From NCBI RefSeq assembly GCF_002295115.1, contig NZ_NSFV01000003.1, positions 1 to 64,000 on the forward strand: a stretch of DNA of 64,000 bases, read 5' to 3'. The DNA comes from Mesorhizobium sp. WSM4311 (lineage in GTDB: Bacteria; Pseudomonadota; Alphaproteobacteria; Rhizobiales; Rhizobiaceae). A program made the translations under genes and the position numbers. A model generated the notes under the pieces. The model saw nothing but the letters and a program-made list of their open reading frames with translations, ran no database searches and was not told the origin of the DNA. Shown here one piece after another: positions 1-64,000 of the stretch (position 1 is the first letter of the stretch; every line of letters begins with the position of its first letter).

Positions 1-1169
<1,169 letters not shown>

Positions 1170-1236
1170 GTGATGTCTCCATTTCCTGCTCGCCCATGCG
1201 GGCTTTGAATTGCGTTACCGCGACGGCTCTTTCGAG

Positions 1237-3327
1237 TTACGCGTATTTTTTCTGGACTTCCTGGGCCACCGCGGTCGGGACCGGTTCGTAGTGGTCGAAC
1301 TGCATCGTGTAGGCCGCGCGGCCCTGGCTCATCGAGCGCAGGTTGTCGACATACTTGAACATGTTGGCGAGCGGCACCATCGCGTTGATGACGACGGCCA
1401 CGCCGCGCGCTTCCTGGCCCTGGATCTGGCCACGACGGCCGTTCAGGTCGCCGATGACGCTGCCGACATAGTCTTCCGGCGTCACGACTTCGACCTTCAT
1501 GATCGGCTCGAGCAGCTGCACGCCAAGCTTGGGCGCGGCTTCACGGAAGCAGGCGCGGGACGCGATTTCAAAGGCCAGGACCGAGGAGTCGACGTCGTGG
1601 TAGGCGCCGTCGATCAGCGTCGCCCGGACGCCGATCATCGGGAAGCCCGCGAACGGACCAGCGCCCATGACGCTCTGGATGCCCTTTTCGACACCCGGAA
1701 TGTATTCCTTCGGCACCGCGCCGCCGACGATCTTGGACTCGAAGACGAACTCTTCGCTCTCCGTGTTCGGCTCGAAGATAACCTTGACGCGGGCGAACTG
1801 GCCGGTACCGCCGGTCTGCTTCTTGTGGGTGTAGTCCTGCTCGTGCTTGCGGGTGATCGTCTCGCGATAAGCCACCTGCGGAGCGCCGACATTGGCTTCG
1901 ACCTTGAACTCGCGACGCATGCGGTCGACGATGATGTCGAGGTGCAGTTCGCCCATGCCAGAGATGATGGTCTGGCCGCTTTCCTCGTCGGTCTTGACGC
2001 GGAAGGACGGATCCTCGGCAGCCAGGCGGTGAAGGGCGAGGCCCATCTTTTCCTGGTCGTTCTTGGTCTTCGGCTCGATGGCGATCTGGATGACCGGATC
2101 GGGGAATTCCATGCGCTCGAGGATGACCGGATGCAGCGGATCGCACAGCGTGTCGCCGGTGGTCGTGTCCTTGAGGCCAGCCAGAGCGACGATGTCGCCG
2201 GCGAAGGCTTCTTCGACGTCGGCGCGCGAGTTCGCATGCATCTGCAGCATGCGGCCGATGCGCTCCTTCTTGCCCTTGACGGTGTTGTCGACCGAGATGC
2301 CCTTGGTGAGCTTACCCGAATAGATGCGGGCGAAGGTCAGCGAACCGACGAAAGGGTCGTTCATGATCTTGAAGGCGAGCATCGAGAGCGGCTCGTCATC
2401 GACCGCATGACGCTCGATCTCGGCGTCGGTCTTGGCATCGACACCCTTGATGGCGGGAACGTCGGCCGGCGACGGCAGGTATTCGACGACGGCGTCGAGC
2501 AGCGGCTGCACGCCCTTGTTCTTGAAGGCCGAGCCACAGAACATCGGGAAGAACTTGACCGCGATCGTGCCCTTGCGGATCAGCGAACGGATCTCGTCAT
2601 TCGACGGCATCTTGCCTTCGAGGTAGTTCTCGAGGGCCGTCTCGTCCATTTCGACGGCGGCCTCGATCATCTTCTCGCGGTATTCCACCGCACGTGCCTG
2701 AAGGTCGGCCGGTATCTCGACGACGTCCCAGGCAGCGCCCAGCGTCTCGTCACGCCAGACAAGCGCGTTCATCTCGACGAGGTCGACGACGCCCTTGAAT
2801 TCGGTCTCGGCGCCGATCGGCAGCTGCATGACGACAGCCTGCGCACCAAGGCGCGAGCCGATCATCTCGACCGAGCGGTAGAAGTCGGCGCCGATCTTGT
2901 CCATCTTGTTGCAGAAGATCATGCGCGGCACGCGGTACTTGTCGGCCTGGCGCCAGACGGTTTCCGTCTGCGGCTCGACACCGGCGTTGGCGTCGAGCAG
3001 CGCGATGGCGCCGTCGAGCACGCGCAGCGAACGCTCGACTTCGATGGTGAAGTCGACGTGTCCGGGAGTGTCGATGATGTTGAAGCGGCGCATCTTGCCG
3101 TCACGGCCCTTCCAGAAGGTCGTGGTGGCGGCGGACGTGATGGTGATGCCGCGTTCCTGCTCCTGCTCCATCCAGTCCATGGTCGCAGCGCCGTCGTGCA
3201 CTTCGCCGATCTTGTGCGACTTGCCCGTGTAATAGAGGACGCGCTCGGTGGTCGTCGTCTTGCCGGCGTCAATATGCGCCATGATACCGAAATTGCGGTA
3301 GTCTTCGATTTTGTATTCGCGGGCCAT
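1237..3327 (-). CDS. fusA: Elongation factor G
   Basis: This translocase GTPase moves tRNAs and mRNA through the ribosome and helps RRF recycle ribosomes. The protein is 696 aa, normal for the family. The P-loop AHIDAGKTT lies at 17-25, followed by the DTPGHVDF and NKMDK GTP-binding motifs, and then domains II to V to the end. The start is an ATG at 3325-3327. It sits third in the str operon, between rpsG (29 bp upstream) and tuf. No truncation or frameshift was seen. The long open frame on the opposite strand (1210-3369) is a codon-bias shadow of this gene. Confidence 0.98.
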
Positions 3328-3356
3328 CGTAGCTGCCTCTCAGTCCTGTTCGCGCT

Positions 3357-3839
<483 letters not shown>

Positions 3840-3887
3840 TCAATCTCATAGCCCGACGCTTTCAAGCAGCGCCAGGGCCGGAAAATC

Positions 3888-4259
3888 TTACTTCGGACGC
3901 TTGGCGCCGTACTTCGAACGGCGCTGCTTGCGGTTCTTCACGCCCTGCGTGTCGAGCACGCCGCGGATGATGTGGTAGCGGACGCCCGGAAGATCCTTGA
4001 CGCGGCCGCCGCGGATCATGACCACGGAGTGTTCCTGAAGGTTGTGACCTTCGCCGGGGATGTAACCGATCACTTCAAAACCATTGGTCAGGCGGATCTT
4101 GGCCACCTTGCGCAGCGCCGAGTTCGGCTTCTTCGGCGTCGTCGTGTAGACGCGCGTGCAGACGCCCCGCTTCTGCGGGTTCTGCTGCATGGCCGGGACC
4201 TTGTTGCGCTTCACCGGCGCAATGCGCGGCTTGCGGATCAGCTGGTTGACGGTAGGCAT
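3888..4259 (-). CDS. rpsL: 30S ribosomal protein S12
   Basis: S12 is the decoding-site protein that influences accuracy and streptomycin sensitivity. The start is placed at [12 protein letters not shown] (ATG 4257-4259), giving the usual 123 aa; a further-upstream in-frame start would add 14 residues that do not belong to the family. The [13 protein letters not shown] segment carries lysines at the two positions where streptomycin resistance usually arises, so this looks like the sensitive wild type. The C-terminus [10 protein letters not shown] is typical. It is the first gene of the str operon. Confidence 0.98.
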
Positions 4260-4734
4260 TAAACCCTCTTGTCTCTCAATTCCGTGTCTCGTGCCGGTCA
4301 AGGCTCGCTCAAAGCGTCATTTCCATACGCAAATTCGGGCCACAAACCGCGCCTCGCGGTCTTGCCCGAACAAATCGCAGAGGAAGCGGAAGCCGCTTCG
4401 TGCACGCCGGAAATGTCTTTTCGCTCGTAAAACGAACCCTGTTTGAGGCAAACTCCAAAGCGTGTCGCTTCGGAAGGGAGAGCCTCACATCGGTTCTGAC
4501 TGGGCGGCTTCTACTCGTAAGCCCGCGAACCGTCAACCCCGGCGCGGCAAATATTGCATCGAAGGCGGGGCTTGGCAGCCATGCGAAAACCGCAGGTAAT
4601 TTTCTTTCGCCATTTTGCAAGGACGGAGAAGAAAGTAACCGGTTTTTGGCTGTCGCGCGGCCCCGCTTCATGCGAAAAGGCCGCCTGAGCACTCAAAATC
4701 CCCTCGCCCGCGCTTTGCCAGGAGGAATCAGCCC
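4260..4734. other. 475-bp gene-free region upstream of the str operon
   Basis: No convincing gene was seen between rpsL and the divergent small gene at 4735; the open frames here have no family resemblance and lack good ribosome-binding sites. The region should hold the str operon promoter. One weak minus-strand candidate is GTTGAC (4532-4537), an 18-bp spacer and TAGAAG (4508-4513), which would leave a leader of about 250 nt before rpsL. The promoter call is a pattern match only. Confidence 0.35.
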
Positions 4735-5016
4735 GTGAACGACAATGAAGAACGCCCGGTCACCATCATCACCGGCCGGGTGTGGAAGCGCAAAGGCGGC
4801 AAGCCGGAAGGCGTCCACGTCATGCTGGTGGCGCCCGACGACGATTCGGCGGTGCGTCGCGCCCTCGAATCGCTTGCGGCGGAAGGTTACGCCGAGGCCG
4901 AGCTCGACCAGATCGGCGATATGGACGGCGTGCCGGACGACGAGCCGCATCTGTCGGCCTATCAGGGCGCGCTCGAAGGCGAAGTGTCGATCGTCACCTT
5001 CGACGCACCGATCTGA
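4735..5016 (+). CDS. Conserved hypothetical protein, 93 aa
   Basis: This is a small acidic soluble protein of unknown function. It starts with GTG at 4735, preceded by a strong AGGAGG ribosome-binding site around 4718-4724. It is rich in Asp and Glu and has an N-terminal stretch [13 protein letters not shown] followed by an alternating hydrophobic pattern that suggests a small alpha/beta fold. No signal peptide or membrane segment is present. It ends 13 bp before the PLP enzyme gene, so the two are probably cotranscribed. I do not recognise a characterised family. Confidence 0.75.
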
Positions 5017-5029
5017 AACCAGGGCACCG

Positions 5030-6145
5030 ATGATGGCCGGATCAAAGCCGATTGAACCTGCATCCCGAGCCTGGACCGACCAGGCGGTCGCCGCGATCGA
5101 GGCCGACCAACACCGTTCGGCCGATACCCACCTCTGGAAATTCGATCTGCCGGCGCTGATTGGAATCGACTTCTATCTTAAGGATGAGTCCACCCATCCG
5201 ACCGGCAGCCTCAAGCACAGACTTGCGCGTTCGCTGTTTCTCTATGCGCTGTGCAATGGCCTTGTCCGTGAAGACACCCCGGTGGTCGAAGCCTCATCAG
5301 GCTCGACAGCTGTGTCGGAAGCCTATTTCGCGCGCATGATCGGCGTGCCCTTCTATGCGGTGATGCCTCGGTCGACGTCGCGCGAAAAGATCGCCGCGAT
5401 CGAGCACTATGGGGGCAACTGCCATTTCATCGATGACGGCAGGCGCATCTATGCCGAGTCGTCCGAACTCAGCGAACGGCTCGGCGGCCATTTCATGGAC
5501 CAGTTTACCTATGCCGAACGTGCCACCGACTGGCGCGGCAACAACAACATCGCTGATTCCATCTTCGGACAGATGCGCGAGGAGCGGCACCCCATCCCAA
5601 GCTGGATCGTGATGAGTGGCGGGACGGGCGGCACCACCGCCACGATCGGCCGATACCTGCGCTACAAGCGGCACGCCACGCGGCTGTCGGTGGCGGATGT
5701 AGAACGCTCGGCCTTCTTCGAAGGCTTTGCCACGCATGATCGCGAATGTCGCTGCGAGCAGCCGTCGCGCATCGAAGGCATTGGCCGACCGCGCATGGAG
5801 CCCTCCTTCGTCCTAGGTGTCATTGATCACATGTTGCAGGTGCCGGATGCCGTGTCGCTGGCGGCAATGCGGGTGTTGTCGCGCCGGCTCGGCCGTCGTG
5901 TCGGCGGTTCGACTGGCACCAACTTCATCGCCATGTGCTTTCAGGCGGCGCGCATGATCGAGCACGGTAAGACCGGTTCGCTGGTGACGCTGATCTGCGA
6001 TTCCGGCGACCGTTACGCCAACACCTACTATTCTGATGAGTGGCTGGCGGCCAACGGCCTCGACCCCTCGCCCTTCGAACCTGCGATCGAAGCCTTTTTG
6101 GGAGGCGGAAAACTGACACTGCAATTCGAGGAAAGCTGGGGCTGA
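5030..6145 (+). CDS. PLP-dependent cysteine synthase/desulfhydrase-family enzyme
   Basis: This is a fold-type II pyridoxal-phosphate enzyme of about 371 aa, related to cysteine synthase and to Cds1-type L-cysteine desulfhydrases. The PLP lysine lies in [11 protein letters not shown], the asparagine-type substrate loop in [12 protein letters not shown], and the phosphate-binding glycine loop in [12 protein letters not shown]. The C-terminal ICDSGDRY segment fits the family. The start is the first of two adjacent ATGs (5030 or 5033); the longer frame upstream overlaps the previous gene and is not used. Whether it makes or degrades cysteine cannot be told from sequence. Confidence 0.85.
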
Positions 6146-6220
6146 CTTTTCGGCTTCCGGCTTGCCCGGGGCAAGTGTTCTGATAGAAACGCTCACCATC
6201 ATCAAACAGACGGAGCGGCC

Positions 6221-7147
6221 GTGTCCCAGCCCATCAACATCGGCATCGTCGGCGTCGGCAAGATCGTTCGCGACCAGCATCTGCCGGCGCTGGCGAAAGA
6301 CCAGAACTATCGCCTCATCGCCGCCGCCAGCCGGCATGGCAAGGTCGACGGCATCCCGAACTTTCCGACCATCGAGGCGATGCTGGACGCGGTGGCGGAA
6401 CTCGAGGCTGTCTCGCTCTGTATGCCACCGCAATTCCGCTACGATGCCGCGCGCACCGCGCTCGAGGCAAAGAAGCACGTCTTCCTGGAAAAGCCGCCGG
6501 GCGCCACGGTCAGCGAGGTCGAGGACCTGAAGGTGCTGGCCGCGAAAAACGGCGTCTCGCTGTTTGCCAGCTGGCACTCGCGCTATGCGCCGGCGGTGGA
6601 GGCCGCGCGCGGCTTTCTCGCATCGACCCGGCTCCGCTCCGCGGCGATCGTCTGGAAGGAAGATGTGCGCCGCTGGCATCCGAACCAGGACTGGATCTGG
6701 GCACCTGGCGGCTTCGGGGTCTTCGATCCCGGCATCAATGCGCTGTCGATCGCGACCCACATCCTGCCGGCAATGTTCATCACCTCGGCCGTGCTCGACT
6801 TTCCTGAAAACCGCGCCGCCCCGGTCGCGGCGCAAGTCACCTTCCGCACCTCGAACGGATTGCCGGTGACGATGGATCTCGACTGGCTGCAGACCGGCCC
6901 GCAAAGCTGGGACATCCTGGCCGACACAGATGCGGGCAAGATGGTGCTTTCCGGCGGCGGCTCGAAGCTCGCCATCGACGGCCGCGTGGTGCATGAGGAG
7001 CCTGAGGCGGAATACCCGATGCTCTACAAGCGTTTTGCCGAGATCCTGCGCGCCGGCAGCTCGGACGTCGACCTGGCGCCGCTCCAGCATGTCGCCGATG
7101 CCTTCATGCTCGGCAAGCGCAACGTGGTCGAGGCGTTTTTCGACTAA
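6221..7147 (+). CDS. Gfo/Idh/MocA-family oxidoreductase, probable D-galactose/L-arabinose 1-dehydrogenase
   Basis: This 308-aa NAD(P)-dependent sugar dehydrogenase begins with GTG at 6221. The Rossmann motif is GIVGVGKIVRDQHLPAL, and the EKPPG segment holding the family lysine is near residue 90. The stretch WKEDVRRWHPNQDWIW followed by GGFGVFDPGINALS resembles bacterial galactose or arabinose 1-dehydrogenases that oxidise the aldose to the lactone. That substrate assignment is from memory of the family and is less certain than the fold. The gene stands alone, 75 bp after the PLP enzyme gene. Confidence 0.8.
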   Translation: MSQPINIGIVGVGKIVRDQHLPALAKDQNYRLIAAASRHGKVDGIPNFPTIEAMLDAVAELEAVSLCMPPQFRYDAARTALEAKKHVFLEKPPGATVSEVEDLKVLAAKNGVSLFASWHSRYAPAVEAARGFLASTRLRSAAIVWKEDVRRWHPNQDWIWAPGGFGVFDPGINALSIATHILPAMFITSAVLDFPENRAAPVAAQVTFRTSNGLPVTMDLDWLQTGPQSWDILADTDAGKMVLSGGGSKLAIDGRVVHEEPEAEYPMLYKRFAEILRAGSSDVDLAPLQHVADAFMLGKRNVVEAFFD

Positions 7148-7189
7148 GCCTGCGGCAGATGAATTGTCAGCACGGCGGACCCATCTGCA

Positions 7190-7570
7190 TCATCGCTTTT
7201 CGTCTGGAAACTCTCCCGGCTGAGGCCGGGAGATGCCGGGCGCCGTCCGATATCCGAGCTCCAGTTCGTTCAACACGTGCTGAACGGCCCCCTCAAGTTC
7301 GTCCTGTCCCCAGCCGAGCTCGACGATCTCGCCGTATTGGACGAAACTTGAGCGGTCGAAACCGTTCTCAGCGTCGTTGTAGGAAATGACGCCGCGACCG
7401 ATCAGAGCCACGACCCAAATGCTGACATTTCCAGTCGGTGAACGATGAATCCACTGTTCTGGATCGATTCTGATCAGATCCCAGAGCCTTCTCTGCGCTA
7501 AACTCATGCGGTTCCGGCTCTCGTTGATCAATTCCCAGAGCGCGACTTCGTTCAATTGCCAATTCCCCAA
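7190..7570 (-). CDS. Hypothetical protein, about 126 aa
   Basis: This is a soluble, Trp-rich protein of unknown function. Base composition is visibly lower in GC than the neighbours. The frame opens with TTG at 7570; an internal ATG at 7505-7507 is an alternative start (105 aa). The core MSLAQRRLWDLIRIDPEQW, followed by a segment reading WVVALIGRGVISYND, has the look of small immunity-like or orphan rhizobial proteins, but I cannot assign a family. An overlapping frame from 7598 is weaker. An 8-bp hairpin (7213-7232) lies in the last codons. Confidence 0.6.
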   Translation of the reverse strand: MGNWQLNEVALWELINESRNRMSLAQRRLWDLIRIDPEQWIHRSPTGNVSIWVVALIGRGVISYNDAENGFDRSSFVQYGEIVELGWGQDELEGAVQHVLNELELGYRTAPGISRPQPGEFPDEKR

Positions 7571-7646
7571 GCACCTTCAGGATAAATCCATACACCATAG
7601 CTGGATCGTCTTCGCGGCAGTCAACCAGAAACCACCGCCAGCAACC

Positions 7647-8312
7647 TCATTTTACAATCGCAATGGCAAAGCCGTCATATCCCTTGGCGCCGACGGTCTG
7701 GATGGCTGTGCCGTCCAGTCGTTTGTCGCCACCGATGAATGAAAAGGCCGCGCGTGCGCCTTCGACATTGGCATCGCGGCCATCTTCGTTCACGACATAG
7801 CCGTCGCGGATGACGTTGTCGCAGACGATGACCGTTCCCGGCCGCGAAAGCCGCATGGCCCAGGAGAGATAGTTCGGGTTGTTCGGCTTGTCGGCATCGA
7901 TGAAGATGAGATCGAACGGCCCGGCATTTTCAGCACTTAGCGCGGCCAGCGATTCAAGGGCCGGCCCGACCCGCAGTTCCACTTGGTCCGACACGCCTGC
8001 CCGCTCGAAATTCGACCGCGCGACCTTGGCGTGATGCGGGTCCAGTTCAAGCGTGACGATCTTGCCGTCCATGGGCAAGGCGCGAGCCATCCAGATCGTC
8101 GAATAGCCGCCCAACGTGCCGATTTCGAGAACCTTTTTCGCGCCCTGGATGCGCGCCAGAAGCGAGAGCAGCTTGCCCTGCGCCGCCGAGACGTCGATCG
8201 CTGGCAGGCCATTGTCGCGGTTGGCCGCCAGAACCGCATCGAGAACGGGATCCGCCTCGAAGAGCGAGGAAACGATGTAGTTGTCGACAGCCGTCCAGGT
8301 CTTCGTGCTCAT
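7647..8312 (-). CDS. O-methyltransferase family 3 (SAM-dependent, catechol-type)
   Basis: This 221-aa class I SAM-dependent O-methyltransferase belongs to the family that includes plant caffeoyl-CoA and bacterial catechol-type enzymes. SAM-binding motif I is KVLEIGTLGGYSTIWMA, the acidic loop TLELDPHH follows, and the metal/active-site region is FIDADKPNN followed by VCDNVIRDG. Length is normal and the ATG at 8310-8312 is clear. It is transcribed towards the hypothetical gene and lies directly downstream of rpoC, separated from it by the rpoC terminator. Its natural substrate is unknown. Confidence 0.88.
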   Translation of the reverse strand: MSTKTWTAVDNYIVSSLFEADPVLDAVLAANRDNGLPAIDVSAAQGKLLSLLARIQGAKKVLEIGTLGGYSTIWMARALPMDGKIVTLELDPHHAKVARSNFERAGVSDQVELRVGPALESLAALSAENAGPFDLIFIDADKPNNPNYLSWAMRLSRPGTVIVCDNVIRDGYVVNEDGRDANVEGARAAFSFIGGDKRLDGTAIQTVGAKGYDGFAIAIVK

Positions 8313-8337
8313 CTGCCTTCCTCGATCGTTCGCTGAA

Positions 8338-8369
8338 AGGAAAAAGCCGCCGGGTTGCCCCGACGGCTT
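8338..8369 (-). terminator. Intrinsic terminator of rpoC
   Basis: On the minus strand a GC-rich hairpin (8344-8369, arms AAGCCG and CGGCTT extended by G/C pairs, short CAA-type loop) is followed by a T-rich run (8338-8345). It lies 28 bp after the rpoC stop, which fits the end of the rplJL-rpoBC unit. Confidence 0.8.
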
Positions 8370-8397
8370 CTGTTGCCTGAGATTTTTGCCGCCGCGC

Positions 8398-12594
<4,197 letters not shown>

Positions 12595-12691
12595 GCCGTT
12601 CTCCTTTTCGGGGTCCTCGAAAACCCCTTGCATCTAGTCGCGGGCCAAACGCCCGCCGTCTTTGTCGGCCACCGGCCGTCGAATTCCTTTG

Positions 12692-12717
12692 GCGCGCCGC
12701 AACTTCGTGCGGCGCGC
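12692..12717 (-). other. rpoB-rpoC intergenic hairpin
   Basis: A perfect 10-bp stem (12692-12701 with 12708-12717) with a 6-nt loop lies 8 bp after the rpoB stop codon. It has no T-run, so it is more likely an RNA-processing or stability element than a terminator. Confidence 0.55.
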
Positions 12718-12725
12718 TCTAGCCT

Positions 12726-16862
<4,137 letters not shown>

Positions 16863-16952
16863 CGTCGCTCCTTAGCTCTAAACTCGGGACGAACCTCGCC
16901 GCGGTCCGCCTTGCATACCGAACCGCCTGGGCGGCGGCTCTCTGTCTGTTCT

Positions 16953-17024
16953 CCGTCCGCCTTTCGGCGGACGGCTAAAACGGGAGAAAACCCGTTTCCT
17001 GAAGGCCGGTTCGCGGCCCTCAGG
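16953..17024 (-). promoter_or_regulatory. Three consecutive hairpins between rplL and rpoB (candidate attenuator)
   Basis: Three stem-loops follow one another: 16953-16974 (perfect 9-bp stem, 4-nt loop), 16978-16997 (7-bp stem, AAACGGG with CCCGTTT, followed on the minus strand by TTTT) and 16998-17024 (stem CCTGA.GGCC with GGCC.TCAGG). The middle one looks like an intrinsic terminator. In Escherichia coli a partial terminator in the same gap lowers rpoBC relative to rplJL expression; the same role here is inferred. Confidence 0.6.
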
Positions 17025-17113
17025 AAAGAGGTTCTCGTACATCTCGCGCTACGCGTCCTCCCTCCAGGCGAAGGGAGTGGCGGACGGCGCGAGGCCGCCC
17101 GCCGCTTTTACGC

Positions 17114-17491
17114 TTACTTCAGGTCGACCTTGGCGCCGGCTGCTTCCAGCTGGGCCTTGAACTTGTCAGCGTCGGCCTTGGAAACGCCTTCCTTGACCGG
17201 CTTCGGAGCCGCTTCGACCAGGTCCTTGGCTTCCTTGAGGCCAAGACCGGTGATGGCGCGGACTTCCTTGATGACGTTGATCTTCTGAGCGCCAGCGTCG
17301 GTGAGGACGACGTCGAATTCCGTCTTTTCCTCGGCCGGAGCAGCAGCAGCGGCAGCGCCGCCAGCAGCGGCAACCGCCACCGGAGCAGCAGCCGAAACGC
17401 CCCACTTTTCTTCCAGAAGCTTCGACAGCTCGGCCGCCTCGAGGACGGTCAGCTTCGAAAGGTCGTCTACGATCTTTGCGAGATCAGCCAT
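17114..17491 (-). CDS. rplL: 50S ribosomal protein L7/L12
   Basis: This is the ribosomal stalk protein, which recruits translation GTPases. It is 125 aa, with an N-terminal dimerisation domain ([20 protein letters not shown]), an Ala-rich flexible hinge near residues 35-55, and a C-terminal factor-binding domain containing [20 protein letters not shown]. Length and layout are typical. It follows rplJ by 54 bp, and L10 and L7/L12 form one complex. Confidence 0.98.
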
Positions 17492-17545
17492 TGTTGTATT
17501 CCTTCGTTAGGTTCGAACGTGTGTTTTTGATAGCGAGGAACGGCC

Positions 17546-18064
17546 TCATGCCGCCTCGTCCTTCCGGGCGTAAGCGCCGATGACGCGCGCGACCGAGGCC
17601 GCTGGCGCATTGACGATCTGGGCGATCCGGGTTGCCGGCGTGGCGATCATGCCAACCAGCCTGGCGCGCAGCTCATCGAGCGACGGAAGTGTGGCGAGTG
17701 CCTTCACACCGTCGGCATTGAGCGAGGTGGTGCCCATTGCGCCGCCGAGAATGACGAGCTTGTCATTTCCCTTGGCGAAATCGGACGCGACCTTCGGCGC
17801 CGCAATCGGATCCTCCGAATAAGCAATCAGCGTCTGTCCCTTGAACAGGTCGATGATTGATGCGGAGTCCGTGCCCTGAAGAGCGATTTTGGCGAGACGG
17901 TTCTTCGCGACTTTAACGGTGCCACCGGCGGCGCGCATTTTCGACCGAAGGTCGTTCATTTGCGCGACGGTGATACCGGCATAGTGGGCCACGACGACTG
18001 AACCTGCGTTTCCGAACGCTTCGTTCAGGCCCGTGACGAGTTCGCGTTTTTCCGCTCTGTCCAC
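17546..18064 (-). CDS. rplJ: 50S ribosomal protein L10
   Basis: L10 anchors the L7/L12 dimers to 23S rRNA and in many bacteria represses its own mRNA. The 172-aa protein starts [20 protein letters not shown] and contains the conserved [17 protein letters not shown] and [11 protein letters not shown] segments. The Ala-rich C-terminal helix that binds L7/L12 is present. A leader of nearly 400 nt with several stem-loops separates it from rplA, consistent with autogenous control. Confidence 0.98.
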
Positions 18065-18302
18065 TGCCTATCTCCAGTTGACCCCAATCCCGTCAATGAG
18101 AACATCTCATTTCGAGGACAGGCGTCGGGTTGCCTTTTGCCGGCCGGGCCATCCAGTAACGGATCTCCCGAACGACGCTCGAGGATCCTGCCCCCTTTCG
18201 CCACACCGACGGCAAGGCCGGCGATGCGCAGACAAAAGGCAAACACGGTTCGAACCTTTCATTGGAGCATTCGCTCCGTTGTCGGGTCTTCACCCGTCTC
18301 AT

Positions 18303-18339
18303 GCAGGCCCACATGAATTAAGGCTTTTGGGCCGCCTGC
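18303..18339 (-). promoter_or_regulatory. Candidate L10 leader element upstream of rplJ
   Basis: A stem with arms GCAGGC (18303-18308) and GCCTGC (18334-18339), with further G/C pairing inside, lies in the 392-bp rplA-rplJ gap; a second hairpin (GGAGC-ATTC-GCTCC, 18264-18277) lies closer to rplJ. The position matches the known L10-L12 autoregulatory leader. Assignment to that RNA family is inferred from position and folding by eye. Confidence 0.35.
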
Positions 18340-18356
18340 AATCTCGGACAGGATGT

Positions 18357-18444
18357 CCGGAAGCCTTTCGACTTCCGGCACCGGGCCCAGGATAAATCCA
18401 AGGCCCGGAATTCAGTCACGGATCGGCCTTCCGGCGGCCGATCC
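18357..18444 (-). other. Two hairpins after rplA in the 18065-18456 gap
   Basis: Directly after the rplA stop there is a perfect 9-bp stem (18420-18428 with 18436-18444) and then a perfect 7-bp stem (CCGGAAG 18357-18363 with CTTCCGG 18372-18378). Neither is followed by a T-run on the minus strand. They may separate rplKA from rplJL transcripts. No gene is seen in this gap. Confidence 0.45.
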
Positions 18445-18456
18445 AAATGGTCTTAA

Positions 18457-19155
<699 letters not shown>

Positions 19156-19159
19156 GATC

Positions 19160-19588
19160 TCAGCCCACCACTTCCAGACCCATCGAGCGGGCGGAGCCCT
19201 CGACCATGCGCATGGCCGCCTCGACGTCGTTTGCGTTCAGATCCTTCATCTTGGCGGTCGCGATTTCGCGCACCTTGTCGCGCGAAACGGTGCCAGCCTT
19301 GACCTTGCCCGGCTCCTTCGAGCCCGACTTCAGGTTCGCGGCCTTCTTCAGGAAATAGCTCACCGGCGGCGTCTTCATGACGAAGGTGAACGACTTGTCC
19401 TGATAGTAGGTGATGACGACCGGAACCGGCGATCCCTTTTCCATTTCCTGGGTCTGCGCGTTGAACGCCTTGCAGAACTCCATGATGTTGATGCCGCGCT
19501 GACCAAGCGCCGGGCCGATCGGGGGCGACGGCGTGGCCGAACCCGCGGAGACCTGAAGCTTGAGCTGGCCTGCAATTTTCTTAGCCAT
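19160..19588 (-). CDS. rplK: 50S ribosomal protein L11
   Basis: L11 binds the GTPase-associated centre of 23S rRNA and is needed for stringent-response sensing. The 142-aa protein has the Pro-rich hinge [20 protein letters not shown] and the RNA-binding C-terminal domain ending [12 protein letters not shown]. It follows nusG by 172 bp and precedes rplA by 4 bp. Confidence 0.98.
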
Positions 19589-19760
19589 CTCTTTTCCTGC
19601 CTTTGTCTATGCCGGCCCCATCAGGGAAAACACCGGCGGTTGCAGTCTGGTGGTGCGGTTCGCGCGGCCGGCTAAAGCCACGTTCGCCTCCCACCGTTCT
19701 CAGGCCATGCGTTTCCGCACCGCCTCCCCTGATCGCCAGACCGGCATCAGGGATTTCGGA

Positions 19761-20288
19761 TCAGCCCTTTTCGACCTGTCCGAATTCCAGATCGACAGGC
19801 ACGGCGCGCCCGAAGATCGAAACTTCCACCTTGAGCCGCGCCCGCTCCTCGTCCACTTCCTGGACGAAGCCGTTGAACGACGCGAAAGGACCATCCGAGA
19901 CGCGGATCGCCTCGCCGATCTCGAAAGTGACCGAGGGCTTCGGCCGCTCGACGCCTTCCTGCACCTGGTTCAGGATGCGCTGCGCTTCCGCCTCGGTGAT
20001 CGGCACCGGCTTGGAGTCACCGAGAAAACCGGTGACCTTCGGCGTGTTCTTCACGAGCGAGAACACGGCGTCGGTCAAATTGGCCTTCAGGAGCACATAG
20101 CCCGGGAAGAACTTGCGCTCGGCATCGACCTTGCGGCCACGACGAACCTCGACCACCTTCTCGGTCGGCACCACGATCTGCTCGATATCGGCGGACAGGC
20201 CCTTCTGCTTGGCCTTGTTCTCGATGTCCTCGGCGACCTTCTTTTCAAAGTTCGAATAAGCGTGGACGATGTACCAGCGCGCAGCCAT
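19761..20288 (-). CDS. nusG: Transcription termination/antitermination factor NusG
   Basis: NusG couples RNA polymerase to Rho and the ribosome. The 175-aa protein has the N-terminal NGN domain (MAARWYIVHAYSNFEKKVAE, then FFPGYVLLKANL) and the C-terminal KOW domain (GEAIRVSDGPFASFNGFVQE). Length is normal for alphaproteobacteria. It follows secE by 29 bp. Confidence 0.98.
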   Translation of the reverse strand: MAARWYIVHAYSNFEKKVAEDIENKAKQKGLSADIEQIVVPTEKVVEVRRGRKVDAERKFFPGYVLLKANLTDAVFSLVKNTPKVTGFLGDSKPVPITEAEAQRILNQVQEGVERPKPSVTFEIGEAIRVSDGPFASFNGFVQEVDEERARLKVEVSIFGRAVPVDLEFGQVEKG

Positions 20289-20317
20289 TTTTTTAGACTT
20301 CTCCGTAGTCGCCGGAC

Positions 20318-20521
20318 TTAGCGTCCAATGCCCAGAATCTGTTCGATCGCGAGGCCCATCAACTGATCGGCGCTAAAGAAAAAGATCATCGCAATCACAG
20401 CGAAGGCCAGAACCATCACCGTCGAGATCATCGTTTCGCGCCGCGACGGCCAAGTCACCTTGGCGGTCTCCGAGCGAACCTGCTGGAGAAAGACGAAAGG
20501 ATTTGTGGTTTTCGAAGCCAT
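20318..20521 (-). CDS. secE: Preprotein translocase subunit SecE
   Basis: This is the single-spanning SecE subunit that clamps SecY in the inner membrane. The start at MASKTTNPFVFLQQVRSE (ATG 20519-20521) gives 67 aa; a frame extension of six residues is possible but lacks support. The conserved EVRKVTWPSR-type motif reads ETAKVTWPSRRET and is followed by one transmembrane helix. The secE-nusG pairing is standard. Confidence 0.97.
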   Translation of the reverse strand: MASKTTNPFVFLQQVRSETAKVTWPSRRETMISTVMVLAFAVIAMIFFFSADQLMGLAIEQILGIGR

Positions 20522-20882
20522 ATGCCGCTCTGTCTTCAAGACCCGTTGGCCGGGTCCCCTGGATGATCCCGCTGGCCGGGACGTGCCGCCTGGGCCCAGT
20601 CTCGCGCCGAATCAGCGCAATCATTTCGCCCATGCAAATCAGACGCGTAAAGCCGGCTTCCCAGCTCCACGCGTCGCGTGTCTGTTCTGTCTACATAAAA
20701 CCGATTCTTGATCCACGCAAGTGGCAAGTGTCCGCTTTATGACCAAACGCCGCCTCGGAACCATCCAGTCGTTCCGTCCCGGCTATGGCGTCCTTATGCC
20801 CCAATCGCCCTAATATGGCAAGCGTGTCGCCGATTTTCAAAGGGCGGTCCGCGGAAATATCATTTCTGACGGCCATTTTGAA
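20522..20882. promoter_or_regulatory. Region between tRNA-Trp and secE with a candidate promoter
   Basis: No gene was seen in these 361 bp. On the minus strand TTGCGT (20715-20720), a 17-bp spacer and TATGTA (20692-20697) form a plausible housekeeping promoter about 170 bp before secE. tRNA-Trp could also be cotranscribed with secE-nusG. The promoter is a pattern match only. Confidence 0.4.
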
Positions 20883-20958
<76 letters not shown>

Positions 20959-21040
20959 ATCGTGCGCGCTTCGGCGCAGCAGGGGCTTCCTAAAAGCTTC
21001 CGCGCTGTCTGTAAAGAGTGGTTTGCACGCAAACGCGCCT

Positions 21041-21276
21041 TCATCCCCTTTGCCAGAAATCGGGATAGGTGACGACCAGCCCGTCGTGGTCGATCTCGAG
21101 TTCGCGCCTGAAGTCACTGACGCGCGATTCATAGAGATATCGTCTGCCCTCCTTTGGCCGGAGCTCATGACGACGGAGTCGGCAAAAACCTCCCCTGCGC
21201 GCTCACGCAGTTCAAGATGCTCGATACCGGGGCCGTCCCACTCGCGCCAGCGCACGGTCTTGAAATGGGCCGACAT
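21041..21276 (-). pseudogene. Internally deleted remnant of a putative glycolipid-binding-domain protein
   Basis: Two parts of one family are visible in different frames. From 21276 the frame reads MSAHFKTVRWREWDGPGIEH and continues to about FADSVV, which resembles the N-terminus of the putative glycolipid-binding family (about 180-190 aa). From about 21170 to the TGA at 21041-21043 another frame reads KEGRRYLYESRVSDF and ends DGLVVTYPDFWQRG, which resembles its C-terminus. The middle of roughly 110 residues is missing and the join is out of frame, so the gene is broken. Family assignment is from memory of the terminal motifs. Confidence 0.6.
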
Positions 21277-21304
21277 CAGCCCCGCACTCCGAGGCGGATG
21301 GAAG

Positions 21305-21790
21305 CTACTTTGTTACCGGCGGCGTGTACGGCCCGCCAGGCACGCCCCAGCCCCAGGCAGGCATCGGCTCGGTTTCCGGATCGCAGGTCTCGCCGAGATT
21401 GGAGTTCATCTTGGCCAATCGCGATCCCCATTCGATATAGCCCATGAAGGCCGAACGGAATTCGGGATCGTCCGGCAAGCCGACCTCGTCGGCTGCGTCG
21501 GCGAGCAGGTTGATCCAGCGGCGGCGCTGTTCTTCCGTCAGATGCTTGCCCAGATGATGCATGACCATCTCGCGGTGGCCGCCGAATTTCTCGCTATAGG
21601 TCTTCGGTCCGCCAAAGACCTCGCCGATGAAGGCCGCGACATGGGCGGGATGGTCCGGCGACATCGCCTTGAATACCGGCCCGACGACCGGGTCCTTTGC
21701 CACCTTGTCATAGAAGGTCTGCGTGAGCCGGTTCAGGGCATCGCTGCCACCGGCCCATTCGTAGAGTGTCGGAACATCCCGGCTCATCAT
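21305..21790 (-). CDS. Group II truncated hemoglobin (trHbO type)
   Basis: This 161-aa protein has a 2-on-2 globin fold that binds heme and is usually linked to oxygen or nitric oxide chemistry. The family pattern is visible: TLYEWAGG near the start, Phe-Tyr at the B10 region (TFYDKV, 26-30), FGGPKTYSEKFGGH, a likely proximal His in MVMHHLGKH (about residue 79) and the diagnostic Trp in RRRWINLL (about 92). A Pro-rich tail ends in PAWGWGVPGGPY. It stands alone and faces the same way as the ribosomal genes. Confidence 0.88.
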   Translation of the reverse strand: MMSRDVPTLYEWAGGSDALNRLTQTFYDKVAKDPVVGPVFKAMSPDHPAHVAAFIGEVFGGPKTYSEKFGGHREMVMHHLGKHLTEEQRRRWINLLADAADEVGLPDDPEFRSAFMGYIEWGSRLAKMNSNLGETCDPETEPMPAWGWGVPGGPYTPPVTK

Positions 21791-21887
21791 CGATCCTCCG
21801 CCAGCCCCGGCGCCACCGGCGGCGACGATAGCGGAAAGATCGAAGGCAGCTCAACCTGCCTCTATGGCCAGTTTCCGAAGCCGCGCG

Positions 21888-23564
21888 CTACAGCTTTGCG
21901 GGCGCATCGGCCGCCGCATTGGCGGGCGGCAGGCCGCGGCAATTGTCGGGCCTGGGAACAGCTTTGCAAATCGTGGCGCCGGTCAGTGCGTCGACCGATT
22001 GCGGCCCCGTTATCAATCCCGCCTTCAGCATGATGTCCGGTTCAAGCCGGCGCTCGGCCGCGCGCCCCGCGATCGCTTTGAACAGAGCGGGACCGATCGC
22101 CATCTCCTCGAGATACGCCTTGACCATCTGCTTCTGTCCCATCGGATACAGGCTGAGCCGCGCCTCGGGACCGACAAGCCTTCTCGCGCCGCTGGCAAGC
22201 ATCAGCGCGCACGCCGTATCGCATTCGACGCCCGCATCGATGCTCAAACCGGCATAGGCGCCCTCCTTGGCCAGGCAATTCCATGCCCCTGGGTCGCAAT
22301 CGACGAAATCGGTCCGGCCGACGGCGACGTCGAGCTTCCTTTCGTGGATAAGCCGGCCCGCCGCAAGGGCGCCGGACAGGTCACCTCCCCGTGAGCTGAT
22401 CACGACAGGCAGGCGCCGCTCGCCAAGCGTGGCGAGCAACTGGCGCAGCTTCTGCGGTGTCTGGCTCGTAATCACGCCTTCCGCCGAGATCCATTCCGGA
22501 CAGTCGGGATTACACAGCGGATTGCTGCCGCGAACCACGACAAAGCGCATGTCCGCGCCGGCCTTCGCGGTTTCCATTCCAACCGGTGCGACATCCCGGG
22601 GCTTGCCCGTCGGAGCGGCCGATGGCGTCGCATCGTTTGCAGGGCTCGGTATCTCCCGGCAGTTCGCAGCCGGCTGCTGCAGTGCGCACAGGCTCGCGGA
22701 GGTCAACAGATCCGCCGCGTCTCGGCTGGTCACCAAATTCATCGTCAGCATGTCGTCGAGCGCGATCTGGCGGATGTCGCTGGCTGGCGTGGCCTTCATC
22801 ATTTCCAGCACGCCGTCGCCTATCCCCATTTCCCTGAGATAGGCCGATAGCGTCTTCTCGACCGCCTTGCTCATCTCGTAGGTCTTGTAGCTGCCGGCAC
22901 TTTTCCGGCTGACCACCTTGGTGTTGATGACCTTCCTCTTGCCGTTCACGATCCGGTAGGTGGTCCGGTAGAGCAGCTTCTCGCGCTTGTAGGTGGTGGT
23001 GATCTGGTGGACGCCGAGATAGGCAAGATCTCCGACCACGCGGCGGACACCGCCGGAAAACATCAGCGGACAGGCCGAATTGCACATGGCCCCGTCGTCA
23101 AAGGCCATGCCGAAATAGTCGGCACCCTTGCCCTTGTTGTCGCTGCAATTCTTCGCCTCCGGCTGGCAGCCGGAAAACACCGTCACGCCGACGGCGATAT
23201 CGAGCTTGGCCTTGCGGATCATCCTGCCAAGTGCGAGCGCGGCATCGACACTGCCGCCGGGCGAGCTGACGACGACGGGCAGTTGCCGTCCCTTCAACGT
23301 TTTGAGCGTGCGTTTGAAGAGTGACGGCGTGCCCGCCGCGATCGTGCCTTCAGCCGATATCCATTCCGGACAATTGGGCTCGCAGCCCGGCGCATTGCTG
23401 CGCACGACGGCGAAGCGCATCGGCGGGATGTCCAGAGACTGCTCCTGGGCCTGGGCCGGCAGGACCGCAGGGACCAACAGCATGAGACGGACCAGTGCCC
23501 GCAACTGCCACCCCTTCTCGCCGAAACAGCGCCCTGGAACCACTCTTTCGCAAAGCTCCCGCAA
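21888..23564 (-). CDS. Exported protein with two tandem ClpP/crotonase-fold domains
   Basis: This protein of about 558 aa has a hydrophobic leader (RALVRLMLLVPAVLPAQAQ, residues 22-40) suggesting a signal peptide. It contains two repeats, about 49-300 and 339-545, each beginning MRF.VVR and CPEWISAEG, followed by LPVV(V/I)SS.GG. The first repeat keeps a ClpP-like set: SSPGGS, Ser163 in CNSACPLM and His186 in YLGVHQ. In the second, the matching positions are Thr450 and Tyr473. Conserved Cys residues suggest disulfides in the periplasm. The start codon is uncertain: TTG at 23564 or an internal GTG. Confidence 0.7.
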   Translation of the reverse strand: MRELCERVVPGRCFGEKGWQLRALVRLMLLVPAVLPAQAQEQSLDIPPMRFAVVRSNAPGCEPNCPEWISAEGTIAAGTPSLFKRTLKTLKGRQLPVVVSSPGGSVDAALALGRMIRKAKLDIAVGVTVFSGCQPEAKNCSDNKGKGADYFGMAFDDGAMCNSACPLMFSGGVRRVVGDLAYLGVHQITTTYKREKLLYRTTYRIVNGKRKVINTKVVSRKSAGSYKTYEMSKAVEKTLSAYLREMGIGDGVLEMMKATPASDIRQIALDDMLTMNLVTSRDAADLLTSASLCALQQPAANCREIPSPANDATPSAAPTGKPRDVAPVGMETAKAGADMRFVVVRGSNPLCNPDCPEWISAEGVITSQTPQKLRQLLATLGERRLPVVISSRGGDLSGALAAGRLIHERKLDVAVGRTDFVDCDPGAWNCLAKEGAYAGLSIDAGVECDTACALMLASGARRLVGPEARLSLYPMGQKQMVKAYLEEMAIGPALFKAIAGRAAERRLEPDIMLKAGLITGPQSVDALTGATICKAVPRPDNCRGLPPANAAADAPAKL

Positions 23565-23641
23565 TGCAACCTATACTAGTTGCCGTGATGGCGCTTGCAA
23601 CAGGGCAGGCGCTGTTCCGATGTCACGCAGCGACGTTAACG

Positions 23642-23669
23642 AAAAAGGGCGGCCCGAAGACCGCCCTTT
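23642..23669 (-). terminator. Intrinsic terminator of tuf copy 2
   Basis: A perfect 9-bp stem (AAAGGGCGG 23644-23652 with CCGCCCTTT 23661-23669) is followed on the minus strand by a T-run. It lies 31 bp after the tuf stop. Confidence 0.88.
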
Positions 23670-23699
23670 CCTTGTCGATCCGGCCGATGCCGGTCTCGA

Positions 23700-24875
<1,176 letters not shown>

Positions 24876-25169
24876 AGTCTCTTTCCTTGGACGGCCTTGA
24901 CCTTCAGTTCAGTCGAATGCGGGGCGATTAGCGACAAAGGCCAAAAAACACAAGCGTCTTTTGGCCGGGTGCCGTCTCACTCTGTCCGAACCTGAGATCC
25001 GATTGCGGGGATATGGCGCCGATATAGGAAGGCGATGGGGGAAATGGAATGGGTGACATGCCGATCGATCGAGGCCTGCATCCCATGTTCTTGCCGGCCA
25101 ATTCCTGTCTCGATCACGGCCAGACGATGGCCCATTGCGGCGGCCATCGAGGTCTGATCTCCTGACTCC
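24876..25169. other. Upstream region of tuf copy 2
   Basis: No gene was recognised. An 8-bp stem (24939-24946 with 24959-24966) with a 12-nt loop would lie in the tuf leader RNA. A clear promoter could not be picked by eye. Confidence 0.35.
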
Positions 25170-26057
25170 ATGCAATTCATCCCTGCCTCAATCCGCGGCC
25201 CGCTGTTCATGATCATCTCGACCGGGTCGTACCTGGTCAACGATACGATGATGAAACTCGCGACCGCGGGGTTGCCGTCCTATGAGGTGCTGTTCCTGCG
25301 TGGTGCCGCCGCGACGCTCTGGGGCTTCCCGCTGTTGTTCGTGCTGGGCTACGGCAAACAGATCCCGTTGATCTTCGACAGGCGCGTTCTGTGCAGGAAC
25401 CTGCTCGAGCTGGCGGCGATCCTTTGCTACGTCGTGGCCCTCGCCAACATGCAGATCGCGGATTCCACGGCGCTGGGACAAATCACGCCGCTCTTGATGC
25501 TGGTCGGCTCGTCGATCCTGTTTGGCGAGCGCATCGGCGGCCAGCGCATGGCGCTGATCGGGCTCGGCTTCATCGGCGCGCTGATGGTGGCGCAGCCGAC
25601 CATGCAAGGCATTTCGGTCTATGCGCTGCTCGCGCTCGGCAACGCCGCGCTGGCGGCCGCGCGCGATCTTGCCGGCAGGCATGTGCCGACGGAGGTGCCG
25701 GGAATGATCGTGGCGATTTCCGCCGTGGTGGTGGTGCTGATCGGTGCCGGCGCGGCGCATCTGGCGTCCGAGCGCTGGGTGATGCCCGAAGCTCGCCATT
25801 TGCTGCTGCTGGCCGGGGCCGGTCTTTTCCTGATCTTCGGCCACTTCTTCATCTTCATGGCCTATCGCGTCGGGCCGACCAGCGCGGTGGCGCCGTTCTA
25901 TTACTGCTTCACCGTCTGGGCCGTCATTTCGGGCCTGCTGGTGTTCGGCCAGTTCCCCAACGCGCTGGCGGTCTGCGGCATCCTGCTGGTGGTGGCCAGC
26001 GGCCTGACCATCGTCTCGCTGGACCAGCGCAAGCGCCGGCTGACTGTCGTCGCCTAG
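25170..26057 (+). CDS. DMT-family transporter with EamA domains
   Basis: This is an inner-membrane permease of the drug/metabolite transporter superfamily, 295 aa with about ten hydrophobic helices in two EamA repeats. The region FLRGAAATLWGFPLL and the internal QITPLLMLVGSSILFGERIG segment are typical of the family, where the latter lines the end of the first repeat. The substrate is unknown. ATG at 25170 is used. It stands between tuf2 and the small stress genes and appears to be monocistronic. Confidence 0.85.
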   Translation: MQFIPASIRGPLFMIISTGSYLVNDTMMKLATAGLPSYEVLFLRGAAATLWGFPLLFVLGYGKQIPLIFDRRVLCRNLLELAAILCYVVALANMQIADSTALGQITPLLMLVGSSILFGERIGGQRMALIGLGFIGALMVAQPTMQGISVYALLALGNAALAAARDLAGRHVPTEVPGMIVAISAVVVVLIGAGAAHLASERWVMPEARHLLLLAGAGLFLIFGHFFIFMAYRVGPTSAVAPFYYCFTVWAVISGLLVFGQFPNALAVCGILLVVASGLTIVSLDQRKRRLTVVA

Positions 26058-26074
26058 CATCGGCAGCCGAGCGC

Positions 26075-26188
26075 CTGTCCGACGCCGAGCACAAGGCCGC
26101 TATTCGCAAGTCGCTGATCGGCTGGGCGGTGTTCATCGCCGGAACGCTGATCTTCTTCGCCGCGGCCGATGCAGTGTTGATGCCATAG
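26075..26188 (+). CDS. Possible 37-aa single-span membrane peptide after the EamA gene
   Basis: Just after the EamA stop codon another frame encodes a charged start (DAEHKAAIRK) followed by one clear transmembrane helix (SLIGWAVFIAGTLIFFAAAD) and the end AVLMP. The pattern looks protein-like, but the only nearby start is CTG at 26075, and the frame continues upstream as a shadow of the EamA gene. It may be a small protein with a non-standard start, or a decayed C-terminus. Confidence 0.2.
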   Translation: MSDAEHKAAIRKSLIGWAVFIAGTLIFFAAADAVLMP

Positions 26189-26249
26189 GCAAGCCGACGC
26201 TGGTCTTGCCTCGGCAGAAATTCCAAACTTCAGATCATCCAGCTGGCGC

Positions 26250-26507
26250 TTAGAGCGTCCGCCGTCCGCTGAACTGGTGATAGGCCCAGAGCACAACCAC
26301 CGCGCCAACCACCGCGACGATCAGGCTGGAGATGTTGAGACCGGTGACACCCACGCCGAAGAGCTGGCTGCAGATCACGCCGCCGACAATGGCGCCGACA
26401 ATGCCGAGCACGACATCCATGATCAGGCCTTGGCCGGTCTTGTTGACGATCTTGCTGCCGAGGAAGCCGGCGATGGCGCCGAGAATGATCCAGCTGATGA
26501 TACCCAT
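26250..26507 (-). CDS. GlsB/YeaQ/YmgE-family small membrane protein
   Basis: This 85-aa protein has three glycine-rich transmembrane helices, beginning MGIISWIILGAIAGFLGSKI, with VVLGIVGAIVGGVI in the middle. This is the transglycosylase-associated or general stress family. Function is poorly defined; members are often induced by stress. The ATG at 26505-26507 follows a GGAGAGG-type ribosome-binding site. Confidence 0.9.
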   Translation of the reverse strand: MGIISWIILGAIAGFLGSKIVNKTGQGLIMDVVLGIVGAIVGGVICSQLFGVGVTGLNISSLIVAVVGAVVVLWAYHQFSGRRTL

Positions 26508-26635
26508 TTTTCCTCTCCATCCCCTGCCATCGCGACATTTTCATATGATTGTCAAAAGCTCAAGCCAGCTTGAAATTCCGCCCGGATGCGCCATTGTTGA
26601 GATGGGCCGGGCTTGGTCGAGATGGAGGATCCACT

Positions 26636-27085
26636 ATGGGACTTTTTGACAACGCCGTTCCCGGCGGCAACATCACCAAACCGCTGATGATCGCGCTCGG
26701 CGCGTTGCTGGTCGGAAAAATGCTGAGCGGCAGAAGTGCCGAACAGCCGGATCAGCCTCAAACGCCAGTGCCGGCCGACCCAGCCGCCAGTGACGGCGGC
26801 CTGCTCGGCGGACTGGGCGGCCTGCTCGACAAGCTCAAGAACGCTGGCCACGGCAATGTCGCCGACTCCTGGGTCGGCACCGGGCAGAACCAGTCAATCA
26901 ACGCCAACGATCTCGGCTCGGCACTTGGGCCGCAGGTGATCCGCGAGATCGCGCAGCGCACCGGAATGGATGAGGGCGAACTGCTCAAGCAACTGTCGAC
27001 GGCCCTGCCCGGCATCGTCGACAAGCTGACGCCGAACGGCCAGGTGCCGCAACAGCACCAGGTGGCTTCCGCGTTCAACAGCTGA
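26636..27085 (+). CDS. YidB-family (DUF937) protein
   Basis: This 149-aa protein starts MGLFDNAVPGGNITKPLMIA at ATG 26636 with a GGAGG ribosome-binding site near 26624. It has a short hydrophobic segment, a Gly-rich linker (LLGGLGGLLDKL), and the DUF937 C-terminal part with SWVGTGQNQSINANDLGSAL and TGMDEGELLKQLSTALPGIV, as in YidB. Function is not established in the family. It is divergent from the GlsB-type gene. Confidence 0.88.
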   Translation: MGLFDNAVPGGNITKPLMIALGALLVGKMLSGRSAEQPDQPQTPVPADPAASDGGLLGGLGGLLDKLKNAGHGNVADSWVGTGQNQSINANDLGSALGPQVIREIAQRTGMDEGELLKQLSTALPGIVDKLTPNGQVPQQHQVASAFNS

Positions 27086-27165
27086 CGTGGCAAACACCGA
27101 TGCCCTGAAGCGCTGCGCGCGTTGTCGCGCAGTGTGCAGGTTTGCCGATTGCGGGGATGACGGTC

Positions 27166-27239
27166 TGGAGCGGGTAGCGGGAATCGAACCCGCATATTCA
27201 GCTTGGAAGGCTGCTGCTCTACCACTGAGCTATACCCGC
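27166..27239 (-). tRNA. tRNA-Gly (TCC anticodon)
   Basis: This is a 74-nt minus-strand cloverleaf with encoded CCA. The acceptor stem pairs GCGGGTA with TACCCGC, the D arm is GCTCAGTGGTAGAGC, the anticodon loop CTTCCAA gives TCC, and the T arm includes GGGTTCGATTCC. It lies with tRNA-Tyr upstream of tuf2, as glyT does beside tufB in Escherichia coli. Confidence 0.96.
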
Positions 27240-27329
27240 GCCTTGCACTGAAGTATCGGATTCACCCGAAAAGCGCCATGCCCTTTTCGGCCCGATGCTT
27301 TTCTCGTTTCAGGGCTTCCGGGCCGGCAG

Positions 27330-27414
27330 TGGTGGAGAGGGTTGGATTCGAACCAACGTAGGCTAAGCCAACGGATTTACAGTCCGTCCCCTTTAACCAC
27401 TCGGGCACCTCTCC
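27330..27414 (-). tRNA. tRNA-Tyr (GTA anticodon)
   Basis: This 85-nt class II tRNA has a long variable arm and encoded CCA. The acceptor stem pairs GGAGAGG with CCTCTCC, the anticodon loop CTGTAAA gives GTA, and the T arm contains GGTTCGAATCC. It is 90 bp upstream of tRNA-Gly and probably cotranscribed with it. Confidence 0.97.
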
Positions 27415-27615
27415 AGTCTGCCGCCGGAGCCATGCAACGAGGCATTCTTGCCGATCCCGGAGCCCGAGTTGGATATCTTCTCCGAAATCAGCGAAGCGCC
27501 TTATGGCGGCAAGGCCAGTGGGTGTCAACCGCGCAGGAAGGTTTTTCGATGTTGTTCGCCGGCTGCGGCGACGGGCCATATCCTTGGCCGGTGGAGACAG
27601 CTATAGAAGCCGGCC

Positions 27616-28464
27616 ATGAGCAACAAGACCAATACCCCCAAAGACACCCATTACGCCAAGCTGCGCCGCGCGCACCGCGACGAGAAGAGCGGCGGCGCGC
27701 CGGCATTCCGGCCGCGCCAGCCCGTGCCGCCCGGCGAAAACGCCGCCGATGGCCTGGTGCGACTTTATGGCCTGCACACGGTGCGCGCCGCGCTCGACAA
27801 TCCGCGGCGCCGGATCAGAAAAATGCTGGTGACCCGCAACGCGGCCGAGCGCCTGGAGATAGAAGATCTCGCCGTCCTGCCCTTCAAGGCGGAGTTGGTC
27901 GAGCCCAGGGACATCGACAAGATCACCGGGTCGGACGCCGTGCACCAGGGTGTGCTGATCGAGGCGGAGCCGCTGAAGCCGAAGCGCCTCGACGCGCTCG
28001 GCGACACGAGACTGGTGCTGGTGCTCGACCAGGTCACCGATCCGCACAATGTCGGCGCCATCCTGCGCTCGGCGGTCGCCTTCGGCGCCGGCGCGCTGAT
28101 CACCACCGCGCGCCACAGCCCGCAGGAATCCGGCGTGTTGGCAAAATCCGCCTCCGGCGCGCTGGAACACATCGACCAGATCGAGGTGAAGAACCTGGCC
28201 GACGCGCTCGGGCAACTGCACGAGGCCGGCTTCCAGACCATCGGGCTTGATTCCGACGGGCCGGCGGAACTCGAGACGAGCTTTGCCGGCGACAGGATCG
28301 CGCTGGTGCTCGGCGCCGAAGGCAAGGGCCTGCGCCAGAAGACGCGCGAGACGGTGACGACGCTGGCGCGGCTCGACATGCCCGGCGCCATCCGCTCGCT
28401 CAACGTGTCGAATGCAGCGGCGATCAGCCTTTATGCCGCGCGAAAATTCCTTTCGGCGGACTGA
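27616..28464 (+). CDS. rlmB: 23S rRNA (guanosine-2'-O)-methyltransferase RlmB
   Basis: This SPOUT-class enzyme methylates the 2'-hydroxyl of a guanosine in 23S rRNA helix 80. The 282-aa protein has a basic N-terminal extension, an L30e-like RNA-binding domain (LYGLHTVRAALDN) and the trefoil-knot SAM domain with motifs DQVTDPHNVGAILRSA, LVLGAEGKGLR and SLNVSNAAAISLYAAR. ATG at 27616. It is divergent from tRNA-Tyr. Assignment to RlmB rather than another TrmH-family enzyme rests on the motif sequences. Confidence 0.9.
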   Translation: MSNKTNTPKDTHYAKLRRAHRDEKSGGAPAFRPRQPVPPGENAADGLVRLYGLHTVRAALDNPRRRIRKMLVTRNAAERLEIEDLAVLPFKAELVEPRDIDKITGSDAVHQGVLIEAEPLKPKRLDALGDTRLVLVLDQVTDPHNVGAILRSAVAFGAGALITTARHSPQESGVLAKSASGALEHIDQIEVKNLADALGQLHEAGFQTIGLDSDGPAELETSFAGDRIALVLGAEGKGLRQKTRETVTTLARLDMPGAIRSLNVSNAAAISLYAARKFLSAD

Positions 28465-28477
28465 ACGAGCTACAAGT

Positions 28478-28891
28478 ATGTTTGAAGCATTCTCAGATGC
28501 GGATGAATGGCTCGCGCTTTACGCGAGCACAGTCGGCACGTTGAGAACACTCACTCCATCGGAGTTCTACGACGAGACGAACAACCGCTATCATACCGCG
28601 AGAGATGACATAATGCGGCTGGTTCACGGCCTTGAAAATCCCCCCGACTTTCGAGAATTCCTCGACGTTAACGCCGGTCGGAAGACTTGGCTGCCGGACA
28701 GCTCCGAAGCCTTGACTGCCATGGACGGTACTGAAATTCACTATCGGGTTGTCAGCAACCTAGCGGATGAAAGGTGGGTTGACGGGGCTCTCAACGAAGC
28801 TTTCGAGAACGGCACGCTTATTCCAGCCCTTGAACGGATCGCTGCCGAGATCGGCAAGTTCAAATTGAACAGCAGTCAGCAAACTCCCTGA
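28478..28891 (+). CDS. Hypothetical protein, 137 aa, lower GC
   Basis: This soluble protein of unknown function has ATG at 28478, 14 bp after rlmB; an in-frame extension would overlap rlmB and is not used. It is rich in acidic and aromatic residues (SDADEWLALYASTVGTLRTL near the start, then FYDETNNRYHTARDDIMRLV). Base composition is less GC-rich than rlmB, hinting at acquisition. It may be read through from rlmB. I recognise no family. Confidence 0.65.
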   Translation: MFEAFSDADEWLALYASTVGTLRTLTPSEFYDETNNRYHTARDDIMRLVHGLENPPDFREFLDVNAGRKTWLPDSSEALTAMDGTEIHYRVVSNLADERWVDGALNEAFENGTLIPALERIAAEIGKFKLNSSQQTP

Positions 28892-28971
28892 CCACTCTCG
28901 CCATTCGTGGCTCGGTCAATCTTAGCGCCATACGGGCTTTCTAAACCACGGCTGAGCGCACAAAGGTAAGA

Positions 28972-29004
28972 AACGGGTTCCGGCGACAGACGCAGGAACC
29001 CGTT
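28972..29004 (-). terminator. Terminator of the gcl-hyi-glxR operon
   Basis: A perfect 10-bp stem (AACGGGTTCC 28972-28981 with GGAACCCGTT 28995-29004) with a 13-nt loop is followed on the minus strand by TTTCTT. It lies about 55 bp after the glxR stop. Confidence 0.78.
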
Positions 29005-29058
29005 CTCTGACAGGACAAGAGGAGGCGGCTTGGGAACGTTGCGCCGCCCTCTCCGGGC

Positions 29059-29976
29059 CTATGCCGCTTTGCCTTTCACTTCGGTCACTTCGCCACCGAC
29101 CTCGAAATTGGCCATCCGCTCCAGCGCCCTGACCAGCGCCGAGTGATCCTCCTTTGCGCCGCCATTGGCGGCGCACGAGTTGAACAGCTGCTGCGTGGTC
29201 GACGTGTTGGGCAGCGCCACGCCGAGCGCCTTGGCGCCCTCCAGTGCCAGGTTGAGATCCTTCTGGTGCAATTCGATGCGAAAGCCCGGCGCGAAGGTGC
29301 GTTTGACCATGCGCTCGCCATGCACTTCGAGGATGCGCGAGGCCGCCAATCCGCCCATCAAAGCCTGCCTGACCTTGGCGGGATCAGCGCCGGCTTTCGA
29401 AGCAAAAACAAGCGCTTCGGCGACGGCTTCAATGGTCAGTGCGACGACGATCTGATTTGCCACTTTGGTGGTCTGGCCGACGCCGTTAGGGCCGACCAGA
29501 GTGATGTTCTTGCCCATCTTCTCGAAGACGGGTTTAGCGCGCTCGAAGGGCTTTTCCTCGCCGCCGACCATGATGGTGAGCGACGCTGCTTTGGCGCCGA
29601 CCTCGCCGCCCGAAACCGGCGCGTCGAGATAGTCGCAGCCGAGTTCGTTGATCTTGCCGGCGAACACCTTGGTCTCGATCGGCGAGATCGAGCTCATGTC
29701 GATGACCAGCTTGCCTTTGGTCAGGCCGGACGCGACGCCATTGTCGCCGAACAGCACGTCGGCGACCTGCGGGGTATCAGGCACCATGGTGATGACGATC
29801 TCTGCCGCCTTGGCGACGGCGGCGTGGCCGGAGACTGTTTTCAGGCCCTTGGCGACGAGATCAGCCGGCGGCTTCGAGCGATGGTCGCTGGCGATGACCT
29901 TGTAGCCAGCATCGAGCAGATGCCCCGCCATCGGCGCGCCCATGATGCCGAGGCCGATGAAGCCTATGGTTTCCAT
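29059..29976 (-). CDS. glxR: 2-hydroxy-3-oxopropionate (tartronate semialdehyde) reductase
   Basis: This enzyme reduces tartronate semialdehyde to D-glycerate with NAD(P)H. The start at METIGFIGLGIMG (ATG 29974-29976, GGAGAA ribosome-binding site) gives 305 aa; the longer frame of 354 aa has a non-homologous leader. The Rossmann motif is GFIGLGIMGAPMA (5-17), the substrate motif DAPVSGGEVGA is at 118-128, and the catalytic lysine is Lys171 in GQTTKVANQ. It is the third gene of gcl-hyi-glxR, which supports the assignment over 3-hydroxyisobutyrate dehydrogenase. Confidence 0.92.
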   Translation of the reverse strand: METIGFIGLGIMGAPMAGHLLDAGYKVIASDHRSKPPADLVAKGLKTVSGHAAVAKAAEIVITMVPDTPQVADVLFGDNGVASGLTKGKLVIDMSSISPIETKVFAGKINELGCDYLDAPVSGGEVGAKAASLTIMVGGEEKPFERAKPVFEKMGKNITLVGPNGVGQTTKVANQIVVALTIEAVAEALVFASKAGADPAKVRQALMGGLAASRILEVHGERMVKRTFAPGFRIELHQKDLNLALEGAKALGVALPNTSTTQQLFNSCAANGGAKEDHSALVRALERMANFEVGGEVTEVKGKAA

Positions 29977-30015
29977 TGTGGTTCTCCGTCTTTTGCTGGG
30001 CCGCGTTCCTTCGCG

Positions 30016-30060
30016 CCCCCCTCTGGCCTGCCGGCCATCTCCCCCACGAGGGGGGAGATT
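30016..30060. repeat. Two-hairpin palindromic intergenic element
   Basis: In the hyi-glxR gap there are two adjacent stem-loops: TGGCC-tgcc-GGCCA (30024-30037) and ATCTCCCCC with GGGGGAGAT (30037-30059). The sequence resembles a class of short palindromic repeats scattered between genes in Mesorhizobium and Rhizobium; that resemblance is from memory. Within an operon it could stabilise the upstream message. Confidence 0.55.
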
Positions 30061-30080
30061 GGCAGCGTCAGCGCCGGCTC

Positions 30081-30878
30081 TTAAGCCGCCGCGCTGCCCT
30101 GCCCGGCCAGGTCCCGAAACCAACCCAGCCCTGCCTCGGTGCCAGCCTTCGGCTTGTATTCCGCACCGATCCAGCCGGAATAGCCGATGCGGTCGATGTG
30201 GTCGTAGAGGAAGGGATAGTTGATCTCGCCCGTCCCCGGCTCGTGACGGCCGGGATTGTCCGCAAGCTGGATATGCGCGATGCGGCCGAGGTTGGCCTCG
30301 ATTTTACGGGCGAGATCCCCCTCCATGATCTGCATGTGATAGATGTCGTATTGCAGGAACAGGTTTTTCGAGCCGACGCGGTCGATCAGCGCCAGCGCCT
30401 GGTCGGAGTAATTGAGGAAGAAGCCTGGAATGTCGCGGGTGTTGATCGGCTCGATGAGCAGCCGGATGCCGGCCTGTTCCAGCTTCTCCGCCGCGAAGGC
30501 GAGGTTTTCGGCGAAGACATCCTCGAGCACCTTGCGGTCGACGCCCGCTGGCGTGATGCCGGCCAGGCAATTGACCTGCACGCAGCCGAGCGCCTGTGCG
30601 TAGGTGATTGCCTTGGCGATGCCCTGGCGGAATTCCGGCACGCGGTCCGGCAGCACGGCGATGCCGCGTTCGCCCTTGCCCCAGTCGCCGGCCGGCAGGT
30701 TGAACAGCACCTGTGTCAGGCCATTCTTCTTCAGCCTGGCGGCCACCACCTCCGGCGCATGGTCATAAGGACCAATATATTCGACGCCCTTGAAGCCGGC
30801 GCGGGCGGCTGCGTCAAAACGGTCGAGGAAATCGTGCTCGCCAAAGAGCATCGACAGATTGGCGGAAAAACGCGGCAT
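30081..30878 (-). CDS. hyi: Hydroxypyruvate isomerase
   Basis: This TIM-barrel isomerase interconverts hydroxypyruvate and tartronate semialdehyde. The 265-aa protein starts MPRFSANLSMLFGEHDFLDR, and the metal-binding barrel positions appear in LLIEPINTRDIPGFFL, QYDIYHMQIMEGD and HIQLADNPGRHEPG. It is cotranscribed with gcl (16 bp upstream) and glxR. The set is the glyoxylate-to-glycerate pathway. Length is normal. Confidence 0.93.
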   Translation of the reverse strand: MPRFSANLSMLFGEHDFLDRFDAAARAGFKGVEYIGPYDHAPEVVAARLKKNGLTQVLFNLPAGDWGKGERGIAVLPDRVPEFRQGIAKAITYAQALGCVQVNCLAGITPAGVDRKVLEDVFAENLAFAAEKLEQAGIRLLIEPINTRDIPGFFLNYSDQALALIDRVGSKNLFLQYDIYHMQIMEGDLARKIEANLGRIAHIQLADNPGRHEPGTGEINYPFLYDHIDRIGYSGWIGAEYKPKAGTEAGLGWFRDLAGQGSAAA

Positions 30879-30894
30879 TCTTTTTGTCCTCTTA

Positions 30895-32676
30895 TCAGTC
30901 GAGCATCACGATCGCGGTCGGCGCGTCTTCCTGATGTTCGGCAAGTTCCTCGAATTCGGTGATCTTGTCGATCTCGGTGCCCATCGAGATGTTGGTGACG
31001 CGCTCCAGGATAAATTCGAGCACGACCGGAACCCGGTGCTCCTTCATCAGCCGTTGCGCCTGCTTGAAGGCGCCGGCGAATTCTTCCGGCTTGCGCACCC
31101 GGACCGCCTTGCAGCCCATCGCTTCGGCAACGGCGACATGGTCGACGCCATAGCCGGCCTCGGGATCGCCCGATCGGTTGATGTTCTCGAAGGCGAGGCT
31201 GACCTCATAATCCATCGAGAAGCCACGTTGCGCCTGGCGGATCAGGCCGAGATAGGCGTTGTTCACGACGACATGGATGTAGGGCAGCTTGTGCTGCGCG
31301 CCGACCGCCAGTTCCTCGATCATGAACTGGAAATCATAGTCGCCCGACAGCGCCACGATGGTGCGGTCGGGATCGGCGGCGCGCACGCCAAGGGCTGCCG
31401 GCAGCGTCCAGCCGAGCGGGCCGGCCTGGCCGCAATTGATCCAGTTGCGCGGCTTGTAGACGTGCAGGAACTGCGCGCCGGCGATCTGCGACAGGCCGAT
31501 CGTGGTGACATAGGTGACGTCGCGGCCGAACGCCTTGTTCATCTCCTCATAGACGCGCTGCGGCTTCAGCGGCACCTGGTCGAAATGCGTCTTGCGCTTC
31601 ATCGTCTTCTTGCGGGCCTGGCATTCCTTGGCCCAGCCTGACCAGTCACGCAGCTTGCCCGCCGTCTTCCACTCGGTGGCGACGTCGAGCAGCATCTTCA
31701 GCGCCGCACCCGCATCCGAAACCACGCCGAGGTCCGGCGCGAAGACACGGCCGATCTGCGTGGGCTCGATGTCGACATGGATGAATTTCTTGCCCCTGGT
31801 GTAGACGTCCACAGAACCGGTGTGACGGTTGGCCCAGCGATTGCCGATGCCGAAGACGAAATCGGCTTCCAGCATCGTCGCATTGCCGTAGCGATGCGAC
31901 GTCTGCAGCCCGCACATGCCGGCCATCAGCCGGTGGTCGTCGGGGATCGCGCCCCAGCCCATCAGCGTCGGGATGACCGGCACGCCTGATATTTCCGCGA
32001 ATTCAATCAGCAGGTCGGATGCGTCGGCATTGATGATGCCGCCGCCGGCGACGATCAGCGGCTTTTCCGCCGCATTGAGCATCGCCAGTGCCTTTTCGGC
32101 CTGGGCACGCGTCATCGCCGGCTTGAACGGCGCCAGCGGCTCATAGGCATCGATGTCGAACTCGATCTCGGCCAGTTGCACGTCGACCGGCAGGTCGATC
32201 AGCACCGGACCGGGCCGCGACGAGCGCATGAGATGAAACGCCTTCTGCAGCGCCATCGGCACGAGATAGGGCTCCATGACGGTGACCGCCCATTTGGCGA
32301 CCGGTGCGGCGATGGCGGCGATGTCGACGGCCTGGAAATCCTCTTTGTTGAGCCGCGCACGCGGCGCCTGGCCGGTGATGCACAAGATCGGGATGGAATC
32401 GGCAGCGGCCGAGTAAAGACCGGTGATCATGTCGGTGCCGGCCGGCCCGGAGGTGCCGATGCAGAGCCCGATATTGCCCGCCTTGGCGCGGGTGAAGCCT
32501 TCCGCCATGTGGGAGGCGCCCTCGACGTGGCGGGCAAGGACATGGCGAATGCTGCCCCTCGCCTTCAGTGCCGAATAGAGCGGATTGATCGCCGCGCCCG
32601 GCACGCCGAAGGCGCAGGAGATACCTTCCTTTTCGAGAACGAGAACCGCCGCATCGACAGCGCGCATCCTGGCCAT
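30895..32676 (-). CDS. gcl: Glyoxylate carboligase
   Basis: This thiamine-diphosphate enzyme joins two glyoxylates to tartronate semialdehyde with release of CO2. The start at [18 protein letters not shown] (ATG 32674-32676, GGAGGG ribosome-binding site) gives 593 aa, the same length as the Escherichia coli enzyme. Val51 in [13 protein letters not shown] replaces the glutamate that most ThDP enzymes use, a known mark of Gcl. The ThDP motif [15 protein letters not shown] with NNAYLGLI is present. It is the first gene of gcl-hyi-glxR, divergent from an IclR regulator. Confidence 0.97.
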
Positions 32677-32736
32677 TTTCCGGCCCTCCACTTGGTTGTC
32701 ATTGTTGGATGACCGAGAATGTCAGCAAGCCGGTTA

Positions 32737-32765
32737 TTTTTCAATTTTTTCAGAATATTTTTTCA
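32737..32765. promoter_or_regulatory. Three TTTTTCA half-sites upstream of gcl
   Basis: TTTTTCA occurs at 32737-32743, 32746-32752 and 32759-32765 in an AT-rich stretch 61 to 89 bp upstream of gcl. The same heptamer forms the arms of the palindrome at 32840-32854 near the iclR start. These may be binding half-sites for the divergent IclR-family protein. Confidence 0.4.
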
Positions 32766-32839
32766 TTTCTAAAAAACGGCGACTATTTGCTGATTTTATT
32801 GGGTTTTCCGTTTTCCAGTAATTTGCGGCCTCACAGCAG

Positions 32840-32854
32840 TGAAAAACTTTTTCA
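32840..32854. promoter_or_regulatory. Candidate IclR-type operator palindrome
   Basis: TGAAAAA-C-TTTTTCA is a perfect 7-1-7 inverted repeat in the gcl-iclR intergenic region, 35 bp before the regulator start. Characterised IclR-family operators such as that of AllR are also A/T-rich palindromes of about 15 bp. Binding is inferred. Confidence 0.5.
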
Positions 32855-32888
32855 TTGTATGTTTGGAGAAATCGGCGAAACTGGCGCG

Positions 32889-33710
32889 ATGGAAACCATC
32901 GAAAAACGCCAGCGCGGCCGGCCGCGCGCTTTCAACGGACCTGCCGAAACCAGTTCCGTGCAGTCGCTGGACCGGGCCTTGCGCATACTGGCTATTGTTG
33001 CCGAGGGCAGCGGCCTGTCGCTGAGCGAGATATCGGCACAAAGCGGCCTTGCCGCCTCCACCGCCTACCGCATGCTGACGACACTTGAAAACCACGGCAT
33101 GGTCGAGTTCGACACATCAGACCAGTTGTGGTCGATCGGCGTCGAGACCTACCGCATGGGCGCCGCCTTCCTGCGCCGCCGCAAGCTGGTCGACCGCGCC
33201 CGCATTGTCATGCAGGAGCTGATGGAAAGAACCGGCGAGACCGCCAATCTCGGCGTCGCCGAGGATGATTGCGTGGTGTTCGTCAGCCAGGTCGAGACAC
33301 ACCAGGCGATCCGCGCCTTCTTCCGCCCGGGCACGCGCAGCCCCTTTCACGCCTCCGGCATCGGCAAGGCGGTGCTGGCGCATCTCGAGCCGGAGCGCGT
33401 CGGCACCATTCTGCGCAAGGCCGGCCTGCAGCGCTTCACTGACAAGACGCTGTCGGAGATCCCTGCCCTCGCCCACGATCTGGCCGTCATCAAGCAGCGC
33501 GGCTGGTCGGTCGACGACGAAGAGCGGCACCCCGGCATGCGCTGCGTGGCGGCCGCCATCTTCAACGAGTTCGGCGAGCCGATCGGCGGCGTTTCCGTAT
33601 CGGGGCCGACCGTGCGGGTGACGCCGGAGCGGCTGGCCGAGATCGGGCCGATGGTGCGCAGTGCCGCGGCCGAGGTGACCCGGATGATCGGCGGCGCGCA
33701 AGCCGGCTGA
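32889..33710 (+). CDS. IclR-family transcriptional regulator of the glyoxylate operon
   Basis: This 273-aa regulator starts at METIEKRQRGRPRAF (ATG 32889); ATG at 32859 is an alternative, and the longest frame would add a hydrophobic leader from AT-rich promoter DNA. The winged helix-turn-helix includes LSLSEISAQSGLAASTAYRML, here split at the recognition helix, and the C-terminal effector domain contains HASGIGKAVLAHL and HPGMRCVAAAIFNEFGE. Divergence from gcl suggests it is the local regulator, responding to glyoxylate or a related acid, as AllR does. Confidence 0.85.
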   Translation: METIEKRQRGRPRAFNGPAETSSVQSLDRALRILAIVAEGSGLSLSEISAQSGLAASTAYRMLTTLENHGMVEFDTSDQLWSIGVETYRMGAAFLRRRKLVDRARIVMQELMERTGETANLGVAEDDCVVFVSQVETHQAIRAFFRPGTRSPFHASGIGKAVLAHLEPERVGTILRKAGLQRFTDKTLSEIPALAHDLAVIKQRGWSVDDEERHPGMRCVAAAIFNEFGEPIGGVSVSGPTVRVTPERLAEIGPMVRSAAAEVTRMIGGAQAG

Positions 33711-33845
33711 TCAGCCTGCCCCGGGCAGCGCGCTCCTGGTCGCAATATCGAAGAATTCGAGCCGTATGGCCGTGCCGACACCGCAAGCGCCGGCGGCATG
33801 GACCCTGTCTTGCCGTGGCGTTCGAATGCATGCGAAAGGGCGCGG

Positions 33846-34262
33846 ATGAGGAAAACGGTTCAGCTTCTGCTTGTCGCTTCGCTTTGCGGATGCGTTGCGA
33901 CGACACCTCGACCCGATGCAGGCGACCAGCGCGTCGATCCCATTCCGTTCTCGCTCGCGCTCGAGGAGGTCGTCATCACCGGCATTCGACAGCGCTTGCC
34001 GGATCCTGCTTCCGTCAGGCTCGGAAGGACGCTTGCCGGCGAGCGGACAGTGAACGGCCGCAAGGAGATCGTGGTCTGCGGCTTCGCCAGCGGCAAGACT
34101 GCGGCCGGCGGCGCTGGCGGCGACCAAGCCTTCATCGCCAGGATCTACCCGGATTCGGCAAGCAGCCTCGAGCTTGTCGCCATGGGCGGCGCTTCGGAAA
34201 CAAGGCGCCTCGTCGACAGCACCTGCAGCGCGGCCGGATTGCCGATTTCTGATTCCGCCTGA
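33846..34262 (+). CDS. Small putative lipoprotein
   Basis: This 138-aa protein starts with ATG at 33846. The leader MRKTVQLLLVASLCGC ends in a lipobox (L13-C14-G15-C16), so Cys16 is probably lipidated and the protein anchored in the envelope. The mature part has two further Cys residues (VVCGFASG and STCSAAG) that could form a disulfide. No family is recognised. A hairpin after the stop is shared with the convergent BA14K-type gene. Confidence 0.65.
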   Translation: MRKTVQLLLVASLCGCVATTPRPDAGDQRVDPIPFSLALEEVVITGIRQRLPDPASVRLGRTLAGERTVNGRKEIVVCGFASGKTAAGGAGGDQAFIARIYPDSASSLELVAMGGASETRRLVDSTCSAAGLPISDSA

Positions 34263-34293
34263 ACACGCAACTGTAAGTATTTATGAGAGAAAG

Positions 34294-34319
34294 AAAAAGG
34301 GCCTCGCGCGAGCCCCTTT
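34294..34319 (-). terminator. Terminator of the BA14K-family gene
   Basis: A hairpin (34296-34319, arms AAAGGG and CCCTTT with CTCG/CGAG inside) is followed on the minus strand by TTTTTCTTTC. It sits between two convergent genes and may also stop the lipoprotein transcript. Confidence 0.72.
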
Positions 34320-34341
34320 CTCTGTTGACGATCCTCCTCTC

Positions 34342-34647
34342 TCAGAGCCGGCAGTAGTGGCTGTAGCCGTCGTAGCCGATGTAGGTGTCGGAGTCCGGAT
34401 CGTAGCTCGAGTAGCGATCGAGGCAGCGACGCACATGCCAGGAACCGCCGTCTTCGTCGACATAGACGGTGCGCGGGGGCTGCTGGGCAAGCAGGCTGCC
34501 AAGGACGAACCCGCCCACGCCGGCGGCGATGCCGATTCCGAGGTCGTGGTGATGCGAATGAGCCGCCGAAGGCTGAACGGTGCCGACCAGCGTGGTGGCT
34601 GCGACGGTGGTGGCGATGACGCCGGAAACGAGTGTGCGCTTGAACAT
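34342..34647 (-). CDS. BA14K-family small exported protein
   Basis: This 101-aa protein starts MFKRTLVSGVIATTVAATTL (ATG 34645-34647; GGAG ribosome-binding site), with a signal peptide ending near PSAAHS. The mature part has a hydrophobic Gly-rich segment (GIGIAAGVGGFVLGSLL) and a C-terminal motif WHVRRCLDRYSSYDPDSDTY with a second Cys in SHYCRL. This matches the BA14K family described as an immunoreactive protein in Brucella and common in rhizobia. Its function is unknown. Its leader RNA and signal peptide are paralogous to those of the next gene upstream. Confidence 0.82.
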   Translation of the reverse strand: MFKRTLVSGVIATTVAATTLVGTVQPSAAHSHHHDLGIGIAAGVGGFVLGSLLAQQPPRTVYVDEDGGSWHVRRCLDRYSSYDPDSDTYIGYDGYSHYCRL

Positions 34648-34671
34648 GATGATCTCCTTGCTTCGTTGACC

Positions 34672-34690
34672 GAGGCGATCCATCCGCCTC
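34672..34690 (-). promoter_or_regulatory. 5' leader hairpin of the BA14K gene (copy 1)
   Basis: GAGGCG (34672-34677) pairs with CGCCTC (34685-34690), followed on the minus strand by GGTCAA and the GGAGATCATCATG start region. The same hairpin and start region precede the His-rich gene at 35070-35087, so the element was duplicated with the gene or is a shared control site. Confidence 0.5.
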
Positions 34691-34791
34691 TTGATCATCT
34701 GTCGCTGCCGCACAGGAAAAGGTTCGAGGCTTTTTTGACTTTTTTTGCGCAGATGCTGCCGGGTCCCGGCCCTTGGGCCCACGGAACATGC

Positions 34792-34815
34792 AAAAGGGCG
34801 GCCGAGGCCGCCCTT
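34792..34815 (-). terminator. Terminator of the His-rich protein gene
   Basis: A perfect 9-bp stem (34794-34802 with 34807-34815) with a 4-nt loop is followed on the minus strand by TTTTGC. It lies 21 bp after the stop codon. Confidence 0.75.
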
Positions 34816-34836
34816 CGAACGCAACAGGCCTTGGTA

Positions 34837-35046
34837 TCAAAGGATGATAACCACCCTGCCGTGGTGATGATGCCGGTGATGGTGGTGGTGATGGTACCAC
34901 CAGTAGTCGCCATAGTAGTCGTCGTCGTAGTAGTAATGATGGTGATGATGCATGCCGTGAGCCGACGACGTCTGAACGGTGGCGGCCAGTGCGCCTGTGG
35001 CAAGAAAAACGACTACGACAGCTGAAGTGAGCATGCGCTTGAACAT
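34837..35046 (-). CDS. Exported His/Tyr/Asp-rich peptide, 69 aa
   Basis: A signal peptide (MFKRMLTSAVVVVFLATGAL, cut near residue 21) is followed by a short mature chain of extreme composition: 16 His, many Tyr and Asp, and a Tyr/Asp cluster between two His tracts, ending GRVVIIL. Such a sequence should bind divalent metals such as Zn, Ni or Cu in the periplasm or outside the cell, but this is inferred from composition. Its start region and leader hairpin match those of the neighbouring BA14K gene. It has its own terminator, so it is very likely a real gene. Confidence 0.72.
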   Translation of the reverse strand: MFKRMLTSAVVVVFLATGALAATVQTSSAHGMHHHHHYYYDDDYYGDYWWYHHHHHHRHHHHGRVVIIL

Positions 35047-35069
35047 GATGATCTCCTGGATCCTTGACC

Positions 35070-35087
35070 GAGGCGACCATTCGCCTC
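35070..35087 (-). promoter_or_regulatory. 5' leader hairpin of the His-rich gene (copy 2)
   Basis: GAGGCG (35070-35075) pairs with CGCCTC (35082-35087), 24 nt before the start ATG. It is the second copy of the element at 34672-34690; the flanking GGTCAA and GGAGATCATCATG are also conserved. Confidence 0.5.
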
Positions 35088-35177
35088 TGGAGATCAGTCG
35101 GCGCGGCCTGTCAAAAGGTTCGAAAGATCGAGGAGATTTCTTCGGCGAGGCGGAAGGAAGAGTGAGGAGTGAGGAAT

Positions 35178-35261
35178 GAGTAGTGAGTAGTGAGTAGTGA
35201 GTAGTGAGTAGTGAGTAGCGAGTAGTGAGTAGCGAGTAGTGAGTAGCGAGTAGCGAGTAGC
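35178..35261. repeat. Heptanucleotide tandem array, 12 units of GAGTAGT/GAGTAGC
   Basis: Twelve perfect-length 7-bp units run head to tail. The last base varies T,T,T,T,T,C,T,C,T,C,C,C. Degenerate units precede it (35161-35177), and an inverted piece follows at about 35288-35307. No gene overlaps convincingly; the 62-aa frame read through it is repeat-derived. Slippage makes this a likely variable-number locus. Confidence 0.9.
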
Positions 35262-35322
35262 GAGGGCAGGATCACGGGGATCCCGGCCCCACTACCCACT
35301 ACTCACTAGTCGCTCCGCACGC

Positions 35323-35490
35323 TCATCCCATGCCGGTTATGTGGCGAAGCCAGAAGGCGAGCGCGATGAATCCGATGATCGTGGTCACGCCGGTCCAGTC
35401 GACATTGGCTTTCCTGACGTCGCTGATGAGCTTGACCAGCAGCATCCAGGCGATGACGACGAGGGGGAGAATGATGACAAGCCTGATCAT
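35323..35490 (-). CDS. Small membrane protein, 55 aa
   Basis: ATG at 35488-35490 follows a GGAG ribosome-binding site. The product begins MIRLVIILPLVVIAWMLLVK, a first transmembrane helix, then a short loop (ISDVRKANVDWTG) and a second helix (VTTIIGFIALAFWL), ending RHITGMG. The hydrophobic pattern and good start make it a probable two-span inner-membrane protein. I recognise no family. A longer frame from 35524 on the same strand is out of phase and is rejected. Confidence 0.65.
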   Translation of the reverse strand: MIRLVIILPLVVIAWMLLVKLISDVRKANVDWTGVTTIIGFIALAFWLRHITGMG

Positions 35491-35652
35491 GCGACACTCC
35501 AGTCCGAAGCGATTGCACCTTCATGATATGTAGGAAGTGCGCTCGTGGATTTCAGCATGGGCCGGCCCGGCGGCGGCGTCATCCACCGCCGGGGTAACCG
35601 AAAACGGAGTTTTGTCTTTACTGGCGCACGAAATATGCTACCGGAGCGCCGT

Positions 35653-35728
35653 GCCCTTGTAGCTCAGCTGGTAGAGCAGCGGTTTTGTAAACCGAAGGTC
35701 GGCGGTTCGATCCCGTCCGGGGGCACCA
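35653..35728 (+). tRNA. tRNA-Thr (TGT anticodon)
   Basis: This is a 76-nt plus-strand cloverleaf with encoded CCA. The acceptor stem pairs GCCCTTG with CGGGGGC (two G-T pairs), the D arm is GCTCAGCTGGTAGAGC, the anticodon loop TTTGTAA gives TGT, and the T arm contains GGTTCGATCCC. Its 3' half recurs at 41829-41867, making it a probable island insertion site. Confidence 0.96.
35684..35722 (+). repeat. Attachment-like repeat within tRNA-Thr (left)
   Basis: These 39 bp, from the anticodon loop into the acceptor stem, are identical to 41829-41867. Tyrosine integrases commonly use tRNA 3' ends as attachment sites, so this is the likely left boundary of an island. Confidence 0.75.
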
Positions 35729-35901
35729 GTTCTCAAGCCGTAAGCGGTTCTTTTGCCTGCGCAATTTGGCACCCGTTGGAATCCCGCCTTCTGCCACTGA
35801 CCGGGCTACCGAGCGTTTGTGTAAGATTTTGTGTAACGGAGACCGGCCTTTTCGTACGAATCTTCGGCACCGATATCTGGCCGCAGAATATCCAAACTGG
35901 G

Positions 35902-36828
35902 TCATTCTCCCTGTTGGCGTCTGCGGCCGTCCTGACCATTCCGGCCCAGCTGGTCCACCGCCATTTCGATGAAGGTCTTCAGCTTCGGCGTTTGTCGCCG
36001 ATCAGGGTGAAACACCAGATGAATGGGACGCGGAGGCGTTTCGTAGTTCGGCAACACTCTGACGAGCTGCCCGGTCGCGAGGTGCGTGCGCACCGCCTCT
36101 TCTCCGATCAACGCCAAGCCGAAACCTGCGAGCGCCGCCTCCAGCAACGAAGCGGGGTTGTTGACCTTGAGACGGCCGTGGACCAGGGCCTTTGAGATGA
36201 GACCGTCCCGTACAAACAGCCAATCGCTGAACGTTGGTTCGGGCCAGTTGCCGAAGAGCAGGCATTCATGATTGACCAGATCCGATACGATCGAGGGCAT
36301 CCCTCGTTCTTTTAGGTATGCAGGCGACCCGCAGGCAATCGTCTGAAAGGGTGCGAGCTCTATCGCCCCTAGGTTAGACTCCCCGAGAGGACCGATCCGG
36401 AACACCGCCTCAAACCCGTCGTCGATAAGGTCGACAAAGCGGTCGTTGAGAACCAGGTCGACATCGACACTGGGGTGGCTGCTCAAATATCGTGCGACCA
36501 CAGGTGTCACGCAGTGAGCTCCGAATGAAACCGGCGCATTGACGCGCAAGAGCCCTCGCGGTTTACCCCTGGCCTCATCAGCAATTGCATCCGCCCAGTC
36601 GACCTCGGCCAGCGCCACTTTGCACCGATCGTAGTAGGACTTGCCGATCACCGTCAGGCTTTGCTTTCGGGTTGTGCGGTTGAGCAGGCGTGCGCCTAAA
36701 CGTGCCTCCAGATAGGTGACGTGCTTGGCCACCATCTGCGGTGAGATGCCGAGCGCCGATGCCGTCGCTGCAAAGGAGCCGCTTTCTGCCGCCTTTACGA
36801 ATGCGGCCATGCTGGCGAGACGATCCAT
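35902..36828 (-). CDS. LysR-family transcriptional regulator (island, left)
   Basis: This 308-aa regulator starts MDRLASMAAFVKAAESGSFA. The N-terminal winged helix-turn-helix includes ALGISPQMVAKHVTYLEARL, and the C-terminal part is the periplasmic-binding-protein-like effector domain (GLLRVNAPVSFGAHCVTPVV). It resembles LysR proteins controlling adjacent redox genes. It is divergent from the NAD(P)-binding gene at 36942, with a 113-bp shared promoter region, and lies next to tRNA-Thr at the island edge. Confidence 0.9.
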   Translation of the reverse strand: MDRLASMAAFVKAAESGSFAATASALGISPQMVAKHVTYLEARLGARLLNRTTRKQSLTVIGKSYYDRCKVALAEVDWADAIADEARGKPRGLLRVNAPVSFGAHCVTPVVARYLSSHPSVDVDLVLNDRFVDLIDDGFEAVFRIGPLGESNLGAIELAPFQTIACGSPAYLKERGMPSIVSDLVNHECLLFGNWPEPTFSDWLFVRDGLISKALVHGRLKVNNPASLLEAALAGFGLALIGEEAVRTHLATGQLVRVLPNYETPPRPIHLVFHPDRRQTPKLKTFIEMAVDQLGRNGQDGRRRQQGE

Positions 36829-36941
36829 TCCACACTCCTGGTTGGGAGAGCCGGTTTCATGGCGCCATTTATCGATCTAATGCAAGGGGTCATATAGCTT
36901 CACAAGCAATCTCATCCCCCACACCTTCGAAAGGCATAAAC

Positions 36942-37637
36942 ATGAAAATCGGCATTGTTGGCGCTGGCAATATCGGCAGCGCACTCACCCATCTCTTCCA
37001 GGCCGCAGGGCACGAGGTCACGATCTCCAATTCGCGCGGACCAGGGTCTCTGGCGGGCCTGTCGGCGGAAACCGGCGCGCGGGCCGCTGCGATCGAAGAG
37101 GCTGTCCGCGGCCAGGACGTCGTGGTCGTCGCCGTTCCTACAATCAAAATCCCTAGTCTGCCCCGCGAACTGTTCGCGTCCACGCCAGCCGACGTCGTCG
37201 TCATCGACACGACCAACTACTATCCACGACAGCGCGACGGTCATCTGGACGGAATTGAGGACGCTAACACCGAAAGCGAATGGGTCGAGCGGCACCTTGG
37301 GCGTCCGGTGGTCAAAGCGTTCAACACGATAGAAGCGACCCATCTCCTACCGGGCGCCAAGCCGGCGGGCTCCGCGGACCGCATCGCGCTGGCGGTGGCG
37401 GGTGATGACGCTCGGGCCAAGTCCAAAGCCATGGCGCTGATCGACGGGATCGGCTTCGACGCAGTGGACGCCGGCACTATCGCGGAATCCTGGCGTCAGC
37501 AGCCGGGCTCGCCGGGCTATCTCAAGGACTATGACGTCAAGGGCGTCCGTAGCGCGCTCGCCAAGGCGAACCCTGAACGTCAGCCCGACTGGCGCGCCAC
37601 GCCCAACAGCCCCGGCACCTACGACTTGCCGGCTTAG
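36942..37637 (+). CDS. NAD(P)-binding oxidoreductase related to F420-dependent NADP reductase
   Basis: The 231-aa product starts MKIGIVGAGNIGSALTHLFQ (ATG 36942), with an NADP-type Rossmann fingerprint followed by ISNSRGPGSL; the long frame from 36741 overlaps the LysR gene and is rejected. Segments VVVAVPTIKIPSLP, DTTNYYPRQRDG and VVKAFNTIEATHLL are typical of the predicted dinucleotide-binding family that includes F420H2:NADP reductase. In rhizobia F420 is not expected, so the hydride partner is unknown. It is probably regulated by the divergent LysR. Confidence 0.82.
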   Translation: MKIGIVGAGNIGSALTHLFQAAGHEVTISNSRGPGSLAGLSAETGARAAAIEEAVRGQDVVVVAVPTIKIPSLPRELFASTPADVVVIDTTNYYPRQRDGHLDGIEDANTESEWVERHLGRPVVKAFNTIEATHLLPGAKPAGSADRIALAVAGDDARAKSKAMALIDGIGFDAVDAGTIAESWRQQPGSPGYLKDYDVKGVRSALAKANPERQPDWRATPNSPGTYDLPA

Positions 37638-37702
37638 ACGCCTTGGTCCGGCACCATCTGCCCCGCTCACAGGCCATCAAGGATTAGCCGATGCGCTGCC
37701 CG

Positions 37703-38086
37703 TCAACCCATTGGGAGCTGACGGGCGGCGGCATCTGCGGTGTCCTCGGGTCTCGTGTTGAAGGCTATCGCGGCGTTCGGCGCCGCCTTGTGGATGATGT
37801 TCACCACGGTTTCGAACAACAGTAGGCTCTTAGGCGGCAGCCTGAGGCCGCCTCCAATCACCACGCAATCATACGCACCATCGCCCAGAGCTCTTTTGAG
37901 GTCAGCAAATCCGGCGGCATCGGGCGTAATCATGCAGGTATCGCCCTGCCACCCCCGTTCCTCAATCTTCGCCACGCCCAAAGCGATCCCGGCGTTGATC
38001 TTTTCGGCATTAAAGCCGGGCGGCAATGACGGGTCCGAGAAGTCAACTGTTTCAGGTTTCTGGCCGACAAATAGTATTCGCGTCAT
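37703..38086 (-). CDS. Hypothetical protein, 127 aa
   Basis: This soluble protein of unknown function starts MTRILFVGQKPETVDFSDPS (ATG 38084-38086). The pattern ILFVGQ, then CMITPDAAGFADLKRAL and YDCVVIGGGLRLPP, then a C-terminal NIIHKAAPNAAIAFNTRPED, suggests a small Rossmann-like or flavodoxin-like alpha/beta fold. It is convergent with the NAD(P)-binding gene and may be the distal gene of the minus-strand set 40703-37703. No family is recognised. Confidence 0.7.
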   Translation of the reverse strand: MTRILFVGQKPETVDFSDPSLPPGFNAEKINAGIALGVAKIEERGWQGDTCMITPDAAGFADLKRALGDGAYDCVVIGGGLRLPPKSLLLFETVVNIIHKAAPNAAIAFNTRPEDTADAAARQLPMG

Positions 38087-38208
38087 TGGAATTCTCCATA
38101 AAGTTTCGGGGTTCGGAAAGTGGGATATCGTTCGGGGGCAAGGCTTGCCGCCTCAATGCGCCGACCGTCAAGGATATCCATCCAGTCAGGGGCACGCCCT
38201 TGTGACCT

Positions 38209-38838
38209 TCACCAAGTGATCAGGGGCGATTTGCGCAGCCACGTATCCGCAGTGAGTTGCTGAACAACGAAATCCGCGACATCGGCTCGGGCGATCGTCC
38301 CGCCATGTACGCCTGACAGATCGATCAACGCCTTGATGCGACCGCGCGAAGGCTTGTCGTTGAGCACCATCGGCCGGACGATGGTCCAGTCGAGCGTGCT
38401 GCCCCTGATCGCATCTTCCTGCCGATCCTTGTCTTCATAGACCTTCCGCAGCATCAGGGGCAGGAACAACCGGTCGAAGAAGAAACCGCCATGGCCGCGG
38501 CTGTCGCCGGCGCCGAGGCCAGTGATGCACACCAGCCGACGGATGTTCTGCTGCTCCATAGCGCCGACCAGCGCGCGCGTCGCCGTTGAGAGCAAGGTCA
38601 CCTCCCGGAACGGGCTCATGGCGGTGCCCAATGAACTGACGACGGCGTCACAACCAGCGATGGCGCGAGTTAGCGCGGCGGTATCGCGGGCGTCGCCTTC
38701 GACGAGCTCGGCACCGGTGAGGTCCTTGGCCTTTGCCTTGGAACGAACGAGGGCTACGACGTTGTGTCCCTCCGCGATGGCCTTAGCGACGATCAGCCGG
38801 CCGGTTGCGCCAGTGGCGCCCAATACCAGAATTTTCAT
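38209..38838 (-). CDS. SDR-type NAD(P)H-binding protein
   Basis: This 209-aa atypical short-chain dehydrogenase starts MKILVLGATGATGRLIVAKA (ATG 38836-38838). The GATGATGRL fingerprint, VEGDARD and the mid-region GCDAVVSSLG followed by VCITGLGAGDS match NAD(P)H-binding (NmrA/flavin reductase-like) proteins; DWTIVRPMVLND is also typical. It begins one base after the stop of the hydrolase gene, so translation is coupled. Substrate unknown. Confidence 0.85.
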   Translation of the reverse strand: MKILVLGATGATGRLIVAKAIAEGHNVVALVRSKAKAKDLTGAELVEGDARDTAALTRAIAGCDAVVSSLGTAMSPFREVTLLSTATRALVGAMEQQNIRRLVCITGLGAGDSRGHGGFFFDRLFLPLMLRKVYEDKDRQEDAIRGSTLDWTIVRPMVLNDKPSRGRIKALIDLSGVHGGTIARADVADFVVQQLTADTWLRKSPLITW

Positions 38839-38839
38839 T

Positions 38840-39790
38840 TCAAGCCTCCGAAGCTGTGCTGTTGGACGGGGAAGTATCGACGAGCCGCTGGCGGAGGAAG
38901 TCAACGATGGCGTCCACCGAGCGCTCGGCCGCGAGAAAGTGGCCGAGGGAAGACTGGAAGACATGTGGCATGCCCTGCCAGACCGACAGCGTGACCTCCA
39001 CCCCTGCCGCTCTCGCCCGGTCGGCGTAGCGCACGGAATCCGCGAGCAGCAATTCGTCATCTCCGACATCGATCCGGATCGGCGGCAGGCCGTTCAGCCG
39101 AGCATAGAGCGGTGATGCCTTCGGGTTCTTCGCATCCTGGCCCTGAAGATACATGTCCGCGAAGCCCTGGAGCACGCCGCCCGTGAAGATCGGGTCCGCC
39201 TCCGCCCTGGTCTCGAGGCTGTCACCGGTGAGCGCAAGGTCAGTCCAGGGCGACATCACCGCTGCCCCGACTGGTTGCACCGTGCCGTTCATTTTGTCGG
39301 CAGCGAGGACCGACAGCAGCGACAGCGTCAAACCGCCGCCGGCAGAGTCACCTACAACCACGATCCGTTCGGCGCCGTCCGCAACGAGACCGCGATAGAC
39401 GGCGACCGCATCGTCGATGGCTGCCGGGAATGGGTATTCGGGTGCGAGCCGATAGTCAGGGACAAAGGTATCGGCGCCGACACGTGATGCGATCTGACCC
39501 GCGAAGTTGGTGAGCGCCTCGGCTGAGCCGAGCACATAGCCACCACCATGAAGATAGAGGATGTGCGCGCCCGATCGTGCACTCACCGGCCGAAGCCAGA
39601 AGCCGGCAATGCCTCCGACCGTCGCAGCCTCGACCTGGACATCCGCCGCAGCGGGTGTTGCGGCAAACATGGCGTCGAACATCGGTCGCGCCTCGGGACC
39701 GAGTTTCTCACCCTTATGGGCCGAGGCCGCCTGTCGCATCGCGGCTACCGCAGGAGCATCTTCAGGCGAGAGGGGATGGATCGTCATCAT
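38840..39790 (-). CDS. Alpha/beta hydrolase, hormone-sensitive-lipase type
   Basis: The start at MMTIHPLSPEDAPAVAAMRQ (ATG 39788-39790) gives 316 aa; the 27-residue frame extension overlaps the upstream gene. The oxyanion motif is HGGGYVLGS (81-89), the nucleophile is Ser149 in GDSAGGG, and the acid and base lie in DELLLADS and GMPHVFQ. These are the marks of HSL-type esterases. It is the middle gene of an island operon between two NAD(P)-binding proteins. Confidence 0.9.
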   Translation of the reverse strand: MMTIHPLSPEDAPAVAAMRQAASAHKGEKLGPEARPMFDAMFAATPAAADVQVEAATVGGIAGFWLRPVSARSGAHILYLHGGGYVLGSAEALTNFAGQIASRVGADTFVPDYRLAPEYPFPAAIDDAVAVYRGLVADGAERIVVVGDSAGGGLTLSLLSVLAADKMNGTVQPVGAAVMSPWTDLALTGDSLETRAEADPIFTGGVLQGFADMYLQGQDAKNPKASPLYARLNGLPPIRIDVGDDELLLADSVRYADRARAAGVEVTLSVWQGMPHVFQSSLGHFLAAERSVDAIVDFLRQRLVDTSPSNSTASEA

Positions 39791-39824
39791 GGCAGGTCTC
39801 CTTGGTTGGGGGTAAAGTGCGGGC

Positions 39825-40703
39825 TCAGCCCTTCGCCCACTGGGAGGCGGCATCCCTGGCAAAAGCGGCATAGGAGCGGGGGGCGTGGCCGAGCAGTTTG
39901 GTCAAGCGCTCGATGTCGTCAGAGGTCGCCACCGCGCCTTCCGTCTGATACCGGCTGAACATCAGGCGCAGGTCGAGCGCATGCCAGGCCGGCAGCATGG
40001 TCTTCGTACGCTGCTCCATGACGACGAGATCGTCGCCGCCATGGCGGATCGCGCGGCCGAGGGCTTCGCTCCAGATGGTGGCGATGCCGTCGCCGGTCAG
40101 ACTGTCCGGACCAACCAGGGCGTAGGTCTCGCGGCCGAGCGGCGTGGCGGACTGTTCACGGCGGACCAACTCGATCGCTGCGGCCTCGCCGATGTCGCGG
40201 ATATCGACCATCGAGACGCCTTTCTTGCCGATCGGCGAGCCATAAATGCCGGTCTTCAGCAGTCCGTCCTTCTGGCGAAGATCGTTCTGGATGAAGTAGG
40301 CGGGACGCAGGATCGTCGCGGGCAGGTCGAGCGCATCGATCATGTGTTCGACCGTGTACTTGCCCGCAAAATGCGGCACGTCAGCATAGCCGTCGCCGCC
40401 GAAGACCGAGAGATAGACGATGCCCTTGACGCCGGCCTCGCGGGCGACCGTCAGGGTCAGCATGGCCTGGGTCAATTCGTCGGCGACGTTCGGGGCGAGC
40501 AGGAACAGAGTGCTGACGCCTTGCAGCGCCGCGCGGATCGAATCCGGATCAGCGAGGTCACCGCGGACCGCGGTCACGCCCGAGGGCAGTTGCGCTGTTT
40601 CAGGAGAGCGCGTCAGCGCGCGGACCTCGACGTTTCGCCCCTGTAGGTGAGCCAGGACTTGGGACCCGATGGTCCCGGTGCTTCCGGTTACCAAAATAGC
40701 CAT
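39825..40703 (-). CDS. NmrA-like NAD(P)-binding protein
   Basis: This 292-aa protein starts MAILVTGSTGTIGSQVLAHL (ATG 40701-40703); a 63-residue frame extension runs across the LysR gene and is rejected. The GSTGTIGSQ fingerprint and the pattern VEVRALTRSPE, VRGDLADPDSIRAAL and YLSVFGGDGYADVPHF resemble NmrA or quinone-oxidoreductase-type sensors. It is the first gene of a three-gene operon (NmrA-like, hydrolase, SDR) and is divergent from a LysR gene. Confidence 0.87.
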   Translation of the reverse strand: MAILVTGSTGTIGSQVLAHLQGRNVEVRALTRSPETAQLPSGVTAVRGDLADPDSIRAALQGVSTLFLLAPNVADELTQAMLTLTVAREAGVKGIVYLSVFGGDGYADVPHFAGKYTVEHMIDALDLPATILRPAYFIQNDLRQKDGLLKTGIYGSPIGKKGVSMVDIRDIGEAAAIELVRREQSATPLGRETYALVGPDSLTGDGIATIWSEALGRAIRHGGDDLVVMEQRTKTMLPAWHALDLRLMFSRYQTEGAVATSDDIERLTKLLGHAPRSYAAFARDAASQWAKG

Positions 40704-40744
40704 TGTGAAAACTCCTGTTTGTGCGTGTCGAGGGAAAGATAAAC

Positions 40745-40801
40745 GTTCCAATCTTGAGTGGGAGATGGCATGATCGGAACAGGTCGTCTCAATATTGGAA
40801 C
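40745..40801. promoter_or_regulatory. Inverted repeat in the divergent NmrA-LysR promoter region
   Basis: GTTCCAAT.TTGAG (40745-40758) and CTCAA.ATTGGAAC (40788-40801) are inverted copies with one mismatch per 14-bp arm, 29 bp apart. They lie between the divergent starts at 40703 and 40807. Paired sites of this kind suit a LysR tetramer, so this is a candidate operator. Confidence 0.5.
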
Positions 40802-40806
40802 ACGTC

Positions 40807-41703
40807 ATGGATCTAGAAGCCTTGGCCGATTTCAATCTCGTTGCCGCCCACGGCGGTTTCGGCCGGGCCGGTCGTATCTCCGGCCGATCCAAGGCGACAT
40901 TGTCGCGCCATGTGAGCGAACTCGAACATAGCCTTGGCGTGAGGCTGATCGAGCGTGGATCCCAAAGTCTGCGACTGACGGACGAAGGGCGAGCGCTTTA
41001 CGAGCGCACGGACGGATTGATGGCGGAAATCGCGGAGGCGGGAGAGGCGATTGTCTTGGGTGCGTCGACCCCGAGAGGCAGGCTGCGGATAAGCGCTCCC
41101 GTGGTTTTCGCGCATGTGGCGCTTCCCATGATCGGCACTCGTTTCGCTCTCGCCTATCCGGACGTCAAGCTTGAGATTGTTGCCGAGGATCGCAAGGTCG
41201 ATCCGGTCGAGGATGGCTACGACCTTGTAATCCGGATCGATCCTTCACCGGATGAACGGCTCATCGGTCGCCGTTTTCTCAATGACGAGCGGCTGATTGT
41301 TGCCTTGCCGGACATGCCGCGCCCTCAGCCGGTGCCGGGCGGCAGACCGAGTCCGGTAAAGGCCGTTTTGCTGAGCGCAACGTCGCTGAACGTGGTTTGG
41401 CGCATCAAATCCGATTTTGAGGACGAAATCCTTTTGAAGCCCGAGCCAATCCTGCGCTTCTCGTCTCTGCTGATGGTGCGCGATGCCGTTCTGGCTGGTG
41501 CGGGCGCGGCATTGCTTCCGAAGCTTCTTGTCGCAGGCGATATCGAGGCGGGCCGCCTTGTTTGTTGGGGAACTGATGCCGGTCCGCCTGTCGAGATCTG
41601 GGCGCTCCAAAGTTCGCGACGGCTTATCGGTGCGAAGGTTCGCGCTTTCCTGGATGTGATGGAGAGGGCATTTCCCACCAAGACTTTCGTTCCTGCAACC
41701 TGA
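40807..41703 (+). CDS. LysR-family transcriptional regulator (island, right)
   Basis: Starting at MDLEALADFNLVAAHGGFGR (ATG 40807), the protein is 298 aa; TTG at 40795 is a less likely start. The HTH region is GRISGRSKATLSRHVSELE, followed by the substrate-binding domain (RGRLRISAPVVFAHVALP). It is divergent from the NmrA-hydrolase-SDR operon and probably controls it through the inverted repeat in between. It is the last complete gene before the right-hand repeat. Confidence 0.9.
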   Translation: MDLEALADFNLVAAHGGFGRAGRISGRSKATLSRHVSELEHSLGVRLIERGSQSLRLTDEGRALYERTDGLMAEIAEAGEAIVLGASTPRGRLRISAPVVFAHVALPMIGTRFALAYPDVKLEIVAEDRKVDPVEDGYDLVIRIDPSPDERLIGRRFLNDERLIVALPDMPRPQPVPGGRPSPVKAVLLSATSLNVVWRIKSDFEDEILLKPEPILRFSSLLMVRDAVLAGAGAALLPKLLVAGDIEAGRLVCWGTDAGPPVEIWALQSSRRLIGAKVRAFLDVMERAFPTKTFVPAT

Positions 41704-41828
41704 ACAAGAACCTGTCCCGCCGGCCAGGCGCCTCCCCGTTTTAGGATGAAGACGGTTTCCCGGCACGGCCATACTGTCGTGGTGTACAGTCCATAACCTC
41801 TTAAAGGCTGTGCTGAACGCGCTTTTGG

Positions 41829-41867
41829 TTTGTAAACCGAAGGTCGGCGGTTCGATCCCGTCCGGGG
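41829..41867 (+). repeat. Attachment-like partial tRNA-Thr copy (right)
   Basis: These 39 bp are identical to tRNA-Thr 35684-35722 and are followed by CACCAG after loss of one G. No D arm or 5' acceptor precedes it, so it is not a functional tRNA. It probably marks the right end of an island of about 6.1 kb. Confidence 0.75.
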
Positions 41868-41964
41868 CACCAGCAGCGCAACGCTTATGTCGGCTATAGT
41901 CGCTTCGACAGGCGGCCCCACCAAGCCTTGTTGAACGCGCTCTCGCAGCATTGCGCGCCTTCTA

Positions 41965-42528
41965 CTAAGCGTTCGCGACCTGGGCGGATGCCCTGACCCT
42001 GGTGAACGTGTTGCGTACCCTGACGGATCTGTAGACGTAAGCGACCCAGAGTCCGGCCATGGCAAACGAGGCTATAGACGTCGCAATCGCGTTTCCGGTG
42101 ACCACTTGCCCGACCCGAACCCCGAAAACCGTGGAAACCAAGGCTGCGTCCAGGATGAAGACCACCGGGATTGCAAGCCATTGGGCGAGGAACAACTGCT
42201 TGAACCAAGGGCTCCGCCTCAGCATGGCAACGACCACCACCAGTTGCAGCACCAGAAACGCCAGCAGCAGGGCACTCTCGCCATAGACCACCATGGGTCC
42301 GTTCGGCACCAGCATGAGCTGGTTGTAGCCATCGCTCGAGGACCCTATTGCGGCAAGCGTGCGCAATGGCGACAAGGCTTGACCGATCGCGAGAAGCATT
42401 AGCCATCCTCCGAACCCGACGGGATCCGCCGGATTCTGCGAGGGCTTGATGGCGGATCGAACCGCAAAGAAGACGGGGACGCCGATCAGCAACAGAAGGA
42501 TTGCCCAATGCCAGATGGAAAACTGCAT
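41965..42528 (-). CDS. DUF2569-family membrane protein
   Basis: This 187-aa inner-membrane protein has about five helices, starting MQFSIWHWAILLLLIGVPVF. The segment VGFGGWLMLLAIGQALSPLR is typical of DUF2569 proteins, whose function is unknown. A later helix reads LLLAFLVLQLVVVVAML. ATG at 42526-42528. It lies just outside the right repeat and has no obvious operon partner. Confidence 0.75.
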   Translation of the reverse strand: MQFSIWHWAILLLLIGVPVFFAVRSAIKPSQNPADPVGFGGWLMLLAIGQALSPLRTLAAIGSSSDGYNQLMLVPNGPMVVYGESALLLAFLVLQLVVVVAMLRRSPWFKQLFLAQWLAIPVVFILDAALVSTVFGVRVGQVVTGNAIATSIASFAMAGLWVAYVYRSVRVRNTFTRVRASAQVANA

Positions 42529-42640
42529 TCACCCCTCCCCTAAAAATGCACCCAGGGGTTGTATCAGATTTCGGATTCGACTCAAGAGGGTTGAGCCGCG
42601 ACTTGGTCCCAAAATCGATTCTGCTGCCTGTTCCTGACAA

Positions 42641-43255
42641 TCACACCCCGATCGCCGCCACCAGAATCCGGTTTTGCCGGCGTACCGCCGCGCGCAGTTC
42701 CGCGATCTTCGCCTCGTCGCGCTTCACGAATTCGATGAACATCATGTTCATGTTGTTGAAGATCAGTTCGCCGAGTGCCGCGCCGTCTATGTCCTGGCGC
42801 GCCAGCCCGATCTCCTGAAGCCGGGCGATCAGCGCGCGGATCTGTTCGGTGAGCGAGCGGTCAAGCGCGGTGTAGGCCTGGCCGAACGGGCTGTCGGGAA
42901 GCTGCGTCGAGATCGCCATGGCCTGCCGCCACATCTCCTTGCTGAGATAGTGCAGCGAATGCTCGATATAGATGCCGATCAGCGTGTCCAGCGCATCGCC
43001 GACATTGGCCGGCGGCCTGGCGACGACACCGCGCCCGGCATTGAGCACCTCGTTGACCTCCAGCGAGACGATGGCGCCTAGGATGTCGCCCTTGTTCTCA
43101 TAGTAATTGTAGATCGTCCCGATCGACACTTCCGCCTGCGCGGCGATCGCCTCGATCTTGGCGCCCTCGTAGCCGGCCTCGCGGAAAAGCGCCGCCGCCG
43201 CCTCGATGATGCGCCTGTGCCGGTCTGCCTTTTGCCTTGCCCGCAATCCGCTCAT
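42641..43255 (-). CDS. TetR-family regulator divergent from the ABC transporter
   Basis: The start at MSGLRARQKADRHRRIIEAA (ATG 43253-43255) gives 204 aa. The HTH includes AQAEVSIGTIYNYYENKGDI, and the rest is a helical ligand-binding domain. It is divergent from the ABC operon with a 91-bp shared region containing TTGACTCAA and TTGGTTCAA, so it is the likely repressor of that operon. The ligand is unknown. Confidence 0.87.
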   Translation of the reverse strand: MSGLRARQKADRHRRIIEAAAALFREAGYEGAKIEAIAAQAEVSIGTIYNYYENKGDILGAIVSLEVNEVLNAGRGVVARPPANVGDALDTLIGIYIEHSLHYLSKEMWRQAMAISTQLPDSPFGQAYTALDRSLTEQIRALIARLQEIGLARQDIDGAALGELIFNNMNMMFIEFVKRDEAKIAELRAAVRRQNRILVAAIGV

Positions 43256-43281
43256 AGCAGCCTCTTGCCACAAAAACAGAA

Positions 43282-43307
43282 TTGACTCAATTTTAGAATT
43301 GGTTCAA
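43282..43307. promoter_or_regulatory. Candidate TetR operator pair
   Basis: TTGACTCAA (43282-43290) is palindromic and is followed 17 bp later by the related TTGGTTCAA (43299-43307). The pair is framed by an outer inverted repeat CCTCTTGC (43261-43268) and GCAAGAGG (43314-43321). All lie between divergent TetR and ABC genes. Confidence 0.45.
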
Positions 43308-43346
43308 CTTTTTGCAAGAGGCCACAAAGGCAAGGGAGAACACTCG

Positions 43347-44438
43347 ATGTCCGTCAAATCCGCATCCGGGAATCCGCTTTCCATCTTGAAGCGCCATCTG
43401 CACGCCGCCTGCGCCGCCACGGCCCTGCTGCTTGGCGCGGGCAGCCTCGCCGAGGCCGCCGATCTCAACGCCCTGATCTGGTGCGACCATTCCGATCCGG
43501 CCCTGCTGCAGCCCTTCGAAGAGGCCAACAACGTCAAGGTCAACGTCAAGGAGTTTGAAGGCACCGGCGCCGGCCTCGCCATCGTCGAGCAGTCGCAGCC
43601 CGGCGACTGGGACGTGATGGTGATCGACTCGATCGACGTGCCGCGCGGCGTCGAAAAGGGTCTGTTCGAGCCACTGCCCGAGGACAAGCTGCCCTTCGCC
43701 GACCTCTTCCCGCAAGTGAAAATGGACGGCTCCACCGTGGTCGGCGGCAAGCGCTACGGCATCACCGAAAAGTTCGGCTACAACACGATCGGCTTCAACA
43801 AGACCAAGGTCGATCCGGCCGACATGCAGTCCATGGCATCGCTGACAAGCGACAAATACAAGGGCAAGGTCGCCATCTACGACTATTACCTGCCGGTCAT
43901 CGGCATGGCGGCACTCGCCATCGGCAAGAAGACGGCCGAGCTGACCGAAGCCGACCTGCCCGCCCTCAAGGACGAGCTTCTCAAGATGAAGGCCAACGCC
44001 AAGCTGGTCGGCGAAGTGACCGCCAGCCAGACGGCGCTTGCCACCGGCGAGGTCGACATATTGGTCGGCGGCGGCGAATGGGTGACGGCGGGGCTGGCCA
44101 AGGAGAACCCGGCGCTTGACTTCTCCATCCCCAAGGAGGGTGCGGTGCTGTGGTCGCAGTCTCTGGCCATGTTCAAGGATTCCAAGAACAAGGACATGGC
44201 GCTCAAATTCATCCAGTACATTATGAGCCCGGAAGGCCAGGCGCGCCTTGCGACCTCGTCCTGCTATTGGGGCATGCCCGCCAACGCCAAGGCGGCGCTG
44301 ACCGACGATCAGAAGAAGGTGCTGCGTTTCGACGAGCAGCCGGGCTTCCTCGCCCGCGCCCAGGCCTATCCGGCGCCGAACGCCGATCTCGACAAGAAGA
44401 TGCAGGACATGTGGACCGAAATGCTGCAGGCGAAGTGA
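43347..44438 (+). CDS. Polyamine-type ABC transporter substrate-binding protein 1
   Basis: This periplasmic binding protein of 363 aa starts MSVKSASGNPLSILKRHLHA (ATG 43347; GGGAGAA ribosome-binding site), with a signal peptide ending near LAEAADLNA. The sequence LNALIWCDHSDPALLQPFEE and the later WVTAGLAKENPALDFSIPKEG match the PotD/PotF class that binds putrescine, spermidine or related cations. It is the first gene of an operon with two permeases, an ATPase and an MBL-fold hydrolase. Confidence 0.9.
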   Translation: MSVKSASGNPLSILKRHLHAACAATALLLGAGSLAEAADLNALIWCDHSDPALLQPFEEANNVKVNVKEFEGTGAGLAIVEQSQPGDWDVMVIDSIDVPRGVEKGLFEPLPEDKLPFADLFPQVKMDGSTVVGGKRYGITEKFGYNTIGFNKTKVDPADMQSMASLTSDKYKGKVAIYDYYLPVIGMAALAIGKKTAELTEADLPALKDELLKMKANAKLVGEVTASQTALATGEVDILVGGGEWVTAGLAKENPALDFSIPKEGAVLWSQSLAMFKDSKNKDMALKFIQYIMSPEGQARLATSSCYWGMPANAKAALTDDQKKVLRFDEQPGFLARAQAYPAPNADLDKKMQDMWTEMLQAK

Positions 44439-44442
44439 TCGG

Positions 44443-45360
44443 TTGCCGCTCGTGAGTTCAAGCGGGAACAGCAGACGTGCCCTGCCCCGGGCGGGCCGTG
44501 CCCTGCCCCGGGCGGGCCGTACCCTGCCCCGGGCGGGCCGCGCCTTGCCCTGGGCGCTGGTGACACCGGCGCTCGGCTGGACGCTGTTGTTCTTCGTGCT
44601 GCCCTTCATCGCCATGGGGTTTTCGAGCCTCACGGCGCATGAAGGCGGCGGTTTCACGCTTTCCAACTACAGCCAGTTCTTCACCAACCCCTCCTATTGG
44701 CAGGCAATGGTGAACTCGCTGGAGGTGACGGCAATCGTCACCGTGGTTTCGGTGCTGCTCGCCTATCCCTTCGCCTGGATCCTCGCCGAACAGGTGCCGG
44801 AACGCTGGCAACGGCTGGCGCTGATGCTGGCCGTGCTGCCATTCTGGACGTCCTATGTCGTGCGTTCCTATTCCTGGCTGCTGGTGCTGGCGCAGAACGG
44901 CGTCATCAACCGCGCGCTCACCGGTTCCGGCCTCATCACCGAGCCGCTGCAGCTCGCCAACACGCGGCTGGCCACCGTCACCGGCTTCGCGCACTTCTTC
45001 GTCATGCTGCTGACGCTGACCATTTTCGCCAACCTCAAGCAGCTCAGCCCGAGCTACCGCAAGGCCGCCGCCGATCTCGGCGCTGGGCCGGTGCGCACCT
45101 TCATGCATGTCATCCTGCCGCTGACCTTGCCGGGCATCATGGTCGGCGCCTTCCTCACCTTCGTGCTGTGCATTGGCGATTACATCACGCCGCAGATCCT
45201 GGGCGGCAACAACGAGCTTTTGATGCCGCAGCTGGTGATGATGCAGATCGGCCGGCGCGGCGACTTTCCGCTGGCCTCGGCGCTGTCGATCATCCTGATG
45301 GCGGTGGTCACCTTCGCCTACCTCGCCTGCGCGCGCTGGCTGAAGATCGAGCGGGCCTGA
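44443..45360 (+). CDS. Polyamine-type ABC transporter permease 1, with N-terminal repeat
   Basis: This PotB-like inner-membrane subunit of about 305 aa has six helices, with the ATPase-docking EAA-like loop YRKAAADLGAGPVRTFMHVI. The start is TTG at 44443 or GTG at 44452; no strong ribosome-binding site favours either. Residues about 12-38 are three to four copies of RALPRAG encoded by 21-bp DNA repeats, a cytoplasmic extension not normal for the family. It starts 4 bp after the binding-protein stop. Confidence 0.9.
   Translation: MPLVSSSGNSRRALPRAGRALPRAGRTLPRAGRALPWALVTPALGWTLLFFVLPFIAMGFSSLTAHEGGGFTLSNYSQFFTNPSYWQAMVNSLEVTAIVTVVSVLLAYPFAWILAEQVPERWQRLALMLAVLPFWTSYVVRSYSWLLVLAQNGVINRALTGSGLITEPLQLANTRLATVTGFAHFFVMLLTLTIFANLKQLSPSYRKAAADLGAGPVRTFMHVILPLTLPGIMVGAFLTFVLCIGDYITPQILGGNNELLMPQLVMMQIGRRGDFPLASALSIILMAVVTFAYLACARWLKIERA
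44477..44560 (+). repeat. In-frame 21-bp tandem repeat, 3 good units and 1 decayed
   Basis: Units lie at 44477-44497, 44498-44518, 44519-44539 and (degenerate) 44540-44560. Each encodes seven residues of the RALPRAG type near the N-terminus of permease 1. The first two are identical; the third differs by one base. The multiple-of-three unit allows copy-number change without frameshift. Confidence 0.9.
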
Positions 45361-45361
45361 G

Positions 45362-46144
45362 ATGCGCCAGCTGGTCCGCGTCGTTTCCTGGGTCTACGCG
45401 CTTGCCGTCTACGGCTTCATCTTCCTCCCGGTGGTGGTGCTGGTGCTGTTCTCGCTGCAGGCGACGTCCTTCCCCATTCCGCCCTTCACCGGCCCGTCGC
45501 TGCGCTGGTATGAGGCGGTGCTCTCGGATGTCAGGCTGACCTCGGCGCTGGTCAATTCGCTGCTGGTGGCGTCGATTTCCTCGGCCACCGCCGTCACGCT
45601 CGGCTTCCTCTGCGCCTGGGGTTTCGCACGCTTCGTGCTGCCGGGCTCCGGCCTGCTGCGCGGGCTGATCACGCTGCCGCTGACCGTCAGCTATCTCATC
45701 ATCGGCATGGGGCTTTTGGTGCTGTTCAACTGGGCCGGCGTACCGAAATCGCTGCTTGCCGCCGGCATCGGCCATGTCGTGATCAACCTGCCGCTGTGCT
45801 TTGCCATCATCTACAGCCAGATGGGCGACCACCAGATCAACATCGAGCGCGCCGCACGCGATCTCGGCGCGCCGGAATGGAAGGTACTGCTGCTCATTAC
45901 CGTGCCGGTGATGGCCCCGGCCATCTTCGCCGGCTTCTTCCTGTCGATGACCTTCTCCTGGGACGAATTCGTGATCTCCTTCCTGCTGACCCGCTTCGAC
46001 ACCACGCTGCCGGTGGAAATCTGGAACCTGTTGCGCTCGGGCCTCAACCCGAAAACCAACGCCGTCGGTTCGCTGGTCTTCGCCGTTTCCATCGTGCTGG
46101 TCGTGCTGTTCGAACTGACATTGCTGCGCCGGAGAAAAGCATGA
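45362..46144 (+). CDS. Polyamine-type ABC transporter permease 2
   Basis: This is the PotC-like second permease, 260 aa with six helices. It starts MRQLVRVVSWVYALAVYGFI at ATG 45362, one base after the first permease's stop. The docking loop reads IERAARDLGAPEWKVLLLIT, and SWDEFVISFLLTRFDTTLPV matches the PotC class. Its last codons overlap the ATPase start by 4 bp (ATGA), indicating translational coupling. Confidence 0.92.
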   Translation: MRQLVRVVSWVYALAVYGFIFLPVVVLVLFSLQATSFPIPPFTGPSLRWYEAVLSDVRLTSALVNSLLVASISSATAVTLGFLCAWGFARFVLPGSGLLRGLITLPLTVSYLIIGMGLLVLFNWAGVPKSLLAAGIGHVVINLPLCFAIIYSQMGDHQINIERAARDLGAPEWKVLLLITVPVMAPAIFAGFFLSMTFSWDEFVISFLLTRFDTTLPVEIWNLLRSGLNPKTNAVGSLVFAVSIVLVVLFELTLLRRRKA

Positions 46145-47205
46145 CCGCGCCTCTGGTCGACATCCGCGCCGTCTCGCACCGTTTCGGGCAGCTGGCCGTG
46201 CTGAAGAACGTGTCGCTGCGGATCGAGCCCGGCAGCTACACCATCCTGCTTGGGCCATCGGGCTCGGGCAAGACGACGCTGTTGTCCATTCTGGGCGGCT
46301 TCGTCATGCCCAGCGAAGGCAAGGTGTTCATTCGCGGCGAGGATTGCACCGCGGTGCCGCCGGCCAGGCGCCCGACAACGACCGTGTTCCAGGACTATGC
46401 GCTGTTCCCGCATATGAGCGTCGGCGGCAATGTCGGCTTTGGGCTGCGCATGCAGGGCGTCGACGGCACGACGCGGGCCGCAAAGGCGCGCGAGGCGCTG
46501 GCGCTGGTTGGGCTGGCCTCCGCCTTCGACAAGAAGCCGCACCAGCTCTCCGGCGGCCAGCGGCAGCGCGTGGCGCTGGCGCGGGCGCTGGTCATCGAGC
46601 CGGCGGTGCTGCTGCTCGACGAGCCGCTCGGCGCGCTTGATCTGAAATTGCGCCGGCAGATGCAGGACGAGTTGAAGGCGATCCAGAAGCGCGTCGGCAC
46701 CGCCTTCATCCATGTCACGCACGACCAGGAAGAAGCGATGGCGCTGGCCGACCATTGCGTGGTGATGAATGACGGCCGCATCGAGGACGAAGGGCCGCCC
46801 GAGCGCGTCTATGCCAGGCCGGCGACGCGTTTTTCGGCGACCTTCATGGGCGAAAGCACGATCCTTGCCGGCAAGGTCACGGAAGCCGGGGACAGGACAA
46901 GCACCGTCTCGACGCCGGCCGGCCCGGTTTTGGTGCGCAGCGCCTTGCCCGTGGGCTCAGCCGTTGCACTGGCCATCCGGCCGGAGCATCTCATGCTCGG
47001 CGGAGCCGCCGGCACCGCAAGCCTCGGCATGGCGAAAGTGAGCGATGTCGTCTTCCAGGGCAGTTTCAAGCGCGTGCTTGCCGCCTCCGTCGAAGACCCC
47101 TCGCTGCAGTTCATCGCCAAGCTGCCGGCGACCGCCACCCTCCAATCCGGCGACACGGTTGCCGTTTCGTGCGATACCGACCAGATCATCGTCTTGGCGG
47201 ACTGA
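46141..47205 (+). CDS. Polyamine-type ABC transporter ATP-binding protein
   Basis: This PotA-like ATPase is 354 aa. Walker A is GPSGSGKTT, the Q-loop VFQDYALFPHMSV, the signature LSGGQRQRVALARAL and Walker B LLLDEPLGALD, followed by the switch His in IHVTHDQEEAM. A C-terminal TOBE-like domain (about 270-354) is present with AIRPEHLML. It energises the two permeases. Confidence 0.94.
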   Translation: MTAPLVDIRAVSHRFGQLAVLKNVSLRIEPGSYTILLGPSGSGKTTLLSILGGFVMPSEGKVFIRGEDCTAVPPARRPTTTVFQDYALFPHMSVGGNVGFGLRMQGVDGTTRAAKAREALALVGLASAFDKKPHQLSGGQRQRVALARALVIEPAVLLLDEPLGALDLKLRRQMQDELKAIQKRVGTAFIHVTHDQEEAMALADHCVVMNDGRIEDEGPPERVYARPATRFSATFMGESTILAGKVTEAGDRTSTVSTPAGPVLVRSALPVGSAVALAIRPEHLMLGGAAGTASLGMAKVSDVVFQGSFKRVLAASVEDPSLQFIAKLPATATLQSGDTVAVSCDTDQIIVLAD

Positions 47206-47206
47206 A

Positions 47207-47962
47207 ATGGGATCTCTTCCGGTCATCGACGCACCAGACTGGTACGAGACCATCCGCATGGCCGACGGCGTCACGCTGATCCATGAGCCATGGATCAAAC
47301 CGTTCTTCCGCTGCAACATCTGGCATGTGCGCGGCCGCGACCGTGACCTTCTGTTCGACACCGGCCTCGGCCATTTCAGCCTGCGCACACATGTGCGGCT
47401 GGTCACGGAACGCAAGCTGACCTGCGTCGCCAGCCATACGCATTTCGACCATATTGGCTGCCATCACGAATTTCCCGACCGCTGCGTGCACCGGGCCGAA
47501 GCAAAAATCCTCGCCGATCCACGCAACGAATGGACGGTGGCTGACCGCTATGCGACCGACGATATGTTCGATGGATTGCCGCAGGGCTGGGAGTCGTCCC
47601 GCTACCGGATCCAGCCTGCCCCGGCCGATCGTCTGCTCGAACATGGCGACATCGTCGATCTCGGCGACCGCGCCTTCGAGGTGATCCACACACCGGGCCA
47701 TTCACCCGGAGGCATCGCGCTCTACGAGAAGAAGACCGGCGTCCTCCTGTCTGGCGACATCATCTATGACGGCCCGCTGATCGACGACGTCTATCACTCG
47801 GATATTCCAGACTACATGGCGACGCTGCTCGCCATGCGCGAGCTCGACGTCTCGGTCGTGCATGGCGGCCATTTCCCGAGCTTCGGCAAGGTGCGCTACC
47901 GCCAGCTGATCGACGAGTATCTGGCGCAGAAACGCCAAGCCGGCTGCCATCTGCGGCCCTGA
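47207..47962 (+). CDS. Metallo-beta-lactamase-fold hydrolase
   Basis: The start at MGSLPVIDAPDWYETIRMAD (ATG 47207) gives 251 aa, one base after the ATPase stop. The metal motif SHTHFDHIG is at 76-84, with further ligands likely in HTPGHSPGG and LSGDIIYDG and a His in VVHGGHFPS. Such enzymes hydrolyse esters, lactones, thioesters or amides. Its place at the end of the transporter operon suggests it acts on the imported compound. The frame from 47045 is a shadow plus this gene. Confidence 0.87.
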   Translation: MGSLPVIDAPDWYETIRMADGVTLIHEPWIKPFFRCNIWHVRGRDRDLLFDTGLGHFSLRTHVRLVTERKLTCVASHTHFDHIGCHHEFPDRCVHRAEAKILADPRNEWTVADRYATDDMFDGLPQGWESSRYRIQPAPADRLLEHGDIVDLGDRAFEVIHTPGHSPGGIALYEKKTGVLLSGDIIYDGPLIDDVYHSDIPDYMATLLAMRELDVSVVHGGHFPSFGKVRYRQLIDEYLAQKRQAGCHLRP

Positions 47963-47968
47963 GAACAG

Positions 47969-48670
47969 CTACGGCATCAATTCGAAATGCCGCGGAAATG
48001 CCTGATGCAACAGGAGCAGCATGGTCTTGCGCAGCACATTGGTGTCGCGGCTCGAAGGGTTCAGATGATCCCAGTACCATGCGCCGTGAACCAGATAATT
48101 CAGGCTCTCCGACAAGGTGTCGATGTCGACGCCGGTGTAGCCGCCGCTGCGCGAAATCTCGATGAGCAGTTCGCGCGCTTCGGCGGTGTAGGCGAGATCG
48201 CTCGGCAGGCCGATCTCATTGTAGATCTGCATGCTCTTGCGGTCGCTTGAGAACACGACAAAGACCGACACCCATTTGGGATGCTGCCGGGCGAAACGCT
48301 GCGCACAATCGACGGCGCCCAGCAGCCTTTCGACCGGCGACAGGCCGGGCGCCCGCACCAGGCTGATCCACAGCGCATCATACTGGTCGCTGAGATACTG
48401 AAGCACGGCCCGGAACAGGTTTTCCTTGCTGCGAAAATGAAAGACGACCAGCGCGTTGGACGAGCCGACATGTTCGGCGATGCGCTGCATGGTGAGGCTC
48501 GCAAGGCCCTCCTCCGCGATGAGCTCGATGGTGGCGTCGATGATGCGCTGCACGCTGGCTTCGCCGCGCTCGCGCCGGCGGTCCTTGGGCGGCGCGGCAT
48601 CGTTTGCCGCGCCCTTGGTCGTCGCGAGCTTGCGTTTCTCCGGCTTTGCGGTTGCCTTGCGTTGCGCCAT
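47969..48670 (-). CDS. TetR-family regulator downstream of the amidase
   Basis: The start at MAQRKATAKPEKRKLATTKG (ATG 48668-48670) gives 233 aa; MGPKGLTK (48694) is an alternative. A basic tail precedes the HTH, with IAEEGLASLTMQRIAEHVGS and the recognition helix SNALVVFHFRSKENLF. The C-terminal domain resembles BetI-like regulators. It is convergent with the MBL gene (6 bp apart) and lies 88 bp after the amidase in the same direction, so it may be the last gene of the SBP-amidase operon. Confidence 0.87.
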   Translation of the reverse strand: MAQRKATAKPEKRKLATTKGAANDAAPPKDRRRERGEASVQRIIDATIELIAEEGLASLTMQRIAEHVGSSNALVVFHFRSKENLFRAVLQYLSDQYDALWISLVRAPGLSPVERLLGAVDCAQRFARQHPKWVSVFVVFSSDRKSMQIYNEIGLPSDLAYTAEARELLIEISRSGGYTGVDIDTLSESLNYLVHGAWYWDHLNPSSRDTNVLRKTMLLLLHQAFPRHFELMP

Positions 48671-48758
48671 TTTCGTCAGGCCTTTCGGACCCATGGCGGA
48701 GATATCCCGCCACATAGATTGCCTTGCCATATGGCACGCCGGCTCATCGCGAAATCGC

Positions 48759-50186
48759 TCAGAGCGATGGGCGCGTCCCGGTGCTCCCATACCATTGCCC
48801 CCGGGCCGTTTCATAGGCCAATCCGGCCCGGAAGACATCGGCATCGCTATAGGTGCGGCCGACGATCTGGATGCCTGTCGGCACGCCGCTTGCGGCGTGG
48901 CCCGACGGTATGGACAGAACAGGGCAACGGCTCAGCATGTTGAACGGCGTCGTCATCACCCAGCCCAGCGAAGGGTTCACCTCCCTGCCGTTGATTTCGA
49001 CCGTGTCCCTGGTCTGGTCGAACTCCGCCGGCACCGCGGGCAGCGCGTTTGTCGGGCAGATCAGCACATCGTGGGTCTCCAGCAGCGGGCCGAGCGTCTG
49101 GTACATCCTGGCCGCCACGTCCAGCGTCGCGACGAAGTCGGTGGCCTTGGACTTTTGCCCGTCCTCGGCAAACCGCCGGGCATAGCTGGTCATGTCGCTG
49201 GCGTGCTCGGCAAGCAGTTGCGACAGCGACGCGCCGAACAGGTGCTCGAGATAGGCCATCCCGGCCTTGAGCACCCCGTCGTCCCAGCCAAGATCGACTT
49301 CCTCGACCGTCGCGCCGAGCGAACGGAACACATCGCAGGCGGCGAGCGTATTCTTGCGCACGTCGGGGTCGACCTCGAAGGAACCGAGATCCATGGAAAA
49401 GGCTATTCTCCAGCCTTTGATCGGCTTGTAGTCGAGCGGTAGGCGCAGCTTGGGGCGCAGCGTGGCGATGTCGAGCGGGCTCGGTCCGGCCATGACGTTC
49501 TGCAGCAGGATGGCATCCCTGACATTTCGCGCCAGCGGCCCGGTGTGGCAGTAGAAATCGAGGTTGAAGGGCGGCTCGTCGGGATTGCGACCGTAAGGCG
49601 GCTTGTAGCCGACGAGACCGCAGGCCGAGGCCGGAATGCGGATCGATCCGGCAATGTCCGAACCGGTGGCGATCGATGATGTTCCGGAAGCGAGCGTTGC
49701 CGCAGCGCCGCCCGAAGAGCCGCCCGGCGTGAAATCGCGATTCCACGGATTGCGCGTCACCCCCCACCGCTTCGACCAGGTGTATCCGGCACAACTGAAT
49801 TCTGGCGTCGCCGTGCGCGCATGCACGATGCCGCCGGCCCTCATGATGCGCTCGTTCATCGTCGAGGTGTGGCCGCCTATGGCGTCCCTGGACAGCAGCG
49901 AGCCATGCGAGGTCGGCTTGCCCTTGATGTAGCTCTCATCCTTGATGCCGATCGGCAGGCCTTCCAGCGCGCCGGTCCTGGCGCCCCTGGCGTATTTCGC
50001 CTCGGCCCGGGCGGCCAGCTTCATCGCTTCCTCGAAATGCGTGAAGGTGAAGCAGTTGATCGCCGATCTGGTGGCTTCGGCGCGGCGAATGGTAGCCTGC
50101 ATCAGTTCGACGGGCGAGAGGTTCTTTGCCTTGAACAGCCGCAGCGCCTCGTGGGCCGGCATGTAGCAGAGGTCGAGATCGGACAT
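48759..50186 (-). CDS. Amidase (amidase-signature family)
   Basis: This 475-aa hydrolase has the Ser-cisSer-Lys triad: Lys82 in PIGIKDES, Ser157 in TPGGSSGG and the nucleophile Ser181 in GSDIAGSIRIP. The usual family motif has Gly where this one has Ala180. ATG at 50184-50186 with a GGGAG ribosome-binding site. It follows the second binding protein by 96 bp, so the imported substrate may be an amide that it cleaves. Confidence 0.93.
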   Translation of the reverse strand: MSDLDLCYMPAHEALRLFKAKNLSPVELMQATIRRAEATRSAINCFTFTHFEEAMKLAARAEAKYARGARTGALEGLPIGIKDESYIKGKPTSHGSLLSRDAIGGHTSTMNERIMRAGGIVHARTATPEFSCAGYTWSKRWGVTRNPWNRDFTPGGSSGGAAATLASGTSSIATGSDIAGSIRIPASACGLVGYKPPYGRNPDEPPFNLDFYCHTGPLARNVRDAILLQNVMAGPSPLDIATLRPKLRLPLDYKPIKGWRIAFSMDLGSFEVDPDVRKNTLAACDVFRSLGATVEEVDLGWDDGVLKAGMAYLEHLFGASLSQLLAEHASDMTSYARRFAEDGQKSKATDFVATLDVAARMYQTLGPLLETHDVLICPTNALPAVPAEFDQTRDTVEINGREVNPSLGWVMTTPFNMLSRCPVLSIPSGHAASGVPTGIQIVGRTYSDADVFRAGLAYETARGQWYGSTGTRPSL

Positions 50187-50282
50187 CGGAAATCTCCCGC
50201 GATCGCGAGACCGCTCCTGGCATGAAGGGTGCCGGACCGCGGGTCGCGGCCCGGTGACTGTGGTTGGGTTGGTCCGGCGACG

Positions 50283-51317
50283 CTATTTCTGGAGGTCGGT
50301 CCAGATCTTCGTGTAGAGCGCCTGCACATCCGATGGACAGGCCGGCATGAACTGACCCTTGGCGGCAAATTCAGCCGGAACGTCCACTTCCGGCGCCGTC
50401 TTCATGTCGTCCGGCATGAAAGCCTCGGAGCCCTTGATGGCGTTGGCGTAGCGGGCGAAAGCCGAGATCATCGCGGCGTTCTTCGGGTCCATGATGAAAT
50501 TCTGGAACAGCTTGGCGTTCTCGACATTCTTGGCGTCCTTGAGGACGGCGACATTGTCCATCCAGATCGGAAAACCTTCCTTGGGATAGCCGTAAACGAT
50601 CTTGTCGTTCTGCAGCCGCTCGCGCAGCGATATGCCGTTCCAGTTGACGCCGGCGGCGATGTCGCCCCGGCCCAGGCCGTCGACGGCCGCGTAGTCGAGC
50701 GAAAGCCATTTCGCCTTCGCCTCGACCAGCTTGTCGTGCACCTTCTTCAGCACCTGCATGTCGTTGGTGCAATATTTGCCGCCCTCATAGGCGATGGCGA
50801 GGAACATGATGTCCCCCATTTCGGGCACGACATTGATCTTGCCGACAAGCTCCGGCGGCGGGTCGAGGAAGATCGCCGAGGTGTTCGGATCGCCGGAATA
50901 GACCGACTTGTTCACCGAAATGCCTGTCGTGCCCCACTGCCACGGAACCGTGTATTTGCGGCCCGGATCGAAGGGAACATCGACCCATCGCGGATCGACA
51001 TTCTTGAAATTCTCCATCTTGTTGGGGTCGGTCTCCAGGAGCAGACCTTCGCTGATCCAGACCGGCACGACGCTGGCCGACGGCACGACGATGTCATAGC
51101 CGGACGCGCCCTGGCGGACCTTGGCCAATGCGGTGTCGTTGGAATCATAGTCGGTGACGGTGACCTTGACCTTGTAGGTCTCCTCGAACTTCTTGATGAG
51201 GTCCGGGCTGGTGTAGTTGCCCCAATTGTAGATGTTGAGTTCGCCATCGGCGCGGGCAACGCCGGCTGCGGCGAGCAGCGAAAGCCCGACGGCCGCCGCG
51301 GTCAGTTTCCAGTTCAT
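50283..51317 (-). CDS. Polyamine-type ABC transporter substrate-binding protein 2
   Basis: The start at [20 protein letters not shown] (ATG 51315-51317; GGGAGC ribosome-binding site) gives 344 aa with a signal peptide ending near ARADGE. The mature start [20 protein letters not shown] is the PotD/PotF signature. No permease or ATPase lies beside it; it probably shares the transporter encoded at 44443-47205. The frame extension of 53 residues comes from promoter DNA. Confidence 0.92.
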
Positions 51318-51648
51318 GCTAGTGCTCCCATTTTTGGGACCGGCTGCGTCGCCGCCTCGGTCCGTCTCCTGCTGATGAACAAGCGTGGCTGTGCCCTTCG
51401 GCCCCAGGCGGGCCGGCTGGCTGTCAAAATATTCCCCTTTTCGCGACCATTCACCGGCGGATGCCCAGCTGGCCAACTTTGGTGGTCTGCGCCAGGATTA
51501 ATTATAACTAACTATACAGTCAATATCTTTTCGCAGAGATCGCCGCGGCTGGCCCAGTTGTCCTGATAACGTAGCAAGCTGCGAGCCGATGGCAGGCGGC
51601 ATGGGTATCTCTTTCGCGCTCGGTACGGGCGCCCGGAGTTTCGGCTTT
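51318..51648. promoter_or_regulatory. Promoter region upstream of substrate-binding protein 2
   Basis: No gene was seen in this 331-bp gap. An AT-rich stretch (51498-51527) contains, on the minus strand, TTGACT (51518-51523) and a TATAGTTAGTTATAA segment, which could combine a promoter with a regulator site. The -10 box cannot be fixed by eye. Confidence 0.35.
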
Positions 51649-52620
51649 TCAGGCGCTTGCCGCCGATCTGTCCCTAGTCACAATCCGTCGCCGGTACCAC
51701 TCGAAGGTGCGCCGGATCCCTTCCTCGTAGCTGGTCGTCGCCTCCCATCCAGGAAGAACCTGCCTTGCCAGGGTCAAGTCCGGGCAGCGGTTTGTCGGAT
51801 CCTGCGGAATTGGCGCATGGTGTTCGATGCGGCTGCCCTGAACAAGCGAGCAGACGAATTTCGCGATACCGAGAACCGAGACCTCGCGATTGTTGCCGAT
51901 GTTCAGGGGTCCCCGGTATGTGATGCTGTCGCGCCAAAAGAAACGCTCCAGGCCGTCGACGATATCGTCCACATACCCCCAACTGCGCGATTGGGAGCCG
52001 TCGCCATGGACAGTCAGGATTCCCGTGGTCAGGGCCTGGCAGACAAAATTCGAAACCGCGCGGCCGTCATCGATGCGCGTTCGCGGCCCATAGGTGTTGA
52101 ACAGCCTGACGACGCGCACATCGAGCCCGCTGACACGTTGCTCCTCGAAAAGCAGCGCCTCCGTGCAGCGCTTGCTCTCGTCATAGGAGGACCTTGGCCC
52201 GGTGCAGTCCACGGATCCCCGGTAGCTCTCCGGTTGCGGCGACATCAGGGGATCGCCATAGACCTCCGAGGTCGAGGCGAAGCAGAAGCGACCGCCGGGC
52301 CTGAGCAGCGACAGGAGATTGAGCGCGCCGCCTATATTGGCTTTGATCGTGCGCGCCGGCTCGCGCATGTACCATACGGGCGAAGCCGGTGACGCCAGAT
52401 GGATGATCTCATCGAAATGCTGGCTGGTCGTGAAGGTCTCGGCATCAGCAATCCGCAGGCTGAGCCGCGGGTCCGAGACATGGGCAATGTTGTCGCGCGA
52501 TCCGGTCCACAGATTGTCGACGACGACCAGCGTTTCCAGATCGTCACGCCGCAGCAGACGATCGACAAGATGGGAGCCAAGAAAGCCGCAGCCACCAGAA
52601 ACCAACACGCTGCGCGGCAT
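51649..52620 (-). CDS. NAD-dependent epimerase/dehydratase, UDP-glucuronate decarboxylase-like
   Basis: This extended SDR of 323 aa starts MPRSVLVSGGCGFLGSHLVD. The NAD motif is GGCGFLGSH, the active-site pair is Tyr/Lys in SSYDESKR, and Ser/Thr lies in ASTSEVYGDP. The pattern RLFNTYGPR and the sugar-binding region resemble UDP-xylose synthases or dTDP-glucose dehydratases. It would supply a nucleotide sugar, and lies about 7 kb from the glycan-type cluster. The exact sugar is unknown. Confidence 0.87.
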   Translation of the reverse strand: MPRSVLVSGGCGFLGSHLVDRLLRRDDLETLVVVDNLWTGSRDNIAHVSDPRLSLRIADAETFTTSQHFDEIIHLASPASPVWYMREPARTIKANIGGALNLLSLLRPGGRFCFASTSEVYGDPLMSPQPESYRGSVDCTGPRSSYDESKRCTEALLFEEQRVSGLDVRVVRLFNTYGPRTRIDDGRAVSNFVCQALTTGILTVHGDGSQSRSWGYVDDIVDGLERFFWRDSITYRGPLNIGNNREVSVLGIAKFVCSLVQGSRIEHHAPIPQDPTNRCPDLTLARQVLPGWEATTSYEEGIRRTFEWYRRRIVTRDRSAASA

Positions 52621-53368
52621 GCGCGCTCCCCTTTAGAAACACGGCCGGTCAACCCGCCGCAACGCTTGTTTTCCAGAACGACACGGTCCTATCCGGATAC
52701 GACACGTCTTCTACCAGTGCTTTCGTCGATGCCGCAATTGCAACGATCAAACTTGCGCCAGCCAGGGCTCCGGTCGCCCAGGCATGAAACTGTCGCTAGG
52801 GATGGGCCGAGCGTCGGCGGTATCTACGGACGAGTGGCGTATTCCGGCGACCTACAGTGCCCGTTGCGGGCAAGGCATTCCGGCGGCATCGCCGCAGCGC
52901 GACGCTGTCGGCAGCGGTCTCATGCTCATATTTTCCGACTGGCGCACAAGCTCGGCGAAGACCAGCGCGAAGCTACCCAGCATGAGAAAGACGATGATCA
53001 GGCGTGCTACCGGCAATATGTCGGCCTCGTCTGGCTGGTGCGTGTCCCCGGAGGAGGAATGCGCACAAATCAAAACTGCCGCAGCGTCCTTTTGGCATCC
53101 GAAGGATAGAGCGGTGCTGCGGGCGCCCCCACGCCATTCATGCCGGCTAACATGATCGTTCCGCCTTTACGAGACTTTAAGCCCCGCCTTAACCATCACA
53201 ATCGCTCGCGCCCTGTCATGAAGCGCGATCCGCAGGTTCTGTCGATGCTCGCGCGGCATGCCTAGCGTGCCGGCGCAACGGCTCTCTTTGCAGACCTGCC
53301 CGCCCCGTGCTACCCCGGCCCGGGCGCGGCCAGACCTGCCGGCGCCAATCGGTCGCGATCGGGGAGCC
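52621..53368. other. 748-bp region without a firm gene
   Basis: No confident gene was found. A minus-strand frame at 52852-53073 (TTG start) encodes a single hydrophobic helix (VARLIIVFLMLGSFALVFAE) followed by RQSENMSM. Another short minus-strand frame ending near 52650 encodes ALAGASLIVAIAASTKALVE. Both could be small membrane proteins with weak starts, or decayed remains. The last part should hold the nadK promoter. Confidence 0.3.
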
Positions 53369-54142
53369 ATGAGCACAGCCGCCAACAGCATCGCCTTCGT
53401 CTCGTCCGACACAGCAGACGCCAAGGCGGCGCTGGAAAGTCTGTCGGCACGCTATGGCCAGTGTCCGGTCGCCGAGGCCGCGGTCGTGGTGGCCCTGGGC
53501 GGCGACGGCTTCCTGCTGCAGACCTTGCGCGACACGATGGGAACGGGAAAGAAGGTCTACGGCATGAACCGTGGCACCATCGGGTTCCTGATGAATGAGT
53601 ACCGTTCCGGAGGGCTCACCGAGCGTATCGCGGCCGCGGTCGCCGAAACCATCCGGCCGCTGGAAATGCTGGCCGTCACCTCGGAAGGCGAAACCGTCTC
53701 GGCGCTGGCGATCAACGAGGTTGCGCTGTGGCGCCAATCCTACCAGACGGCCAAGATCCGCATCAGCGTCGATGACCAGATACGGCTCGAGGAACTCAGC
53801 TGCGATGGCGTCATGATCGCGACGCCGGCGGGATCCACCGCCTACAATCTTTCAGCGCATGGCCCGATCCTGCCGCTCGACGCACCGCTCCTGGCACTGA
53901 CGCCGGTCAGCCCGTTTCGCCCGCGCCGCTGGCGGGGCGCATTGCTCTCCAACAAGGCGACCGTGCGCTTCGATATTCTGGAGCCGGAAAAGCGGCCGGT
54001 AAACGCCGCGGCGGACCACACGGAGGTCAAGGCGGTGACCTCGGTAACGGTGCGGGAGTCGCCGGCGGCGACCGCAACCTTGCTGTTCGACCCCAATCAC
54101 TCCTGGAACGAGCGCATCCTTGCCGAGCAGTTCCGTTACTGA
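53369..54142 (+). CDS. nadK: NAD kinase
   Basis: This enzyme phosphorylates NAD to NADP. The start at [20 protein letters not shown] (ATG 53369, GGGGAG ribosome-binding site) gives 257 aa, usual for rhizobia; a 37-residue frame extension is rejected. The GGDGF motif is at 44-48, [12 protein letters not shown] follows, and the second diagnostic region [18 protein letters not shown] is intact. It is monocistronic or cotranscribed with the helicase 190 bp downstream. Confidence 0.95.
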
Positions 54143-54334
54143 GCCGACACAGAGACAAGCGGCCGGATTAAGCATCGCGATTAAGGTTACAGCTTCACAA
54201 TCGCGCCAATCCCGCCCGTTTCTGTTGACAAATCGCGGACTTGCGCCTAATCGCAATGCCAATCTTGCAAGCGCGTGGCGCTTGCCGCGACGAATAACGT
54301 TGCGCCTCCCCGAACCAGCCAAAGACAACAACAC

Positions 54335-55927
54335 TTGTCCTCAGACACCACGATCGCTCAAGAAGCGTTGACCTTTTCAGACCTCGGCCTGTCGCCGAAG
54401 GTGCTTTCCGCAGTTACCGATGCCGGCTACACGCAGCCGACACCGATCCAGGCCGGGGCCATCCCGCACGCCTTGCTCGGCAAGGACGTGCTGGGCATAG
54501 CCCAGACCGGCACCGGCAAGACGGCCTCCTTCGTGCTGCCGATGCTGACCCGGCTGGAAAAGGGCCGCGCCCGCGCCCGTATGCCGCGCACGCTGATTCT
54601 CGAACCGACGCGCGAGCTTGCCGCGCAGGTCGAGGAAAACTTCGTCAAATACGGCAAGAATCACAAGCTCAACATCGCGCTTCTGATCGGCGGCGTGTCG
54701 TTCGACGAGCAGGACAAGAAGCTGGAGCGCGGCGCCGACGTGCTGATCGCGACGCCTGGCCGTCTGCTCGACCATCGCGAACGCGGCAAGCTTCTGCTCA
54801 ACGGCGTCGAGATCCTCGTCATCGACGAGGCCGACCGGATGCTCGACATGGGCTTCATTCCCGATATCGAACGCATCTGCGAGATGATCCCGTTCACCCG
54901 GCAGACGCTGTTCTTCTCGGCGACCATGCCGCCGGAAATCACCAAGCTGACGGAAAAGTTTCTGCACGCGCCCGTGCGTGTCGAGGTTTCGAAGGCCGCG
55001 TCGGCCGCCACCAACATCACACAGCGGCTGGTCAAATCAGGCTCGAAGCCCTGGGACAAGCGCGAGACGTTGCGCAACCTCATCAAGGCCGAAGACGCTG
55101 AGTTGAAGAACGCCATCATCTTCTGCAACCGCAAGGTCGAAGTGTCGGAGCTGTTCCGCTCGCTGCTGAAGCATGATTTCGATGCCGGCGCCCTGCATGG
55201 CGACATGGACCAGCGCGCGCGCATGCAGATGCTGGCCAATTTCCGTGACGGCAAGCTGCGCTACCTCGTGGCATCGGACGTCGCCGCGCGCGGCCTCGAC
55301 ATCCCCGATGTCAGCCATGTCTTCAATTACGATGTGCCGATCCATGCCGAGGACTATGTCCACCGCATCGGCCGTACCGGCCGCGCCGGTCGCTCCGGCA
55401 AGTCCTTCACCATCGCGACGAAGTCCGACACCAAATATATCGACGCCATCGAACGGCTGATCGGCAACAAGATCGAATGGCATGACGGTGACCTGTCGAC
55501 GGTCGTGGCCAGCGAAGGCGGCGAGGACGACGCTCCGCGCCGTGGCAAAGGCGCGCCGCGCCGCGCCGGCCGCAAGGACGACGATCGCAAGGACAGAGGC
55601 GAGCGCAAGAAGGGCGGCGAACGCCGTGCCAGACACAGCGAGGAAGACGCCTCGACCGTGGTCGCACAGCAAGAACAGCCCGATGTGACTGGGACGGGCG
55701 TCGCCGATATCAGCGAGCGGCGCGCACGCAAGGACGCGATCCGTTCGGAAAACACCGAACGCAAATCCTCCGATCGCAACGAACAGCGCGCACCGGAACG
55801 CGGTGACACCAGGCCGCAGCGAGACAACAGCCGTCCTGCCCGCCATCGCCACCAGGAAGACAACGACACCACCGTTGGCTTCGGCGACGACATGCCTGCC
55901 TTCATGCGCATCGTCGCCAAGGTCTGA
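54335..55927 (+). CDS. DEAD-box ATP-dependent RNA helicase
   Basis: The protein is about 530 aa from a TTG at 54335, or 550 aa from GTG at 54275; neither has a strong ribosome-binding site. Helicase motifs are in order: Q motif TQPTPIQ, AQTGTGKT, PTRELA, TPGR, DEAD (VIDEADRMLDMG), SATMPPE, RGLDIPD and HRIGRTGRAG. A long basic, Arg/Asp/Glu-rich disordered tail (last 140 residues or so) is typical of RhlE-like rhizobial helicases for RNA binding. It acts in RNA remodelling, often cold-related. Confidence 0.93.
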   Translation: MSSDTTIAQEALTFSDLGLSPKVLSAVTDAGYTQPTPIQAGAIPHALLGKDVLGIAQTGTGKTASFVLPMLTRLEKGRARARMPRTLILEPTRELAAQVEENFVKYGKNHKLNIALLIGGVSFDEQDKKLERGADVLIATPGRLLDHRERGKLLLNGVEILVIDEADRMLDMGFIPDIERICEMIPFTRQTLFFSATMPPEITKLTEKFLHAPVRVEVSKAASAATNITQRLVKSGSKPWDKRETLRNLIKAEDAELKNAIIFCNRKVEVSELFRSLLKHDFDAGALHGDMDQRARMQMLANFRDGKLRYLVASDVAARGLDIPDVSHVFNYDVPIHAEDYVHRIGRTGRAGRSGKSFTIATKSDTKYIDAIERLIGNKIEWHDGDLSTVVASEGGEDDAPRRGKGAPRRAGRKDDDRKDRGERKKGGERRARHSEEDASTVVAQQEQPDVTGTGVADISERRARKDAIRSENTERKSSDRNEQRAPERGDTRPQRDNSRPARHRHQEDNDTTVGFGDDMPAFMRIVAKV

Positions 55928-55949
55928 CTGGGCCAAGCCTGAAATAACC

Positions 55950-55978
55950 GCCAAGCGATCGGCAAACGATCACTTGGC
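55950..55978. terminator. Hairpin between convergent helicase and wbqC-like genes
   Basis: GCCAAG.GATCG (55950-55961) pairs with CGATC.CTTGGC (55967-55978), 11 of 12 positions, with a 5-nt loop. It overlaps the last codons of the WbqC-family gene and lies 22 bp after the helicase stop, so it may serve both directions. T-runs are weak. Confidence 0.5.
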
Positions 55979-56641
55979 AAATTGGCACGTCTTTCGGATA
56001 TCATCGCGAAGGTCGGCAAGGCCGTTGCCTAGCAAGGCAGGCAAGATGTGCGGGAACCTTCCTGCATAGGGCACGAGAAATCGAAGATCTATACCTGCTT
56101 GCTGAAAGGCATCGCGTGAATAGAGGCTGCGTCCGCCCGGAGCATTGATGTAGCGCTGGCCGCCAAGTGCCTGAACGATGGCGATCACGCGGGCTTGTGC
56201 ACGCAAGGCAGGATCGATGCCGAGGCGGGAGCTGCGTACGACGTCCGGTCTGAACTGAAGCGCATCGGCCGTTAGCCGAAGACCTTCCTCGAGAAAATCT
56301 GTCACGTCACCAAGGGACCCGGTCAGGTGGCCGTTGATCTGCTCTGCCGCTGGCGTCCGCGCTTGGCATGGCAGGCCGAAGAAAGCCAGCCGCTTGTCCA
56401 AGGTGGTTCGGGCATCGTTCGCCCAGCGCAGGTCCTTTATCAGCGCGTCGAAAGGCATCGGCGCAACCGGCAATGTCAGCCAGTGTCCCGGCGTCATTTC
56501 GCAGCGGTGCACCCTTCCCCGGCGCGCAAACTGGACATCGTCGAAAACAACGAAGATGTCGCTCGTGGCCATCAGGCGGAAATAACCCGCATAGGGGAAG
56601 AAGTATGGCTGCATGACAGCAATGGTGAGCTTGTCCGTCAC
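55970..56641 (-). CDS. WbqC-family protein
   Basis: This 223-aa protein starts MTDKLTIAVMQPYFFPYAGY. The motif QPYFFPYAGYF (11-21), the early FVVFDDVQFARRG and the GQRYINAPGG-type region are hallmarks of the WbqC family. These genes occur in O-antigen and other glycan clusters and are thought to act in amino-sugar formation or transfer, but the reaction is not firmly known. The start overlaps the upstream gene stop by 4 bp (ATGA). It is the last gene of a five-gene operon. Confidence 0.9.
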   Translation of the reverse strand: MTDKLTIAVMQPYFFPYAGYFRLMATSDIFVVFDDVQFARRGRVHRCEMTPGHWLTLPVAPMPFDALIKDLRWANDARTTLDKRLAFFGLPCQARTPAAEQINGHLTGSLGDVTDFLEEGLRLTADALQFRPDVVRSSRLGIDPALRAQARVIAIVQALGGQRYINAPGGRSLYSRDAFQQAGIDLRFLVPYAGRFPHILPALLGNGLADLRDDIRKTCQFAK

Positions 56642-57579
56642 TGTGTTTCCCCTTCGCCATAGAAGAGATGAGGCAGGCTTCGAACGTGCCGCTGGAAGGC
56701 TTGCAGAACCGGAGATGCGAATGACGTGTTGCAGAAGGCGTCGAATTCAGCGCGGTCGCACAGGAAGCTGTGACGGTCGAACTGCTCGCGGCGAAGATAA
56801 TGCAGCACCCTGATGTCAGCCGCGTCATGCAGCCCGTGCGCCAGCATCTCGTCCGAGTTCGGGCAGTTGTACTCCGGCCCAAGCGGCAAAGGATCGGCTC
56901 CAACCGTCAGGATCGCCATTGACAGCGCGATCTGGGCAGAAAAGAAGATGGAGGGTGTATCCTTCAAATAGTCCAATACACGCGCCGTCAGCGGGCGGAT
57001 CAACGGCTGAATTGCGGTGAATGCCATCTTGTTGAAGACGACGAAACCATAGTTGAAATACGGCGGGCAGCCACCGAACGCTTCATCCGGCGACTGGGAA
57101 TATCGGAAGGTCAGGGGCGTGTCTGCGAAGCCGAATGCCCCGAGAAGTCGGCGCCACGCCGCGTCATTTTCCGCGCCATTTCTCGAGAATGGCGAGAAAT
57201 GCGCCGGCAGCCCGGCCACGCTAGGACGGTCGGCGTCGCGCATGCTTTGCAGAAGGCCGTCGATAGGCCGCATCAGGCAGGCGTCAGCGTCCACAAGGAT
57301 GATGACGTCGCCGCGTGGCGGTTCGGCATAACGGTCGAAGCCCGAGGAAAAGCCCCGATCGCTGACAGCGTGAGGCACGGGACGCCACGTCACCGGGTAG
57401 GTCGATGACCATCGATTGACGGCACTGATTTCACTGAAGTCGGCATGCCCCCCGACGGAGACCACAATGGGAGCGGCGGCATAGGCGCCGCCGAGACTGG
57501 CTAGCGACAAGGCGGCCAGCTTGACGTTCGAAAAAAACTCCTGTTCGGGCAGGATCGGGATTCGAAATTCGAAAGTCAT
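56638..57579 (-). CDS. Glycosyltransferase-like protein with DxD motif
   Basis: This 313-aa soluble protein starts MTFEFRIPILPEQEFFSNVK. The segment RGDVIILVDADACLMRPIDG with DADA at 97-100 resembles the nucleotide-sugar metal site of GT-A glycosyltransferases, and an N-terminal PIVVSVGGHADF strand pattern fits the fold. FGGCPPYFNYGFVVFNK is the other conserved-looking stretch, as in GT8- or GT2-like enzymes. No exact family is assigned. It lies 11 bp after the propeller protein gene. Confidence 0.7.
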   Translation of the reverse strand: MTFEFRIPILPEQEFFSNVKLAALSLASLGGAYAAAPIVVSVGGHADFSEISAVNRWSSTYPVTWRPVPHAVSDRGFSSGFDRYAEPPRGDVIILVDADACLMRPIDGLLQSMRDADRPSVAGLPAHFSPFSRNGAENDAAWRRLLGAFGFADTPLTFRYSQSPDEAFGGCPPYFNYGFVVFNKMAFTAIQPLIRPLTARVLDYLKDTPSIFFSAQIALSMAILTVGADPLPLGPEYNCPNSDEMLAHGLHDAADIRVLHYLRREQFDRHSFLCDRAEFDAFCNTSFASPVLQAFQRHVRSLPHLFYGEGETQ

Positions 57580-57589
57580 TCGGGCCTGC

Positions 57590-58540
57590 TCAGGTCAAAT
57601 CGCGGGTTGCCCAGCCGATTCCGGCCTCGCCAAACCTGTCGCCATTGTAGAACATCACGTCGCCGGAGGGGCGCTGCATGATGCAGCAATAGGCCTGCAT
57701 CGAGCTGTCGAATTCGCCGGCGGCCGGCGGATTGCTGAAGATCACAGGCTCGGCTCCACCGACGGTTCCGTTCCGGGCGTCCATGCCACGGGAAAACAGT
57801 CGGTAAGCTTCTTTGCCGCTGGCGCGAAAGTCCCGCCCGCGCCTGCTGTACCACAGGCGCATGCCATCAGCCTCATGTGTGATCCAGGGACGCGTCTGGC
57901 TGATACCGTCATCAAGATCGTCGCACAGGACGACGCTCGAGCCCGTTTCCCACAGCATGCCATCTGGTGAAAAACAGGTGCGAAGGACGTAGTCCGGCTC
58001 CAGCATACCCTTGGTCTCGGTCCAGCCGACACCGCTGGTGTACCACATGCGATAGCCGCCCTCGACCGCACTGACAAAGGGCGTCGAAACGAAATAGGGA
58101 TCAGCCGGGCTGATGCTACGGATCGGCCCGGCAAATGCTCTCTCGAAACTCAGCCCATCATCACTGACAGCGAGCCCGATCGCTGTCTGGGAGCGGACGT
58201 CGAGACGGGGATAGATACCGGAATAGTAGAGATGCACGCGCCCGCCGATCATCAGCGCACAAGACGGCCCCAGCCCGGTGCAGTCGAAACTCCCTGGCGG
58301 GCCCCACTCCAGGAGTGGATCGAGATGCTCGTCCAACACACCCATGCCGTCTTCCGGGTCGACATCGACGGCCAGAATGGATGACCGGTTGTCGCTGCTG
58401 CGCCCGGCGAAATAGATGCGCCAAAGCCGGGGCGAAAGTGCAAGGACCGTTGGGGACTGTGCGTGACTGGCCCACCACCCTTGTCCCGCCTTTACCGACA
58501 GCAATCCCCGCCGGGTCCATTTCCTCTGACGGTCGGGCAT
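57590..58540 (-). CDS. Five-bladed beta-propeller glycosidase-like protein
   Basis: The start at MPDRQRKWTRRGLLSVKAGQ (ATG 58538-58540), overlapping the previous stop, gives 316 aa. Repeated segments such as LWRIYFAGRSSDNRS, VHLYYSGIYPRLDVRSQ, YRMWYTSGVGW and MRLWYSRRGRDF are typical blades of the GH43/GH32/GH130-like propeller superfamily. There is no signal peptide, so it is cytoplasmic, unlike most degradative members. Role inside a biosynthetic operon is unclear; it may be a phosphorylase-like or binding protein. Confidence 0.72.
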   Translation of the reverse strand: MPDRQRKWTRRGLLSVKAGQGWWASHAQSPTVLALSPRLWRIYFAGRSSDNRSSILAVDVDPEDGMGVLDEHLDPLLEWGPPGSFDCTGLGPSCALMIGGRVHLYYSGIYPRLDVRSQTAIGLAVSDDGLSFERAFAGPIRSISPADPYFVSTPFVSAVEGGYRMWYTSGVGWTETKGMLEPDYVLRTCFSPDGMLWETGSSVVLCDDLDDGISQTRPWITHEADGMRLWYSRRGRDFRASGKEAYRLFSRGMDARNGTVGGAEPVIFSNPPAAGEFDSSMQAYCCIMQRPSGDVMFYNGDRFGEAGIGWATRDLT

Positions 58541-59208
58541 CAGCGGAACTTCATCGACTTGATACGGGCGCTGGAATAAGGCTTCGGCAGATCCGCGGGA
58601 TGACGAACCACACTGTTGGGCGGCACATCGCGCCGGATCATGCAACGGGACTCGATGTAGCTTCCCGCGCCGATCGTGATGCCGTTGTCGACGCCGACCT
58701 GGCCACCGATCAGGCTGCACGTACCGACACGGACACCACTCGCTAATCCCACCAGCGACGACACGAAGCAGAAGTCTTCGATGATGGAGTGATGACCCAC
58801 ATGGCTGCCGCTCCAGATGATGATACCCTCGCCGAGGCGAACAAACGGCTGCAGCGTGCAGTTTTCCAGAATGAAGCAGTTGTCGCCAACCGTCTCCGCC
58901 ATATTGTGGGTCGAGGGATGGATAAACCGCGCAAAGGCGTATCCGCGCGCCCTGCCCTCCCTGTGCCTGTTCTTGCGGAACTCGTTGAGATTCTGGTAGC
59001 TGAGCGGACCGAGCAGCTTGACGGCATCAGGCGGGAAGCGCTCCTCAAGCCTTTCCCAGGCGACCACGGGAAGGCCCTTGAACTCGGCTTGCGTGAGGAA
59101 GGCTTCGTCGACGGTGAACCCAACGACACGATCCTCGCCGAATCTGTCGAGATAGGCCTTGGCAACTTCGGCGAGCTGCCCTGCCCCAAAAATCACCACG
59201 TCCGCCAT
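58540..59208 (-). CDS. NeuD-type sugar O-acyltransferase (left-handed beta-helix)
   Basis: This 222-aa protein starts MADVVIFGAGQLAEVAKAYL. The N-terminal domain (GAGQLAEVA, 8-16) binds a nucleotide-sugar-like group, and the C-terminal hexapeptide repeats (about 105-200, for example VGDNCFILENCTLQPFVRLG and VRVGTCSLIGGQVGVDNGIT) form the beta-helix that binds acetyl-CoA. This is the NeuD/PglD-like family that acetylates amino sugars. Its stop overlaps the next gene's start (TGATG). Confidence 0.85.
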   Translation of the reverse strand: MADVVIFGAGQLAEVAKAYLDRFGEDRVVGFTVDEAFLTQAEFKGLPVVAWERLEERFPPDAVKLLGPLSYQNLNEFRKNRHREGRARGYAFARFIHPSTHNMAETVGDNCFILENCTLQPFVRLGEGIIIWSGSHVGHHSIIEDFCFVSSLVGLASGVRVGTCSLIGGQVGVDNGITIGAGSYIESRCMIRRDVPPNSVVRHPADLPKPYSSARIKSMKFR

Positions 59209-59267
59209 GCCGCCCCCGCGCCCTACCTTGCATCCCTGGTCTACTCGTCATCACCGTGGATGTCCGG

Positions 59268-59900
59268 CTATTCGGCAGCCTTGTAGACGTAAACAGTGTA
59301 TTCGTAGAGTCCGTAGTCGGCGCGGATAAGGTGATGGCGCGACAATTGACTGACGACGAAGCGGCCAATCTGGTCATAGGGCACGTGAAAGAGATCCTCG
59401 CGCTCCCAGTCGACGTGTTTCGACATCAGGTTGAAGGCCATTCCCTTGCGAGCATGCGGGAACATTTTTGCCAGCAATCCAGTCATGGCATCGAACATCG
59501 TCTCGTAGGCAATGCCGCAACGCTCCGTGAAGACACCGTTCATGATGATGTAGTCGGCCTCGGGCACAGCCGCCCCGTCCTGCATCACGTCCAGGCAATC
59601 AAAGGCCACGCCGGGATACTTGCGCCGGCACAGGTCAACGAACCGCGCCGACAGATCGAGCCCCCGGTAGTGCACCTTGCGATCAGTCTGGCGCAAATAG
59701 TCGAGGAAATGACCAGCGCCGCAGCCGAAGTCGAGCAGGTCGATCGGGTCGCGCTCGCGCACCGCCTCTGCCATGACGCGATAACGCGTCGCCGCCCCTT
59801 CGGCATCGGGCCAGTCGACTCCTTTACATGTGTCTCCGTGCCGCGCCAAACACGCCTCATAGTGCGCAACAAGCGCGCTGTACGGACCAATATCAGTCAA
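59268..59900 (-). CDS. SAM-dependent methyltransferase, class I
   Basis: This 210-aa enzyme opens with TTG at 59900 and MTDIGPYSALVAHYEACLAR. SAM motif I is LLDFGCGAGHFLDYL (55-69), followed by YRGLDLSARFVDLCR and DYIIMNGVFTER. It is the first gene of the minus-strand operon 59900-55970 and diverges from the radical SAM gene. It may methylate the glycan or its precursor; the acceptor is unknown. Confidence 0.85.
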   Translation of the reverse strand: MTDIGPYSALVAHYEACLARHGDTCKGVDWPDAEGAATRYRVMAEAVRERDPIDLLDFGCGAGHFLDYLRQTDRKVHYRGLDLSARFVDLCRRKYPGVAFDCLDVMQDGAAVPEADYIIMNGVFTERCGIAYETMFDAMTGLLAKMFPHARKGMAFNLMSKHVDWEREDLFHVPYDQIGRFVVSQLSRHHLIRADYGLYEYTVYVYKAAE

Positions 59901-60011
59901 TTGTAATATCTCATGGAATTGCCGTATACGTTCGACATGGCCCTGTATACCACGCCATCAACGACGTGAAACGCTGCCCCCCAGTAACTCCGGTCAGATC
60001 GGCTCAACACG

Positions 60012-61685
60012 ATGCGCAGTTCGCACCTCCCTTCGCCGCGCCGGCTTCGGATTTGTCTCATCAATCCGCGCTTCCATCCCTCCATCTGGACCCGCGATGA
60101 GGTTCTCGCCATTCTACCCGGCGGCAAGCGCAGTTGGATCGTGACGGGCTCCTTGCCGGCACTGGCGGCCCTTGCTCCAGAGCATTGCGATGTCGTCCTG
60201 GTCGACGAGAACGTCGAGGACATCGATTTCGAGCACCTCGGCGACTTCGACATCGTTGGCGTGACCGGCATGATCGTGCAGCGTGAGCGCATGTTCGAAA
60301 TCCTCGATCGGCTCCGCGATCTTCCGGTTACCGCAGTGGTGGGCGGTCCCTATGTCTCGGTATCGGAACCGGAATTTGTCGATCGTTGTGACGTGCGCTT
60401 CATCGGCGAAGCCGAGGAGACATGGCCACGCTTCCTGACGGCTTTCGCCCTGGGCGAGTCAGTGCATCGGCGTTACGAGCAAGACGCGAAAACGAACATG
60501 GAGACCGTGCCGACGCCGCGATACGACCTGCTGAAATCCGGACGCTACATGGTGGCATCGCTGCAGTTCTCGCGAGGGTGTCCCTTCCTGTGCGAATTCT
60601 GCGACATCATAACCATCTTCGGTCGCCGCCCACGCCTCAAGTTGCCCGCGCAAATGATCCTCGAATGCGAGGCGATCGTGAAAGCCGGATTCAGCACCTG
60701 CTTCCTGGTCGACGACAATTTTATCGGCAACAAGGCCAAGGCCAAGGAGTTGCTGCGCGTCCTGATCGATTGGCAGCAGGCAAACAACTATCCGCTGGTC
60801 TTCTCCACCGAGGCCAGCATCAATCTGGCCGACGATGAGGAAATGCTCGATCTGATGCGGCTGGCCAACTTCCGCCAGGTCTTTGTCGGGATCGAATCGC
60901 CCCGCGCCTCGTCATTGGCAGAAACCAGGAAGGTTCAAAACGTCCGCGGCGACTCCATGATCGAGAAGTTGCAACGCATTCGCGGCGCGGGACTGGTGAT
61001 TCAGGCCGGCTTCATCGTTGGATTCGATGCCGATGACGAAGCGATCTTCGACGAGCAGTTCGCGTTCATTCAGCAAAGCGGCATCGCACCGGTTACCGTA
61101 AGCATCCTGTGCCCGATCCCGACGACTCCACTTTACGACCGGCTGAGGACCGAAGGCCGGCTGGATCTCAGTGACCCTCATGTCAGTTTTCATCCCAAGA
61201 ACATGACGCGCGAAGTCCTCAAGGCCGGCTACGACAAGTTGGTGCGGCGTCTGTATGAGCCGGATGCCTATTTCGATCGCCTGGTCGACGGGTATGCCGG
61301 ATCGCCGGGCTTCCGTCGCAGCCGGGCCGCCCAGGCGATGTTGGTTGGAAGAGAGCGTTCCGGCATGGGCCGGCTCGCAGAACTGGCTGCGGCCGCTCTG
61401 ACGGCCACCCGTCTTCTTGGAACCCTGATTGCCAAGCGACAGGCCATATCGCTTGGCAGCGCCTATGTCAGGCATTGGCGCCGCAATCGTCGTCTCTGTG
61501 GCCGTGAGGCGATACCATTCGGCAGCTTCGTGTTTCTTTGCATCGAGCATTGGCATTGCTACGTTATCTCGCAGACCAGCATCTGGTTCCAGATCGGCAG
61601 CAGCCGGCCCGAAACGATGCGGCCATTGCCCGCCAATGAAGATCTTTACCTGCCCAAGATTGCCGACGGTCGCAAAGCTTCATGA
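60012..61685 (+). CDS. B12-binding-domain-type radical SAM enzyme
   Basis: This 557-aa protein has an N-terminal Rossmann-like cobalamin-type domain (LRICLINPRF to FIGEAEETW, about 12-138) and a radical SAM barrel with the [4Fe-4S] cysteines Cys190, Cys194 and Cys197 in RGCPFLCEFCDI. The usual cobalamin His motif DxHxxG is not seen, so B12 may not be bound through His. A C-terminal DUF4070-like helical tail follows. It overlaps the aminotransferase start by 4 bp. The start is the ATG at 60012; a few residues later no better start is seen. Confidence 0.9.
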   Translation: MRSSHLPSPRRLRICLINPRFHPSIWTRDEVLAILPGGKRSWIVTGSLPALAALAPEHCDVVLVDENVEDIDFEHLGDFDIVGVTGMIVQRERMFEILDRLRDLPVTAVVGGPYVSVSEPEFVDRCDVRFIGEAEETWPRFLTAFALGESVHRRYEQDAKTNMETVPTPRYDLLKSGRYMVASLQFSRGCPFLCEFCDIITIFGRRPRLKLPAQMILECEAIVKAGFSTCFLVDDNFIGNKAKAKELLRVLIDWQQANNYPLVFSTEASINLADDEEMLDLMRLANFRQVFVGIESPRASSLAETRKVQNVRGDSMIEKLQRIRGAGLVIQAGFIVGFDADDEAIFDEQFAFIQQSGIAPVTVSILCPIPTTPLYDRLRTEGRLDLSDPHVSFHPKNMTREVLKAGYDKLVRRLYEPDAYFDRLVDGYAGSPGFRRSRAAQAMLVGRERSGMGRLAELAAAALTATRLLGTLIAKRQAISLGSAYVRHWRRNRRLCGREAIPFGSFVFLCIEHWHCYVISQTSIWFQIGSSRPETMRPLPANEDLYLPKIADGRKAS

Positions 61686-62809
61686 CGGGCAGACTATGGG
61701 ATGCCGATCCCGATCCAGCGCCTGATGTCCCGGTCGCCCGCCCGCGCCTGCCAACGACGGACGACATCCTGCCCTATCTGCGCGAGATCGACGCGAACCG
61801 CTGGTACAGCAACAACGGTCCGCTAAATCAGCGCTTCCAGGAAGCTCTCAGGGCACGGATCGCGGTGGGTCATGTCGTGTGCCTGGCAAACGCAACGCTG
61901 GGGTTGGCGCTGGCGCTGATGGCGCAGAAACCGGCGAACGGCAGTCTCTGCATGATGCCGTCCTGGACCTTCGCCGCCAGCGCGCATGCGGCGGTCCTCG
62001 CAGGGCTCGTTCCCTGGCTTGTCGACGTCGACCTCGACACCCAGCAATTGTTGCCAGAGGCGGCGATGCAACTCCTCAGTCAGGCTCCTGGCAAGGTCGG
62101 TGCCGTCATGCCGGTCATGCCATTCGGTGGCCCGATGGATGCCGCGAACTGGGATCGGTTCAAGAGCGATACCGGTCTTGCCGTGGCAATCGACGCGGCC
62201 GCGGCCTTCGATTCACTGACGCCATCGCGGGTTCCGGCAGTCGTCAGCCTGCATGCCACCAAGGCACTCGGCGTTGGCGAAGGTTGCTTCATCGCGTCCG
62301 ATGACGGCGCTCTGATCGACGAAATTGTGAAGAGGGCCAATTTTGGTTTTGCAAATTCGCGCGAGGCGGCATCGCCGGGGTTGAATGGCAAGCTCAATGA
62401 GTACAGCGCGGCCGTCGGCCTCGCCGCACTGGACGGTTGGGCACTTACGCGTGCCGCCTACCAGCGTGTTGCCAGAGGCTATTGCCGCTCGTTTGATTCG
62501 GCTTCCGGGTTGAACGTGCAGGATGGATTCGGCGAACGCTGGATATCCTCCACCGTTACCGTTGGCCTGCCGTCGGGTTCGATGGAAAGGGCGCTCATGG
62601 TGCTGACGCAAGCCGGTATCGGTGTCCGTCGATGGTGGGGCGGCGGCCTGCATCGGCACACAGCCTTCGAACATTTTCCCAGAGTACCACTGCCGGCCAC
62701 CGAGGCGCTTGTTGCGACTCAACTGGGCCTGCCTTGCTGGACAGATCTTCCGGATGAAGCAATCTCGCGTATCTGCTCCATTCTCATCGACGCGCTGACA
62801 GCGGGCTGA
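61682..62809 (+). CDS. DegT/DnrJ/EryC1/StrS-family aminotransferase
   Basis: This PLP aminotransferase of 375 aa makes amino sugars from keto-sugars. The PLP lysine is Lys194 in SLHATKALGVGEGCFI, Asp171 in AIDAAAAFDS contacts the cofactor, and NATLGLALALMA and MPSWTFAASAHA match the substrate loops. It is translationally coupled to the radical SAM gene (ATGA). Together with the NeuD-like and WbqC genes it points to an amino-sugar product. Confidence 0.9.
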   Translation: MTGRLWDADPDPAPDVPVARPRLPTTDDILPYLREIDANRWYSNNGPLNQRFQEALRARIAVGHVVCLANATLGLALALMAQKPANGSLCMMPSWTFAASAHAAVLAGLVPWLVDVDLDTQQLLPEAAMQLLSQAPGKVGAVMPVMPFGGPMDAANWDRFKSDTGLAVAIDAAAAFDSLTPSRVPAVVSLHATKALGVGEGCFIASDDGALIDEIVKRANFGFANSREAASPGLNGKLNEYSAAVGLAALDGWALTRAAYQRVARGYCRSFDSASGLNVQDGFGERWISSTVTVGLPSGSMERALMVLTQAGIGVRRWWGGGLHRHTAFEHFPRVPLPATEALVATQLGLPCWTDLPDEAISRICSILIDALTAG

Positions 62810-62836
62810 CGCAATATCTTAAGTGGGCTTACAACA

Positions 62837-62863
62837 AAAACGGCCCACGCGAAGGGCCGTTTT
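62837..62863. terminator. Bidirectional terminator after the aminotransferase
   Basis: A perfect 10-bp stem (AAAACGGCCC 62837-62846 with GGGCCGTTTT 62854-62863) with a 7-nt loop lies 27 bp after the aminotransferase stop. Runs of A and T on both sides allow it to end the exported-protein transcript from the other strand too. Confidence 0.88.
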
Positions 62864-63038
62864 GTGGCCGGACAGACAGTTGGCGACCGCCAGCACCCGG
62901 CCCTACGACCGATTGAAATTGTGCTGGTCGCCGCCGTCGAATCGGTATGGCCGAACACGTCGACGGTCGTCTGGCGGAACTTCTTCAGGACCAACCGCAA
63001 CCGAATTCAGCGCCGACATGCATTGGCCTGGCCGGCCG

Positions 63039-63647
63039 CTACATCGGCCCAGGCATCATCTTGGTCGGCTTCTCCAGCATCGGAAAATCGGCCTTGTTGC
63101 ATTTCACGTTCGGATTCGTCGGACTGAACATGCCGTTCGGATTGTCCCTGAACAGCCAGGCGTGAAGATCGTAGTGGACGAACTCCCTCGGGATGAGCGG
63201 GTAGTGTCCCTCCATCGGGCCCATGAATTTCTGGCCAAACAGTGTGGGAGCCTCCTTGGTGTCCGGTGTCAACGGCACCAGCCATTCCACGCCGACCAAC
63301 TTCAGGCCTTTCTTGGTCGGCTCGTAGATCAGCACGTTGGGCTTCATCGGGTCGAGCTTCTGGCCGACGCTTGGGACGTTGACGAAATGGACGCCCATGG
63401 CGCCTTTTGGGTAATCCATCGAGCCCGGTATCTTTTCGCCACTGTAGAAGACGCAGCCGACCGTCGACAGATAGAGGTCGCGGACAGCTGCGGTGTAGTC
63501 TTCATACTTGGCCAAAGATTTCTTCAAGGCTTCGATGTCGGCCTTGTTGGCGTCCTCGGCCCGAGCCGTAGTGACGCCCAACCATGCGCCAAGGAGACCT
63601 GTCAAAGCGAGGACGCCGCAGCGCCCAAGGCTGGCTGTTCTTGTCAT
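63039..63647 (-). CDS. Exported protein of unknown function, 202 aa
   Basis: The start at MTRTASLGRCGVLALTGLLG (ATG 63645-63647; GGAGGAATGC ribosome-binding site) includes a signal peptide ending near ARAEDANK; the longer frame from 63767 is not used. The mature part carries LYLSTVGCVFYSGEKIPG, VGVEWLVPLTPDTKEAP and FVHYDLHAWLFRDNPNGMFS. His residues and Cys suggest a possible metal or disulfide site. It resembles conserved periplasmic hypotheticals but no family is assigned. Confidence 0.75.
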   Translation of the reverse strand: MTRTASLGRCGVLALTGLLGAWLGVTTARAEDANKADIEALKKSLAKYEDYTAAVRDLYLSTVGCVFYSGEKIPGSMDYPKGAMGVHFVNVPSVGQKLDPMKPNVLIYEPTKKGLKLVGVEWLVPLTPDTKEAPTLFGQKFMGPMEGHYPLIPREFVHYDLHAWLFRDNPNGMFSPTNPNVKCNKADFPMLEKPTKMMPGPM

Positions 63648-63849
63648 GCATTCCTCCCAGATTTCTGATCTGGCCGTGCAAGACCGAGGCAGGAAAAAAT
63701 GCTGATCGCGCGGCCAGTAGTACCGCCTCATCCCCTCCGGAACAGCGACAATACTATTCCTTTCCACGGCTGCGGGGAACTTGTTATTTAGAACTAGCTA
63801 ATACGCCGGCGTACCAATCCGAAAGAGCGCAGGACGTCCGCTTAAACAG

Positions 63850-63875
63850 AAACGGCCCCCATGTGGGGGCCGTTT
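63850..63875 (-). terminator. Terminator of the OmpA-family gene
   Basis: A perfect 12-bp stem (63850-63861 with 63864-63875) with a 2-nt loop lies 24 bp after the OmpA-family stop, followed on the minus strand by TTTCTGTTT. Confidence 0.82.
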
Positions 63876-63899
63876 CGCATTCGCTTGCCGAACAGATCG

Positions 63900-64000
63900 T
63901 CAGGTGAGCGGCGACAGCTGGATCTCGACGCGACGGTTCTGCTCGCGGCCGGCGGCGGTCGCATTGGAAGCGATCGGCCGCGTCTTGCCGAAACCGGTGA
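63900..64000 (-). CDS. OmpA-family protein, C-terminal end (window edge)
   Basis: Only the last 32 codons are present. They read [20 protein letters not shown] and then [11 protein letters not shown], which is the peptidoglycan-binding end of an OmpA-like domain (conserved N..NRRVEI pattern). The stop TGA is at 63900-63902. The remainder lies beyond the window. Confidence 0.85.

What the first reader, a model, noticed from the sequence alone, without database searches (positions are those of the whole stretch)
55970..62809. Compact divergent gene cluster for an unknown amino-sugar glycoconjugate
Seven genes in two divergent, tightly coupled operons combine functions I do not recognise as a named pathway: methyltransferase, NeuD-type acyltransferase, cytoplasmic beta-propeller glycosidase-like protein, DxD glycosyltransferase-like protein and WbqC family on one strand, and a radical SAM enzyme plus DegT/StrS aminotransferase on the other. 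Overlapping starts and stops (TGATG, ATGA) show coordinated expression. No flippase or polymerase is present, so the product may be soluble, a lipid-linked sugar or a protein modification. A UDP-sugar SDR lies at 51649-52620.
Basis: partly seen in the sequence, partly recalled or inferred. Interest (0 to 1): 0.75.

Follow-up and report, generated by a model that had tools for sequence, protein, structure and literature searches.

The report
Inserted amino-sugar cassette with radical methylase
This is a seven-gene block, inserted between two ordinary genes of a Mesorhizobium-type soil bacterium and shared by scattered distant relatives, that is predicted to build an unusual amino sugar carrying an amino-acid tail and a likely radical-made methyl group and would attach it to a surface molecule, giving a candidate job to a radical-enzyme group whose role is unknown.

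Summary
The seven genes are real and belong together. They fill a 7.0-kb insert (55947-62968); in 8 of 12 cassette-free relatives checked the flanking genes lie side by side. All seven recur in Mesorhizobium, Rhizobium, Aminobacter and a betaproteobacterium (one gene cut by a contig end), six of seven in another alphaproteobacterium. A looser set (DegT, WbqC, acyltransferase, methyltransferase, beta-propeller) sits in other bacteria, mostly in glycan clusters. Best reading: a module that makes and attaches a modified 4-amino-4,6-dideoxyhexose. Two additions: (1) the WbqC model resembles BshC, a putative cysteine ligase, and class I aminoacyl-tRNA synthetases, so WbqC may join an amino acid to the sugar amine; (2) the radical SAM enzyme is HpnP-like, a group without known role, and falls in a cassette-linked set apart from stand-alone relatives, in genomes where no squalene-hopene cyclase was found, so its substrate is likely the sugar or its tail. 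The GT model has a GT8-like fold. The SDR at 51649 is not part of it. Product, acceptor and every chemical step are inferred.

The parts
55947..62968 (.). Whole cassette as an insert between a DEAD-box helicase gene (54275-55927) and a conserved hypothetical gene (63039-63767)
   Evidence: Alignment with cassette-free L083 runs to 55946 and resumes at 62969; 8 of 12 cassette-free Mesorhizobium genomes checked have the two flanking genes 77-203 bp apart
55970..56641 (-). WbqC family protein, 223 aa; predicted amino-acid:amino-sugar ligase (inferred from fold)
56638..57579 (-). GT-A glycosyltransferase, GT8-like fold, DxD at residues 97-99 (full-length numbering), 313 aa
57590..58540 (-). GH130/GH43-like beta-propeller protein, 316 aa, role unknown
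   Evidence: Weak match to beta-1,2-mannobiose phosphorylase; start set by the TGATG junction; D95, D137, D202, R50, R56, R243 invariant in 16 rows (numbering of the 325-aa frame 57590-58567, 9 more than from the ATG at 58540). That it is a propeller is inferred from these families; it was not modelled
58540..59208 (-). NeuD/PglD/VioB-type hexapeptide acyltransferase, 222 aa
   Evidence: TIGR03570 116.6 bits, below its cut-off of 160.8; perosamine N-acetyltransferase 4ea7 E 2.8e-9
59268..59900 (-). Class I SAM methyltransferase, 210 aa
   Evidence: PF08242 35.7 bits; C60, G61, G63 invariant in 12 rows
59901..60011 (.). 111-bp divergent intergenic stretch between the two operons; no promoter-like match there
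60012..61685 (+). HpnP-like cobalamin-type radical SAM enzyme, 557 aa, CxxxCxxC at residues 190-197
   Evidence: PF04055 and PF13282 over cut-off, PF02310 just below; tree; motif position
61682..62809 (+). DegT/DnrJ/EryC1/StrS sugar aminotransferase, 375 aa; predicted PLP lysine K194
   Evidence: PF01041 172.1 bits; PDB 3ju7 E 1e-41, 2po3 E 7.6e-36; K194 invariant in 19 rows
55948..55980 (-). Terminator-like hairpin (14 pairs) after WbqC
   Evidence: total number of such sites is near the shuffled mean (8 against 6.1)

Best explanation
The cassette likely makes and attaches a heavily modified 4-amino-4,6-dideoxyhexose to a glycan or glycolipid that the cell builds elsewhere. Inferred order: the housekeeping enzyme RmlB supplies dTDP-4-keto-6-deoxyglucose; the DegT enzyme aminates C-4; WbqC activates an amino acid and joins it to that amine (BshC/MshC-like logic); the NeuD-type acyltransferase and the methyltransferase cap the tail or a hydroxyl; the HpnP-like radical SAM enzyme adds a methyl to an unactivated carbon of the sugar or its tail; the GT8-like transferase moves the sugar to its acceptor. 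The propeller's step is unknown. Shown by sequence comparison: the gene set, its conservation, its insertion site, and presence or absence of supporting genes; the folds are predicted models. Not shown: every chemical step, the product and the acceptor.
Against: No product, acceptor or enzyme activity is known. Foldseek finds no significant PDB match for WbqC (0 at E<=0.001), and its sequence profile does not find BshC. NeuD, DesI and B12-binding scores lie below curated cut-offs. In the window's radical SAM enzyme DUF4070 matches only positions 1-61 of 144. The dTDP precursor rests on family resemblance; no 4,6-dehydratase is in the cassette. The cassette is rare: strong GT match in 6 of 146 genus genomes, and only the own genome among 385 of the class. 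The six related modules show no match to this radical SAM enzyme, so it is an addition and not a core step. The alphaproteobacterial MAG has no methyltransferase match. The support of the radical SAM set is moderate (SH-aLRT 82).
Confidence: 0.55

Rival explanations
1. Same amino-sugar module, but the radical SAM enzyme is likely not a C-methylase: it would dehydrate, epimerise or rearrange the sugar, as AprD4- or HpnJ-type enzymes do.
For: AprD4 (28.6 bits), HpnJ (55.4) and BchE (70.1) models all match weakly. [quoted passage not shown]
Against: No model reaches its cut-off. The domain set (B12-binding, radical SAM, DUF4070) is that of HpnP, and matches of like strength include methyltransferase families such as PhpK (68.8 bits). 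What AprD4 and HpnJ do beyond their NCBIfam names is recalled.
Confidence: 0.2
2. The cassette likely makes a soluble, secreted or intracellular small molecule (a pseudo-aminoglycoside or thiol-like metabolite) and not a surface glycan decoration.
For: No flippase or polymerase lies in the insert and no glycan cluster was seen beside it at 49-64 kb of the window; the WbqC model resembles BshC, which acts in a low-molecular-weight metabolite pathway (PMC4360819, passages); GenK shows radical SAM C-methylation of an aminoglycoside (PMC4039129, start of abstract in search listing).
Against: The insert holds no exporter, resistance or carrier-protein gene; sister modules lie among glycosyltransferase or other polysaccharide genes and the Rhizobium JAB6 copy lies beside rml and glycosyltransferase genes.
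Confidence: 0.2
3. The radical SAM enzyme is a lipid or hopanoid methylase that only happens to sit beside a sugar cluster.
For: The family resemblance, and 33-40% identity to proteins of Komagataeibacter, Methylocystis, Methylobacterium, Chroococcidiopsis and others (that such taxa make 2-methylhopanoids and that these are HpnP proper is recalled; no NCBIfam HpnP model named them). 19 relatives at 44-52% identity stand outside the cassette.
Against: No squalene-hopene cyclase found in 7 of 7 carriers searched; cassette-linked members fall in one set of 34 rows apart from the stand-alone ones (SH-aLRT 82); the gene overlaps DegT by 4 bases and lies with the cassette genes in all 10 carriers.
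Confidence: 0.05

Closest known systems
VioA/VioB pathway of dTDP-4-acetamido-4,6-dideoxyglucose (E. coli O39, O49, O116; PMC4732683, passage)
   Same: 4-aminotransferase followed by an N-acetyltransferase on a dTDP-4-keto-6-deoxy sugar
   Different: Here WbqC, a propeller, a methyltransferase, a radical SAM enzyme and a GT8-like transferase are added, and there is no Wzx/Wzy. Not compared by sequence here except through NCBIfam's NeuD/PglB/VioB model
N-acetylglycyl-Qui4N of E. coli O121 (PMC3210612, passage; wbqE as O121 gene in PMC4536017, passage)
   Same: 4-amino sugar with an acylated amino-acid tail; the wbq prefix is used for O121. WbqC is called functionally uncharacterised but found in an E. 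coli O-antigen cluster (PMC5532660, passage). That this cluster is O121's, and that a WbqC relative was proposed as glycine transferase, is recalled
   Different: No radical SAM enzyme is known to me there; not compared by sequence here
BshC and MshC cysteine ligases of bacillithiol and mycothiol synthesis (PMC4360819, passages)
   Different: No sequence match; WbqC is much shorter (223 against 540 residues), so it lacks most of BshC's added parts; BshC activity itself was undemonstrated in that 2015 review
HpnP hopanoid C-2 methyltransferase and HpnP-like proteins (PMC10697835, passages)
   Same: B12-binding, radical SAM and DUF4070 domains
   Different: No squalene-hopene cyclase found in the hosts searched; a separate set in the tree, which holds no experimentally proven HpnP; operon with sugar genes
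GenK radical SAM C-methylase of gentamicin (PMC4039129, start of abstract only)
   Same: Precedent for a radical SAM enzyme methylating an aminoglycoside at a sugar carbon
   Different: Antibiotic pathway; not compared by sequence

Membership tests
WbqC family (PF08889) | Pfam gathering score | tested here: met
   109.6 bits against 21.3
BshC-type amino-acid ligase | Shared core fold | tested here: inconclusive
BshC-type amino-acid ligase | ATP-dependent joining of an amino acid to a sugar amine | not testable with these tools
   Needs enzyme assay
HpnP hopanoid C-2 methyltransferase | B12-binding, radical SAM and DUF4070 domains | tested here: inconclusive
   Radical SAM 45.5 and DUF4070 40.0 bits over cut-off, but DUF4070 only positions 1-61 of 144; B12-binding 29.3 against cut-off 32.1. 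Cassette relatives L014, L015, L017 reach DUF4070 position 140; B12-binding is over cut-off in L017 only
HpnP hopanoid C-2 methyltransferase | Host makes hopanoids (squalene-hopene cyclase) | tested here: not met
   PF13249 in 0 of 7 carriers searched; control rings in Bacillus subtilis
DegT/StrS sugar aminotransferase | PF01041 score and PLP lysine | tested here: met
   172.1 bits against 19.8; K194 invariant in 19 rows
DesI dTDP-4-keto-6-deoxyglucose 4-aminotransferase | NCBIfam equivalog cut-off | tested here: not met
   154.7 against 650 bits; best of the named models, so works like, not member
NeuD/PglD/VioB acyltransferase subfamily | TIGR03570 cut-off | tested here: not met
   116.6 against 160.8 bits, covering profile 2-197 of 202
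GT8 glycosyltransferase | GT-A fold of GT8 with DxD | tested here: met
GT8 glycosyltransferase | Sequence match to a Pfam glycosyltransferase family | tested here: not met
   No Pfam match at E<=0.1
GH130 mannobiose phosphorylase | NF052550 cut-off | tested here: not met
   18.1 against 450 bits
Wzx/Wzy O-antigen cluster | Flippase and polymerase genes | tested here: not met
   Insert holds only the seven genes, none of a flippase or polymerase family; highest 19-residue hydropathy values are 1.87 (DegT) and 1.74 (GT), single stretches

The most novel reading that the evidence does not exclude
A previously unassigned clade of HpnP-like cobalamin radical SAM enzymes C-methylates an aminoacylated amino sugar, not a hopanoid. 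It works with WbqC, a minimal BshC-like amino-acid ligase, and a GT8-like transferase in a self-contained seven-gene cassette that moves between bacterial classes and plants a new branched, amino-acid-bearing sugar on whatever surface glycan the recipient makes.
Probability: 0.35. Interest if true: 0.78.

Novelty: new variant of a known kind. Interest (0 to 1): 0.6.

Why it matters
HpnP-like proteins are described as uncharacterised in hopanoid biomarker work: it is unknown whether they act on hopanoids at all (PMC10697835, passages). A set of them fixed in a sugar cassette, in bacteria where no squalene-hopene cyclase was found, gives a concrete non-lipid substrate class to test. The BshC-like fold turns WbqC, called functionally uncharacterised (PMC5532660, passage), into a testable amino-acid ligase. 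The clean insert makes a natural with/without comparison possible.

Tried and rejected
Radical SAM as hopanoid enzyme: disfavoured for lack of squalene-hopene cyclase. SDR at 51649 as part of the set: rejected. Radical SAM homologues at E<=1e-90: only the own genome of 398 in the phylum sample; 20 of 397 in the order sample, own included; in the rows shown of both calls at most 3 first-look candidates per genome were scored. The 19 others were not in the module; two of them (L056, L058) lie at a contig start, so one side is unseen. GT in the family sample: 4 of 151, of which two (G032, G129) are distant DegT-GT pairs. E. coli WbqC by DNA from a Proteus copy: no match, so the O121 comparison stays with literature and recall. 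Papers on 'WbqC': 12 listed, one opened for a passage (uncharacterised); 'wbnG' glycine transferase: none; radical SAM with O-antigen, cobalamin and deoxysugar terms: none. VIA-align lists only Foldseek's candidates, so other folds are not excluded for either model; the propeller was not modelled. L019 (Beijerinckiaceae) has radical SAM, GT, DegT and methyltransferase matches, but its radical SAM gene lies 8.6 kb from the GT and matches DUF4070 over positions 1-141 of 144, so it was not counted as a carrier; L018 (Verrucomicrobia) has GT and radical SAM only and was not counted, though its radical SAM was labelled 'cassette' in the tree. L006 and L017 are the same genome, counted once. In the tree, 26 of the 120 listed radical SAM proteins were used, chosen by hand; two of them (P0166, P0173) fall outside the cassette-linked set, whose support is 82; L019 is a very long branch. 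Contig-length sharing is a proxy read from the capped lists: 11 shared longest-contig lengths between 120 radical SAM and 120 WbqC entries, 7 radical SAM-GT, 8 WbqC-GT; one of the 11 (3,141 bases) is short. Empty-site test: 12 of the 138 GT-negative genus genomes were picked by me from rows shown in earlier outputs; 8 have the flanking genes 77-203 bp apart, one about 1.26 kb apart, three show no hyp63 within the 1.5-kb flank. The six plasmid records were picked because they match both the propeller search (30 records) and the WbqC search (41 records); others were not read.
Full report
Observation. The seven genes exist as described. Two operons diverge from a 111-bp gap: radical SAM-DegT on the plus strand and methyltransferase-NeuD-propeller-GT-WbqC on the minus strand. 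Coupling is tight: NeuD/propeller TGATG, radical SAM/DegT ATGA, GT/WbqC GTGA. No promoter-like site was found in the gap.

Insert. Against cassette-free genome locus L083 the alignment runs to 55946 and resumes at 62969, so 55947-62968 (about 7.0 kb) is extra DNA. In 8 of 12 cassette-free Mesorhizobium genomes the DEAD-box gene and the hypothetical gene are 77-203 bp apart; one has a gap of about 1.26 kb and three gave no result within the fetched flank. The insert's G+C is 60.7% against 62.4% for the rest of the window.

Distribution. With the GT profile, 8 of 146 genus genomes match, 6 strongly; the two weak ones show a DegT-GT pair only. The named-genome scan gave 11 loci. All seven genes lie together in five named Mesorhizobium (in L009 DegT runs off the contig), Rhizobium sp. 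JAB6, Aminobacter sp. HY435 and a Herminiimonas MAG (seventh gene cut by the contig end); an alphaproteobacterial MAG has six, without the methyltransferase. With the window that is 9 carriers of seven and one of six. NeuD-propeller-GT-WbqC is constant in order; methyltransferase, DegT and radical SAM move. In Herminiimonas all seven read the same way. Identity to the window falls from 74-96% in Mesorhizobium to 34-62% in Herminiimonas.

A looser module. WbqC and propeller searches in plasmids (41 and 30 records) led me to six records that match both. All six have DegT, WbqC, propeller, a methyltransferase and an acetyltransferase or GNAT enzyme close together (Rhizobium leguminosarum, Tateyamaria, Acuticoccus, Allorhizobium, Azospirillum, Bernardetia); the methyltransferase resembles the window's in three of them. 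In R. leguminosarum the module stands alone beside transporter genes; the other five hold glycan genes such as GT2, GT61, pyruvyl transferase, rfbC or a QdtA-type cupin. None shows a match to this radical SAM enzyme. So the amino-sugar module is of a known kind and the radical SAM enzyme is an addition.

Sugar. The DegT enzyme is closest by PDB sequence to 3ju7 (a putative aminotransferase) and 2po3, listed there as a 4-dehydrase, and by NCBIfam to DesI, below its cut-off. An RmlB over its cut-off is present in 7 of 7 carriers searched, and the JAB6 cassette lies beside rmlA-D homologues. VioA/VioB do the analogous two steps in E. coli (PMC4732683, passage). A dTDP-4-amino-4,6-dideoxyhexose is therefore the likely intermediate; this is inference.

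Radical SAM. It has HpnP-type domains, with CxxxCxxC from residue 190. The HpnP paper states that HpnP-like proteins with these domains are uncharacterised and may not act on hopanoids (PMC10697835, passages). In a 60-row tree the cassette copies and the proteins whose longest contig length equals that of a GT or WbqC hit fall in one set of 34 rows (10 cassette, 12 so linked, 12 unlabelled; SH-aLRT 82), apart from 17 plus 3 stand-alone relatives. Nineteen of those twenty stand-alone genes were checked for cassette partners in 14-19.5 kb stretches and show none; the twentieth, on a Skermanella plasmid, has no such gene annotated nearby. No squalene-hopene cyclase is found in 7 of 7 carriers searched, while a cobamide gene is in 7 of 7. 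Methylation of the sugar or its tail is the best guess; GenK is a precedent for radical SAM methylation of an aminoglycoside (PMC4039129, abstract start).

Verdict. A coherent, probably mobile amino-sugar cassette, a new variant of a known kind, whose interest lies in the radical SAM set and the WbqC fold.

Noticed in passing
window 62865-63015: A 151-bp block beside the insert's right end has a second copy (82%, same direction) about 1.16 kb further on, just past the window (L094 2028-2178), so the two copies flank the hypothetical gene 63039-63767; M. jarvisii (L013) has both copies too, while the eight cassette-free sites compared have only the far one (L083 also a 47-bp piece on the near side). 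It may have served in the acquisition.
   Followed up: partly
L012 4765-12545: In this Mesorhizobium MAG the cassette lies on the other side of the hypothetical gene, and about 5.1 kb of other DNA separates that gene from the helicase.
   Followed up: no
L031 7860-13815: Rhizobium leguminosarum plasmid pRL23b6 carries a free-standing DegT-WbqC-propeller-propeller-GNAT-methyltransferase-GT island between transporter genes.
   Followed up: no
L007, L008, L035, L075, L076: DegT-GT pairs occur without the rest of the cassette in other Rhizobiaceae and a Rhodobacteraceae plasmid; in L075 the GT match is split by a TAG stop.
   Followed up: partly
L063-L073: Stand-alone HpnP-like genes at 46-49% identity share neighbours across one family of the order (f114): the helper script found ORFs near L067's copy again in up to 9 other loci. 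Function unknown.
   Followed up: no
L078 6980-8581: On a conjugative Komagataeibacter plasmid an HpnP-type radical SAM gene sits between arsenic-resistance genes and carbohydrate porins.
   Followed up: no
window 51649-52620: SDR of the dTDP-glucose dehydratase/GalE type (108.8 bits, below cut-off) shared with L009 and L013 at 95% but without a match beside the cassette in L010 and L011.
   Followed up: partly
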